Of a stretch of 42,317 nt of DNA, positions 1 through 42,317 are shown one piece after another (the stretch's first letter is position 1; each line of letters begins with the position of its first letter). Made by a program: the position numbers and the translations under genes. This stretch comes from a virus, in IMG/VR virus record IMGVR_UViG_3300034375_006619, positions 1-42,317 of that record, one strand, 5' to 3'. The notes under the pieces are model-generated. The model saw only the letters and a program-made list of their open reading frames with translations. It had not been told where the DNA came from and ran no database searches.

Positions 1-185
1 CGGTAGCCGGAGCCGTCGCCGCAGCCGTAGCCGGAGCCGCAGCCGGAGCCGTCGCCGTAGCCGTAGCCGGAGCCGTCGCCGTAGCCGTAGCCAGAGCCAG
101 AGCCAGAGCCAGAGCCGTAGCCGGAGCCGTCGCCGTCGCCGTAGCCGGAGCCGTCGCCGGAGCCAGAGCCGTAGCCGTCGCCGTC
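1..185. repeat. GCC-NNN hexanucleotide repeat, left end
   Basis: The plus strand reads GCC followed by GTA, GGA, GTC, AGA or GCA, with a 6-bp period and no internal slip from 3 to 185. It encodes the Gly-X protein on the minus strand. The first two bases (CG) break the pattern, where CC is expected. The matching repeat occupies the right end of the window. Confidence 0.9.
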
Positions 186-212
186 GACTACAGGCTTATT
201 CAGCTTTGACAT
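1..212 (-). CDS. Gly-X repeat protein, N-terminal part (runs off window start)
   Basis: ATG at 212-210 overlaps the end of the upstream gene, and a GAGGG Shine-Dalgarno lies 8 nt before it (about 225-221). The peptide begins MSKLNKPVVDGDGYGSG and then alternates strictly: every second residue is Gly (always GGC). The 31 X residues visible here are 12 Ser, 9 Tyr, 8 Asp and 2 Cys. The frame stays open to position 3. The same frame type occurs at the far end of the window, where it stops at 42163-42165, so this is probably one gene split by the ends. Function unknown. The composition suggests a disordered, tyrosine-rich, acidic, perhaps adhesive or phase-separating protein (inference). It has no catalytic motif, signal peptide or membrane segment. 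Total length cannot be determined because the repeat is probably collapsed. Confidence 0.7.
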   Translation of the reverse strand, partial: MSKLNKPVVDGDGYGSGSGDGSGYGDGDGSGYGSGSGSGSGYGYGDGSGYGYGDGSGCGSGYGCGDGSGY

Positions 213-585
213 TTTTAGCGCCCTCAATGCTTTTGATTGCCTTATCGCTGCAAGGAATTAGCTCGATAGCTTCAAGCCACACACTTTCTACAGCCTCGGC
301 GATCTTGCTTTGATCGTGCTTAATGCCGTGATTTGCGACAGCGCTTAAGCTGATTGACTCTGATGCGTGCCAGCGCCACATACGGCGCGCGTTAATCACA
401 ATTACTTCGTTGCCTGATTTTTGTGCGATCTCGCCAAACCACACGCCAGCGGAATAGGTGCGCACAATGCATTTGCGGCCCACCATTGCGCTAAGACCTG
501 CCTCAGTGACCTGTGCCTGCGCACCGCTAAACATTGCGGCGATCTGCTTTAACTCGCCGAAAGTTAGATTATCAATATTGCTCAT
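196..585 (-). CDS. DUF6948-like phage protein
   Basis: 129 aa. The central part (GRKCIVRTYSAGVWFGEI, then an ARRMWRW block) and the ending (EAIELIPCSDKAIKSIEGAKN) match my recollection of a small phage family named DUF6948, whose function is unknown. The start is ATG 585-583, with a strong GGGAGG 9 nt upstream. It is the first gene after the promoter at 622-651 and is coupled to the Gly-X gene, whose start codon lies 14 nt inside its 3' end. Family assignment is from memory of the motif; no activity is claimed. Confidence 0.7.
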   Translation of the reverse strand: MSNIDNLTFGELKQIAAMFSGAQAQVTEAGLSAMVGRKCIVRTYSAGVWFGEIAQKSGNEVIVINARRMWRWHASESISLSAVANHGIKHDQSKIAEAVESVWLEAIELIPCSDKAIKSIEGAKNVKAE

Positions 586-621
586 TTGCTTTGCCTCCCA
601 AGGCTTTTGTGTTTTGCAAGC

Positions 622-651
622 GCACTATATGGCGGAAATTTGTTTGGCGCA
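622..651 (-). promoter_or_regulatory. sigma70-like early promoter (TTGCGC-N17-TATAGT)
   Basis: On the minus strand TTGCGC is followed after 17 bp by TATAGT, about 40-60 nt upstream of the DUF6948-like gene. The -10 hexamer is identical to that of four other promoters in the window. Confidence 0.65.
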
Positions 652-665
652 AGCGTTTTTAACGC

Positions 666-690
666 AAAAAAAGCCCCGCCGAAGCGGGGC
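666..690 (-). terminator. rho-independent terminator
   Basis: GCCCCGC / GCGGGGC stem (684-690 and 673-679) with a 4-nt loop, followed on the minus strand by seven U (672-666). It ends the minus-strand unit of 764-1645 just before the promoter of the next unit. Bases 691-763 hold nothing else I can support. Confidence 0.85.
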
Positions 691-763
691 AAGTGCGCTG
701 GGGAGCGCTATGGGGTAGCAGGCCGTAATTACCGCCACGGCTCGGGCGGGAGGTGATGGTCAA

Positions 764-937
764 TTATACAAGGCCACCATCAACAACCGCAAGCACCGGG
801 TTATCATGCGACGGGCTAAACCCCAGCTCGTAAAGGGCTAGCAGCACTAGCCCTTGATCTTCAACAGCAAGGCAATTCTCTACTTCCATCTCGACAAGCC
901 CTAGCTCGTCGTCGATAAAGTAGATCATGCCGCGCAT
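764..937 (-). CDS. small hypothetical protein
   Basis: 57 aa from the ATG at 937-935, which shares one base with the upstream TGA (TGATG), the coupling style used throughout this region. The frame stays open upstream to 1012, but that part overlaps the neighbouring gene in another frame, so the short start is preferred. The product is acidic (FIDDELGLVEMEVEN). Not recognised. Confidence 0.5.
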   Translation of the reverse strand: MRGMIYFIDDELGLVEMEVENCLAVEDQGLVLLALYELGFSPSHDNPVLAVVDGGLV

Positions 938-1080
938 CAGGCGAAACAGCCCCAGCGCCATTCGCCATCTTTGAAGCGGTAGCGAATGATAAATGAACCA
1001 ATACGCCAGCATTCGAAGCCGCTCGAAAGCGTGACATGAGTCAATACGCCAAGATAAACCTTCTTCTTGATCTCTTTCAT
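937..1080 (-). CDS. small hypothetical protein
   Basis: 47 aa, starting MKEIKKKVYLG. ATG 1080-1078 overlaps the upstream stop as ATGA and is preceded by AGGAGG at 8 nt. The open frame continues further upstream, but only the internal ATG has a ribosome site. Tryptophan-rich C-terminus (KDGEWRWGCFA). Not recognised. Confidence 0.6.
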   Translation of the reverse strand: MKEIKKKVYLGVLTHVTLSSGFECWRIGSFIIRYRFKDGEWRWGCFA

Positions 1081-1292
1081 GCTTGCGCCTCCTTGCCGCC
1101 GAGCCATTCCAGTTCGTGCGGCTTGATAATCCACGCCCATTCGATCACGTCTATAGGTGAATCGCTATTGCCGTGCAGGTTGCCCCACTCGTTAGAGTTG
1201 CCGACCAAGATCAAGCCTTGGCGAGCGGTACGCAAAAGCATACCGGGCGCGATGCTGGCTGGCTGGCCTTGGAACCATTTAGGCTTGGTCAT
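1077..1292 (-). CDS. hypothetical protein
   Basis: 71 aa beginning MTKPKWFQGQPASIAPG. The N-terminus resembles the other M-x-KP-x-W proteins of this phage (1279-1482 and 7590-8054). It overlaps the upstream gene by 14 nt and is coupled to the downstream one by ATGA. The family is not named; no catalytic motif seen. Confidence 0.65.
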   Translation of the reverse strand: MTKPKWFQGQPASIAPGMLLRTARQGLILVGNSNEWGNLHGNSDSPIDVIEWAWIIKPHELEWLGGKEAQA

Positions 1293-1482
1293 TTGGGCGT
1301 GCCTCTAATGTTTCTATTGGGTCTAACTTGCAATCCATGCAAGACTGCATCCGGCCAGATACATCATACCAATCACTCCGGCCAAACTTCGGCTTTTCTT
1401 CATACCAAAACCAAACTCCATCAGCATCCATAGCCACCCACTGCGCCCACTCCGGCGCATCCTTCCAGTCTGGCTTAACCAT
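1279..1482 (-). CDS. KPDW-type small phage protein
   Basis: 67 aa when started at MVKPDWKDAPEWAQW. A longer frame begins at 1518, but the internal ATG with GGGGG about 9 nt upstream fits the family N-terminus (M-x-KPDW-x-x-AP). Trp/Tyr-rich middle (GVWFWYEEKP) and a C-x2-C in the C-terminal half. Such proteins are frequent in phages and prophages; function unknown. The 154-aa protein at 7590-8054 starts with the same motif. Confidence 0.7.
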   Translation of the reverse strand: MVKPDWKDAPEWAQWVAMDADGVWFWYEEKPKFGRSDWYDVSGRMQSCMDCKLDPIETLEARPNDQA

Positions 1483-1645
1483 TCTCGCGCGCCCCCATGA
1501 AAGTAACCAGCGCCCCAAGCGCTAGGTATTCGTAGCTATTGGCCAGTGCCATTAAAAGCGAGCCGCTAGAGGCATGGCCAACCGCAAAGCTGTAGCCGCC
1601 AAGCACTAAGCCAACAACGCCCATTGTCACCATTGTGTATTTCAT
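1475..1645 (-). CDS. small membrane protein
   Basis: 56 aa from MKYTMVTMGVVG, chosen because GAGGG lies 7 nt upstream; the frame itself extends to 1678. Two hydrophobic stretches (about residues 4-22 and 28-50), the second ending in a short charged tail, suggest two membrane passes. Not recognised; it could act at the inner membrane during infection (inference). Confidence 0.6.
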   Translation of the reverse strand: MKYTMVTMGVVGLVLGGYSFAVGHASSGSLLMALANSYEYLALGALVTFMGARENG

Positions 1646-1655
1646 TTTGCTGCCC

Positions 1656-3131
1656 TCATTCGTAAAACTTGCCGCCAATGCAGTGAATCAGCGTTCTTTT
1701 TCCGTTCGCATACGTTATGTCATGCGTGTGCGTCCATGCGCTAGGGCTGTCGTCGTTGTAGCCCATGCGCATCTTGGATGATGTGCCAACCGAGTGCGCC
1801 CCGTCAACGATTTCCGCGCCGTGCGAGTGACCTTTCGTCACCTTTGCGCCAACATTGGCAAAGCCACGAGTACTGCCGCGCGCCCCGTTCGGCCCTTTAT
1901 GCCCGTGGTAGCCAAACTCGATACCGTGACGCCGAAACGACTCCCCCGGCGCAAGCCAGTGCAACCCGTCCAGCCCTAGGCGCTCCATCCAGTACCTGAA
2001 CGGGTCGCAATAGCCACCTTCGTGAATGGCGCGCAGCATCACGGCCTTTGTTTCGTGAAAAACGAGCGCGTTCTCTAGGTCGTGCGCGTGCTCGGCCTTC
2101 TCAAGCCACTTAGTAAAGTGGTCATGGTGATTGCTGCCTACCATTACAACCTTTGGGGCCATCTTAGCTACTCGCGCCATATACTGCGCGGTTACTTCCA
2201 GCTCCTTAAGGACGCTAGACTTTTTGCGCGAGTAGCGTGCGAAGCGCTCAAAGTAGCCGCTATGATGCGACGCCGAACCAAAGTTAAGCACATCGTGGCA
2301 TACGATGGCCTGAGGCTTGATCTTGCGCGCTAGATGAGCGGTAGCATCCAAAACCGACTTATCGGCAAGCTCAGCATGGATGTCTCCCATGACCAGTGTT
2401 GATGCTGGCCTAGCCGCTTTGCTGCCATGCGCCGAATATTCGCGGTCAAGGTCGGTAAACGCGCCGTTACTTGTCGGGCAGATATGGCGCATGTGCGTTC
2501 TGTTGCCGTCAATCTCCACAACAACCGCGCCAAGCGTGTGATGGAATGCGCCCTTAGCGCCTGCGTTCGTGTCGCTGTATTGCGGAACGGTACAGGCCCC
2601 GGTGGTCATAACCATTTTGGCAGGAACTCCTGCCGCCGTGGCGACCGACTGTAGTGCAATTTTGGTGTGCCCAATGATTGCGTGCTTTGTGCCGCTAACG
2701 GTAAGCCAGCCTTGCAGCGGGTTAATCGCGGTCGGCTGCACCTTGATATCTGCCAGCAAGACAAGATTACGCGCCAAATCCGAGCGACTGTCCATCAGAT
2801 ACTGACTAAGCCTAGCGTCCCACCAGTCGACTGGAGTTTCGTCTTGGCGGGTCGGGTTGCGGTAGCGCATTGGCACGACGATTAACTGCGCGGAACGCTC
2901 AAGGCAGTACGCCTCAAGCGACTTCAAGAAAGCAGCGTGCGCCTTTGTCGCGTTCACTGCCGCTGTTACCACGAAGCGCTTGCCGTTGATAGGCTGCGCC
3001 TTTGCTTCTGTAACATGCCCTCGGTTTTCGTGAAAGGTTACGCCGCACCCCTTACACCGTAGGCGGCGAAAGCCGCCCCGGTAAGAGTGCGTCCCGTGCT
3101 CTGTGTTTCCACATTCCGGGCAGGCGATCAT
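1656..3131 (-). CDS. T5 A1-like calcineurin-type metallophosphoesterase with zinc ribbon
   Basis: 491 aa. Two Cys pairs at residues 4/7 and 26/29 form a zinc ribbon. Metallophosphoesterase motifs follow: GD-x-H at 249-252, a His-Asp pair at 279-280, GSNHHD at 332-337 and GHSH at 434-437. This order matches calcineurin-like phosphoesterases and the phage T5 A1 family, where A1 is linked to first-step transfer and host DNA destruction. A role in degrading host DNA or in another early takeover step is inferred, not shown. The length fits the A1 family roughly. It is coupled to the upstream diphosphohydrolase-like gene by a one-base stop/start overlap. Other phosphodiester substrates remain possible. 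Confidence 0.75.
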   Translation of the reverse strand: MIACPECGNTEHGTHSYRGGFRRLRCKGCGVTFHENRGHVTEAKAQPINGKRFVVTAAVNATKAHAAFLKSLEAYCLERSAQLIVVPMRYRNPTRQDETPVDWWDARLSQYLMDSRSDLARNLVLLADIKVQPTAINPLQGWLTVSGTKHAIIGHTKIALQSVATAAGVPAKMVMTTGACTVPQYSDTNAGAKGAFHHTLGAVVVEIDGNRTHMRHICPTSNGAFTDLDREYSAHGSKAARPASTLVMGDIHAELADKSVLDATAHLARKIKPQAIVCHDVLNFGSASHHSGYFERFARYSRKKSSVLKELEVTAQYMARVAKMAPKVVMVGSNHHDHFTKWLEKAEHAHDLENALVFHETKAVMLRAIHEGGYCDPFRYWMERLGLDGLHWLAPGESFRRHGIEFGYHGHKGPNGARGSTRGFANVGAKVTKGHSHGAEIVDGAHSVGTSSKMRMGYNDDSPSAWTHTHDITYANGKRTLIHCIGGKFYE

Positions 3132-3742
3132 TATTCGGCGTCCTTTACTACGCGGTAGGCGATTATGTCCTCAGGTAAGTCATCATGATGCCAGTCAAAA
3201 CCATTAGCAACAAGACCGCTACTTACAGTGCCGTTTCGCAGTTCAATCATTACGCGATAACCCGGGACAGGACACTCCCCGCCATTCCAAACAATCCAGT
3301 CGTCTGCGCTGCTGATAGTATGCCGACCAACCCAATGCGGGACGCCGTTATCCTCGTTCACCTTACTAATCGCCGCGCTAACCTGCTCAGCGCCTAGGCC
3401 GTGTTTGCGGACGGCTTCGGTGATGGAGTCGTCTTTGGCGGCGCGGGCGGCAATATCCAACTCGCACAAAAACAGCGCATTGGTGGCGACATGCGCCCAA
3501 TGACTTAGGCCTGACTCAATGTCAGCGGCCTCGCCGCGCTCGATAGCGTTCATGTGACGATAGAGAGCATCCTTATAGCGTTCTGCGCCGTTATCCACTG
3601 CTCGCCAAGAGTGCGCCTCGTACTTCTTTGCGCCAAATCCAAGAACGTCAACCACTGCCGACAAGGCCTCCCGGCAGCCGCCCATTAATAAAGACCACTT
3701 AGGCTTTCCGCCGTCGAATTTTAAATCTTTTTTGCCAGCCAT
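3131..3742 (-). CDS. dATP/dGTP diphosphohydrolase-domain (DUF5664, MazZ-like) protein
   Basis: 203 aa. The N-terminal 100 residues carry the family pattern KFDGGKPKWSLL, FGAKKYEAHSWR, RYKDALYRH and ESGLSHWAHVATNALFL. This is an all-alpha NTP pyrophosphatase-like fold, known in the PF18909/DUF5664 group as dATP/dGTP diphosphohydrolase. The C-terminal part (DDWIVWNGGECPVPG) is a separate phage domain found on diverse proteins. It probably trims dNTP pools or a modified nucleotide. There is no PurZ or DatZ partner in the window, so a 2-aminoadenine pathway is not supported. SD AGGGG precedes ATG 3742. Confidence 0.75.
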   Translation of the reverse strand: MAGKKDLKFDGGKPKWSLLMGGCREALSAVVDVLGFGAKKYEAHSWRAVDNGAERYKDALYRHMNAIERGEAADIESGLSHWAHVATNALFLCELDIAARAAKDDSITEAVRKHGLGAEQVSAAISKVNEDNGVPHWVGRHTISSADDWIVWNGGECPVPGYRVMIELRNGTVSSGLVANGFDWHHDDLPEDIIAYRVVKDAE

Positions 3743-3743
3743 T

Positions 3744-3860
3744 TTAATTCCCCTGCGTCATGTAGTATTGCGCGGCATTGGCCACGGATTGCCGCGCGAT
3801 ATGAATCCACGCTGCGCCGACGATCAATACCGCCAGCGTCAAACCGGCAAGCACTTTCAT
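3744..3860 (-). CDS. 38-aa membrane peptide
   Basis: MKVLAGLTLAVLIVGAAWIH followed by a polar tail. One hydrophobic segment (residues 3-19) suggests a single-pass or signal-anchor peptide. GGTGAG lies just upstream, and the ATG overlaps the stop of the 16-aa leader ORF as ATGA. Not recognised. Confidence 0.6.
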   Translation of the reverse strand: MKVLAGLTLAVLIVGAAWIHIARQSVANAAQYYMTQGN

Positions 3861-3907
3861 GTGCTCACCCCATCAACATAAACAAAGTAAAACCAAACTA
3901 AGATCAT
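3857..3907 (-). CDS. 16-aa leader peptide ORF
   Basis: MILVWFYFVYVDGVST, the first open frame after the promoter at 3940-3967. GAGGG lies 9 nt upstream, and its TGA overlaps the next start codon (ATGA). Strongly hydrophobic. It may be a real micro-protein or only a translational lead-in for 3744-3860. Confidence 0.4.
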   Translation of the reverse strand: MILVWFYFVYVDGVST

Positions 3908-3939
3908 GCTATTGCCCTCTTTTTGTCCTGTGTCCGTGG

Positions 3940-3967
3940 ACTATAGACGCTCTTGCTAGCGTGTCAA
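3940..3967 (-). promoter_or_regulatory. sigma70-like early promoter (TTGACA-N16-TATAGT)
   Basis: Consensus -35 TTGACA (3967-3962) and TATAGT (3945-3940), spaced 16 bp. It drives the unit 3907 to 764 and overlaps the 3' end of the gene at 3956-4129. Confidence 0.85.
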
Positions 3968-4129
3968 GCCTAGCCCGTGTTTTTCTGCTCGATAGATGGC
4001 GCACTTTAAAGCGATATGGCTATCAACACCGATAGCCAGCGCCGCCAGCTTATAGCAGACGCCAGACTTTACCAGCTCATAGGCAAAGGCGAGGTCTGCT
4101 ATAGGGATGGTGCGCGGGCGGGGTTTCAT
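3956..4129 (-). CDS. small helix-turn-helix-like protein
   Basis: 57 aa, MKPRPRTIPIADLAFAYELV then GVCYKLAALAIGVDSHIALK. A basic start is followed by a helix-turn-helix-like pattern (about residues 16-52) with the alternation of a DNA-binding helix pair. ATG 4129 overlaps the upstream TGA (ATGA). The gene end overlaps the -35 of the next promoter. Possible early regulator (inference). Confidence 0.6.
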   Translation of the reverse strand: MKPRPRTIPIADLAFAYELVKSGVCYKLAALAIGVDSHIALKCAIYRAEKHGLGLTR

Positions 4130-4500
4130 TTGTCGGCCTGCAAGGCTAGCTCAAGCACTGCAATCCGCGCATCCTTCTCTGCCATAAGCCGCTCATGCTG
4201 GGCTACAGTCATAAGCGGCTGCGGTTGCCAGTCGGCCATCCATTGCGAAAACTGCTTGTAGATTTTGTAACCCGCCTCCGGGTGCGCAACGGCATACGCC
4301 ACAACCTCAACCGCTTCACCGTCGGTAGGCGTGACAGGATCACCAAATACAGCATCAGCCTGCGCTATAACCGAATCCATGCGCGCCTGCCTGCCAGCGC
4401 GATAGCCGCCCATTGCCTGACGGTGCTGCTCAACTGCGTCAAAAGCCAAGTCTCGCAAGTCCTGTAGCAGCTCGCGGTCAACCAGTAGTTTGTCAGCCAT
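4126..4500 (-). CDS. hypothetical protein with C-terminal coiled coil
   Basis: 124 aa from the ATG at 4500-4498; an in-frame GTG precedes it. GGAGG lies 6 nt before the ATG. The C-terminus (MTVAQHERLMAEKDARIAVL) is a heptad-like helical segment frequent at the end of small early proteins of enterobacterial and related phages. Function unknown. Confidence 0.7.
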   Translation of the reverse strand: MADKLLVDRELLQDLRDLAFDAVEQHRQAMGGYRAGRQARMDSVIAQADAVFGDPVTPTDGEAVEVVAYAVAHPEAGYKIYKQFSQWMADWQPQPLMTVAQHERLMAEKDARIAVLELALQADK

Positions 4501-4664
4501 CACTCACCTCCGGTGGCGAACGCAATCCGAACGCCAAACATGAAATTAGAAACAGCAGCGCCAGCCAAACACCCAGCTGGCAAGCTGTGAATCAGTGCGC
4601 CTAGCGCAATAACTGAGCCCGTACAAAGCACAACATGAACCATAAAAGCGTTATCTTTTGTCAT
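4500..4664 (-). CDS. small membrane protein
   Basis: 54 aa. Two hydrophobic segments (about residues 7-26 and 31-47) separated by HSLPAG. GGGGTGAG precedes the ATG. The 5' end overlaps 4651-4803 in another frame, and the stop codon is coupled to the next start. Not recognised. Confidence 0.6.
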   Translation of the reverse strand: MTKDNAFMVHVVLCTGSVIALGALIHSLPAGCLAGAAVSNFMFGVRIAFATGGE

Positions 4665-4803
4665 TACTCACCCCTTTTGACACTACTTCTTGTTTAAATT
4701 TCTTCTTACAGTTCTTGCAGATAAAGCCAGCATTCCCAGCATTGCGTTTCTCGCACCGAACACCAGCAAGTAGCCAGCAAGGCTCGTCGCTGTGATTGCT
4801 CAT
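4651..4803 (-). CDS. 50-aa putative zinc-ribbon protein
   Basis: Starts MSNHSDEPCWLLAGVRCEKR. Cysteines at 9, 17, 29 and 32, the last two as C-x2-C in FICKNCKKKF, suggest a small zinc ribbon. The basic C-terminus is compatible with nucleic-acid binding. The start shares one base with the upstream TGA (TGATG). Confidence 0.55.
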   Translation of the reverse strand: MSNHSDEPCWLLAGVRCEKRNAGNAGFICKNCKKKFKQEVVSKGVSNDKR

Positions 4804-5012
4804 CACTCACCCCCTTTTGGTGTAACCCGCCACGCTGACACATAGCGAATCCGGCTACTGCCCTCACGCCAGAACAGGCGACCATAAACGCGAACCTTTA
4901 AGCGCCCGTCTGGCATGGTTTTGAGTACGTCGCATGGCATGTGGTATTCGCGGTCGTTGCAGCCGAGTACATGACGGCACGCAAGGCGGTGGGTTGCTGT
5001 TTCTTTGCTCAT
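4803..5012 (-). CDS. small basic hypothetical protein
   Basis: 69 aa with the predicted beta-rich core GRLKVRVYGRLFWREG. GGGGTGA precedes ATG 5012. Cys at 12, 18 and 27. Not recognised, but it is clearly part of the coupled gene chain (4-nt overlap with the upstream gene). Confidence 0.65.
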   Translation of the reverse strand: MSKETATHRLACRHVLGCNDREYHMPCDVLKTMPDGRLKVRVYGRLFWREGSSRIRYVSAWRVTPKGGE

Positions 5013-5653
5013 GATTCACCCCCTTCCTCATCGCCAATCGGCGGCGACTCAGCTACAACCCGGCAACTATCGCAGCCGGACGAGCATGCGCCGCAGTAGG
5101 TTTTGGTTGGCTTTGGCGCTACAGCGAGCGCTGCGCGGTAATCATGCGCAACGTCCTCACAAATATCAGCATGGCCTCTCGCAAGCTCAACTTCCCCGTT
5201 GAAAGCAAGCTCAGCGATCATTTCCAAGGTCGGCTCAACCGGCACAAGCGCGTGGCCTTCCGGCACGGCTTTGGCCTCCAACTCAGCCATGCGGGCCTTG
5301 AGCTGATCAATTATCGGGGTGTGCGGCTTTTCCAAGCAGAGCGTGTTTATAACCCACTCTGCTATTTCCTCGTCATGCCGATCTGGCTCCTGCATCGCCA
5401 TGCTAATAGCGTGCAAACACTCCTCAAGATCGACTATTCGCGCCTTGAGCTGCTCAATCGTGCCGTTCTTGATCGTCAGCGCGGTTTTTAGCTGGGTGAT
5501 TTCGTCGCGCAAGTCGGGAACATGGGCGGCCTCAATCTCGACGGCGTGCAGCCTGCCTAAAACTTCTCGCACCGCATCGCCGCAATGCTTAGACAGCCAG
5601 CTGCCCTCGCCAGCCATATCGGTTAGGTACTTAATCGCATCTTTGGTTTTCAC
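5009..5653 (-). CDS. coiled-coil hypothetical protein with Cys-rich tail
   Basis: 214 aa, GTG start at 5653 with GGAGG upstream. Residues about 45-125 form a long helical/coiled-coil region with repeated QLKAR-x-x-LE units. The PEGHALVPVEPTLEM motif is widespread in phage Ea22-like and related proteins. The C-terminus carries CGACSSGCDSC, a compact Cys cluster able to bind metal. Function unknown; the modular architecture is typical of fast-evolving early phage proteins. Confidence 0.65.
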   Translation of the reverse strand: MKTKDAIKYLTDMAGEGSWLSKHCGDAVREVLGRLHAVEIEAAHVPDLRDEITQLKTALTIKNGTIEQLKARIVDLEECLHAISMAMQEPDRHDEEIAEWVINTLCLEKPHTPIIDQLKARMAELEAKAVPEGHALVPVEPTLEMIAELAFNGEVELARGHADICEDVAHDYRAALAVAPKPTKTYCGACSSGCDSCRVVAESPPIGDEEGGES

Positions 5654-6072
5654 TATTCACCCTCCAGCTGTTCAGGCTTGACGTAGCGATAAACCGAGTA
5701 GCGCAGCATTGGGCGACCATTACCTCGATACACAATGCTATTTTGCGCCCCTAGGTATGGGTTCAGAATCCAGCCTTCCTCTTGGCAGTTGTCGCGCAGC
5801 CAATCCTCATAATCCTTTCTCCCGCAATGCCTCTCAGGCGCAAAAACCTCCCTATCTTCGCTCACTTTTTTAAGTCCGACGCGCTCCGGGTTTCGCAGCT
5901 CAAAACTTACTGGCACTTCACCCATTCCAGTTATGGCCTCGGCAAAATCTGAGTAGCCCATTTCGACGGAAACGAAACGCTGACGCGACAGGCTGTCTGT
6001 AACTTCAATTAAGATTGCCTTCTTTCCGCCGCCATAAGTGGGGCGAGAAATAGTAATTTTTCCTTTAAGCAT
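5653..6072 (-). CDS. hypothetical phage protein
   Basis: 139 aa. The N-terminal half is beta-rich (KGKITISRPTYGGGKKAILI); the C-terminal half is aromatic (PMLRYSVYRYVKP). GGGAG precedes ATG 6072. The stop codon overlaps the GTG start of the next gene. No family recognised and no catalytic motif seen. Confidence 0.6.
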   Translation of the reverse strand: MLKGKITISRPTYGGGKKAILIEVTDSLSRQRFVSVEMGYSDFAEAITGMGEVPVSFELRNPERVGLKKVSEDREVFAPERHCGRKDYEDWLRDNCQEEGWILNPYLGAQNSIVYRGNGRPMLRYSVYRYVKPEQLEGE

Positions 6073-6136
6073 GGCTTTCTCCCTCCAGCTGCTGCGCGGG
6101 GTCGTACACCCGGCGCAGGATTTCGCAAATAGTCAT
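6065..6136 (-). CDS. 23-aa micro-ORF
   Basis: MTICEILRRVYDPAQQLEGE plus three residues. It is the first ORF after the promoter at 6171-6199, with GAGGG 8 nt upstream, and its end overlaps the next gene's start. As with the 16-aa ORF at 3857-3907, it may be a real peptide or a translational leader. Confidence 0.4.
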   Translation of the reverse strand: MTICEILRRVYDPAQQLEGESHA

Positions 6137-6170
6137 CTTGCTACCCTCTTTTGTTATCTAACGCCAGCGC

Positions 6171-6199
6171 ACTATGTCGCAGGCGCTTATAGATTGCAA
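6171..6199 (-). promoter_or_regulatory. sigma70-like early promoter (TTGCAA-N17-CATAGT)
   Basis: TTGCAA at 6199-6194 and CATAGT at 6176-6171 on the minus strand, 17-bp spacing. It precedes the unit beginning at 6136. Confidence 0.6.
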
Positions 6200-6205
6200 G
6201 CGGTT

Positions 6206-6352
6206 TTAGACGTTTTTCTTGTTAATCCGACGCCGTTCGTCGCTGCACTTCTTTTGCTGCTTACGGCTGTGCGTGTTGCGCGAATTGCCGCAAATCTCGC
6301 AGCGAGCGCAAAGGCCGTTTGTGTAGTCTGGGGTTGGTTTTTCGTTATTCAT
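6206..6352 (-). CDS. 48-aa Cys-cluster protein
   Basis: MNNEKPTPDYTNGLCARCEI then CGNSRNTHSRKQQKKC. C-x2-C-x2-C followed by a single Cys 14 residues later suggests a small zinc-binding fold with a very basic C-terminus. GAGGAG lies 7 nt before ATG 6352, which overlaps the upstream gene by 8 nt. Possibly nucleic-acid binding (inference). Confidence 0.6.
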   Translation of the reverse strand: MNNEKPTPDYTNGLCARCEICGNSRNTHSRKQQKKCSDERRRINKKNV

Positions 6353-6596
6353 CTGCCAGCTCCTCCACTGCGTCCGTGGCCCAAATTTCCACGGTTAGCT
6401 TATGCTGCGGTCGCAGCCATTCCTTTAGCATCTTGTCGCCATCAATGCGCTGCGCCATCCACTCGCCGAAAGCCCTAAGGCCTCCGAAGGCCGCAATCAT
6501 GCCGTCAGCGTCTGCCTCAAATGCGTCGTCAAACTGCGCGATCAACTTCTCCGCCTTCGCGTGAATCTCGCGTGCGCGTGCTTGTTTGCTGGTCAT
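6345..6596 (-). CDS. hypothetical helical protein
   Basis: 83 aa, largely helical. It starts with a basic amphipathic stretch (TSKQARAREIHAKAEKLIAQ) and ends acidic. Overlaps the upstream gene by 4 nt (ATGA). Not recognised. Confidence 0.65.
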   Translation of the reverse strand: MTSKQARAREIHAKAEKLIAQFDDAFEADADGMIAAFGGLRAFGEWMAQRIDGDKMLKEWLRPQHKLTVEIWATDAVEELADE

Positions 6597-7063
6597 TCTA
6601 CCCCACCCCCGATCAGCGCAAAGCCCTCTTTTGCCAGCAAAACAACAAGCTCGGCGCGTTCTTTTGCGCGCAAGGTGCGCGCCTTGGCCGCTTCCACATC
6701 TTCCGCATCAATAGCGCGGATTCGGTCGCGCAGCTCGATCACGGTAGGCTTTCGCAGCTTTTCGGCGAGGCCTGTAACCTTCTTTACTTCCGCCGCCAAC
6801 TCGATACGCGTCCTTTCCCGCTCCCACTGGTCGCGCGTAACGATTGCAGCATCCCAGTCATCAGCCTTACAGGTTAGTGCTCGCTGGGATCTAAAGTATA
6901 ACAACCTGCTTGAAAAGTCCCACTCATATTCGCCACGTTTTGGCGGGGCCGGAAGGGCGCCGCTAGTGAAATGCACTGCCAGCTCGTTTTTGTCTTGAGT
7001 AGCAACGCTGCCAGCGGCAGGCCACTCGGCAAGCTCTCTCGCCAAAATCTCTACTAGTTTCAT
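6593..7063 (-). CDS. hypothetical phage protein
   Basis: 156 aa, MKLVEILARELAEWP start. This N-terminus is common among small early proteins of tailed phages. The C-terminal half (about 80-140) is a charged helix, probably coiled coil. GAGGTGG precedes ATG 7063. Function unknown. Confidence 0.65.
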   Translation of the reverse strand: MKLVEILARELAEWPAAGSVATQDKNELAVHFTSGALPAPPKRGEYEWDFSSRLLYFRSQRALTCKADDWDAAIVTRDQWERERTRIELAAEVKKVTGLAEKLRKPTVIELRDRIRAIDAEDVEAAKARTLRAKERAELVVLLAKEGFALIGGGVE

Positions 7064-7084
7064 CTTTCCACCTCTAATTATTGG

Positions 7085-7258
7085 TTATTCTTCGTCGTCG
7101 ATATCGACACCGACCAGCGCAGCATAGGCATATAGCCGGTCAATTTCAAGCGGTTTTAGCCTGCCTTGTCGTGCTCGCAGCGGCGAAATGTCGGCCCGCT
7201 TGCAAATTACCTCAAGCGGGTGGCCTTCTTTGATTAGCGCTGTTAGGACTGGATGCAT
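7085..7258 (-). CDS. small HTH-like protein
   Basis: 57 aa, MHPVLTALIKEGHPLEVICK then RADISPLRARQGRLKPLEID. The spacing of small and hydrophobic residues resembles a Cro/Xre-like helix-turn-helix. Overlaps the upstream HTH gene by 16 nt. Acidic tail DIDDEE. Likely regulator or DNA-binding accessory (inference). Confidence 0.55.
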   Translation of the reverse strand: MHPVLTALIKEGHPLEVICKRADISPLRARQGRLKPLEIDRLYAYAALVGVDIDDEE

Positions 7259-7593
7259 CGGTGCTTACCTTTTGGAATTGTGACTGCATCGTGGGGCGTG
7301 TAGCGGTTGGATATTCGCCGCTGCACAACGCTAAGCGACAACCCGTTAGCCGCGCCGTAACGCTCCCACAGTTGACGCACTGTCATGGATTCGCCGCGAT
7401 ATGTCAAGCGGCCAGCCTCAAGCGCGCAGATACCGCTAAGCGGCTGAGGCTTGCGGAAGATCGGCCAGTGAAGGCCGTATTCTTCCGCTAGCTGCTTAAC
7501 CTGCTGCGGGTTAAGGCGAAGCTCTTTAGCCGCCTCGGTCTTCGTCTTGCGCGCCGCTATGGCCTCCTGCATGTACTGCTTAACGGTGCTCAT
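7243..7593 (-). CDS. protein with two putative HTH segments
   Basis: 116 aa. Residues about 14-42 (TKTEAAKELRLNPQQVKQLA) form a first helix-turn-helix. Residues about 65-110 (RGESMTVRQLWERYGA then RISNRYTPHDAV) look like the small DNA-binding repeats attached to phage HNH/homing endonucleases, but no nuclease domain is present. It may be a remnant of such an enzyme or a stand-alone regulator. ATG 7593 is coupled to the upstream stop by ATGA. Confidence 0.6.
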   Translation of the reverse strand: MSTVKQYMQEAIAARKTKTEAAKELRLNPQQVKQLAEEYGLHWPIFRKPQPLSGICALEAGRLTYRGESMTVRQLWERYGAANGLSLSVVQRRISNRYTPHDAVTIPKGKHRCIQS

Positions 7594-8054
7594 GGCTTGC
7601 GGTAGCCTTTGGCGTAAAGGAAATCCGATAGCGTGGCGTTAGTAGCGAAGGCCTCGTCAATATCGGCATATAGCTGGTCTAGCTCGCGTTGTTCTTGGGT
7701 TTTTATGGGGCGGAAGCTTGAAGGGAAGTGTTCCACGGTTATGCTGTTTGCGCCTTGAATTACTGCGCAATCTCGCCAACTGCACCTTCCGCGGTGAACA
7801 ACAGTTACTTCCTCCCACATGCTTTCGCCTACCAAATACTCACAAACCGTACCCACCGGCGGCAAACCATCCTCGGGGCCGCGCCATTGTGGCCGCATCT
7901 CGATAAGCTTTTCGCTCGGCAGAGCGAGAAGAGGCGTCCAGCATTTAGTCTCAACCCACAGATAAAAACCTTTGCCGATCTTGTACCAATCGCCAGTTGC
8001 TTCTCCAAAATGAGAAGCACCCTCCGGCGCCTTGCTCCAGTCTGGTTTGGTCAT
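7590..8054 (-). CDS. KPDW-type phage protein
   Basis: 154 aa. MTKPDWSKAPEGASHFG starts a domain repeated in many phage early proteins and shared with 1279-1482 here. The middle (PPVGTVCEYLVGESMWEEV) is a second module also found in unrelated phage proteins. The helical C-terminus (EQRELDQLYADIDEAF) resembles tails that end such mosaic proteins. Function unknown. Confidence 0.7.
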   Translation of the reverse strand: MTKPDWSKAPEGASHFGEATGDWYKIGKGFYLWVETKCWTPLLALPSEKLIEMRPQWRGPEDGLPPVGTVCEYLVGESMWEEVTVVHRGRCSWRDCAVIQGANSITVEHFPSSFRPIKTQEQRELDQLYADIDEAFATNATLSDFLYAKGYRKP

Positions 8055-8200
8055 TGGTTTTGCTCCTTTCGGAAGATGGCCAACACAAGCAGGCCGATAG
8101 CTACGATTAAAGCAAAATACTTGGCGCCGTCATTCGGCGCAGTATTCGCCAGCAGCAGCCACAAGCAGGCGAACATATTGTATTTGTCGGTTTTGTTCAT
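8051..8200 (-). CDS. 49-aa membrane protein
   Basis: Two hydrophobic segments (about residues 9-19 and 28-43), the second followed by FRKEQNQ. The stop overlaps the next start (ATGA). The upstream gene overlaps it in the same way. Not recognised. Confidence 0.6.
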   Translation of the reverse strand: MNKTDKYNMFACLWLLLANTAPNDGAKYFALIVAIGLLVLAIFRKEQNQ

Positions 8201-8319
8201 TGCTTTTGCTCCATAACGCATACGCCATAATGATTGGAATCTATCAACCGGCCAATAGTGGAACCAACCGCCGCACCGATCAGCGACGAAAAAATCATAA
8301 CGAGAATAAAGTCTTTCAT
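8197..8319 (-). CDS. 40-aa membrane protein
   Basis: MKDFILVMIFSSLIGAAVGS is a single membrane segment or signal anchor with a short cytosolic start. Coupled on both sides by ATGA overlaps. Not recognised. Confidence 0.6.
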   Translation of the reverse strand: MKDFILVMIFSSLIGAAVGSTIGRLIDSNHYGVCVMEQKQ

Positions 8320-8546
8320 TGCTTCTGCTCCTTCTTCGCCTTTGCGTGGGCGATGGCGTTGTCGAATAGGCCTAAGACGGGAAGGCCGCTCCCAGGCGAA
8401 GTCTTCCAGTAGTCGGAATGAATCGCCATGCCGACGGCCAGTCCTTTGTAAAACCCGCCGTTTCCGCCAATATCCAAGTCATCTAAAGCACTCACAAGCA
8501 ATTCGCACACTCGCTTGCTTGCCGCTGAATTATTCATGTTGAACAT
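8316..8546 (-). CDS. hypothetical phage protein
   Basis: 76 aa; the start MFNMNNS at 8546 has GAGGG 7 nt upstream. The conserved-looking body RVCELLVSALDDLDIGGNGG followed by FYKGLAVGMAIHSDYW is one I associate with small phage proteins of unknown role. First gene after the promoter at 8583-8610. Confidence 0.65.
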   Translation of the reverse strand: MFNMNNSAASKRVCELLVSALDDLDIGGNGGFYKGLAVGMAIHSDYWKTSPGSGLPVLGLFDNAIAHAKAKKEQKQ

Positions 8547-8564
8547 TGCAAAACCCTCATTTTC

Positions 8565-8588
8565 TTATAGTGGTTAGCCGCCACTATA
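8565..8588. promoter_or_regulatory. inverted repeat over -10 and start region
   Basis: TATAGTGG, 7 bp, CCACTATA: a perfect 8-bp inverted repeat that includes the whole -10 of the promoter at 8583-8610 and covers the presumed transcription start. Could be an operator or a 5' RNA hairpin. Confidence 0.45.
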
Positions 8589-8610
8589 CAAGCTGGCGGC
8601 GCGGTGTCAA
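8583..8610 (-). promoter_or_regulatory. sigma70-like early promoter (TTGACA-N16-TATAGT)
   Basis: TTGACA at 8610-8605 and TATAGT at 8588-8583 on the minus strand, spacing 16 bp, identical in architecture to the promoters at 3940 and 9988. Confidence 0.85.
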
Positions 8611-8613
8611 TGG

Positions 8614-8820
8614 TTAAACGCGGTTAAATGCAGTAACGCGCAAAGTGCCCCCCGGCGTATCCTTCATCAATTCGACCGCCTTTCTCTTCGCCTCCGCAAG
8701 CACAGCATCCGAATCGGGTAGCCATGAGCGATACGAGGCAATGCAATGCCAGTAAGAAAAACTGCCTGTTCCGTCTTCGTGGAACTTCTCAAAGGCAACA
8801 AAGTAAGTCCGTTTGATCAT
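8614..8820 (-). CDS. hypothetical phage protein
   Basis: 68 aa, MIKRTYFVAFEKFHEDGTGS with a beta-rich start and the ending LRVTAFNRV. It resembles small beta-rich early proteins of enterobacterial phages. ATGA overlap with the upstream membrane-protein gene. Function unknown. Confidence 0.65.
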   Translation of the reverse strand: MIKRTYFVAFEKFHEDGTGSFSYWHCIASYRSWLPDSDAVLAEAKRKAVELMKDTPGGTLRVTAFNRV

Positions 8821-9014
8821 TTTTCATCACTCCGCAAACAGCTCAACACAGCACTACCAGCCCGACGAACCTCGACGCACTCGATACCGTGGCCGGTATC
8901 CCATAAGTAGACGCCCTGCTTCGACATTGTTCCGTAAAGACAGATAGCGAAGTAAGCAGCGCCAAGCCAAAACAGCGCAGACAGACCTGCGTCCTTTATT
9001 TTTTCGATGTTCAT
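8817..9014 (-). CDS. single-pass membrane protein
   Basis: 65 aa. Hydrophobic segment at about residues 10-29 (LSALFWLGAAYFAICLYG) and a polar Cys-containing C-terminus. GGGAGG lies about 8 nt before ATG 9014. Not recognised. Confidence 0.65.
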   Translation of the reverse strand: MNIEKIKDAGLSALFWLGAAYFAICLYGTMSKQGVYLWDTGHGIECVEVRRAGSAVLSCLRSDEK

Positions 9015-9029
9015 TTCATTCCTCCCTTG

Positions 9030-9377
9030 TTAGTCGGCATAGCGCCAGCTATAAACGTTGCCGCCGTTCCAGTCTACGTGCTGTTCATTTGCGCGATAAG
9101 CATTGCCGCTAATAAACTTAACTTCAACCTCCCGCCCCGCCATCGGTTTGCTATCGCTGAGACAGCGCCAAACCTTATCACCGCTCGATTGTGTCACGCC
9201 TATGCCGTGAACCTCCCGCACAGCCTCGCCAATGAGCTTTGACAGCTCGGGCCACTGGGTAGTGGTAATTTCTTTGGTAACTTTCACGGAAAGCGTGTTG
9301 CCTTCATCAACTACCCATGCAAGCCTTTCGTCGCCCTCCATGATACAGATAATGCCGGGGCGTTTTGTCATGGTCAT
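9030..9377 (-). CDS. hypothetical phage protein
   Basis: 115 aa, MTMTKRPGIICIMEGDERLA. GGAGATGA lies upstream of the first ATG, and the start overlaps the upstream stop (ATGA). The C-terminal YRANEQHVDWNGGNVYSW suggests a compact beta domain. No family recognised. Confidence 0.6.
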   Translation of the reverse strand: MTMTKRPGIICIMEGDERLAWVVDEGNTLSVKVTKEITTTQWPELSKLIGEAVREVHGIGVTQSSGDKVWRCLSDSKPMAGREVEVKFISGNAYRANEQHVDWNGGNVYSWRYAD

Positions 9378-9547
9378 AATTTCATCTCCGCTAAATCCTT
9401 GATCATTTTGTCAACCTTTGCCGGATGAAGCCAAGACCGCAGCGTCATAACCATAACGAATTCAGCGTATGCGTCCGGGCTGTTTTCTTTGTGCCATAGC
9501 GCAGATTGAGCCATAGCCTTTATTTGCTCATTGGTGTATTTGCTCAT
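9374..9547 (-). CDS. 57-aa hypothetical protein
   Basis: MSKYTNEQIKAMAQSALWHK then a helical body ending LAEMKL. Coupled to the next gene by ATGA. Helix-rich, no motif recognised. Confidence 0.55.
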   Translation of the reverse strand: MSKYTNEQIKAMAQSALWHKENSPDAYAEFVMVMTLRSWLHPAKVDKMIKDLAEMKL

Positions 9548-9552
9548 ATCTG

Positions 9553-9750
9553 CTACCCGCGTGCCTTAGCGATGGCAGCGATGGCCTTTGCGTACATCTC
9601 GCCCTCATGGTCACCAAGCTCCAGCCGGTCAGCAATACCAGCCAACGCCTCAAGCAAATCAGGTGCGGCGGCATCTACAGGGTCGGTCAAGCATCCACCC
9701 GGGAAAGGCTGATAACCATTCCCATTGGTTCCGTCGTATTTGTTTGTCAT
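9553..9750 (-). CDS. AAPDLLEAL-type small phage protein
   Basis: 65 aa. AAPDLLEALAGIADRLEL and a C-terminal AIAAIAKARG are hallmarks of a very common small phage protein group of unknown function. Overlaps the upstream gene by 4 nt. Confidence 0.7.
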   Translation of the reverse strand: MTNKYDGTNGNGYQPFPGGCLTDPVDAAAPDLLEALAGIADRLELGDHEGEMYAKAIAAIAKARG

Positions 9751-9953
9751 TTCGCGCGCTCCTTTAGCATAGTGTCGGCCACCGCATAAGAAGAAAGCGC
9801 AAGCACATGCTCGCCAATGGTATGTCGGCTAGACAAAAGCGAGTGCATAGCCACCAGTGCAAACAAATCACGAAGCGTAACGTCGCTGGAAGCCGTAAGA
9901 GCTTCGCCAACCTTCTGAACGTCAATCAACTTAGGGTTTTCTCTGTTTTCCAT
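9747..9953 (-). CDS. small phage protein
   Basis: 68 aa from MENRENPKLIDVQKVG, chosen because AGAGG lies about 7-8 nt upstream; an in-frame GTG lies three codons before. The core VTLRDLFALVAMHSLLSS and YAVADTMLKER resemble another frequent small phage family. First gene after the promoter at 9988-10015. Confidence 0.65.
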   Translation of the reverse strand: MENRENPKLIDVQKVGEALTASSDVTLRDLFALVAMHSLLSSRHTIGEHVLALSSYAVADTMLKERAK

Positions 9954-9987
9954 CTCTACCACCTCTCTGTTTTATGTTGTCCCGCGC

Positions 9988-10015
9988 ACTATACACACCC
10001 GCACGCAGTTGTCAA
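9988..10015 (-). promoter_or_regulatory. sigma70-like early promoter (TTGACA-N16-TATAGT)
   Basis: TTGACA at 10015-10010 and TATAGT at 9993-9988 on the minus strand, spacing 16 bp. Confidence 0.85.
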
Positions 10016-10032
10016 TAGCTGTTTAGCGCTTC

Positions 10033-10212
10033 CTAGCCGCCAGCCTTAACCAGTAGCGCGTTAATAATCGCCGTTGCGGATACACCAGCCGCTTCAAACT
10101 TCGCAAGCACCTCCGCCGCCTCAGGCTGCAATCGAATGCAGTTCAGCTTGCGCCCACCTCGCTCGATCAGCTTCTTGTCGTATGTCGCTACTTTTTCGGC
10201 GTTGGTTTTCAT
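10033..10212 (-). CDS. ribbon-helix-helix-like DNA-binding protein
   Basis: 59 aa. A lysine-rich start is followed by RKLNCIRLQPEAAEVLAKFE and then a second helix with ATAIINALLVKAGG. The strand-helix-helix layout (about residues 21-58) fits a MetJ/Arc-type repressor fold. GAGGGCG sits upstream of ATG 10212. It may autoregulate the adjacent promoters (inference). Confidence 0.65.
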   Translation of the reverse strand: MKTNAEKVATYDKKLIERGGRKLNCIRLQPEAAEVLAKFEAAGVSATAIINALLVKAGG

Positions 10213-10249
10213 TGTGCGCCCTCATAAGTGCGCCCCCGGCGCTTGGTTG

Positions 10250-10450
10250 TTAGTTAAAAACTTCGATCAGTTGGCAGTCTATTACCGTTATGCTTCCTCT
10301 GTCAGTGACAGCAACGCGGCCAGTTATCCCGTCTGGCAGGTCGTTATGCTGCATAAACTCAACAACCCGCCCTATTCTTTGTCCTATTCCCACGTTTATC
10401 AGGTCTCCGATCTTTACATCTGCGCCTTTGCGGCGCGTTGCGGTGATCAT
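10250..10450 (-). CDS. small beta-rich hypothetical protein
   Basis: 66 aa, VKIGDLINVGIGQRIGRVVE then GRVAVTDRGSITVIDC suggests a small beta barrel. ATG 10450 overlaps the upstream stop (ATGA). Not recognised. Confidence 0.6.
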   Translation of the reverse strand: MITATRRKGADVKIGDLINVGIGQRIGRVVEFMQHNDLPDGITGRVAVTDRGSITVIDCQLIEVFN

Positions 10451-10635
10451 TGAAGAACCTCCGCTACTTCGACCATTTGCTGGCCTTTTTTGAGGTTCTG
10501 GAGCCGTGACAACACTACATTTACATCATCCCATCCGGTCATGGCTGAAAATTCGCAAGCGCTTAGAAATGTACGGCTTACGCGAAGGATGACGTTTGTC
10601 TTTTTGCATACGGTGTAGATGCTTTCTTTTTTCAT
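10447..10635 (-). CDS. hypothetical protein
   Basis: 62 aa from MKKESIYTVCKKTNVI. The open frame continues far upstream into the repeat region, but only this ATG is preceded by GGGG (about 9 nt) and lies downstream of the promoter at 10675-10702. Contains LSACEFSAMTGWDDVN. Not recognised. Confidence 0.6.
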   Translation of the reverse strand: MKKESIYTVCKKTNVILRVSRTFLSACEFSAMTGWDDVNVVLSRLQNLKKGQQMVEVAEVLQ

Positions 10636-10674
10636 CTTGCTAACCCCTTTTCTGTTTTTCGTTTCGATGCGCTC

Positions 10675-10702
10675 AGTATAGTCATCTAACTTTAGAGTGC
10701 AA
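10675..10702 (-). promoter_or_regulatory. sigma70-like early promoter (TTGCAC-N16-TATACT)
   Basis: TTGCAC at 10702-10697 and TATACT at 10680-10675 on the minus strand, 16 bp apart, 40-60 nt before the gene at 10635. Confidence 0.65.
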
Positions 10703-10710
10703 GCGGTTTG

Positions 10711-11034
10711 CAAAAAAAAAGTGTGTGCTGAAAGCGTGTGCGCGTTTGCACACGGCACCAGCCGCTCTAGCACGGGCCTTTCAGCCGTTTTGTGTGCTTG
10801 TGTGCTGTGTGTGCTCCCCTCGCGCACGTGCACGCCCAGTCACGCCCGTGCACCCTATATATATATATATTAGTGTTAACACAGAATCTTATTATGGCGT
10901 TCACACCACACACCCAAACCGCGAACCGCGCACAGAGCACACAAGCACACAAAAACGCCGAAACCCGCGTGCTAGAGCCTCCGGCTGTGTGTGCTACGCT
11001 GCACACACTAGCACACACACAGCACACACACAAA
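10711..11034. repeat. large imperfect inverted repeat with GTGTGTGCT-type iterations; candidate origin
   Basis: Two 43-nt arms, 10764-10806 and 10936-10978, are inverted copies identical at 37 of 43 positions. Outside them GTGTGTGCT-like units recur (721-729, 807-814 and 988-994 of the 10.7-11 kb stretch) and the reverse AGCACACACA at 11010-11030. The centre holds a TA run (10857-10870) and the palindrome GTGTTAACAC (10873-10882). No credible ORF with a ribosome site lies here. It sits directly downstream of the PrimPol gene and between transcription units, as expected for a replication origin with an unwinding element. A structured RNA is the alternative. Confidence 0.55.
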
Positions 11035-11057
11035 AAACCCCGCACTTAGCGGGGTTT
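11035..11057 (-). terminator. rho-independent terminator after the PrimPol gene
   Basis: AAACCCCGC / GCGGGGTTT stem with a 5-nt loop and a U-run on the minus strand (11037-11032), four bases beyond the PrimPol stop codon. On the plus strand it has only three U. Confidence 0.85.
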
Positions 11058-11060
11058 CTG

Positions 11061-13307
11061 TTAGACGTTTCTTAATCGCCCGTTCTGGTCTATTAGTATT
11101 AGACCTTCATCGCACATAGCCCTCAGACGGCCTACGGCGCGTTTGTAGGCGTCTTTTCCAATTGCCCTATATGGCGCACGGAATCGCAGCTTTTGCGCCG
11201 CCTCGCGCACCGTTAGGGCCTTCTCGCTAAGCACCTCGATGATGGCTGATTCTTCGGTTTTCTCGCCTGACTCGCCAGCGTCGTGCAGCATGGTGGTCAA
11301 GTGGGTAGCCATAACGTCAACCAACTGCATCGCGCCCTCGATCATGCCGTCGCCAATAATGTCCGGCACTTCGGTGCCGTCGGCTAGAGACTCGATCACG
11401 TGCATCACTGATGCAACCTTGAGGACGTGAGTCTCAAACTTGCCCAGCCAAGACACAGCTACCATATCGCCAGATGCCAACAGGTCGCCCATTCTGGCTT
11501 CCATTGCGCGGCGGTGTTCGAGGATTGACAGATAGCCGGTCGAAGTCGCGCGTAGCTGGACGGTGTCGTCTAGGCTCTTTTGCCTGCCGTCCACGTTGAA
11601 GGCCATGCGCTCGCTGTACTTCTGCACGCAACGCTCGACGGCGCGGCGGATTGGTAGCAGATCAGAGTCGCTAAGCGGCTCACCGTGCAGGGTGCGCACC
11701 CCAAGCATTGACGGCTCGCTAACGTACATGAAGCGCTCAGCAAGGCCGCTGCCGTTGGATGCCGAAAAGATACGCGCGCAGCTTCCCGGCTGGGCGACCA
11801 ACACGATCGTTCCGTAAGCCACGCCTGAGAAGGTTTTGCGGTCTGTTCGTAGGCCGCTGACGTTTTCGCCAGCATAGCCCTTTAGTGCCAGCTCGTTAGT
11901 GCTGTGGAAATTGTTACCAGACCGGAACAGCGACATGAAGGCCGACTGCTCAGCTGAGGCGATACAGAACCGACCGTCCGCCCCGCTGGCAAGTGCGCGC
12001 TCAAGTGCCGCCGCCGTGGTGTCGGTCGTATTGCCGAAGGCGTAAAGCATTTGCGGATCTTCGTCGTCGATCTTGGCGTTGTACTGCGTGACGTACTCGT
12101 TGTGCGCGCGCATGGCGTCCTCGTAAGGGCGCAAAGCGACGTTCAGCAAGCGGCTTTTCTGAGTGGCTGGCGGCTGCTCGACCACGACGTAAAGGCCTGT
12201 CGCAATGGCGTCTGTTGAGCCTTGGTAGCGCACGCTGTAGTTGGTACACACCGAGGCAGAAGCCGAGCCGAGTATAGACATGAACGCCGACATTTCAGGA
12301 AATTCCAAGCAAAATGCAGCACGTTTGGCGAGCTTGCCGATCACGGTTTCGGCCAGTGGCTTAGGGATTCGTAGCGCGTCCGGCGCTTGCTCTTCTGGCT
12401 CTTCTGGTAGCACCATCGGCAGCGGGTGGAAGGTTACAGGCTCTTCCCATCCTGCTTGTTTTGCCATATGAACCAGAGTCCCCGCCGTGATGCCGCCACC
12501 CGACTTGAACGACGCCCACTTTTTGCGGTTTGCGGTCGGGTTGTTTTCGTCACTGCGTCTGCACCACTCGTCCCAAAGCTCGAAGCCTTCGCCATCGGTT
12601 GCTGCGTGAATCGCCATACCTAGGTTGATATAAACGTCGTAGTCCCTGCCGGGATTAGGGATAGCATCAACCATTCCGGCCAGCTGTTCGTGAGACAGGT
12701 TGTGATCTGCGCCGTCTACTGATACGCGAACAATGGCGGGGCGCTCTAGCAGCTTGATAAGCGCCTGCGGTGCGTCTTGTAGCTTGTCCGGCCAGCCAGC
12801 GTGGCGCTCGTATTCAAGGCCGCTTTTGTGCAGCGAGCCATAGCCGATCACAAAACCAGACGACTTAAAGTCGATGCCAGGATATTGCGGCAGACTACCG
12901 CGCAGCAGAACGTGAGCAGGCCGATTGTAGTAGATATGCCAGCCGCCGCCGCCAGTGGCTACGGTGAGCGTTCCTGACGACTTAAAGTCTATTCCGGTGT
13001 CTTCTACAAGCCGCTGGTAAGAAGCGCTACCACCGTTGCGCGGGTCTACGTCGATCACCAGATGATCGTCTACCAGCACGCCAAAGCCGGTGCGCATGGT
13101 CATGGCGATTACTTCAAGCTGGTCGTCACCCCACGTTGGCGCTAGTTGGTAGTTTGCGCGCCGAGGGTGTTTTCCGACAGCTTCGCAGTCTGGTTGCCCA
13201 CAGGCGCAACTGCCGTCCGGGTTAATGTCGTGCAACTCAAAGACGCGAAACCCCGCGTCTTGATAGTCAAGAAAAGACTCTAGGTTTCCATTGAACTCAA
13301 AGTCCAT
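11061..13307 (-). CDS. bifunctional primase-polymerase (PrimPol) with PriCT-2 and DUF3987 domains
   Basis: 748 aa. Residues 1-190 form an archaeo-eukaryotic primase/polymerase domain. It has CACGQPDC and GKHP near the N-terminus, the metal-binding pair D86/D88 in LVIDVDPRNGG, His124 in GGGWHIYYNRP and Asp146 in GIDFKSSG. Residues about 220-285 match a PriCT-2 primase C-terminal domain (GRDYDVYINLGMAIHA, WASFKSGGGI). The remainder resembles DUF3987, a helicase-like domain (EQPPATQKSRLL). It should prime and perhaps extend phage DNA; no family A, B or C polymerase is present in the window. Transcribed with the upstream HTH gene (one-base stop/start overlap) and ended by a terminator. Confidence 0.85.
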   Translation of the reverse strand: MDFEFNGNLESFLDYQDAGFRVFELHDINPDGSCACGQPDCEAVGKHPRRANYQLAPTWGDDQLEVIAMTMRTGFGVLVDDHLVIDVDPRNGGSASYQRLVEDTGIDFKSSGTLTVATGGGGWHIYYNRPAHVLLRGSLPQYPGIDFKSSGFVIGYGSLHKSGLEYERHAGWPDKLQDAPQALIKLLERPAIVRVSVDGADHNLSHEQLAGMVDAIPNPGRDYDVYINLGMAIHAATDGEGFELWDEWCRRSDENNPTANRKKWASFKSGGGITAGTLVHMAKQAGWEEPVTFHPLPMVLPEEPEEQAPDALRIPKPLAETVIGKLAKRAAFCLEFPEMSAFMSILGSASASVCTNYSVRYQGSTDAIATGLYVVVEQPPATQKSRLLNVALRPYEDAMRAHNEYVTQYNAKIDDEDPQMLYAFGNTTDTTAAALERALASGADGRFCIASAEQSAFMSLFRSGNNFHSTNELALKGYAGENVSGLRTDRKTFSGVAYGTIVLVAQPGSCARIFSASNGSGLAERFMYVSEPSMLGVRTLHGEPLSDSDLLPIRRAVERCVQKYSERMAFNVDGRQKSLDDTVQLRATSTGYLSILEHRRAMEARMGDLLASGDMVAVSWLGKFETHVLKVASVMHVIESLADGTEVPDIIGDGMIEGAMQLVDVMATHLTTMLHDAGESGEKTEESAIIEVLSEKALTVREAAQKLRFRAPYRAIGKDAYKRAVGRLRAMCDEGLILIDQNGRLRNV

Positions 13308-13477
13308 TAGCTACGCTCCAAATAATCCGACAACTTCTTGAGGGTTTTATAGGTCGGGTTTGCATCTTTATTGTTGGCTACCTCGCGCACAGTGTTGTAG
13401 TGGATGCCGGCTGCTTGCGCCACGGCTTGCAAGTTACGGTCGGCTAGTGCCGCCCTGATTTGGTCTAGTGTTTTCAT
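13307..13477 (-). CDS. HTH regulator
   Basis: 56 aa from MKTLDQIRAALADRNLQAVA. The helix-turn-helix spans about residues 15-40 (LQAVAQAAGIHYNTVREVAN), followed by YKTLKKLSDYLERS, as in small Xre/Cro-like proteins. The frame extends upstream with only a TTG, so the ATG at 13477 is preferred even though no Shine-Dalgarno is obvious. It is the first minus-strand gene at the divergent promoter pair, which makes it a candidate regulator of that switch (inference). Confidence 0.65.
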   Translation of the reverse strand: MKTLDQIRAALADRNLQAVAQAAGIHYNTVREVANNKDANPTYKTLKKLSDYLERS

Positions 13478-13506
13478 TGTGTTGTGGTTTTTTTGCTGTT
13501 TTGGTG

Positions 13507-13535
13507 TTGACAACGATAAACCAGACGCCTAAAGT
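13507..13535 (+). promoter_or_regulatory. promoter of the replication operon (TTGACA-N17-TAAAGT)
   Basis: TTGACA at 13507-13512 and TAAAGT at 13530-13535, 65 nt upstream of the Sak4-like gene. Overlaps the minus-strand promoter at 13513-13541. Confidence 0.75.
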
Positions 13536-13541
13536 TTGCAA
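13513..13541 (-). promoter_or_regulatory. promoter of the HTH-PrimPol unit (TTGCAA-N17-TATCGT)
   Basis: Minus strand TTGCAA at 13541-13536 and TATCGT at 13518-13513. Its elements interlock with the plus-strand promoter, so the two probably exclude each other. Confidence 0.65.
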
Positions 13542-13600
13542 CGTCGAGAGAGAAAAGCAGGGCGCAAAGCTCGACCGCCCTATAACCCAATGGGGAACAC

Positions 13601-14365
13601 ATGAGCATCCTATCTACCATTAGCAAGCCACAAGACCGGGCGATCATTGCCACGATCTGCGGTGATTCAGGAATGGGCAAAACCACGCTTGCCGCAACCT
13701 TCCCCAATCCTATCGTTATCCGCGCAGAAGATGGTTTGCAGGCTATTCCGGCAGACCAGCGGCCAGACGCTTTCCCGCTGTTACAAAAGGTCGACGATCT
13801 TTTTGAGCAGCTGCTCGCCTTGGTTAAAGAAGATCACAGCTACAAGACCGTTATCATTGATAGCGTGACTGCCCTTGAGCGCTTGTTCATTCAGCGCATT
13901 ATCGAAAGTGACCCAAAGATGCCTAGCAGTATTAACCAAGCGCTTGGCGGGTGGGGCGCTGGGATGGCGGCAGTGGCCAGTCTTCACCAGCGTGTGCGCA
14001 AAGCATGCGGCGTGCTGAACGAGCGAAAAGGTATGCATGTTGTCTTTATCGCGCACGCTGATACGGAAACGATTGAATTACCAGACCAAGATCCATATAC
14101 GCGCTACAGCCTCCGCCTTGGCAAAAAGAGCGTTGCTCCGTATGTTGACGACTCCGACGTTGTTGGCTTTTTGAAGCTGGAAACCTTCACCCAAGGCGAC
14201 GGCGAACGCAAGAAAGCCATCAGCGACGGCACTCGCCTTTTGGTAACGTATGCCACAGCGTCGAACGTAAGTAAGAACCGCTACGGCATCACGGACGACT
14301 TAACCGTGGCGCAAGGTGCAAACCCATTGGCCGATATTGTCCCATCACTCAAGCAACAAGCATAA
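13601..14365 (+). CDS. Sak4-like RecA-type ATPase (single-strand annealing protein family)
   Basis: 254 aa. Walker A at 21-29 (GDSGMGKTT), Walker B around Asp87 (TVIIDS). The body matches phage AAA_24/Sak4 nucleotide-binding proteins, RecA-core ATPases that anneal or exchange strands in phage recombination. Neighbours support this: an SSB-like gene follows after 12 nt, then a YqaJ exonuclease. GGGGAAC lies before the ATG. It probably acts with the SSB, whose acidic tip often contacts Sak4 partners (known for the family, inferred here). Confidence 0.85.
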   Translation: MSILSTISKPQDRAIIATICGDSGMGKTTLAATFPNPIVIRAEDGLQAIPADQRPDAFPLLQKVDDLFEQLLALVKEDHSYKTVIIDSVTALERLFIQRIIESDPKMPSSINQALGGWGAGMAAVASLHQRVRKACGVLNERKGMHVVFIAHADTETIELPDQDPYTRYSLRLGKKSVAPYVDDSDVVGFLKLETFTQGDGERKKAISDGTRLLVTYATASNVSKNRYGITDDLTVAQGANPLADIVPSLKQQA

Positions 14366-14377
14366 GGAAAAGAAACT

Positions 14378-14956
14378 ATGTCATTTTGGCAAACTAGCGA
14401 CAATGAGCGCCTACAAACTACCGGCGAATACGACGCTGGCGGCAATATGGAGCCAATCCCGGCTAACACACAAGTACTAGCCGCGCCGGACGAGGCGAAA
14501 TGGGACGAATACGACGGCGTCGAATACGTCAGCATCCGCTGGAACGTGCTTGCGCCGAAAGAGTACGCAAACCGCAAGATTTCCCAAAAGCTAAAGGTTT
14601 ACGAACCAGACGCCAAAAAGGCCGACAAGGCTAAACGCATGCTGGCTGCTATCGACGCGAACGCTGGCGGAAAGCTGCTCCAATCTGGCCAAGTGCCTAG
14701 CGATCTTGACCTGACCCGTAACTTGGTCAACAAGCCGATGATGCTGCTGCTACAGGTTTGGGCTATCGAGAAGGAAGCCGACGGAACGCCGATCCCTAAG
14801 GCTGACCAGAAGCGCGGCAACTGGGTAGCCAAAGTAGCCCCGCGTAACGCTGCTAAGGCACCTGCGCCAGCTTCTGCGCCTGCTCCGGCTGGTGAGGCTC
14901 ATTCTCCGGCACCAAAGCCTGCGGATGATCAGTTTGACGACGATATCCCGTTCTGA
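14378..14956 (+). CDS. DUF669-like single-stranded DNA-binding protein
   Basis: 192 aa. The OB-like body has VEYVSIRWNVLAPKEYANRKI. A Pro/Ala linker (about 160-180) leads to the acidic tip DDQFDDDIPF, the classic SSB C-terminus that recruits partners. AAGGAAA precedes the ATG. Its place between Sak4 and exonuclease genes fits a phage SSB protecting recombination intermediates. Family named from memory of the pattern. Confidence 0.8.
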   Translation: MSFWQTSDNERLQTTGEYDAGGNMEPIPANTQVLAAPDEAKWDEYDGVEYVSIRWNVLAPKEYANRKISQKLKVYEPDAKKADKAKRMLAAIDANAGGKLLQSGQVPSDLDLTRNLVNKPMMLLLQVWAIEKEADGTPIPKADQKRGNWVAKVAPRNAAKAPAPASAPAPAGEAHSPAPKPADDQFDDDIPF

Positions 14957-14964
14957 TAACAACA

Positions 14965-14988
14965 GGGGCGCCTAGCGCCCCGCCTTTT
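14965..14988 (+). terminator. weak intrinsic terminator or attenuator
   Basis: GGGGCGC / GCGCCCC stem with a 3-nt loop, then GCC and four U. It lies between the SSB and exonuclease genes and may reduce read-through or protect the upstream mRNA. Confidence 0.55.
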
Positions 14989-15001
14989 AATGGGGTGAAT
15001 T

Positions 15002-15865
15002 ATGGAAAAGCAACGAAGTGCAGAATGGTTTGAAAAACGCAAAGGCCGAGTGACTGGTTCGGTCGCTGGCGCTATCTTGGGTCTTAATCCTTGGATGACG
15101 GCAGACGACGTGCTGCGCCGCATGGTGCGCGAGTATCACGGCGCTGAATCTGAGTTTACCGGCAACGGCGCGACTGAATACGGCCAAGCGCACGAAGAAC
15201 AGGCGGCTTTTGATTATCAGCTTGACACAGGGCGCACAGTGCAGGAGTGCGGGTTCTTTACTTTTGAGGATTGGCTAGGCGCAAGCCCTGACGGCCTTAT
15301 TGGCTTCGACGGCCTTGTAGAGTTCAAGTGCCCTTACAGCAAACGCAACGGCGGCGAGTTCAAGCCGCTATCTGAGCAGCCGCATTACTACGCGCAAGTG
15401 CAGATCGAGCTTTTGTGCGCTGACCGCCATTGGTGCGACTTTTACCAGTGGTCGCCGGTTCAGGCGGCAAGCCTAGAGCGCGTCGAGCGAAGTGACCAGT
15501 GGCTTGCAGAAAACTTGCCGACGCTAAAGGCGTTTCACTGCCGGTATCTTGCCGCGCTTAAGGCTCCTGCCCAGCATCTAGAGCCAAAGCGCCCGACCGT
15601 AGACAGCCAAGAGGCCCGCCGCCTACTGGAAGAAATCGACGAACTGTCTGATGCTATCGACATGGCGACCGAGCGCAAAAAAGAAGCAATGGCCGCGCTG
15701 GTCAAGTTATGCAAAGACCAGAACGCCGAGGTTTGCGGACGCCTGCTAACCAATGTCGAGCACCAAGGGAGCGTGAACTACTCCAAGATAGTAAAAGAGC
15801 ACTGCCCCGGCGTTGATGTTGAGCAATATCGTGGCAAAGCGTCGAGCTATTGGAGGCTGAGTTAA
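15002..15865 (+). CDS. YqaJ-type exonuclease (lambda Exo-like)
   Basis: 287 aa. The N-terminus QRSAEWFEKRKGRVTGS and G-x-N-PW block, Glu65/66 in GQAHEEQA, then the PD-(D/E)-x-K core GASPDGL (Asp97) and VEFKCP (Glu107, Lys109). This is the YqaJ viral recombinase/lambda exonuclease fold that resects 5' ends. A helical C-terminal region (about 200-250) follows. Together with Sak4 and SSB it makes a complete exonuclease/annealase pair. GGGGTGA precedes the ATG. Confidence 0.9.
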   Translation: MEKQRSAEWFEKRKGRVTGSVAGAILGLNPWMTADDVLRRMVREYHGAESEFTGNGATEYGQAHEEQAAFDYQLDTGRTVQECGFFTFEDWLGASPDGLIGFDGLVEFKCPYSKRNGGEFKPLSEQPHYYAQVQIELLCADRHWCDFYQWSPVQAASLERVERSDQWLAENLPTLKAFHCRYLAALKAPAQHLEPKRPTVDSQEARRLLEEIDELSDAIDMATERKKEAMAALVKLCKDQNAEVCGRLLTNVEHQGSVNYSKIVKEHCPGVDVEQYRGKASSYWRLS

Positions 15866-17646
15866 TGGCATACCGCTGGTATCAGCAGGAAGCCCACGTT
15901 TGTGTCATTCAGCATGTGCGCGGCTCAGTTGAGCCGTGCCTTGTTGAGGCCACGACCGGCGCGGGCAAGTCGCATATTGTCGCAGGCGTTGCCGCTGAAC
16001 TGCACCGACTGAGCGGCGGCAAGCATGTTTTATGCCTTGCTCCGTCGAGCGAACTGGTCACGCAAAACCGCGAAAAGTACAAGGCGACCGGCAACCCGTC
16101 TAGCATCTATAGCGCGTCCGCTGGCTCAAAGTGCCTACGCCATCCTGTCGTGTTCGCCACTCCCGGCACGTTTAAGAAAGTAGCTAAGCGCATGGGCGCG
16201 AAGTTCTGCGCCGTTATCATGGATGAAGCGCACGGCATCACGCCAACAGTGCGCGGCATCATCGACGATATGCGCGAGTCAAATCCAAACCTGCGCGTAA
16301 TTGGCTTGACCGCCACGCCTTATCGCCTAGGAAGCGGCTATATCTACCGCATGGACGACAAAGGCCGCGCCATGACCGACCATAATGCGCGTGACCCGTA
16401 CTTCGCCAAGCTGGTTTATCGTATCCAAGCGCATACGTTGATTGCGGAAGGCTTCCTAACAAAGCCCAAGATCGGCGAAGTTGCAGAGCATTACGACACA
16501 AGCGGCCTTCACCTTAACGCTCGCGGCCAATTCGATGCCGCCGATATTGACCGCGCATTCATGGGGCATGGGCGGCTTACCTCAGCAATCGTCGGCGATG
16601 TTGTGCGGCGCTCGCAAAACCGGCGCGGGGTTATGTTCTTTGCTGCCAGTATCGAGCATGCGCAAGAGGTGATGGCTAGTCTACCGCCTTCGCTTAGCGC
16701 GCTGGTCACCGGCGAAACGTCAAAGGCAGACCGCGCTGACATTCTTAAGCGGTTTAAGGCGCAAAAGATCAAGTATCTTGTTAACGTATCAGTACTGACT
16801 ACCGGCTTTGACGCGCCACACGTTGACGTAGTGGCCATCCTGCGCAAAACCGAGTCTGTCGGTTTATTGCAGCAGATTATCGGGCGCGGCTTGCGTATCT
16901 GCGACGGTAAGGAAGATTGCTTGATTCTCGACTACGCCGAAAATATTGCTGACCACTGCCCAGACGGTGATATTTTTGCGCCTGAGATCACGGCGGCATA
17001 CAAGTCAGGTGAGTCAGTTCCGCTTGAAGTGTGCTGCCCCGACTGCATGACCGTGCAAGAGTTTACCGCGCGGCCAAACGATGAAGGCTATGCGATCAGT
17101 AAGGAAGGCTACTTTCTCGACTTGGAAGGCGAGCCAATACAGACGGACGCAGGCCCGATGCCTGCACACTACGGACGGCGATGCTTTGGTATTGACCGGC
17201 ACGGCACGCGCTGCGGCTATCGTTGGACGCTTAAGCGCTGCCCGGTGTGTGCAGAGGATAACGACATAGCTGCACGGCGCTGCCATTCTTGCAAAGCCGA
17301 ACTGATTGACCCGAACGAGCGCCTGCGCCTTGACTTTGCGGCGCTAAAGAAAGACCCTACGCGCTTACAGGTTGACGAGGTGCTAGACTGGAAAGTCAAT
17401 TCAACCATGACACGCGCCGGAAAAGAGGCAATCACGGTTGACTATGTGACGCCATATCGCCAGTTTCGCGTCTGGCTTGCGCCTTATGCGAAGGGAGGCC
17501 AGCCACTTGCCGACTATCGCCAGTGGTACGAAGCGACGGACGGCGGCACCGTGAAGCCTGAAACGATCACTTACCGAAAAGACCCAGAATCAGGGTTTTA
17601 TCGTGTGCATGGGTACTGGGAGGAAAAGGATGAAATTCAGCAATGA
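15865..17646 (+). CDS. SF2 DEAD/DEAH-box helicase with C-terminal zinc motifs
   Basis: 593 aa. Start MAYRWYQQEA overlaps the exonuclease stop (TAATG) and has GGAGG 9 nt upstream. Walker A at about 29-36 (ATTGAGKS), DEAH box at 120-123, motif III LTATP around 149, motif VI QIIGRGLR. This is the SSL2/RAD25-like superfamily II layout frequent in phages with Sak4/YqaJ modules. The C-terminal third carries Cys pairs (CCPDC; CPVCAEDND; CHSCKAEL), consistent with zinc ribbons. It probably unwinds or remodels recombination or origin DNA. Confidence 0.88.
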   Translation: MAYRWYQQEAHVCVIQHVRGSVEPCLVEATTGAGKSHIVAGVAAELHRLSGGKHVLCLAPSSELVTQNREKYKATGNPSSIYSASAGSKCLRHPVVFATPGTFKKVAKRMGAKFCAVIMDEAHGITPTVRGIIDDMRESNPNLRVIGLTATPYRLGSGYIYRMDDKGRAMTDHNARDPYFAKLVYRIQAHTLIAEGFLTKPKIGEVAEHYDTSGLHLNARGQFDAADIDRAFMGHGRLTSAIVGDVVRRSQNRRGVMFFAASIEHAQEVMASLPPSLSALVTGETSKADRADILKRFKAQKIKYLVNVSVLTTGFDAPHVDVVAILRKTESVGLLQQIIGRGLRICDGKEDCLILDYAENIADHCPDGDIFAPEITAAYKSGESVPLEVCCPDCMTVQEFTARPNDEGYAISKEGYFLDLEGEPIQTDAGPMPAHYGRRCFGIDRHGTRCGYRWTLKRCPVCAEDNDIAARRCHSCKAELIDPNERLRLDFAALKKDPTRLQVDEVLDWKVNSTMTRAGKEAITVDYVTPYRQFRVWLAPYAKGGQPLADYRQWYEATDGGTVKPETITYRKDPESGFYRVHGYWEEKDEIQQ

Positions 17647-18043
17647 CATACCTGTATTTGGTGATACCAAGTGGCGCGGCGAATGCCCTAGCGAGTCAGC
17701 CGAGCAGGTGACGTTTTTTGGCAAGCTGCGCCGTGAATTGCCGGAACTGGCTGCGGTAGCCATCCACCCGCGCAACGAAGGAAAGCGCACGCACGGCCAG
17801 ACGATGCGCCACAAGGCGGAAGGCATGACACCGGGCGCGTCCGACATAATTATTCCCGGCTTGCCTGCGTTTGTATGCGAGCTAAAGCGCAAAGACCACA
17901 CAAAAAGCCGATGGCAACCGCAACAGCCGGAATATCTTGAGCAGTGCAAAAAGCTAGGCGCTTTCGCTTGCGTTGCGCTTGGGCATGAGGCAGCATGGCA
18001 GGCTCTAAAGGAGTGGCAAAAATCACTAAAGCCCACACAGTGA
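17630..18043 (+). CDS. VRR-NUC nuclease
   Basis: 137 aa from MKFSNDIPVFGD. GGAGGAAAAGG lies directly upstream, so the longer frame from 17603 is not preferred. The pattern GMTPGASDIIIP followed by FVCELKRKD is the VRR-NUC version of the PD-(D/E)-x-K nuclease core (Asp, Glu, Lys). Such stand-alone phage domains are thought to cut branched DNA, resembling Holliday-junction or flap nucleases. It overlaps the helicase end by 17 nt. Confidence 0.85.
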   Translation: MKFSNDIPVFGDTKWRGECPSESAEQVTFFGKLRRELPELAAVAIHPRNEGKRTHGQTMRHKAEGMTPGASDIIIPGLPAFVCELKRKDHTKSRWQPQQPEYLEQCKKLGAFACVALGHEAAWQALKEWQKSLKPTQ

Positions 18044-18198
18044 AAGTTCGCGGCTATGCCGTGTTCACGATGATTTTAACGGACGACGAAAGCCCGGAAG
18101 CGGTTTGCCGTCGTGTTTTTGGGGGTAGATTGGAATGGATAGACAAGAATACCGCCAACGCGCCTACGAATTCGCGCACCGAACGCCAAAGAAGTTGA
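17995..18198 (+). CDS. small basic hypothetical protein
   Basis: 67 aa, MAGSKGVAKITKAHTVKVRG. GAGG stands 5 nt before the ATG, inside the VRR-NUC gene. A GTG seven codons later is an alternative start. Contains DDESPEAVCRRVFGGRLEWI. It overlaps genes at both ends by about 50-65 nt, more than is usual here, so the exact limits are uncertain. Confidence 0.5.
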   Translation: MAGSKGVAKITKAHTVKVRGYAVFTMILTDDESPEAVCRRVFGGRLEWIDKNTANAPTNSRTERQRS

Positions 18199-18329
18199 CC
18201 GGCGAACAAGTGCGCGATATAAGGGTGCGTGCCGGTATGGGCGTTAGTCAAAAACTAATGGCTGCGCAGTACGGCGTGCATAAGAACACAATCAACCGGG
18301 TAGTTAATTATTGGAGTTGGACGAAATGA
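18135..18329 (+). CDS. HTH protein
   Basis: 64 aa. Residues about 20-58 (LTGEQVRDIRVRAGMGVSQK then AAQYGVHKNTINRVVN) form a helix-turn-helix typical of small phage DNA-binding or resolvase-like HTH domains. GGGGG lies about 9-10 nt upstream. ATGA overlap with the MazG-like gene. Confidence 0.65.
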   Translation: MDRQEYRQRAYEFAHRTPKKLTGEQVRDIRVRAGMGVSQKLMAAQYGVHKNTINRVVNYWSWTK

Positions 18330-18841
18330 CAATGACCTTTGAAGAATTTAAAACCAACGTCGAGCAATGGGCGACTGAGCGCGGCATCTACGAACACAGC
18401 ACACCGCTAGCTCAGGCGCTCAAGGCATGCAGCGAGGTGGGCGAGCTATGCGACGCAGTGATTAAGGGCAACCTCGACGCTATGGCCGATGCTGTTGGTG
18501 ATGTGGCGGTTTGTTTGGTGAATGTCTTGCACATGAAATGCGCGCCGTTAGACCTTGATTACATTTTTGGAGAAACACCAGCCAAAATTGACTTGGAAAT
18601 TAAGCGTGCAGTCGCTGGAATCAGCTTTGCAGTTGGGAATGTCAGCTACTCGGTTGCAGAAGGGTATGACTGCGAACCGTTGGAAGAGGTTTTAGATGCA
18701 TCCTTTTATGCGCTGCGCATGACCTGCATTGCAGCAGAACTAGACTTCCTAGACTGCTGCGAAAAAGCATGGAACGAAATCAAAGACCGAAAAGGCCGCA
18801 TGGTTCCGGGCGGGGCGTTTGTTAAGGATGGCGAGCAATGA
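18326..18841 (+). CDS. MazG-like nucleotide pyrophosphohydrolase
   Basis: 171 aa from MTMTFEEFKTN. Contains the all-alpha NTP-PPase signature E-x2-E-x12-28-E-x2-D in the form SEVGELCDAVIKGNL and DAVGDVAVCLVNVL. The family hydrolyses NTP or dNTP to NMP and pyrophosphate and in phages can adjust dNTP pools or blunt (p)ppGpp signalling. It is the second protein of this superfamily in the window, after 3131-3742. The C-terminal half (about 90-160) resembles the first, suggesting an internal duplication or a degenerate second domain (inference). Confidence 0.8.
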   Translation: MTMTFEEFKTNVEQWATERGIYEHSTPLAQALKACSEVGELCDAVIKGNLDAMADAVGDVAVCLVNVLHMKCAPLDLDYIFGETPAKIDLEIKRAVAGISFAVGNVSYSVAEGYDCEPLEEVLDASFYALRMTCIAAELDFLDCCEKAWNEIKDRKGRMVPGGAFVKDGEQ

Positions 18842-19473
18842 TTAAGCGATACGAACTAAACCAAGCAGGGCGCGACTTCGTTGTCGGTGATATTCATGGC
18901 GCATTCGATAAACTAAGCGAAAAGCTGGAAGCAATCGGCTTTAACGAATTGAAAGACCGCCTATTCTCATGCGGCGATCTTGTTGATCGAAACCCCGGCA
19001 GCGTGGACGCGCTAGGCTGGCTTGCTAAGCCTTGGTTTCATCCTGTGCGCGGCAACCATGACGACTATGTATGTCGGTATTTAACCTGCGACCATGAAAA
19101 TTGGATTTATAATGGTGGCGCTTGGTTTTTTGGGCTAAGCTCAGCCGAGCAAAGAGAATTTTTCGTCCAGTTTAATGAGCTGCCGCTGGTTATCGACGTC
19201 GAAACATCGTCAGGCTTGGTCGGAATCGTTCACGCTGACCCGATAGTTTCAGATTGGGGCGATCTGTCTGCCTTCATGAGTAATCGCAACCGCCAACGGC
19301 TAATGTGGTCGCGCGAGCGATTTGAGAGCGAAAACACCTCCACAGTTACCGGCATTGCGCGCGTCTATTGTGGGCATACGCCGGTGCATGAGCCTGTAAC
19401 GCTAGGCAACGTGCACCATATCGACACAGCGGGATGGCATAGCAGCGGCTACTTTACTGTCATTCAGCTTTAA
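18838..19473 (+). CDS. NinI-like serine/threonine protein phosphatase
   Basis: 211 aa. Full set of calcineurin-type motifs: GDIHG (Asp18, His20), GDLVDR (Asp47), RGNHDD (Asn73, His74), VHAD (His132) and GHTP (His180). Length and layout match lambda NinI (protein phosphatase 221). Coupled to the MazG-like gene by an ATGA overlap. It is the last gene of the replication operon and converges with the spanin gene by 14 nt; no terminator is visible between them. Confidence 0.88.
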   Translation: MIKRYELNQAGRDFVVGDIHGAFDKLSEKLEAIGFNELKDRLFSCGDLVDRNPGSVDALGWLAKPWFHPVRGNHDDYVCRYLTCDHENWIYNGGAWFFGLSSAEQREFFVQFNELPLVIDVETSSGLVGIVHADPIVSDWGDLSAFMSNRNRQRLMWSRERFESENTSTVTGIARVYCGHTPVHEPVTLGNVHHIDTAGWHSSGYFTVIQL

Positions 19474-19900
19474 GGATAGCCTGACAAGCGGCTAGTTTGT
19501 TTTCTAGCCGCACGGCTCCTGCTCGCAAGTCTCGAACAAGCCGTCTATGATCGGCGTCAAGCTCGGCTCGGGCGCTAGAATCCACGCCGGAATCTCCGGC
19601 TTCGGGCACTGCGGGACAGGCTGCGCGGATGAACACGCGCTGAGTAGCAGGCTCAGGGATAGCAGCCAGCCCAGCTTGTATCTTGTCGTGATAATACTGC
19701 TCAATCTTGGCCACCTCTTTTTGCGCTTTGGTCTGCTCGGCTTGTAGGTCTTGCGCGGCTTCTGCCTTTGCCTGTGCTGCGTCGCGCTCCATTCGACTGA
19801 CTACGGCGTCATGCCACAAGTAAACCGCCAGCGCGCCAGCTAGGGCGCTTGCGGCGTAGGGCAATGCCTTAAGATAAGAAGAGGACACGCTGAGCCTCAC
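19460..19900 (-). CDS. Rz: Rz-like inner-membrane spanin
   Basis: 146 aa. N-terminal membrane anchor (about residues 11-28, LPYAASALAGALAVYLW) followed by a long periplasmic coiled coil rich in Ala, Gln, Glu and Lys (35-75), then a RAACPAVP motif and a helical C-terminus: the usual Rz plan. It fuses inner and outer membranes with Rz1 at the end of lysis. Overlaps the endolysin gene by 32 nt and contains Rz1 in another frame. Confidence 0.8.
   Translation of the reverse strand: MRLSVSSSYLKALPYAASALAGALAVYLWHDAVVSRMERDAAQAKAEAAQDLQAEQTKAQKEVAKIEQYYHDKIQAGLAAIPEPATQRVFIRAACPAVPEAGDSGVDSSARAELDADHRRLVRDLRAGAVRLENKLAACQAILKAE
19504..19704 (-). CDS. Rz1: Rz1-like outer-membrane spanin lipoprotein (embedded in Rz)
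   Basis: 66 aa in a different frame wholly inside Rz. A basic start, a hydrophobic core and the lipobox LLLSAC (Cys24) are followed by a proline-rich stretch (QPVPQCPKPEIPAW, APEPSLTP), the hallmark of Rz1 o-spanins. The nested arrangement is the strongest support. Confidence 0.8.
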   Translation of the reverse strand: MSSIITTRYKLGWLLSLSLLLSACSSAQPVPQCPKPEIPAWILAPEPSLTPIIDGLFETCEQEPCG

Positions 19901-20294
19901 ACCGTCTGGTTAATCCGGCCAACACTTTGCCGCCTGCTTTATTCCATCTGGCGAACTCGCGCGCCGCGCCTTCAATGTCGCCGCCCTTGGCTTTGCGTAG
20001 CAGTGTCGAGCGCTCGAACGCGCCAACCCCGACGTTAAACGAAAAACTGACCAGCGCGTCAAATTGGCTTTGTGTTGCGTTTGGAAGGTGTCGATCTACG
20101 GCCAGCTCGAAGCGCACAAGGTCGGACGCCAGTAGCCTGTCTGCGTGCTCTTGTGTGATAGTCTCGCCGATTTTAACGCCGCCCGTGTGGCCATAGCCTA
20201 TGGTCGGCACGCCAGCTGGGCATAAGTAGGCTGTAAGGTTGCAGCCCTCAAAGCGTTTGATTAAGTCGATACCGCGCTGGCTAGTCTTTTTCAT
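19869..20294 (-). CDS. GH24 endolysin (T4/P22-type lysozyme)
   Basis: 141 aa. The catalytic triad pattern E-x8-C/D-x5-T is present as Glu16, Cys25 and Thr31, followed by GYGHT; the body (QSQFDALVSFSFNVGVGAF) is typical of phage lysozymes. No signal or SAR segment, so release through a holin is expected. Likely holins are the small membrane proteins at 41412-42055 or 20379-20564. It precedes Rz/Rz1 in one lysis unit. Confidence 0.9.
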   Translation of the reverse strand: MKKTSQRGIDLIKRFEGCNLTAYLCPAGVPTIGYGHTGGVKIGETITQEHADRLLASDLVRFELAVDRHLPNATQSQFDALVSFSFNVGVGAFERSTLLRKAKGGDIEGAAREFARWNKAGGKVLAGLTRRCEAQRVLFLS

Positions 20295-20316
20295 GCCTAA
20301 ATTTTACCACTCCCCC

Positions 20317-20344
20317 TTGACACTGCGCCAGTGGGCGCTATAGT
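20317..20344 (+). promoter_or_regulatory. sigma70-like promoter (TTGACA-N16-TATAGT)
   Basis: Plus-strand TTGACA at 20317-20322 and TATAGT at 20339-20344, the same architecture as the minus-strand early promoters. It drives the small plus-strand cassette that ends at the terminator near 20982. Confidence 0.85.
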
Positions 20345-20378
20345 TCGCCGTACAAATCAAAAACAGAGGGATGTAGCA

Positions 20379-20564
20379 ATGAACCTAACCCCAAAAGAAT
20401 TCGCCATGCTGGTGACGCTGATCATGCTGTTTTTTGCTGCTGGCATAGTCGAGACTGCCCCGGTTGCCGTTACTGGGTTTATCGTTGTCGCCTGCATGGT
20501 GTCGGCATTCACGATTATCTACCTAACCTTGAAAGAGGAGGCGCGCGAAAATGATGATGTATGA
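20379..20564 (+). CDS. two-pass membrane protein, possible holin or early membrane protein
   Basis: 61 aa from MNLTPKEFAMLV; GAGGG sits 10 nt upstream, so the longer frame from 20331 is rejected. Two hydrophobic segments (about 9-26 and 29-49) and the charged tail KEEARENDDV. Size and topology are compatible with a class II holin next to the lysis genes, but its early-type promoter and opposite strand argue for another role. Confidence 0.65.
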   Translation: MNLTPKEFAMLVTLIMLFFAAGIVETAPVAVTGFIVVACMVSAFTIIYLTLKEEARENDDV

Positions 20565-20748
20565 CTTGAAAGCGCTGCTCGACGAAATGCTGACAGCGCA
20601 AGCAATGTACCTTAGCGCGCCGCACGGGCGCGAGGCTGACGAATGGTGCGCAAAGTACCGAAAAGCGCACAAGGCCTACGCAAAAGCCTGCATGAATCAC
20701 GTTACCGAGCTGCTAACCGATGAACCAAGCACAAAAGGCGAGCTATGA
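20551..20748 (+). CDS. small helical hypothetical protein
   Basis: 65 aa, starting with three consecutive Met codons. AGGAGG is 9 nt before the first. Largely helical (DLKALLDEMLTAQAMYLSAP; KYRKAHKAYAKACMNHV). Overlaps genes on both sides in other frames. Not recognised. Confidence 0.6.
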   Translation: MMMYDLKALLDEMLTAQAMYLSAPHGREADEWCAKYRKAHKAYAKACMNHVTELLTDEPSTKGEL

Positions 20749-20935
20749 AGCTGGAAAACTCGCCCACGTCTACGGCGTGCCAGAATTAGCAATCGACCAC
20801 GTTAGAGGCGAGCCTAAGACGTTCTGGCTTGCTGGATGGCATGATATGCGAGCCGAGCTGGTGCGAGTGCGATCACAAGCTAACCGGAACCGGCGCAGTG
20901 TTCTTTCAGAGTCTAGGCTGGCTGTACTGCAATAA
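20720..20935 (+). CDS. RMF-like small protein
   Basis: 71 aa. YEAGKLAHVYGVPELAIDHV followed by FWLAGWHDMRAE recalls the ribosome modulation factor pattern (a Y-x-x-G repeat, then W-x-x-GW). Phages often carry such small RMF-like domains; a ribosome-related role is only inferred. The Arg-rich C-terminus overlaps the Cys-rich ORF at 20841-20975, so one of the two frames may be shorter than drawn. Confidence 0.5.
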   Translation: MNQAQKASYEAGKLAHVYGVPELAIDHVRGEPKTFWLAGWHDMRAELVRVRSQANRNRRSVLSESRLAVLQ

Positions 20936-20975
20936 CTGCCGAGGATGGCAAGCAATAAGAAAGCCCCTCAAGTGA
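20841..20975 (+). CDS. 44-aa Cys-rich ORF overlapping the RMF-like gene
   Basis: MICEPSWCECDHKLTGTGAV followed by YCNNCRGWQAIRKPLK. Cysteines in C-x4-C-x-C plus C-x2-C form a plausible zinc ribbon. GGATGG lies just upstream of the ATG. It ends inside the terminator stem. In frame conflict with 20720-20935; its Cys pattern makes chance less likely. Confidence 0.4.
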   Translation: MICEPSWCECDHKLTGTGAVFFQSLGWLYCNNCRGWQAIRKPLK

Positions 20976-20986
20976 GGGGCTTTTGT
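20962..20986 (+). terminator. rho-independent terminator
   Basis: GCCCCTCA / TGAGGGGC stem with a very short loop and a U-rich tail (TTTTGTTT) on the plus strand. It ends the plus-strand cassette and may also serve the converging late operon, with a weaker U-run on that strand. Confidence 0.8.
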
Positions 20987-21544
20987 TTAGTCGCCGTATG
21001 ATTTGAGCGGGTTGACCGTATCAACGAGCTGAGCAAATCCGTAGCGCTCAAACTTATCGGTGAGCAACTTCCAGCCCAGACGGACGCGAAGGCAGCGCGA
21101 GCCAGGCCAAGGCAGCACAGCGTACAACTCAAAGGCATACAGCTTGTTATTGCGATAAGCGCGCACAAAGTACCATCCCGGCACCTTGTACTTGTCGCTA
21201 ATGTCTTGCTTGCCTTTAATCTTAAGCGTGATGCCTGTCTTGTACTCGACAGACGCGCGCCGCTGAAAGCCGTAAAGCGGGTTTCGCAGCATCCACACTA
21301 CGCGATTGACGTAACCCTTAAAGCCGGTGGTCACTCCGATAAACGGCGCGCGCTTGCGCACATAACCTTCGTCACCCTGCGGTGGGTTATCGTAAGTGCC
21401 GTACAAGCCGCCCCAGCTATACGGTGCTAAGCCATAGGGCTGCTCACTGGTACGCGCCGCAACGATCAGTGCCGCAAAAGGAACGGTAAGCAGCAGCGCA
21501 TAGTCCAGCAGCGCAAGGGCAAACCATCTTAGGTAAAGTGCCAT
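20987..21544 (-). CDS. membrane-anchored hypothetical protein
   Basis: 185 aa from MALYLRWFALALLDYALLLT. AGGAGG lies 7 nt upstream, so the longer frame (to 21616) is rejected. One strong N-terminal membrane segment (about 5-30) precedes a soluble basic domain with aromatic patches (GWYFVRAYRNNKLYAFELY). Last gene of the late operon, after the hydrolase-like gene. Proteins like this occur at the same spot in other myophages, but I cannot name a function. Confidence 0.65.
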   Translation of the reverse strand: MALYLRWFALALLDYALLLTVPFAALIVAARTSEQPYGLAPYSWGGLYGTYDNPPQGDEGYVRKRAPFIGVTTGFKGYVNRVVWMLRNPLYGFQRRASVEYKTGITLKIKGKQDISDKYKVPGWYFVRAYRNNKLYAFELYAVLPWPGSRCLRVRLGWKLLTDKFERYGFAQLVDTVNPLKSYGD

Positions 21545-21948
21545 AAAGCAACCTCCTTCACTGCGACAGGGCTGTAGATCACGCCGCGCGGGATTCCAAG
21601 CGCATTGGCGCACCACTCTGAGCAGAATTGCGCCTCGCGCATAGATTGGCCACGGTTAAATATTTGCGACGTTAGCAGCGACAGCAAGCCGTAGCGGTGA
21701 TGGTCGGTCACCAGAAAGTAATCCTCGACAGACTCAGCACTGACTCCCGGCAAGTCGAACAAATTCCACTTACCGTCGAGCAAGTCTATTTTCTTCCGGC
21801 GAACGCCGCCATCCATCAGCGACGACGAATAGCACCAGTCGCCCACGACTAGCTCACAATGCGAATACTGGCTCCCAGTCCAAGCGCGGACGGCTGCGTT
21901 AAACAGCCGCCCTTTGCCTTTGTACATTGCTAAGCGCACTGGGGTCAT
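21529..21948 (-). CDS. permuted NlpC/P60-like (YiiX/YaeF-type) hydrolase
   Basis: 139 aa. His in SQYSHCELVV and Cys in AQFCSEWCANALG are placed as in circularly permuted papain-fold NlpC/P60 enzymes; CYSSS-x-x-DGGVR is also typical. These cleave amide or ester bonds in peptidoglycan or lipid substrates. In phage tail-end clusters they may aid cell-wall passage or lysis. Catalytic assignment is by pattern only. Confidence 0.65.
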   Translation of the reverse strand: MTPVRLAMYKGKGRLFNAAVRAWTGSQYSHCELVVGDWCYSSSLMDGGVRRKKIDLLDGKWNLFDLPGVSAESVEDYFLVTDHHRYGLLSLLTSQIFNRGQSMREAQFCSEWCANALGIPRGVIYSPVAVKEVALWHFT

Positions 21949-22322
21949 AGCTGGGCTGCTCGGACAAATAAGGCGTCTAGCGCTGCACTGTCAAGGCCGA
22001 GAATCGCTCCAAGCTGCAAGACGAATTCCTTGTTCCGGTGAACTTCGCTGGAATAGTCCCACTCGATTTGTACGGCGGTTTTCGGCGGGTCTTGCAGCGA
22101 ATCAATAGCCGTCTGAACTTGACTTAGCAGGCCAGCTTCGTGCAAAGCCAAGCGAGCCTGCCGCATAGTCACGCGATCTGGCACGGTGACAACAGGCGGC
22201 GGATTAAGATGCGCGTCGATTTCCTCGGGCGTCATGGGCGTCTTGTCGTCAGCCAAGCCCATAGCAACCTGCTCGGCGTCGTAGGCGAATACTTCGCCGG
22301 AGTTTGATTTGTAGTAATTCAT
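21945..22322 (-). CDS. tail fibre assembly chaperone-like protein
   Basis: 125 aa from MNYYKSNSGEVFAYD, an N-terminus shared with many phage fibre-assembly proteins. The C-terminal half (VTMRQARLALHEAGLL, AVQIEWDYSSEVHRN) is the recurrent domain of these chaperones. The start overlaps the stop region of the fibre gene, as usual for fibre and chaperone pairs. Confidence 0.75.
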   Translation of the reverse strand: MNYYKSNSGEVFAYDAEQVAMGLADDKTPMTPEEIDAHLNPPPVVTVPDRVTMRQARLALHEAGLLSQVQTAIDSLQDPPKTAVQIEWDYSSEVHRNKEFVLQLGAILGLDSAALDALFVRAAQL

Positions 22323-23161
22323 TATCGCAACTCCGACCATTTATCTAGCGCGTTACCCGCGCTCAGTGAGTAAGTGGCTCCGTTTGGCACAATGAAAGTT
22401 GATAAGCTCCGCTCAAAGGCGATCTCATTCTGGATCGTACCAATAATGACCCCGCCAACAGTTACCGATGTTACATTGCCACCAACTTGCGAGACGGCAA
22501 CAGTCACCATAATTGGCCGCCCTGTCGTGTTTGTGTATACAGTCCCAACCGCACGGCTGCCTGTAACGTCCTGCCAGATCTGTCCTCGCGTACCGACTGC
22601 CGCATCACTTAAGAAGCTGCCGCAAAGCACCTCGACAACGTTCGCTGCTGTTGCCCGAATGATACAGGTGTCGCCTGCTGCGGTTGTGATGTTAGCGCCG
22701 CGATTGGTTACAATGTTGGCGTTATTGGTCAGCGTCAGGGCAGCGTCGAAGCGTACAAAGTACGTCAGACCAGCTGCAACGGTGAATTGCGTGATCGCAG
22801 TGGTGCCGGTGATATTGATATGCCGGGTGTCTGGCGCTGCGGTCGTTAGATCAACAGTCGCCGCGCTGGCAACGTTGATTCGCAGAGTGTCGAGCTTGCT
22901 TGATGCTGTGGCGTTGATTACCGAAAGTAAGGCGCTGTAATACTGACTACTGCCCACTTCGTCAACAAGTCCGTTAGGAACAATGGCAGCCGCATCCAGC
23001 AAGCTGGACATAAAGCCATCCCAGTCGTTGGCCCAGTCTTTTTCTAGGTAGCTGCCGTCCTTCGCGGTAGGCGAAGTGCGGTTTTTGAATGCGCCTTGTG
23101 GGTGCGCCGCTGACGGGTTGTCAAATCGCCCCGGATAGCGCTCGTTACGCTTTAATGCCAT
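22322..23161 (-). CDS. tail fibre / receptor-binding protein
   Basis: 279 aa. The N-terminus (NERYPGRFDNPSAAHPQG, then WANDWDGFMSSLL and VGSSQYYSAL) is the baseplate-attachment type seen on many phage fibres. The middle is Thr/Ala-rich with beta-strand repeats. The C-terminus (VTVGGVIIGTIQNEI, IVPNGATYSLSAG) resembles a small receptor-binding tip domain. This is the likely host-range determinant. It is followed directly by its assembly chaperone gene. Confidence 0.8.
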   Translation of the reverse strand: MALKRNERYPGRFDNPSAAHPQGAFKNRTSPTAKDGSYLEKDWANDWDGFMSSLLDAAAIVPNGLVDEVGSSQYYSALLSVINATASSKLDTLRINVASAATVDLTTAAPDTRHINITGTTAITQFTVAAGLTYFVRFDAALTLTNNANIVTNRGANITTAAGDTCIIRATAANVVEVLCGSFLSDAAVGTRGQIWQDVTGSRAVGTVYTNTTGRPIMVTVAVSQVGGNVTSVTVGGVIIGTIQNEIAFERSLSTFIVPNGATYSLSAGNALDKWSELR

Positions 23162-23164
23162 TGT

Positions 23165-23815
23165 TTACACTCCTATGAATCCGACGCATTCCGCCGATTC
23201 GTCGCCAAATTGCAATTCATCATCACCGGCTTCGACATATCCGAAGCCTTCCAAGAAACCGTTAAACCTGACGCCCTGCGGCTTGGGGATAAGTCCGGCA
23301 TTGAGCAGCGCGTAGCGCTCAATATTTGATATCTGACCGTAAAACTCGATACTGAACGTCATGTCCTCGCCATCAACAACGCGAAGAACCTCGGCATTTG
23401 GAAGCAAGAAATTCATGCCCGCCAAAATGCCTTCTATGGTCGCGTCACTGTTGTTTTTGACGATCTTTGCCTTGATAACCAGCCGGTAAAGGTCATCACT
23501 AAGCTGCGAATCGTCTTCAATGGTTAGCGCTGAAAACTGCGCCCCGTCATCGTCGCCGCACTCGCTTCCGTCTGTTAGATCAAAAAAACCGGGGAACAAC
23601 TCTGTATTGATCTTAAAGTCACGCCCAACAACAACAATTCGCCCGATTGTGTTTAGCTGCTCGCCTACGGCGCTGTCGATATCGTATGATTTGCGCACCT
23701 TCTGCGCTGCGTCGCAGATTTTCGCGGCCAGCGTGCGGGTTATCGCATACCACGCAACAGCTTTTGGCTTGTCGCGGTACTGCGCATAAATCCTATCCGG
23801 CACGTTTTGCATCAT
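23165..23815 (-). CDS. DUF2612 baseplate protein
   Basis: 216 aa. IYAQYRDKPKAVAWYAITRT, YDIDSAVGEQLNTIGRIVV and the QLSDDLYRLVIKAKIVKNNS motif match DUF2612, which takes the place of tail protein I in KPP10/Pam3-like baseplates and links wedge to fibre. It lies between the baseplate J gene (4-nt overlap) and the fibre gene. Confidence 0.85.
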   Translation of the reverse strand: MMQNVPDRIYAQYRDKPKAVAWYAITRTLAAKICDAAQKVRKSYDIDSAVGEQLNTIGRIVVVGRDFKINTELFPGFFDLTDGSECGDDDGAQFSALTIEDDSQLSDDLYRLVIKAKIVKNNSDATIEGILAGMNFLLPNAEVLRVVDGEDMTFSIEFYGQISNIERYALLNAGLIPKPQGVRFNGFLEGFGYVEAGDDELQFGDESAECVGFIGV

Positions 23816-25029
23816 ACGACTGTCACCGTAATGTTGGATTCAGTCCAGCGGGATAGCTCATTAAAGGCAATCGCCACGTTTGACGTTCCGCCGTTCACAG
23901 TCATGGCTGAAACGTAGCTGTTACCGTACTCGCCTAAAACGTGGTTGATAGGCGTAAAGATTGACGTATATGGAACGTCCTCGCCAATATCGAAGCCGGT
24001 AATCTTGAAGCCAACGTCAGCCGGCACAAGGTCGCCGTTTGCGTATTCAAGCACGGCTTCCTTGATTAACTGGTCAGCGTTCGGCGGCAGATTCCCGTCG
24101 TCGGCTATCGTGATATCCAGAATCATATCAACGTAATTAGGGCGGCTAAACCTAACTAGCTTTGTGTTTTGCGGATAAACAGGTGAGACTACTGTAACCG
24201 CTTCCGCAGTTCCGGCCTGATTAAGGCGGCAACCCGGATTCTTTTTAAGGTAAACAGCAAGCGCCACGGCGTCATTAGAACCGCCGTCAATAATCGGCGA
24301 AATGCTGTTTTTCGGAAGCGCGTGCGGATTATCTACAGGGTCGAATGCGTCGCTGCCGGTGTCGTTTTCGTAAACCTTCGCGCGACGCACGCCATCAACT
24401 GCGAACAGCTCGCCAAGCATTGAGTCGATTTGATTATTGCCGGGACGACCAACAGCAGTAGCTCGCGTGACGCGGAACGAGGAATTGGTCTGGCGGTCAG
24501 TGCCGGGTGTGGCCGGTGCAGCGTTGTTGACCGTTTGCAGGCCAGCAACAACCGTCACGATTCGCGTAATAGTCCCCGCGTCAGCTTGTGTTGCGCCGTT
24601 AACCGTGCAAGATGCGTCAACCGTGGCGACGCCTGAGCCATCAAGTGTTACGGTTTGAGTTGTTGCCCACTGACTGCCAGTAGTCGCAGACTCAAACAGA
24701 GTGCCTCCCAAAACCACCGTTCCGGGAGTCCCGGATAACGACATATCAACGGTGGACGGCGTGCCGAGTGAGCGCTTAGCGCCGGTCAGCGCCCCGATTA
24801 CATCTAGGTCTGAGTCCTTTGCCTTGTTAGGGTCTTTGGAGTTGTACGCCTGCTGCAAAACTTCATCAAGGACGCTAAATATCTCAGCGTCATGCGCGAT
24901 CTTTAGGCCGTCCGGCGTGGACGGGTCAAGATTCCACAGTGCATCAATTGCCTGATACAGTGCGCGCTCTTCTTCAAAGTATTCATTCTGGGTTTTGCGC
25001 ACATACCCTTGAGGCGTTAGTTCAGCCAT
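23812..25029 (-). CDS. baseplate J-like protein
   Basis: 405 aa. Starts MAELTPQGYVRKTQNEYFEE. LIGALTGAKR-like and GTPGTVVLGGTLFESATTG segments and a C-terminal FTPINHVLGE-type region match the baseplate_J (Mu gp47) family, a main wedge component that triggers sheath contraction. Overlaps the gp25-like gene by 8 nt. Confidence 0.88.
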   Translation of the reverse strand: MAELTPQGYVRKTQNEYFEEERALYQAIDALWNLDPSTPDGLKIAHDAEIFSVLDEVLQQAYNSKDPNKAKDSDLDVIGALTGAKRSLGTPSTVDMSLSGTPGTVVLGGTLFESATTGSQWATTQTVTLDGSGVATVDASCTVNGATQADAGTITRIVTVVAGLQTVNNAAPATPGTDRQTNSSFRVTRATAVGRPGNNQIDSMLGELFAVDGVRRAKVYENDTGSDAFDPVDNPHALPKNSISPIIDGGSNDAVALAVYLKKNPGCRLNQAGTAEAVTVVSPVYPQNTKLVRFSRPNYVDMILDITIADDGNLPPNADQLIKEAVLEYANGDLVPADVGFKITGFDIGEDVPYTSIFTPINHVLGEYGNSYVSAMTVNGGTSNVAIAFNELSRWTESNITVTVV

Positions 25030-25372
25030 CGAATCCTAGCTCCACAAGGCCTTGCTCGGTTATTACTGTTGAGCGAAAGCTAAATTTTCGGGTGTTCAGG
25101 TCAAAATCAGTAGAAAAGCTGGCGATACGCACTACGCCCGGTGAATTTGCAATCCGCGCACGCAAAACAGCCTCGACAGTTGACAGATTGGCAAACTTCC
25201 CTAGAATTTGCTCATGCCACGGCGTTCCGTCGGTTACATCGCGGAAATACTCGCCAAGGTATAACCATAGGCGCGTGCGGATTGTCTGCTCGACTTCTTC
25301 GCGCCCAGTTAGAAACTGGTTGCCTCTAGTCACGATATCGCCGCTGTCGGCGTCTAGGCGTCGTACTGTCAT
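25022..25372 (-). CDS. gp25/W-like baseplate wedge protein
   Basis: 116 aa, MTVRRLDADSGDIVTRGNQF then EEVEQTIRTRLWLYLGEYF and GTPWHEQILGK. This is the phage gp25-like/XkdS type of inner-wedge protein that connects the wedge to the sheath. Flanked by spike and J genes as in other contractile systems. Confidence 0.8.
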   Translation of the reverse strand: MTVRRLDADSGDIVTRGNQFLTGREEVEQTIRTRLWLYLGEYFRDVTDGTPWHEQILGKFANLSTVEAVLRARIANSPGVVRIASFSTDFDLNTRKFSFRSTVITEQGLVELGFDG

Positions 25373-26016
25373 GTCACCGGAACCGAGCTAATGCCGCTAC
25401 CGGGCGTCACGCCGCTAGTGCGGTGGTTATCAAGCGAAATACCGGCGGCGGTGATTACGTCACCACCCGGCGTAATGGTCGCGCCGTTAATCGTGACGGT
25501 GCCGTCCACAGCTATGCGAATATGCCCAGCTGGATTTTCCACCGAGACAGTTCCGTCATTCTTAAGCCAAGCGAACTGTGACCCGTCACGCGAAGCGAGC
25601 CGAATTCCGTTGTTCTGGAATGCAGGAAGCTTGTTAGGCTGCGAACGGTATCCCGGCGCAAAGAAAGCGTCTTGCGGGTTGTGAAACCGCGCTATAGGAT
25701 TAGCTGCCACGCCGCCGGTTTGAATCCAGCCGTCAACGCACCGTTGGGCGAAATGAATCATGCCCTCATCGCCGGGGTTTAGCTCAAACTCTAAGTGCCA
25801 GTCACCGCCAGAGAACTGCACTGGCACCTCGATAATCGGCGGCGGGGTAAAGGTCGCGTCGTTAATATCAACGCGCTGCACGCCGATTTGAACCTGAGCC
25901 ATTTGCCGCGTCGGGTCGAAAGTCAGGATATGACCGGGGATGCACGTAAAGATGGCTTTCTGCTGTTCGCGGAAAGCTGCCTTAAAAAACGTGCTAGGCT
26001 TGGTCTGCTCGGTCAT
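25369..26016 (-). CDS. gp138-like baseplate spike protein
   Basis: 215 aa. N-terminal OB-like domain (FTCIPGHILTFDPTRQMAQV, IEVPVQFSGG, NPGDEGMIHFAQRC) matches Gp138_N. It continues into a beta-helix-like stalk with VDGTVTINGATITPGGDV and the spike-tip-like SLDNHRTSGVTPGSG. The membrane-piercing spike under the tube. The 54-nt gap before it contains a 15-bp palindrome and possible promoter. Confidence 0.85.
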   Translation of the reverse strand: MTEQTKPSTFFKAAFREQQKAIFTCIPGHILTFDPTRQMAQVQIGVQRVDINDATFTPPPIIEVPVQFSGGDWHLEFELNPGDEGMIHFAQRCVDGWIQTGGVAANPIARFHNPQDAFFAPGYRSQPNKLPAFQNNGIRLASRDGSQFAWLKNDGTVSVENPAGHIRIAVDGTVTINGATITPGGDVITAAGISLDNHRTSGVTPGSGISSVPVT

Positions 26017-26041
26017 ATCTTGCCCGGTAAAGGTTTTGTGT

Positions 26042-26071
26042 ATTGTACCACTGATAACGATTATCAGTCAT
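26042..26071 (-). promoter_or_regulatory. palindrome within a possible promoter (ATGACT-N18-TACAAT)
   Basis: TGATAACGATTATCA at 26052-26066, extended to 19 bp by AC and GT. It lies exactly between a weak -35 and TACAAT on the minus strand, 35 nt before the spike gene. Closely related palindromes occur at 37635-37649 and 39769-39783. Differs from the 7-1-7 Fur box consensus by one base. Confidence 0.5.
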
Positions 26072-27477
26072 TACCTGACAAAGCTGCGCCCCTTCATCGC
26101 CTTTTGATTGACTCGAGCCACCGCTTCGCCGCGCGTGATTTGGCCATTACGGTTTACATCAAGGCCAGAGTTTGCGGCGTATTGCGCTTGGTAGGGGCCT
26201 GTCGTTTTCTCCCACATGACATAAGAGTCAGCCCGCCCGACGGCGATTGGCCACAACACTGCCATGTAGGTGTCTCCAAGGTTGCGCAGCCTGCCGTCGT
26301 ATTGCTCGAAATACTTGTCTACGAAATCAAGTTGCTGCACCGCTGTCATGCGCGCCAGTTTTGTAGTGGTCGTGCCAAGCCCGCGCGCCGTCGCTTCGAC
26401 AAACTGAATAAGGCCGGTAGCCGAGCTGCCGGGGTTACGCACTGACGGGCTAAATGTCTCGCCAGTCTCGAAAGCCATCACAGCCATAAGCCAGTTAGGG
26501 TCAAGATTACGGCGGACTGCAATGTCTCGCACCTTGGCGCGGAACTCTTGCGAAACCCTAGCACCCCATATCAGCTTGCCATTGGTCGAAGTGGATACGT
26601 CTGCTTTCGGCTGTGTGCCGGGGCGAAGGCCGTCAATATCTGTTCGCCAAGTCGCACCGTGGCTGTCGCCGCGATGCTTTAATGAAAACACGTTGTATTC
26701 GCCATTGGCGGAAGCGTCGCCGGTTAACTCCTGCATGAACAAGTTGCCAGTGTTGAAAGTGGCAAACTCGCTTTTTACGTTGATTCTTGAATCAATGCGC
26801 ACGAACGGGTCAAGCTGAGTTGACACGAAAACACCAAGCCCGTCAGGGCCGCGCGAAACTTCTGGGATACCGATCATGCCGGTAAATTGATTTATCTCTT
26901 TGATTGCCGTCTTTCGGGCTGCGCCTTTCTTTGTGACGACTACGCGCCCGTTTTCCTGAATCCATTCAAAGTTAAACGCAACCGCAAGCGTGTCGAGGAT
27001 TGTCGGAATGTCTCCATCTGCGTAATAGCCGGTCGTGAACACTGGGTCATCTTTGAATTGCTCGTTATCCATGCTGATCGGGCGCGGCCACTCAGCGACC
27101 ACGGCGCGAATAACCTCAGTGACCTTGGTATTAACGCCAAATGAAATATTGACTGACGCGCGATCAATAACGGGCGCGCCGCCTTTACACAGAATGCGCG
27201 TAAAAATAGACGGGCCATCACGCTCACGTAGCACGTTTGTCGTAAAGCCTGAAAAGATCGTGTCAACAGCATCAGTAAAGCCAGCGCGCAAAACGATGGG
27301 CGACCGCTGAGCGATGGCGCTCTCTTTGCTAAGGCCGTAAATGCGAATATCTGCAAAAGACAGCGAGTCCCCCGGCGCTATATCAACGTCAAATATGCAC
27401 CGAAACTGCCGCGCGCCTGTTTGATTGCTGATAAACGGCTGTCCGGCAGTGTCGATTGACCATTCACGCGAGCGCAT
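26071..27477 (-). CDS. baseplate hub protein fused to a lytic transglycosylase
   Basis: 468 aa from MRSREWSIDTAGQPF (TGATG coupling to the upstream gene). Residues 1-300 are a hub domain (FDVDIAPGDSLSFADIRIYG, GYYADGDIPTILDTLA, VVVTKKGA) like XkdQ/gpD-type hubs. From about 310 an SLT-type lysozyme-like domain follows: LDPNWLMAVMAFETGETF with likely catalytic Glu337, GSSATGLIQF and a YMAVLWP helix. Near the end DVNRNGQIT looks like an EF-hand-type calcium loop. The fusion supplies cell-wall cutting at the tail tip. Confidence 0.85.
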   Translation of the reverse strand: MRSREWSIDTAGQPFISNQTGARQFRCIFDVDIAPGDSLSFADIRIYGLSKESAIAQRSPIVLRAGFTDAVDTIFSGFTTNVLRERDGPSIFTRILCKGGAPVIDRASVNISFGVNTKVTEVIRAVVAEWPRPISMDNEQFKDDPVFTTGYYADGDIPTILDTLAVAFNFEWIQENGRVVVTKKGAARKTAIKEINQFTGMIGIPEVSRGPDGLGVFVSTQLDPFVRIDSRINVKSEFATFNTGNLFMQELTGDASANGEYNVFSLKHRGDSHGATWRTDIDGLRPGTQPKADVSTSTNGKLIWGARVSQEFRAKVRDIAVRRNLDPNWLMAVMAFETGETFSPSVRNPGSSATGLIQFVEATARGLGTTTTKLARMTAVQQLDFVDKYFEQYDGRLRNLGDTYMAVLWPIAVGRADSYVMWEKTTGPYQAQYAANSGLDVNRNGQITRGEAVARVNQKAMKGRSFVR

Positions 27478-27779
27478 CAGGTGACGTCCTCTACCCAAAC
27501 AAGCTGATTTTCGGTGCCTAGGTTAGTTAATGTCACCTCTTCGCCAACAAACACAAGCCGACCAATTCCTAGCTGATTAGGCCCGATAATGTCAGCACCC
27601 GGTTCAAGCATTGCCCCAGCGACAAGGCGAGTGCCGTCACGGTAGATGTTGGCCGACCATGCTGGTGAATCTAAATAAGAAACATAATCAATCTCAAAAT
27701 CAATTAGATTATCGCCAAGTTGATCACTAAACCGTTGGTGAGCATTGGCCGCGCCGTTTTTTAGTTTAATTTCAAGCAT
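27477..27779 (-). CDS. baseplate plug protein (Pam3 gp18-like)
   Basis: 100 aa, beta-rich: DNLIDFEIDYVSYLDSPAWS, IYRDGTRLVAGAML, GIGRLVFVGEEVTL. Matches the small plug protein next to hub genes in Pam3/KPP10-like phages. Shares one base with the upstream stop codon. Confidence 0.75.
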   Translation of the reverse strand: MLEIKLKNGAANAHQRFSDQLGDNLIDFEIDYVSYLDSPAWSANIYRDGTRLVAGAMLEPGADIIGPNQLGIGRLVFVGEEVTLTNLGTENQLVWVEDVT

Positions 27780-28435
27780 TAGAATATACCGTCCAAAACC
27801 TGATTAACTTTTGCGTTTACAGCCGCGCCAGCCTCTTTGGCGATCTGCTGCCCGCGACGCACTGCTTTAGCTGCTGCCGATTCTGACGGGTCGCCAGTGC
27901 GCAGCTGTTCGACGCTCGGCTGGCCTATCTGCGCGATACGATCAAGCGTAATCAGCTCTTGCAGCTCCGCGATGAACTCTAGGCCGTTCTCGTTGCGTGG
28001 CTCTTTGGTTCTAGATAGCCGGGTGATTACCATGTTTTTAAGCGTGATGTCGCCAGCATCAATGTCGAACGGGTCGCCAGCCAGCATCAGGTTGATCAGG
28101 AATTCCAGCGCAGTACTGGCCCGTGTGTCATCGGTGCCGGATAGCCACCCTGCCGAAAGGCCAGCGACGCCCGCCACGATAGGGTTATCGGTAAGGTTGG
28201 AAAGTGCGCCGCCCAAAAAGTCGGTTAACTGCACCTTTAGCGGGTTATTGCTTACCGCGCCAGACAGACGCCACACGAACGGGTTAAGAATGCGATGGTC
28301 AGCAACTCGCACGCCGGATTCTACCGGGTATGTTGTTACCTCTACGCTAGCCTCTAGCGTATCCTCAAGCACAGCATCAAACGAATAGCCTGCTATTGTA
28401 GGAGCTTTGCGAGTGAAAATGTTAATGATAGACAT
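27779..28435 (-). CDS. Dit-like baseplate/tail protein
   Basis: 218 aa. AGYSFDAVLEDTLEASVEVT, YPVESGVRVADHRILNP and VITRLSRTKEPRNENGLEF are typical of the Dit-like N-terminal domain family in contractile tails, located between tape measure and hub. Forms part of the ring at tube end (family knowledge). Confidence 0.82.
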   Translation of the reverse strand: MSIINIFTRKAPTIAGYSFDAVLEDTLEASVEVTTYPVESGVRVADHRILNPFVWRLSGAVSNNPLKVQLTDFLGGALSNLTDNPIVAGVAGLSAGWLSGTDDTRASTALEFLINLMLAGDPFDIDAGDITLKNMVITRLSRTKEPRNENGLEFIAELQELITLDRIAQIGQPSVEQLRTGDPSESAAAKAVRRGQQIAKEAGAAVNAKVNQVLDGIF

Positions 28436-28437
28436 TC

Positions 28438-29643
28438 TTAACGGCCTGTAGTTTGTTGCAGGTCTTCCAGCGCATTATAAGCCGCGCGCTCTGTCACTGT
28501 CTCAACTCGCTTGTCGAACTTTTCGCCGTCAAGCTCTACTTTGACGGTGTTCTGCACTTGGATTGGGCGATTGCTTACCGCCTCGCCAATGGCTTTCGCG
28601 GTGGCTGCGCGGTCTTCCTCGGCGGTGATGATCTGAACTTGTGGCGTGCCGGATTGCTGAATCTCTGACGCTGAATCGCCACGGAAGAAATCGACCGTAG
28701 CGCCGTAACCGGGAATTAGCAGCCGTAACAGCGAATCCTTGCCTTCTTCTGTTTCGGCGGTCTTGCGGATTGCTCGCTCGGCTAATCCGGCACCGATAAG
28801 CGTTTGTGACACAGGCTCGCCGCGAGTGCCCTTTAGGGCCGCACCTAACGCGCCGACAGGGCCAGCTGCCTCATAGGCCTGACCGACTGGGCCTTCGCCG
28901 CGCAATATGCTGCGCAACCCTCTAGTGAATTCCGTTACGCCTTCTGCGGCCTCCGCCATAGCCGGGATAAAGTCGCGCGCCAGCTCGTTTTGCAGCCCGT
29001 CAAAAGTAAGACCTAGCTCGGCAAGATTAGCGTTTAGCTTGCGACTCCCTTCTGCCAAGTCCTCGATATCGCCAGTCGCTTCGCGTGCGCGTTCTACATA
29101 AGTGTCTAGCCCCTCGGTAAGCACGCGCAGCGCTGCGTCATCCAGCCCTAACGCCTCACCCACCTGCCGCCGTCCGAACTCGTCAAGCCCTTGCAGCTGC
29201 GGCGCGAGAAGGCGTAAAAACTCTTCTGCGTCCTTCGCTTGGGTCAGAGGCAATACGTCAATGCCAGCCGGGACGGCCTGAGCAAACGGCGAAAACTCGC
29301 CTTGCAGCTTGAGCGCGCGCAATGCGTCTTCGATGCCTTCGATTTGGTCGATAGCCGCGCCAGCGTCACCGCCAGCTAGGCGCAGCGCGCCGCCAAAGGC
29401 ATTGATAAAGTTAAGAGAGGTCTTTAGGTTGCTGGCCCGTAGCGCTACTTGGTCGATCTTGTTAGCCGTTGTCAGCGCACTGGCAGCAGCAGCACCAAAA
29501 GCCCCGACGATTGCCGCCGAGGCCGAAAGGATGCCGCTTTTCATGCTGCCTACGCCGGACTCGATCTTGCGCGTACCTTTATCAAAGTCGCGCGTATCAA
29601 ATCCGATGCCGATCAAGAATTGCTTTAGGACGTTGCTCGCCAT
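28438..29643 (-). CDS. tail tape measure protein
   Basis: 401 aa from MASNVLKQFLIGIGFD. The ATG overlaps the upstream stop (TGATG); a GTG one codon earlier is possible. N-terminal GVGSMKSGILSASAAIVGAF is the usual amphipathic/hydrophobic start; the body is helical, Ala/Leu-rich. Only about 400 residues, so a short tail of the order of 60 nm would be predicted from the usual length rule (inference). It follows the frameshifted chaperone as expected. Confidence 0.85.
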   Translation of the reverse strand: MASNVLKQFLIGIGFDTRDFDKGTRKIESGVGSMKSGILSASAAIVGAFGAAAASALTTANKIDQVALRASNLKTSLNFINAFGGALRLAGGDAGAAIDQIEGIEDALRALKLQGEFSPFAQAVPAGIDVLPLTQAKDAEEFLRLLAPQLQGLDEFGRRQVGEALGLDDAALRVLTEGLDTYVERAREATGDIEDLAEGSRKLNANLAELGLTFDGLQNELARDFIPAMAEAAEGVTEFTRGLRSILRGEGPVGQAYEAAGPVGALGAALKGTRGEPVSQTLIGAGLAERAIRKTAETEEGKDSLLRLLIPGYGATVDFFRGDSASEIQQSGTPQVQIITAEEDRAATAKAIGEAVSNRPIQVQNTVKVELDGEKFDKRVETVTERAAYNALEDLQQTTGR

Positions 29644-30202
29644 CACTCACCTATCGCCGGTCTGGCGTCCAATAGCTCGGTTATCGTCTGGTTAAACCGC
29701 TCAACATCAGCCAGCGACAACGAGCCGTCCGTAAGCTGCGCCCAAGTGCATAGCGGCGGGCAGATGCCCTGCACGCCAACACAAGGCCGCATTAAGTACC
29801 AGTTGACGGCGCTTCGTCGTTGCTGCCCTGCGCGCCGTCTAGGACGCTGGGCAACCAGTCGAAAAAATCCGACAAATTCCAGCGCAATAGCTGGGCTAAC
29901 AGCGTGTTGTACTGCACGATCTTGCCGCCAAAGTCAGCCACGGTGATGGCTGTGTCAGTGCCATGCACAAACACGCGCGCCATCAGCAGGCCAGCAATGC
30001 GGTCTTTAACCTGCTTGTTCATTGCCATAAACATGGGCGCGAGCACGTTGTCGCCAAGTTCGCTGCCCTGTTTTGCGACCACTAAAAAGCGCTCAATCAC
30101 CGGGGCTGTAATCAGCCCCAGTAATTCGTCCTGCTGCACCGCGCTTGCCATTGCTGCGTTATAGGTTACGCCGCCAATCGTAAATGCCCTTACGTTGCTC
30201 AT
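29643..30202 (-). CDS. tail assembly chaperone, -1 frameshift extended form
   Basis: Frame 0 from 30202 reaches the heptamer T-TTT-TTC (29867-29861). A -1 slip there opens a second frame that runs without stop to TGA 29645-29643, giving about 186 aa in total. The extension includes AVNWYLMRPCVGVQGICPPL and DGSLSLADVERFNQTITELL, which resembles the T-part of other G/GT-type chaperones. Stop-to-tape-measure-start overlap is TGATG. The long form normally binds the tape measure while the short form binds tube subunits. Confidence 0.75.
29792..30202 (-). CDS. tail assembly chaperone, short form
   Basis: 136 aa, MSNVRAFTIGGVTYNAAMAS then a helical body (QVKDRIAGLLMARVFVHG) ending in DEAPSTGT at the frame-0 stop. 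Position between tube and tape measure and the frameshift support the chaperone role. Four nucleotides upstream lies the tube gene stop. Confidence 0.8.
   Translation of the reverse strand: MSNVRAFTIGGVTYNAAMASAVQQDELLGLITAPVIERFLVVAKQGSELGDNVLAPMFMAMNKQVKDRIAGLLMARVFVHGTDTAITVADFGGKIVQYNTLLAQLLRWNLSDFFDWLPSVLDGAQGSNDEAPSTGT
29861..29867 (-). promoter_or_regulatory. ribosomal slippery heptamer T-TTT-TTC
   Basis: In frame 0 it reads GAT TTT TTC (Asp-Phe-Phe). It is a canonical X-XXY-YYZ site for -1 frameshifting, about 70 nt before the frame-0 stop. Confidence 0.75.
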
Positions 30203-30205
30203 GCG

Positions 30206-30613
30206 TTAGCCTCGTGTCGCGTTCCAGCGGTTAAACTCAAAGATGAACAGATCGTCAGTGATTGCTGAGCCTGCGCGCCCCCGCTGACCATCGTTAACGA
30301 TAGCGCCCTCGGTGCCGATAGCATTCTCAAGTGTGCCGATCTGCGTGAATGACAGCTCGATATTTGCTTGCGAAGCGTACAAGCCCTGCAAGAATGCCGA
30401 ATCAGGCGAACCGGGATTGATAAACAGCTGCACACGGCGACCGGGGTTGATTCGATCAAGGCGCACAGCGTTGCCACCTTGGCCGCGCCGGATTTGCGTC
30501 TTCTGGTCGATTGGGTCATCAGTGTATGGCGTCGCAGCTTCGCCCCAGTCGGTAATCTCTCGACCGTTGACGGTAACAACGCTATTTTCGGTGCTGAAAT
30601 TATTCAGTGCCAT
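30206..30613 (-). CDS. tail tube protein (DUF3277)
   Basis: 135 aa. FSTENSVVTVNGREITDWGE, VRLDRINPGRRVQLFINPGS and the SDLF/NRWNATRG ending match DUF3277 (KPP10 structural protein), the inner tube subunit. Gene order sheath, tube, chaperone, tape measure is conserved in contractile phages. Confidence 0.88.
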   Translation of the reverse strand: MALNNFSTENSVVTVNGREITDWGEAATPYTDDPIDQKTQIRRGQGGNAVRLDRINPGRRVQLFINPGSPDSAFLQGLYASQANIELSFTQIGTLENAIGTEGAIVNDGQRGRAGSAITDDLFIFEFNRWNATRG

Positions 30614-30624
30614 TTGTCGGCCTC

Positions 30625-31767
30625 TTAGTAAACGTCAACGTCAGCTTGAACGATATGAATCGCGCCAGCACGGAACAAGCGCCAGCGGATGGGCGCAGAC
30701 TTGCGAGCCGCACGGTCTGGGTCGCTAAGGTCAAGAATATCCTCGGGCTTCGTCAAAAGCTCGTAGCCTTCGGTGTACTTCTCGATGCCGTCGTCTGGGT
30801 CGATGTAGTTGCGCGGGCCAAGGTAGCCATTTCGAATGAACTGCTCACCCACCTTGCGCACTGCCGCGTTAATTACAGCTTGGCCGCGCGGGGTTTGCGC
30901 CAGCTTAGTGGGCACATTTGCGACTGCATTGTAAAGCGCAACGGTTAGCGCGTTAATGCATGCATCAAGGTTTACGACGTCATCAATAAATTCGCCGTAA
31001 GTGCTGTGAGTGTACGTATTCAGCCAGCGGCCAGCGTCAACGCTGCCCTGATTCTCGACCACGGTGTAGAATGTCGCCTTCTTGCTCGCTTGCTGCATTG
31101 CGGCGTATTCGGTGCCGGTTATCGACTCAGCAGCAACACCGGGCGACTTCTTATACTCGCCGGTAATGGTGCTATTATCGGCGCTGTAGTTCACGGCGGC
31201 AAAATGCTTGGCCAGCGCGTTGCCAGAATAGGCGTCAGTGGCGTGTGCGGCGGTGTAGACACGGCGCAAGCCCAAGGTGGTCAGTTGGGTAGCAATGTCG
31301 TCAATATCGGCGGGGTCACGAATCTCTGCTACGCCCGCGCCGGTCTGGCTGTTAACGAAGAGCCGACCATTGGCGTCAGCCCATTGCGCAATCTCTACGG
31401 CGCCAGCCTTGACAGCAAGGATTGGCGCGGTAAAGAATGTCCAATACCAGAACAACTGGTTTGCAGCTTTGTTCAGCGTGTCAGTCAGCGTTGCATCAAG
31501 GACGTTACTGCCCCACACTTTAAGTTCGCGGGTAGCCGGGGTACCGCCAAGCCAGCGGGCGGCAGCCTTGTAGGTCTCGGTCGTGCTTGCAAAGTCAGCA
31601 GCCAAGCCCGTAAGGTTAAAGTAAGTTCGCACAGTGTCAGGCGCAAAGCCTACCGGCAGTTCACCGGACGGCGCAAACAGTAAGCCGCTCGCAAAGTTCG
31701 CCGTGCCTAAGCCTGCGGGCGAAATCCGCGTATTGATTTGAATGATGTTCGCAGCAGGATAGGCCAC
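30625..31767 (-). CDS. tail sheath protein (DUF3383)
   Basis: 380 aa, GTG start at 31767 with AGGAG about 9 nt upstream. NIIQINTRISPAGLGTANFA, EIRDPADIDDIATQLTTLGL, WLNTYTHSTYGEF and GYELLTKPEDILDLSDPDR match DUF3383 sheath proteins. It forms the contractile sheath around the tube. The 46-nt gap upstream contains a degenerate copy (31790-31804) of the late-region palindrome, too weak to call. Confidence 0.9.
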   Translation of the reverse strand: MAYPAANIIQINTRISPAGLGTANFASGLLFAPSGELPVGFAPDTVRTYFNLTGLAADFASTTETYKAAARWLGGTPATRELKVWGSNVLDATLTDTLNKAANQLFWYWTFFTAPILAVKAGAVEIAQWADANGRLFVNSQTGAGVAEIRDPADIDDIATQLTTLGLRRVYTAAHATDAYSGNALAKHFAAVNYSADNSTITGEYKKSPGVAAESITGTEYAAMQQASKKATFYTVVENQGSVDAGRWLNTYTHSTYGEFIDDVVNLDACINALTVALYNAVANVPTKLAQTPRGQAVINAAVRKVGEQFIRNGYLGPRNYIDPDDGIEKYTEGYELLTKPEDILDLSDPDRAARKSAPIRWRLFRAGAIHIVQADVDVY

Positions 31768-31813
31768 TTGTCGTAACTCCTAATGAGTCTGATTCTCGTT
31801 AATTTTAACAGCT

Positions 31814-32344
31814 TCACGCAGAAACATCTACGCGCGCAAGCTCTTGGGCTTTCTCGTTTTCGATGATTACCGACGCGCTTAGGATGTTGTTCACATCGAC
31901 AAGGCTTCGCGCCTCATACATAACGCGAATGGTTATCTGCGCGCGCTGCTCCCACTCAGCAGACTGCAAGCCGGTCAGGTTGTTTACAGCATCCGTGCCG
32001 CCCCAGCCTAAGCCCGCCTTAAACAAGGCAATTTGCACGTCGGGGCGCTTATTGCATTCCTTTAGGCGCTCTGCATATTGCAGAGCATTGCCACGGAAAA
32101 AGTTCACGCTACAGTTAGCGATCACCTGCGCGCGAACGTCGAACTCCACCAAATCACCGGGAACGTCTTTGGTGTAGATGATTGCTTGACCGCGCTGCGT
32201 TACCGATTGGCGCGGGAGGATGGTCGCATATTCGCCGCTTGGCGCTTCCGCCCCGGTAGCGTAGTTAGCGATAATGCATTCAGGCACGCCGGTAGCGGCA
32301 AGCACGATAGGACGCAAAACATCGAACAGATCATCATTGGTCAT
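31814..32344 (-). CDS. neck / tail terminator-like protein
   Basis: 176 aa. PSGEYATILPRQSVTQRGQA, DVRAQVIANCSVNFFRGNAL and LQSAEWEQRAQITIRVMYEA fit the phage neck terminator gp12-like domain. Such a protein caps the tail at the head side. Lies directly before the sheath gene. Confidence 0.75.
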   Translation of the reverse strand: MTNDDLFDVLRPIVLAATGVPECIIANYATGAEAPSGEYATILPRQSVTQRGQAIIYTKDVPGDLVEFDVRAQVIANCSVNFFRGNALQYAERLKECNKRPDVQIALFKAGLGWGGTDAVNNLTGLQSAEWEQRAQITIRVMYEARSLVDVNNILSASVIIENEKAQELARVDVSA

Positions 32345-32693
32345 CTTTGCGCACCACTAATGCTTTGCAATAGTTATTCCAAGGGCGATTATCTAAGCTT
32401 ACTTCCTTCCATTTGACGCCCAAAAATTCCCACTCGCCCTTGAGGTTAATGGCGTTAAGGTCACCGCTATTGACGTAAACGCGCCGGGCCTCGGTTATGC
32501 GCTCGCCGCCTTGAGAAAGAAAATCAATCTCTTTATCACTGGCTGGCTGCGTGTTGATATCAAGCGAAACGGGCGCTCCCGGAGTTAGCGTCCAGCGTCC
32601 ATTAACATAGCTGCCGCCGATAGGCGTTCGCGTAGCTGGAACCGATCGAAAGGCGTCGTCAATATGGCCGCCCATGTCGAGTGTTAAGCTCAC
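32334..32693 (-). CDS. probable head-tail stopper / collar protein
   Basis: 119 aa. Beta-rich: GGSYVNGRWTLTPGAPVSLD, GERITEARRVYVNSG, EWEFLGVKWKEVSLDNRPWN. Its position between the gp10-like and terminator-like genes suggests the stopper or collar ring; the sequence itself gives no firm family. Overlaps the next gene by 11 nt. Confidence 0.6.
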   Translation of the reverse strand: MSLTLDMGGHIDDAFRSVPATRTPIGGSYVNGRWTLTPGAPVSLDINTQPASDKEIDFLSQGGERITEARRVYVNSGDLNAINLKGEWEFLGVKWKEVSLDNRPWNNYCKALVVRKDDQ

Positions 32694-33175
32694 TGAATGC
32701 CCTCCGATATATCGCCGCCATCAGTTATGGCGTGGGTTACGCTTGAGCGTAGAGCGCCAGTGTCAATAAGTGGATTTGACGAGCCTTTGCGCTTGATGGT
32801 GCTATCTGCGTTAGGTGGCGTTTTCAGGTCGGTCATGTACTGACGCACCGCGCCAGACGCGACAACCCCGACAGCCTCAAGCACTTCATCGAGCGACTTC
32901 CCCGCCTCGACGCCATCAGCAATGGCGTCGATAATATCTTGCGAGCCTGCCGCGATACCGGGATCAAGCCAAGGCCGCCCCGGGATATGGCCGTCGTCAG
33001 TGCCGAAATTCAAGACAGCGCCCAAGGTGGCCATATTCAAGTCAGCACCTTCCACTTGGGGCGCGCCTTCGTGAATGCCTACCGTGACAACCTTGCCGCC
33101 CTTAAACTGGTCAAGCGCTTGGCTTATGTCGTCCATTACCTCTTGGAAATTGAGCGTTTTGAAGTCCATGCTCAC
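32690..33175 (-). CDS. HK97 gp10-like tail completion protein
   Basis: 161 aa. VTVGIHEGAPQVEGADLNMA, FGTDDGHIPGRPWLDPGI and STIKRKGSSNPLIDTGALRS are typical of the HK97 gp10/virion-morphogenesis group that completes the head-tail interface. ATGA overlap with DUF4054 upstream. Confidence 0.78.
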   Translation of the reverse strand: MSMDFKTLNFQEVMDDISQALDQFKGGKVVTVGIHEGAPQVEGADLNMATLGAVLNFGTDDGHIPGRPWLDPGIAAGSQDIIDAIADGVEAGKSLDEVLEAVGVVASGAVRQYMTDLKTPPNADSTIKRKGSSNPLIDTGALRSSVTHAITDGGDISEGIQ

Positions 33176-33594
33176 AGGGCTAGCGCTCCCATGCCGACAC
33201 GACGACGCAAGCGAAGGAACTGCACGCCGTAGTTGGTCAGACTTAGCCAGTCCTCTTCCGTTTCCTGCATTGCGCCAACGCGATACGTTACCGATTCGTC
33301 GCCGACCGACTTAGCCGCTACGTTCAGTCGCGCAGACGGGCTAACATTGCTCGCCGTGCTCGCGTCTTGGGTCAAGTAGGTGGTGGCCAGCCAGTGCGCC
33401 CCGTAATAGAACAGGCCGCGCCGCTTGGTGTTGCGGCATTCATCTTCGAAAGCGCCCCAGCGGCTGGAACCCGTCTCAGCGTCAGCCTCGCATAGTGCTT
33501 GCTCTACAATCGTGTCAGGCCACTTAGTGACGTCAGAAAACGCCGCCATAGTGGTGCGAAAGGAGGCGATAACAGCAGGAGTAATGTCAACCAT
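33172..33594 (-). CDS. DUF4054 head-tail adaptor
   Basis: 140 aa. DITPAVIASFRTTMAAFSDV, WGAFEDECRNTKRRGLFYYG and TYRVGAMQETEEDWLSLTNY are the DUF4054 pattern, a small helical adaptor docking on the portal. Coupled on both sides by very short overlaps. Confidence 0.85.
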   Translation of the reverse strand: MVDITPAVIASFRTTMAAFSDVTKWPDTIVEQALCEADAETGSSRWGAFEDECRNTKRRGLFYYGAHWLATTYLTQDASTASNVSPSARLNVAAKSVGDESVTYRVGAMQETEEDWLSLTNYGVQFLRLRRRVGMGALAL

Positions 33595-34193
33595 TAGGCA
33601 TAGTCCGTGTTTGGAACGTCTAGCTCGCCCTCGAAAAGCTCAAGGCGAGATGAAATAAACTGTGCTTGCGGGTCTAGCGTTTCGATCACTAACAGGTATT
33701 CGGTGTTAGGTTCGTCGAAAATCCGGTTTGACGCATAAGCCAGCGGGACAGAACCTTTTGCCTGCTGACTTGTGGGGCCAAACGCATAGATAGGGGCAGC
33801 TATCTCCAGTCCTCTCGCTGTTACGTTTGCGCCGGTAAGAATCTGCACCTCTGGCTGAGTTAGGGCCATGCTTGTGCGCATATTCCAAAATGCCGCTAGA
33901 GTGCCGCCCGTATACGTCGGCCCTTTATAGATACGACCGACAACGCCTAGCCCATCAAAGCCTAAAATGCGCTGCTTTAGGTCAACCTGCTTGCTACCTG
34001 TCTTGAAGATCGTATAAAGAACGCCGGTTGCGCCCGTGAGCTGCACTCTAGTTGACGCCTCCCACTGCGCGCCGTTCTTTTTATTTATCTCGTCGTAAGG
34101 CTGGGTAACTATTGCGCGCAACCCGTTAAGGACGCGCAACAGCATGGCGTCTAGTGAGCGGTCGTTTTTCCAATCATTCGGCAGAAATGCCAT
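33594..34193 (-). CDS. putative structural protein
   Basis: 199 aa. No family recognised. MAFLPNDWKNDRSLDAMLLR, then NMRTSMALTQPEVQILTGAN; predominantly beta with few charged clusters. Its place between the small HeH-like gene and DUF4054 suggests a head decoration, neck fibre or connector. Stop and start overlap by one base with DUF4054. Confidence 0.55.
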   Translation of the reverse strand: MAFLPNDWKNDRSLDAMLLRVLNGLRAIVTQPYDEINKKNGAQWEASTRVQLTGATGVLYTIFKTGSKQVDLKQRILGFDGLGVVGRIYKGPTYTGGTLAAFWNMRTSMALTQPEVQILTGANVTARGLEIAAPIYAFGPTSQQAKGSVPLAYASNRIFDEPNTEYLLVIETLDPQAQFISSRLELFEGELDVPNTDYA

Positions 34194-34208
34194 GCTGTTG
34201 CTCCTAGC

Positions 34209-34514
34209 TTACTCAGCCTTATCCAGTTCTTCGCGCAGACGCTCAACGCCCCAGCGCTTATCCACTTTTACGCCAGCTTCCGCGCAAAGCTCGCGCAGCA
34301 CTTCAAGCTCGCCGTCTTGATCGGCCTCTTCAACTTCCGGCGCAGACTCACGTACCAAGTCGCCGCAATGCAGTAGCGCCTTAACAAAATCGCGCTTGCA
34401 TACTTCGTCTGGCACATCTACTGCGGGGTGATTACCGGGAAGGATTTGATACGACTTGCCATCAGCGTTGATAGTGATCAGTCGTGCCGCCTTGTTCTTG
34501 AGAAACATTGTCAT
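34209..34514 (-). CDS. small structural-region protein with HeH/LEM-like C-terminus
   Basis: 101 aa. N-terminal beta part (ARLITINADGKSYQILPGNH) and a C-terminal helix-extended-loop-helix-like motif (LRELCAEAGVKVDKRWGVER). Such tails occur on small proteins after capsid genes. It is the first gene downstream of the moron and so needs its own promoter or read-through. Function unknown. Confidence 0.6.
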   Translation of the reverse strand: MTMFLKNKAARLITINADGKSYQILPGNHPAVDVPDEVCKRDFVKALLHCGDLVRESAPEVEEADQDGELEVLRELCAEAGVKVDKRWGVERLREELDKAE

Positions 34515-34542
34515 TTGCCCTTTCTTGCCCGAATCAATAGAA

Positions 34543-34588
34543 GCCCTGACACCGACGCACCGGGCATTGTGCTGTTGTCGGGCAGGGC
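34543..34588 (-). promoter_or_regulatory. structured leader upstream of 34209-34514
   Basis: Nested pairings GCCCTG/CAGGGC (34543-48 with 34583-88), CCGAC/GTCGG (34552-56 with 34577-81) and GCAC/GTGC (34557-60 with 34569-72) form a bulged hairpin. There is no U-run, so it is not a typical terminator. A minus-strand TATAGG lies just upstream (34598-34593) but without a good -35. Confidence 0.35.
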
Positions 34589-34628
34589 AAAACCTATAGC
34601 CATTTTACCACGGGGCAAAAAAAAGTGC

Positions 34629-34656
34629 TTGCAATCCTGTTTTTCGGCGCTATGCT
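34629..34656 (+). promoter_or_regulatory. moron promoter (TTGCAA-N16-TATGCT)
   Basis: TTGCAA at 34629-34634 and TATGCT at 34651-34656 on the plus strand, opposite to all surrounding late genes. Confidence 0.7.
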
Positions 34657-34686
34657 TTGCGAAAACAAACCCAACGAGGTGGAAGC

Positions 34687-34974
34687 ATGAAAATCAAACT
34701 AGCAGCTATAGCGCTGGCATTACTACCAATGATGGCGACAGCGGAAGATGCAGACCGACAACTACGCGCAGACCAATACAAGGCGATCTGTGCGGCATTT
34801 GCGGCGCGCGAAATCAACAACACCGAACACGCCCCGGCGCGCGCACAGCTTTATGCGGCGCTTGTCGATATGGGGCTAGAGGCTGGCAACGCAGCAACGC
34901 AAAGCGCCGCTGATTTGCTTTTCTTAATGAAGTATCGGGTCGAATGTTTGGCGCTGATTGCAGCCAAGCAATAA
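34687..34974 (+). CDS. moron: secreted small protein with signal peptide
   Basis: 95 aa from MKIKLAAIALALLPMMATA; GAGGTGG precedes the ATG, so the longer frame from 34657 is rejected. Residues 1-19 are a Sec signal peptide with a likely cut after ATA. The mature domain is helical with two Cys (in AICAAF and VECLAL) that could form a disulfide in the periplasm. It lies on the plus strand between capsid and connector genes with its own promoter and terminator, the definition of a moron. Possible superinfection exclusion or host-fitness factor (inference). No family recognised. Confidence 0.75.
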   Translation: MKIKLAAIALALLPMMATAEDADRQLRADQYKAICAAFAAREINNTEHAPARAQLYAALVDMGLEAGNAATQSAADLLFLMKYRVECLALIAAKQ

Positions 34975-34977
34975 AAC

Positions 34978-35001
34978 AAAACCCCGCCTAGGCGGGGTTT
35001 T
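34978..35001. terminator. bidirectional rho-independent terminator
   Basis: Perfect palindrome AAAACCCCGCC-TA-GGCGGGGTTTT-like stem with A and U runs on both sides. It serves the moron on the plus strand and the capsid operon on the minus strand. Confidence 0.88.
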
Positions 35002-35018
35002 ATCTATAACACTACAGC

Positions 35019-35990
35019 TTACACGTGGTCGCGGTACGCTGCTGAGAACGGATAGCGGAACTCGACGCCGCTGATCTTGTACTCGCAGGGTACTTCAACC
35101 TTCAGGCCCTTCATCTGCGGGGCCAGTGGGCGCCACGGAATCGGGTTAACCATGCCGAGGTTTTCCTCGTTCAGCTCGTAGGCCATCATGCGATCGTTGC
35201 CGCCAACACCGGCACCTTTCAATTGCAGGCGTGGCGCTACGCGCGGCGCTTGGCCGGTCAAGCTGGTGTAAAGGTTGTTCTTGAGGAAGAACTCCAGCAC
35301 GGTAGTGTCAGTGCCGGTATCCATGCGCTTAGAGCTGATCTGAGCATAACGGGAGCTATCCAGAACTAGCGTGTTAGGCACATGCACGTTTGCCGAGTCT
35401 TCCCAGACTTTAACAAACAGGCCGTTCATATCGGCAACAATTTCAGCGCCGGTAGCGGTAGCCCAGTTAACGACCGAGTTATCGACAGCTACGTTTGCAC
35501 TGTTAAACAGGCCGGTCATGCCGCGTTCGCTGTCGCCAAAGTACGCAACGCGCTGGGCATGCTCTTGGCTACCACGGAAAGCAGTGCGAGCCTTGGTGGT
35601 ATCCAGCGGGATACGCATTTGCTGAGACTTGCGCAGTTCGTCCAAGGTGTAGCTGTAGCGGTTGCCAGCGTAGCCCAGCGGCACGCTGGTCTTGGTGGCA
35701 TTCAGCGACACATCCGGCAGATCGTCAGCGCTTGCGCCAATGAACTTGCCAAGGGTTACGGCGTCATAGCTGATATAGTCCCAGCTATCGGCCCATTCCG
35801 GCACGTTAGTGTTAACCGGCACCAGCTCGGCAAAGTTAATGTTGGTGTACTTGGATTCATAAACGGTCGATTCCAAGCTGGCCAGCTGGCTGTTATAGAA
35901 TGCTAAGCCGTCATCCACGGTCGGCAGTCCGTCCATAAAGGCAACGGTGCGCGCTTCATCAAGGGCCACGGTGATTTTATTACGCTGCAT
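35019..35990 (-). CDS. major capsid protein (DUF2184)
   Basis: 323 aa. LAFYNSQLASLESTVYESKY, FAELVPVNTNVPEWADSWDY and MRIPLDTTKARTAFRGSQEH match DUF2184 coat proteins of the HK97 fold. GGAGG precedes the ATG. The cement gene is immediately upstream and a terminator follows, favouring high expression. Confidence 0.9.
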   Translation of the reverse strand: MQRNKITVALDEARTVAFMDGLPTVDDGLAFYNSQLASLESTVYESKYTNINFAELVPVNTNVPEWADSWDYISYDAVTLGKFIGASADDLPDVSLNATKTSVPLGYAGNRYSYTLDELRKSQQMRIPLDTTKARTAFRGSQEHAQRVAYFGDSERGMTGLFNSANVAVDNSVVNWATATGAEIVADMNGLFVKVWEDSANVHVPNTLVLDSSRYAQISSKRMDTGTDTTVLEFFLKNNLYTSLTGQAPRVAPRLQLKGAGVGGNDRMMAYELNEENLGMVNPIPWRPLAPQMKGLKVEVPCEYKISGVEFRYPFSAAYRDHV

Positions 35991-35991
35991 G

Positions 35992-36486
35992 TTAGCCTCC
36001 GATGTTCAGCGAAATTTTAGCCAGAGCGCCAGCGCCAGCCGAGGAAGTCCACTTAGCGTCAGGAATCAGCACGGCCAGAGTCGCGCCAGCGCCTACGACG
36101 TTAGAGAACTCGCCCTGATTGGTGCCGGTGCCGTCGCTAACTACCAGATAAACCGGCTGATCTTTGGTCACAGCTACGCGAGCAGTTACCCAGATCTCAC
36201 CGGAAGTCAGCACGCTGAAATCGCGCTTGGCTTGAGCGCCAAAGGTTTCGCCGCCAGCGTAAGCGCGGTTCAGTTCGCGCACTGCAACGCCTGCAAAGTT
36301 GGCAGCGGTAGACGCGGCCACCGGTAGCTTACCGCCGTTGTCGCCGTCAGACACAACGCCGTAGCCATACGGGATATTATCGGTGCCCTTGTTCAGCTTA
36401 GACACAATATTTGAAACTTGGCCACTTGACACCATGCCACTGTATGCGGCGGCGTGGTCGATGGCATTCCCACCTTGAACAGCCAT
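35992..36486 (-). CDS. capsid cement / decoration protein
   Basis: 164 aa. AAAYSGMVSSGQVSNIVSKL, YGYGVVSDGDNGGKLPVAAS and EIWVTARVAVTKDQPVYLVV match the gp24-like structural cement proteins that sit between protease/scaffold and coat genes and stabilise expanded heads. Confidence 0.8.
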   Translation of the reverse strand: MAVQGGNAIDHAAAYSGMVSSGQVSNIVSKLNKGTDNIPYGYGVVSDGDNGGKLPVAASTAANFAGVAVRELNRAYAGGETFGAQAKRDFSVLTSGEIWVTARVAVTKDQPVYLVVSDGTGTNQGEFSNVVGAGATLAVLIPDAKWTSSAGAGALAKISLNIGG

Positions 36487-36487
36487 A

Positions 36488-37048
36488 TCACACCCCCTTA
36501 TGAGCGTTGGCTAATTTCTGCTTGTAAGCCTCAAACGCGCTTGGCTTGGCGTCTTCGGTCTTGGTTACGGTTGCAGCGTCTTGCGCCAGCTGCGCGTGCT
36601 GCTGAGAAACAGCGGCGTCGCCGGTTTCCTTTTCGTCTTCTTCATCTTCGGCCTTTTCCATCTGGGCATCGAAGGCGGCTTCAACGTAAGCGTCTGACTT
36701 GTCGGCCCACTCTACCTTGGGGCGAGCTACAGCCAAAGCTGCGCGCATGATGCCGAGCGGCGAAATGCTGTCGCAAGAAAAGGACTTGCCTGCGATCTTG
36801 CGCGCGTTTTCGCTGCACTTGATAACGGCAGCAACGGCAGACTGAATAGCCTCGTCACTGGTCTTGGCTTTCAGTTCTTCAACTTGCTCTTGTGCTGCGT
36901 CAGCGGTCGCTTGGGCTTTGTCTGCCTTCGCTTGCGCCTCTGCGGCTTGAGCTTTCAGGCGCTCGATAGTGTCAGAAACAAGCGCGGCGGTGGCCTCGTC
37001 TTGCACTTCAACCGAACGGCCCGAATCCAAAACGACTTTATGGGTCAT
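36488..37048 (-). CDS. nested scaffold protein from an internal in-frame start
   Basis: ATG 37048-37046 (Met188 of the protease) is preceded by GGAGA 8 nt upstream and begins MTHKVVLDSGRSVEV. The product of 186 aa would be the coiled-coil scaffold, as in lambda C/Nu3. Inference from the ribosome site and domain boundary. Confidence 0.5.
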   Translation of the reverse strand: MTHKVVLDSGRSVEVQDEATAALVSDTIERLKAQAAEAQAKADKAQATADAAQEQVEELKAKTSDEAIQSAVAAVIKCSENARKIAGKSFSCDSISPLGIMRAALAVARPKVEWADKSDAYVEAAFDAQMEKAEDEEDEKETGDAAVSQQHAQLAQDAATVTKTEDAKPSAFEAYKQKLANAHKGV

Positions 37049-37609
37049 TGGTTTATCTCCGGGTTTTTGGTCAAAAACGCGAGCACTGGCACCGGCCCTT
37101 GCTCTATCTACTAGCGCAACATGGTTGATGCGAATATCGCGCTGAATGTAGTCGTATGATTCGCCGTCTTCTGTCGTGCCTGCGACCTTTTCGTAGACGG
37201 CGGTGTAACCTGCGGAAAGCTCGCACTTGCCGGACTCGATAGCGGCGATTGCGTCAGCGTCCTTAACGATTAGGTCAGCCTGCACGAAATCGCCATCTTG
37301 ACGGCCAGAGCCGCGCACAACGCCTACCGACACCGCTTTGTAGTTCTTGCTGTTCACAAGCCCTTTCGGGTGATTGATAGTGACGTCTGCGCCTTCGTAG
37401 CTGGCGAGTGATGCGGCATCAAATACCTGATCAGGCGCGCGATAGACGCGGATTATATCGGAAGGCTTGCCATCAAGGCCTAGCTCGCTCGCTAAATATT
37501 CCTGAATTCCGGTACGCGCTACGCGACCGGGAACGCGCAAAAAACCCTCGTCGGTGTATTCCCGACGGGTGACTTGGTAGCTTGCGCGGTCGTAAACGGT
37601 TGCTTTCAT
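36488..37609 (-). CDS. prohead protease with scaffold domain (DUF2213)
   Basis: 373 aa. N-terminal protease domain: YTDEGFLRVPGRVARTGIQE, TINHPKG (candidate His) and CELSAGYTA (candidate Ser) as in DUF2213/U35-like proteases. From about residue 200 the chain turns into a long charged coiled coil (KAQAAEAQAKADKAQATADA) typical of scaffolds. An internal ATG with its own ribosome site could produce the scaffold alone (36488-37048). The gap upstream holds a promoter with a palindromic operator candidate. Confidence 0.85.
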   Translation of the reverse strand: MKATVYDRASYQVTRREYTDEGFLRVPGRVARTGIQEYLASELGLDGKPSDIIRVYRAPDQVFDAASLASYEGADVTINHPKGLVNSKNYKAVSVGVVRGSGRQDGDFVQADLIVKDADAIAAIESGKCELSAGYTAVYEKVAGTTEDGESYDYIQRDIRINHVALVDRARAGASARVFDQKPGDKPMTHKVVLDSGRSVEVQDEATAALVSDTIERLKAQAAEAQAKADKAQATADAAQEQVEELKAKTSDEAIQSAVAAVIKCSENARKIAGKSFSCDSISPLGIMRAALAVARPKVEWADKSDAYVEAAFDAQMEKAEDEEDEKETGDAAVSQQHAQLAQDAATVTKTEDAKPSAFEAYKQKLANAHKGV

Positions 37610-37633
37610 TAAATAAGCCTTGGCGTTTGTTAA

Positions 37634-37663
37634 ATGATAACCAATATCAACACTATTTGTAAA
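37634..37663 (-). promoter_or_regulatory. late promoter with palindrome (TTTACA-N18-TATCAT)
   Basis: Minus strand TTTACA (37663-37658) and TATCAT (37639-37634), 25 nt before DUF2213. The palindrome TGATAACCAATATCA (37635-37649) covers the -10 and half of the spacer. Outer GGCGTTT/AAACGCC repeats flank it. Confidence 0.55.
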
Positions 37664-38471
37664 CGCCGACAGCGACCTCGCCGCGCTCTTGGTTGCGCTT
37701 TACTTGTCTGGCGCTGATCGGTTTGCTTGTGCATCGACAGTTAAAATCTTGCCCCGGCTTGATAGCCTCGCCGTGCTCGCTCGACGGTAGGTTATCCCAG
37801 CGGTATATCCCTTTGCCGTACGCTGTCACCTTGTTAGCGATCTGTTCGTGACGATGGCGCACACGGCTATCGTCCGAGTCAATCCACTGAAAGTATTCAA
37901 ACCCCGCGCCGCGCTGCTGAAACTCTGCAAAATCACCAGCCAGCTTTGCCGACTGGTCGCGCGCGATCATCTTGGCGCGCCGTTCAGCCACGCCAAACTG
38001 ATCTACCAATAGCGACACAATAGCGCCGGGGCGATTGCCTGCGCGGGCATTGGTTAGAACGATATTGCCCACGTTATCTAGGTACTGGGCTGATATAGAT
38101 GTGATTAGCTGCGCGTTCTGCTGTGTAGCCGCCTTGCTGTATTCCTGCAAATTGACGTTGCCGGTAAAAACGTCGATACCGGCCTGCTTTTTTAGGTCGC
38201 GCACCGACTTGGTTAGCGAGGTTTTTACCACTTCTCCGGCCAGCTGGACGGAAAACGCTTTAACCGCTGGCGAGTCAACCCACTTAGCGCGCAGCGCATT
38301 AAGCGCAATAAGCAGGGCATCAGCCCAGCCGTCGAAGGTTGGCGCGGCGTCCTGCACATATTCCGGCGCATACTGACGCAAGACTGGCACAAGCTGCGCA
38401 TCAATGTCCTTTTTGATCATGCGCAGCATGCGCTGTAGCTTGGCGTTATACGTTACCGATATCGCGGTCAT
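37653..38471 (-). CDS. Mu gpF-like head morphogenesis protein
   Basis: 272 aa. The C-terminal half holds RAKMIARDQSAKLAGDFAEF, FEYFQWIDSDDSRVRHRHEQ and IKPGQDFNCRCTS, the phage Mu protein F-like/SPP1 gp7-like minor head signature. Possibly involved in DNA ejection or portal docking. Overlaps the portal gene by 26 nt. Confidence 0.88.
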   Translation of the reverse strand: MTAISVTYNAKLQRMLRMIKKDIDAQLVPVLRQYAPEYVQDAAPTFDGWADALLIALNALRAKWVDSPAVKAFSVQLAGEVVKTSLTKSVRDLKKQAGIDVFTGNVNLQEYSKAATQQNAQLITSISAQYLDNVGNIVLTNARAGNRPGAIVSLLVDQFGVAERRAKMIARDQSAKLAGDFAEFQQRGAGFEYFQWIDSDDSRVRHRHEQIANKVTAYGKGIYRWDNLPSSEHGEAIKPGQDFNCRCTSKPISARQVKRNQERGEVAVGVYK

Positions 38472-39753
38472 CTTCGCCGTCCAAGTCTAAAAGCGGGTCT
38501 TCCGACTTCTCTAGCGCCTCGATATCGCTGTCGTCAAACTGGTATAGCTCCTCTCCTTGCAAGCGCCGCTGCACTTGGCTGATAGTAACCACGCCCGAGT
38601 CAAGGTAGATAACGTCGGTTTCTGCCTTGGCCTTGTTCGCTGCCGCCACCTCTTGCGCGCTAGGCTGGTTAAACGGGTTCCAGATGTAATTGTAAAGCTC
38701 CGGAAACTCGCCAAGCGCTGAGCGAACCATAACCTCGTCGATCATGCGCAAAGCCGGGTCTACTTGAAGCTGGCGCTTGCTGCTTAGCGAGTTGTAGTAG
38801 TTGGTCAAGTCGCCTTCGCCAGTGGCGTTCAAGCCTTTAGCTGAGGTGCCGAAAAGGCGCGTCACCGGAATATCAGCCGCGCCACTAATCCAAGTCATCA
38901 AGGTTTCAAACACTGGCGACACGCCGCTAAGGTTTAGCGTGTTCCGCTGGTAGTCTTCATCGCCATCCAGTAGTGCCATATTGATAATGCTTTTCATTTG
39001 CGAGAAAAGCGCATAGCGCTGCTGGATTAGCTCGTCTTCACCGCTGGCTAGTTCATTAGCCAAGTTTTGACGCTTGATAACGTCCACGTTGGCTTCTTGC
39101 ATTAGCTCCGCAATCCCGTCCTTGCTGGCGACGATATCCATGATGTCATCCATGCACTTGCGCAGCTCAGAGTCACCCCAGCCTTGCGTTTGCGCACGCT
39201 GGCGGCGTGGCAACTTAGCGCCGTTAAAGCGCGCAATGTGCGACCAATGCACGCGCTGCGAGCCGCCGTTAATAGTATAGAACTCGGGCAGCATGTAGTT
39301 TGCCGCCAGAATATTTGTCGTGTTCAGGTTTAGCGGGCCGAGTTCGAAACGATCGAGCGTCAAAAGCCGTTGCAGGCTTCCGCGCTTCACCTTGTTCATG
39401 TTTAGCGGCTTATCTAGCGGCTGGTCGGTCAGCATAAGAATTGCGCCGCCGCCATACAGACGCGCCCAGCTAACCGCCTCTGCTACTGCCGCCTGTAGCT
39501 GAATTTTATCCTCGTAGGCGCGCACATCGTCTGCGCCGTCCAATTTGATCGTACGCCACTCGCGTGTCATGTCCTCCGCTGGGGCGTCCACTATCTGGCG
39601 TGCAAGCCAGTTTGTTTGATAGGCCGCATCTAGCTGCTGGAAGTCGTTAAGCACGCCAAAGGTAAAAATGTTATGCGTGCGCTTAGCTTTGTCTGTGCCA
39701 AGTCCTGACACGACATTAGCTAAGCCGTCTAGGGTTTTGTTTCGGTCGGTCAT
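38446..39753 (-). CDS. portal protein (DUF1073)
   Basis: 435 aa. WLARQIVDAPAEDMTREWRT, AVSWARLYGGGAILMLTDQ, PVTRLFGTSAKGLNATGEGD and an acidic C-terminus match the DUF1073 portal family. It forms the dodecameric vertex for packaging. Follows terL after 27 nt that include a palindrome. Confidence 0.9.
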   Translation of the reverse strand: MTDRNKTLDGLANVVSGLGTDKAKRTHNIFTFGVLNDFQQLDAAYQTNWLARQIVDAPAEDMTREWRTIKLDGADDVRAYEDKIQLQAAVAEAVSWARLYGGGAILMLTDQPLDKPLNMNKVKRGSLQRLLTLDRFELGPLNLNTTNILAANYMLPEFYTINGGSQRVHWSHIARFNGAKLPRRQRAQTQGWGDSELRKCMDDIMDIVASKDGIAELMQEANVDVIKRQNLANELASGEDELIQQRYALFSQMKSIINMALLDGDEDYQRNTLNLSGVSPVFETLMTWISGAADIPVTRLFGTSAKGLNATGEGDLTNYYNSLSSKRQLQVDPALRMIDEVMVRSALGEFPELYNYIWNPFNQPSAQEVAAANKAKAETDVIYLDSGVVTISQVQRRLQGEELYQFDDSDIEALEKSEDPLLDLDGEDDRDIGNV

Positions 39754-39767
39754 GGTCTTAGCCCTGA

Positions 39768-39794
39768 ATGATATTCGTTATCATAGCATGTCGC
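39768..39794 (-). promoter_or_regulatory. palindrome upstream of the portal gene
   Basis: TGATATTCGTTATCA at 39769-39783 overlaps the terL stop codon. TATCAT (39773-39768) could serve as a -10; the -35 (GCGACA, 15-bp spacing) is poor. Related to the palindromes at 26052 and 37635. Confidence 0.4.
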
Positions 39795-41004
39795 GCAGAC
39801 TCTTGGAGTACCGCATCTGGATAGCCTTGTCCAAGGCGTAACGGATAGCGTCAATGTAGTGGTTATTTGCGTCAACAATGGCCGGAAGAATATCCTTTGT
39901 CAGCCTGTCAACCTTGTAGCTGTAGTCGGTAAACTCCTGCGCCACCGGCCTGCATCTTTCGTGAACTACTATCTCGTCGAATGACTTCATAAAAGATATT
40001 CCGTCTTCTACGCTGCCTTTCCATTTCTTAACGGCGGCAATAAAGGGCAGACCGTTACGGCGAAGATAGCTAATAGACTCAGGGCGTGCGCTGTCTGCGC
40101 GTATCACCGTCTTTTTTGCGCTTGGGATTTTGGCGCAAATAAAAGTAGCCGTATCGTCAAGCTCTAGGCCTACCTTTCCAGCACACCGGCTAACGTACAG
40201 CTTGCGGTCGTGAATGAAGCACTCGACGGCTGCGGTAGGGTCTTGGCTGAACCCGAAGTCCAGACCGTTGTAAGGCCCATCCCAGTCGCTTTGCGGCTCA
40301 AACTCGCCGGTGCGCCACTTACCCTTAAATACCTGCGCGTCGCTGTGCTCAAGGTATGCGCCTTCCCATACGTGCGCGTATTCCTCTGGCGACATGCGGT
40401 CACGGTCGCCTAGTCGCTGTTCGTTAAGTACGTCAGGGAACCACGGGTTGTCGCTGTAGTTCATCTCGACGATGCAGGCACGCTCGGCTTGGCTCTGCCT
40501 AAATCGCGCGTCTACCGGGCTGCCTTTTCGCTTCGGGTTCCAGATCACCCACACTTCTGACTTTGGCGCGCGAATCGTCGGCAGCAGCTCAATCCAAGCG
40601 TGCTCAGGCACATCCTCGGCTTCCTCGATAATACAAAGGTCAACCTGTGCGGTTGACTTAACGCTGCTTGTATTGTGGCGCAAGCCTTTGAACAGAAAGT
40701 CCGTGCCGTTCTTGCCGCGTATGTAGTCTACGCCAACCTCATAAGCAGCCTCTAGCCAAGGCTCTGACGCGATGGCGTTTTTTAGCTCGGCGTGGAAAGA
40801 CTCTTTGATGCTGCCCTGAAACTCACGCACACAAAGAATGCGCAGCGGCTCGACAATCCCCCAGACAGCCGCCATCTTGGCAAAAGAAAACGACTTGGCG
40901 GAGCCTCGCCCACCGTATGCGCAGCGATATCGCAGCTCGCCACGCGGTTTGCTGAATACCTTAAGCAGCTTTGGCGGCAGGCGTACCTTAACCTTCGTCG
41001 TCAT
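39781..41004 (-). CDS. terL: terminase large subunit
   Basis: 407 aa. ATPase: Walker A GGRGSAKS at 31-38 and Walker B LCIIEEAE with Glu127/128. Nuclease: GLDFGFSQDPTA (Asp249, Asp255) and IRADSARPE (near 303). The layout is that of Terminase_3-like (PBSX/SPP1-type) enzymes, often associated with headful packaging (inference). It overlaps the small subunit gene by 17 nt. Confidence 0.92.
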   Translation of the reverse strand: MTTKVKVRLPPKLLKVFSKPRGELRYRCAYGGRGSAKSFSFAKMAAVWGIVEPLRILCVREFQGSIKESFHAELKNAIASEPWLEAAYEVGVDYIRGKNGTDFLFKGLRHNTSSVKSTAQVDLCIIEEAEDVPEHAWIELLPTIRAPKSEVWVIWNPKRKGSPVDARFRQSQAERACIVEMNYSDNPWFPDVLNEQRLGDRDRMSPEEYAHVWEGAYLEHSDAQVFKGKWRTGEFEPQSDWDGPYNGLDFGFSQDPTAAVECFIHDRKLYVSRCAGKVGLELDDTATFICAKIPSAKKTVIRADSARPESISYLRRNGLPFIAAVKKWKGSVEDGISFMKSFDEIVVHERCRPVAQEFTDYSYKVDRLTKDILPAIVDANNHYIDAIRYALDKAIQMRYSKSLRDML

Positions 41005-41434
41005 CGTCTGGGCCGCACAGCGTAATAATGCTAGGCGTCATACTCCCATCACTAGACACATGGTCGATTACCTGCTTATCAAGCCCCATTAGCTTAGCTT
41101 GCCCCATTACGGCAGACACGCCTGCGGCAACCTGTGGGCGCTCGCCGCCTAGACTGGTTTCGTAAAGAACCTCCAGCTTGTCGTAAAGCTCTTTCGCTGT
41201 GACTTTGAATTCTTCCACAAGAATCCCCTTTAATTCGTCCATATACTTGATCGTTTCGGGGTGATGCAGCTCGCGGGAGGCGTTAACCGCCATCCAAGGG
41301 GCAACCTCTGCGTGCCCTCTAACCTGTGCCCATATCTCGTCCGCGCGCTTGCCGGGTGCCATGATCATCTGCCGAGCGAATTCCCAGCGGCGCTGCTGGG
41401 CTGGCTTGCGGTCAGGCTTTAGCGCTGCTGGCAT
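40988..41434 (-). CDS. terminase small subunit-like protein
   Basis: 148 aa directly before terL. N-terminal basic region (LKPDRKPAQQRRWEFARQM), then helices ADEIWAQVRGHAEVAPWM and ETIKYMDELKGILVEEFKV, and a very acidic C-terminus (PDDDDEG). Size and location fit TerS, which recognises the packaging site. No strong motif, so the call is mainly positional. Confidence 0.7.
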   Translation of the reverse strand: MPAALKPDRKPAQQRRWEFARQMIMAPGKRADEIWAQVRGHAEVAPWMAVNASRELHHPETIKYMDELKGILVEEFKVTAKELYDKLEVLYETSLGGERPQVAAGVSAVMGQAKLMGLDKQVIDHVSSDGSMTPSIITLCGPDDDDEG

Positions 41435-41750
41435 AATGCCGCACCAATTCAGGAATGCGCGTAGCGGCGAAAAGCACTATGCCGCCGTGAGTGATAACGC
41501 CGCCGATGTTTGGCGAATAGCCTTGGGCAATGTCCATTAGAAGCCAGAACGCGCCAGCGGCCAGCATCATGAAAGATATAGACTCGGCAGGCTTATCCCA
41601 GAACATCACGGCACGCAGATAGTCCAAGCTGCCAACAATGATGGCTAGGCAGAAAAGCGACTCAACCAGCATTATAAGCGTCAGCCCGCCAAAGGTCGCC
41701 CCGGCAAATGCGCCACCAAAGAAAAAACCAACGACAGAAATCGCGCTCAT
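41412..41750 (-). CDS. multi-pass membrane protein, holin-like
   Basis: 112 aa with three hydrophobic segments (about 4-38 containing one or two passes, 55-74 and 82-95) and a charged C-terminus (RIPELVRHYASSAKA). Next to a second small membrane protein and in front of the terminase genes. Candidate holin or antiholin; no family named. Confidence 0.6.
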   Translation of the reverse strand: MSAISVVGFFFGGAFAGATFGGLTLIMLVESLFCLAIIVGSLDYLRAVMFWDKPAESISFMMLAAGAFWLLMDIAQGYSPNIGGVITHGGIVLFAATRIPELVRHYASSAKA

Positions 41751-42055
41751 TTGTTAAACCCGCGTTCACCCAACAGCGCGATGGCCTGCCGCAGAGCCGG
41801 GATAATGTTCATTGCTAAAAGGCCGATAAGGAAGGCTACGCCATACTCTGACGCGCTATCTGTTGGCAGCGCGAAGTGAGCGATGGCTAGAGGCGTTGTA
41901 AAAATAGAGCACGAAAACCCAACCAAAACAGCGGCGGTCGCTTGCTTTCTGGTCAGGTCTTTAAGGAAAGTTAGCGACAGGATAGCGCCGACAAAACCGG
42001 CAAAGGCTGACAAATACTTGGCTGCAATGGCCGTGCCTGCGGTCTCTATGGGCAT
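41747..42055 (-). CDS. holin-like membrane protein
   Basis: 102 aa from MPIETAGTAIAAKYLSAFAG. The frame also allows a start at 42076, but that would leave only about a 10-nt leader after the TATAAT at 42098-42093. Three hydrophobic segments (about 12-30, 42-58 and 68-85), with YGVAFLIGLLAMNIIPALRQ near the end as in HP1-type or 3TM phage holins. Probably releases the signal-less GH24 endolysin (inference). Confidence 0.65.
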   Translation of the reverse strand: MPIETAGTAIAAKYLSAFAGFVGAILSLTFLKDLTRKQATAAVLVGFSCSIFTTPLAIAHFALPTDSASEYGVAFLIGLLAMNIIPALRQAIALLGERGFNK

Positions 42056-42092
42056 TGGTAAGCGCTCGTTAAACATAACGGTATTATGCCAG

Positions 42093-42098
42093 ATTATA
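42093..42098 (-). promoter_or_regulatory. -10 element TATAAT of the late operon
   Basis: Perfect TATAAT on the minus strand upstream of the holin-like genes. The best -35 (TTCGCC, 18-bp spacing) is poor, suggesting activator-dependent late expression. Confidence 0.5.
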
Positions 42099-42136
42099 CC
42101 GAATGCAGGCGATGATGGCGAATTGAGAGCAAAAAG

Positions 42137-42156
42137 AAACCCGCCGTAGCGGGTTT
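42137..42156. terminator. rho-independent terminator after the Gly-X gene
   Basis: AAACCCGC / GCGGGTTT stem with a 4-nt loop. The minus strand continues with C and five U; the plus strand with further U. It lies 7 nt beyond the Gly-X stop codon. Confidence 0.8.
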
Positions 42157-42162
42157 TTTATT

Positions 42163-42317
42163 TTAGCCGTCGCCGTCGCCGTAGCCGTAGCCGGAGCCGT
42201 AGCCGTAGCCAGAGCCAGAGCCGTAGCCGGAGCCGTCGCCGTAGCCGTAGCCGGAGCCGTCGCCGTAGCCGTAGCCGGAGCCGTAGCCGTCGCCGTAGCC
42301 GTCGCCGTAGCCGTCGC
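42163..42317 (-). CDS. Gly-X repeat protein, C-terminal part (enters from window end)
   Basis: The frame is open from 42316 down to TAA 42165-42163 and alternates Gly (GGC) with 25 X residues: 12 Tyr, 7 Asp, 6 Ser, no Cys. It ends GYGYGDGDG. It is the natural continuation of the gene starting at 212. Direct joining of the two ends leaves one extra G at position 2 and shifts the frame, so part of the repeat is probably missing or miscalled. Confidence 0.65.
   Translation of the reverse strand, partial: DGYGDGYGDGYGSGYGYGDGSGYGYGDGSGYGSGSGYGYGSGYGYGDGDG
42166..42317. repeat. GCC-NNN hexanucleotide repeat, right end
   Basis: Perfect 6-bp periodicity from 42166 to the window end, using GTC, GTA, GGA and AGA as the variable triplets. 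Same unit family as bases 3-185. Confidence 0.9.

Follow-up and report, generated by a model that had tools for sequence, protein, structure and literature searches.

A hypervariable Gly-X protein encoded beside DUF6948, a phage protein with a predicted Sm-like fold

Several described systems resemble parts of the locus reported here. In Hfq, an Sm-type core is joined to a disordered, Gly-rich or acidic low-complexity chain that tunes the core: the acidic tip of the E. coli tail competes with RNA for the Sm core (PMC5606850), and the GGFGGQ repeats of Acinetobacter baumannii Hfq matter for RNA interaction and autoregulation (PMC11617691). Ataxin-2 and LSm14/Scd6 are eukaryotic proteins with an Sm domain and low-complexity tails. 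VIPR, described in a 2026 preprint, combines a phage-borne RAMP (RRM-fold) protein with RNAs (vrRNAs) in which a conserved GGY alternates with a hypervariable NN (PMC13142463). The heavy chain of Bombyx mori fibroin is built on GAGAGS/GAGAGA, with some A/S replaced by Y or V (PMC12512099). Finally, Comeau et al. (2012) listed a repeat (KMGCCG)35 in phage phiPLPE, not annotated as a gene, and speculated on a novel attachment site (PMC3391216). We found no paper naming DUF6948 in the literature searched, and none showing Gly-X strings of the present kind in phages.

The window analyzed is the whole IMG/VR virus record IMGVR_UViG_3300034375_006619 (42,317 bp). Its two ends carry the start and the end of a minus-strand reading frame with glycine at every second residue. 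The 5′ part (1–212, minus strand) starts with ATG at 212–210, which is preceded by a ribosome-binding-site-like GAGGG at 221–225 (minus strand), 8 nt before the ATG and inside the neighboring gene. It encodes the lead-in MSKLNKPVVDG followed by 30 Gly-X units, in 70 codons without a stop or frameshift. The 3′ part (42163–42317, minus strand; 50 codons) has 25 Gly and 25 X and ends with TAA at 42165–42163, followed by a terminator-like hairpin at 42156–42137 (minus strand). The next longest Gly-X run anywhere in the window is 3 units, so that the frame is not a matter of chance.

The observation made in the initial annotation, a Gly-(Tyr/Ser/Asp/Cys) reading frame spanning the two ends, was confirmed with small corrections. 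The visible X residues number 55, not 56 (21 Tyr, 18 Ser, 14 Asp and 2 Cys). All 55 Gly codons are GGC, as claimed, but the X codons are not all of the form XNC, because 7 Ser codons are TCT. The last two bases of the 5′ block read CG where GG is expected, joining the two ends directly would break the frame, and no exact end overlap of 6 nt or more was found. The ends therefore do not simply abut, and a stretch of unknown length is missing. That the two blocks are one gene rests on the matching architecture of relatives that are not split. Another IMG/VR contig (3300040809_000504; L027 and L097 in our numbering of loci) is opened inside its array in the same way. Contigs end within or just before the array far more often than their lengths would suggest (L013, L026, L027, L028, L029, L041, L049 and L065); population variation or the repeat itself breaks assemblies.

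The frame overlaps by 17 nt the end of a gene (196–585, minus strand, stop included; 129 aa) that belongs to DUF6948 (PF22253; E = 8.8e-30; 103.1 bits against a gathering score of 27 bits). All 91 relatives in an aligned set (A3) match the family at E up to 10, the best at 4.9e-33. Searches of PHROG and NCBIfam with DUF6948 gave nothing useful. A terminator-like hairpin at 690–673 (minus strand), upstream of DUF6948, suggests that the pair is its own transcription unit. A possible promoter at 624–652 (minus strand; TTGCGC, 17 nt, TATAGT) was read by eye only and lay below the threshold of the promoter scan. Rfam and tRNA scans of the window were empty. The phage looks like the phiPLPE group of dwarf myoviruses: the best relatives of its DUF6948 are in phiPLPE (66%) and Vibrio phage IKEMa6-1, and it has baseplate J, DUF2612, portal and DUF2213 proteins.

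The initial annotation had mentioned similar repeat ORFs next to DUF6948-like genes in other phages and had named a search of phage genomes downstream of DUF6948 as a test. We carried out this search in both directions. phiPLPE, IKEMa6-1, Pectobacterium phages, Setonix and Chlorobiaceae phage CV-1-33 all have a Gly-X frame right after DUF6948. The phiPLPE repeat of Comeau et al. is the same array in a close relative (L002), and reads GDGSGYGDG after DUF6948. In IMG/VR, 77 of 78 DUF6948 loci with at least 60 nt downstream have an array directly downstream, the exception (L067) has a degenerate short one, and none lies elsewhere in 262 kb of the same loci. Among bacterial and archaeal genomes, 32 of 38 DUF6948 loci show the array, including those of Neisseria gonorrhoeae, N. 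sicca and Sphingomonas. Conversely, of 84 arrays found through a repeat pattern and having enough upstream sequence, 67 have DUF6948 beside them on the same strand; the sample was seeded partly with a pattern restricted to some X codons. Nine of the 17 misses are Tyr-free GDGD/GNGN/GTGT-type linkers, mostly in large proteins. Five of the other eight, which contain Tyr, have a divergent DUF6948 relative upstream, linked by profile comparison (DUF6948 to profile A2, 98.7%, with three A2 sequences in both profiles; A2 to profile A5, 95.7%). The repeat also occurs without DUF6948: in L173 (1659–2279), a DUF7666 protein (PF24703, E = 3.9e-29) ends in a Tyr/Asn/Cys Gly-X array. The neighbors of the pair are mostly early genes, such as RecT, ERF, Sak, YqaJ, SSB, NinG and DnaB.

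Several lines of evidence indicate that the array is a protein-coding gene. The nearest ATG lies within 40 nt of the DUF6948 stop in 88 of 112 loci and overlaps it in 81, with peaks at −17 (as in the window), −13 and −4. In L127, DUF6948 and Gly-X form a single ORF. In MW202478 (L006), for which the annotated ORF suggested a second fusion, the annotated frame differs and the Gly-X ORF lies upstream as a separate ORF. In eight loci (L009, L108, L114, L162, L164, L171, L203 and L231), the array runs into a conserved C-terminal domain (motif HHxLTGSCxxGRxxF), in frame in 8 of 8; no Pfam family was found for this domain in the members scanned with correct frames. In L117, L167 and L194, the array is preceded in the same ORF by an N-terminal stretch with a GACxxGV-like motif, and DUF6948 still lies upstream. 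L094 and L099 have several Gly-X ORFs in a row, each with the same lead-in (MNIKISRG and MKEKHNMNN, respectively), as if the gene had been duplicated in tandem. The terminator after the array is not a general feature (7 of 114 loci against 14 of 984 control windows).

Codon usage points in the same direction. Non-Gly residues occupy 215 of 6,079 Gly slots. Among 3,836 interior Gly slots, 81 departures were nonsynonymous and 210 synonymous, whereas neutrality for Gly codons would give about two to one the other way; the Gly slots are thus under purifying selection. Ser is written only as TCN in 102 arrays and only as AGY in 21 of 126 arrays, although the two codon families share neither of their first two bases. 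The modal Gly codon is GGC in 139 arrays, GGT in 14, GGA in 9 and GGG in 7. Third bases of X follow local GC content (mean 52.5% for C-type arrays and 40.3% for T-type arrays).

The arrays are hypervariable in the order of X. Pectobacterium phages Ymer, Abuela and Amona are identical in DUF6948 (0 of 399 nt) and in 1.3 kb upstream, but Amona has 67 codons in a different order against 73 in Ymer and Abuela. Phage Taid differs at 1 of 399 nt and has 85 codons. The lead-in and last codons are shared. These genomes come from Illumina reads assembled with metaSPAdes (PMC11445585), which is a caveat for repeats of this kind. In two complete N. gonorrhoeae records (NZ_CP119142.1 and NZ_CP119140.1, listed as plasmids in PLSDB but chromosome-sized at 2.17 Mb), three prophage copies each have 0–1 differences in 600 nt upstream, yet the copies differ by in-frame hexamer blocks. 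Their downstream flanks, which at first appeared unlike and suggested a mosaic junction, are 97–98% identical with small indels.

Within arrays, the mean entropy for the six hexamer positions G1, G2, G3, X1, X2 and X3 was.07,.07,.24, 1.14,.91 and.23 bits, and was the same in arrays found through DUF6948 alone. Synonymous third bases are thus almost fixed, while X1 and X2 vary strongly. A neutral turnover simulation, with rough settings, homogenized all positions alike (.08,.04,.05,.16,.14 and.09), so that the X mix must be kept by selection. X order is close to random, with a lag-2 excess and some internal duplications. All 128 DUF6948-linked arrays of 20 or more units hold 12–62% Y/F/H/W/L/M at X, and Ser and Asn trade off (r = −0.68). 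The typical length is 30–41 units (median 35). The account of the X codons in the initial annotation, a single-step mutational network around GGC, is not the right one; the entropy pattern points to turnover of a few founder hexamers plus selection on the amino-acid mix.

The AlphaFold model of DUF6948 has a pLDDT of 90.7 and an Sm-like strand order. In Foldseek searches with two DUF6948 proteins about 33% identical (that of the window and that of L127), the top 50 PDB matches were Sm/LSm-fold proteins, NatC's Sm-fold subunit among them, although the E-values were modest (0.002–0.06, none below 0.001). By sequence, 6 of 91 members weakly match the Ataxin-2 Sm domain (best E = 0.009), the second most frequent Pfam match after DUF6948 itself, and one matches LSM14 (E = 0.19). 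These matches are all sub-threshold, and no PDB sequence match was found at E up to 1. The fold is therefore a strong prediction, not a proof of membership in the Sm/LSm/Hfq superfamily. The Gly-X tail of the L127 fusion is predicted to be unstructured (pLDDT 38–57, no secondary structure).

Our preferred reading, to which we give a probability of about 0.45, is a two-gene phage module. In this view, DUF6948 is a small protein with an Sm/LSm-like fold, probably oligomeric and nucleic-acid binding, and the overlapping second gene makes a low-complexity chain of roughly 35 Gly-X units in which X is a mix of aromatic (Tyr, Phe), polar (Ser or Asn) and acidic (Asp) residues. The array would be rebuilt quickly by gain, loss and shuffling of hexamers, with selection keeping Gly at every second position and the mix of X but not their order. 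The chain would work as a detached counterpart of the disordered tails of Hfq and LSm proteins, binding or clustering the core by many weak contacts and so tuning its access to RNA or DNA during early infection. The gene pair, the hypervariability and the selection on Gly and on amino-acid class are shown by the sequences, and the Sm fold and the disorder are predicted. Expression during infection, ring formation and RNA binding by DUF6948, its physical contact with the chain (supported by one natural fusion) and the tuning or clustering function are inferred, and the model does not say what RNA or DNA would be bound. It differs from Hfq in that the chain is usually a separate overlapping gene, strictly Gly-X, and hypervariable between near-identical phages. 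One fact pulls the other way: strict alternation is more than a plain disordered linker needs, because Ser is common at X yet almost absent at Gly slots, which may mean an extended, silk-like state when bound.

If this reading is right, phages carry a widespread Sm-like module with its low-complexity tail cut off as a separate gene, so that core and tail can be varied independently. Phages with identical cores and flanks but shuffled tails would be natural scrambled-sequence controls, making directly testable the long-open question of whether composition or order matters in disordered tails. This reading would also correct the published attachment-site guess for phiPLPE, and it gives DUF6948 a predicted fold and an almost constant partner.

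The interpretation in the initial annotation was thus only partly supported. It was right that this is a real protein gene that belongs beside DUF6948. Its suggestion of a condensate-forming protein remains a possibility. Its suggestion of a tyrosine-rich adhesive has no support, because the module sits mostly among early DNA-recombination genes and not among structural genes, and its suggestion of a DNA-level repeat tolerated as protein is not supported, as discussed below. An acidic DNA mimic can also be set aside: net negative charge per X runs from about 0 to 0.4 (5–95%) and 3 of 128 arrays have no acid, so that charge alone cannot be the function.

Among the alternatives, a hypervariable decoy survives best but is unlikely. 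Here the chain would bind or bait a host defence factor and escape recognition by shuffling, with DUF6948 as its carrier. Extreme turnover with identical flanks, the early-region position and the apparently stand-alone transcription unit in the window would fit. However, no defence or counter-defence gene was consistently linked in the Pfam survey of neighbors, and the amino-acid classes are conserved across very different hosts, which does not suggest escape from a specific binder.

Silk-like assembly, in which strict Gly alternation lets chains stack as beta-sheets with a bare Gly face and form fibres or a matrix, is somewhat less likely. Ser occupies only 23 of 3,836 interior Gly slots although it makes up about 27% of X, and fibroin shares the strict alternation, a short X alphabet including Ser and Tyr, and repeat turnover. 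On the other hand, X is mainly Ala in fibroin but only 0.6% Ala here, where it is Tyr, Ser/Asn and often Asp. The chains are short (about 70 residues), and AlphaFold gives no strand in the fused tail, though the method is weak for such sequences. We claim no homology with fibroin.

The strongest challenge came from VIPR. The array might be a noncontiguous guide RNA with a 6-nt unit GGY-NN-Y and the Sm-like DUF6948 as its RNA-binding partner. The entropy profile is the pattern reported for vrRNAs, and the array is likewise phage-borne, has a small partner with a predicted RNA-binding fold, and is hypervariable between near-identical phages. However, the unit is 6 nt with a median of 35 units, in contrast to the 9–16 YNNGG pentanucleotide repeats of VIPR, and it has a coding frame and a start codon. 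Five dinucleotides (TA, TC, GA, AA and AG) make up 91% of X1X2 in unbiased arrays, with a pooled entropy of 2.72 of 4 bits, so that few natural targets could be written. All four Gly codons, not GGY only, serve as the scaffold in different phages, TCN and AGY replace each other as Ser, and arrays are in frame with the C-terminal domain. There was no excess of matches under the 1-nt skip rule over shuffled order (60 against 44–119), but this search covered only the loci retrieved and has little power. The DUF6948 model is not RRM/RAMP-like. We therefore hold the guide reading unlikely. A wider version, in which the array acts at the RNA level as well as, or instead of, the protein level, and an Sm-like phage protein reads the GGY-NN-Y array as a programmable scaffold or guide, with the Gly-X protein as by-product or dual product, is not excluded but is similarly improbable; if true, it would be a second solution beside VIPR.

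A DNA element, whether an attachment site, a recombination hot spot or a packaging site with an incidental frame, is very unlikely. The arrays turn over fast and often lie by recombination genes, but the DNA unit differs between phages while Gly-X is kept, and the start codons and in-frame fusions would be unexplained. In N. gonorrhoeae, the array lies between an S24-repressor-like gene and DUF669/Gp157-like early genes, with homologous DNA on both sides in all copies, and not at a prophage end. A tolerated microsatellite without function, although hexamer arrays expand easily and their order is close to random, is equally improbable given the 77 of 78 association, the retained mix of amino-acid classes and the purifying selection at Gly slots.

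GGC is the Gly codon in most arrays even in phages with 34–35% GC whose X codons end in T (L164 and L158). Elsewhere in the window, 11061–13307 encodes a Prim-Pol/PriCT_2/DUF3987 primase-helicase-like protein.
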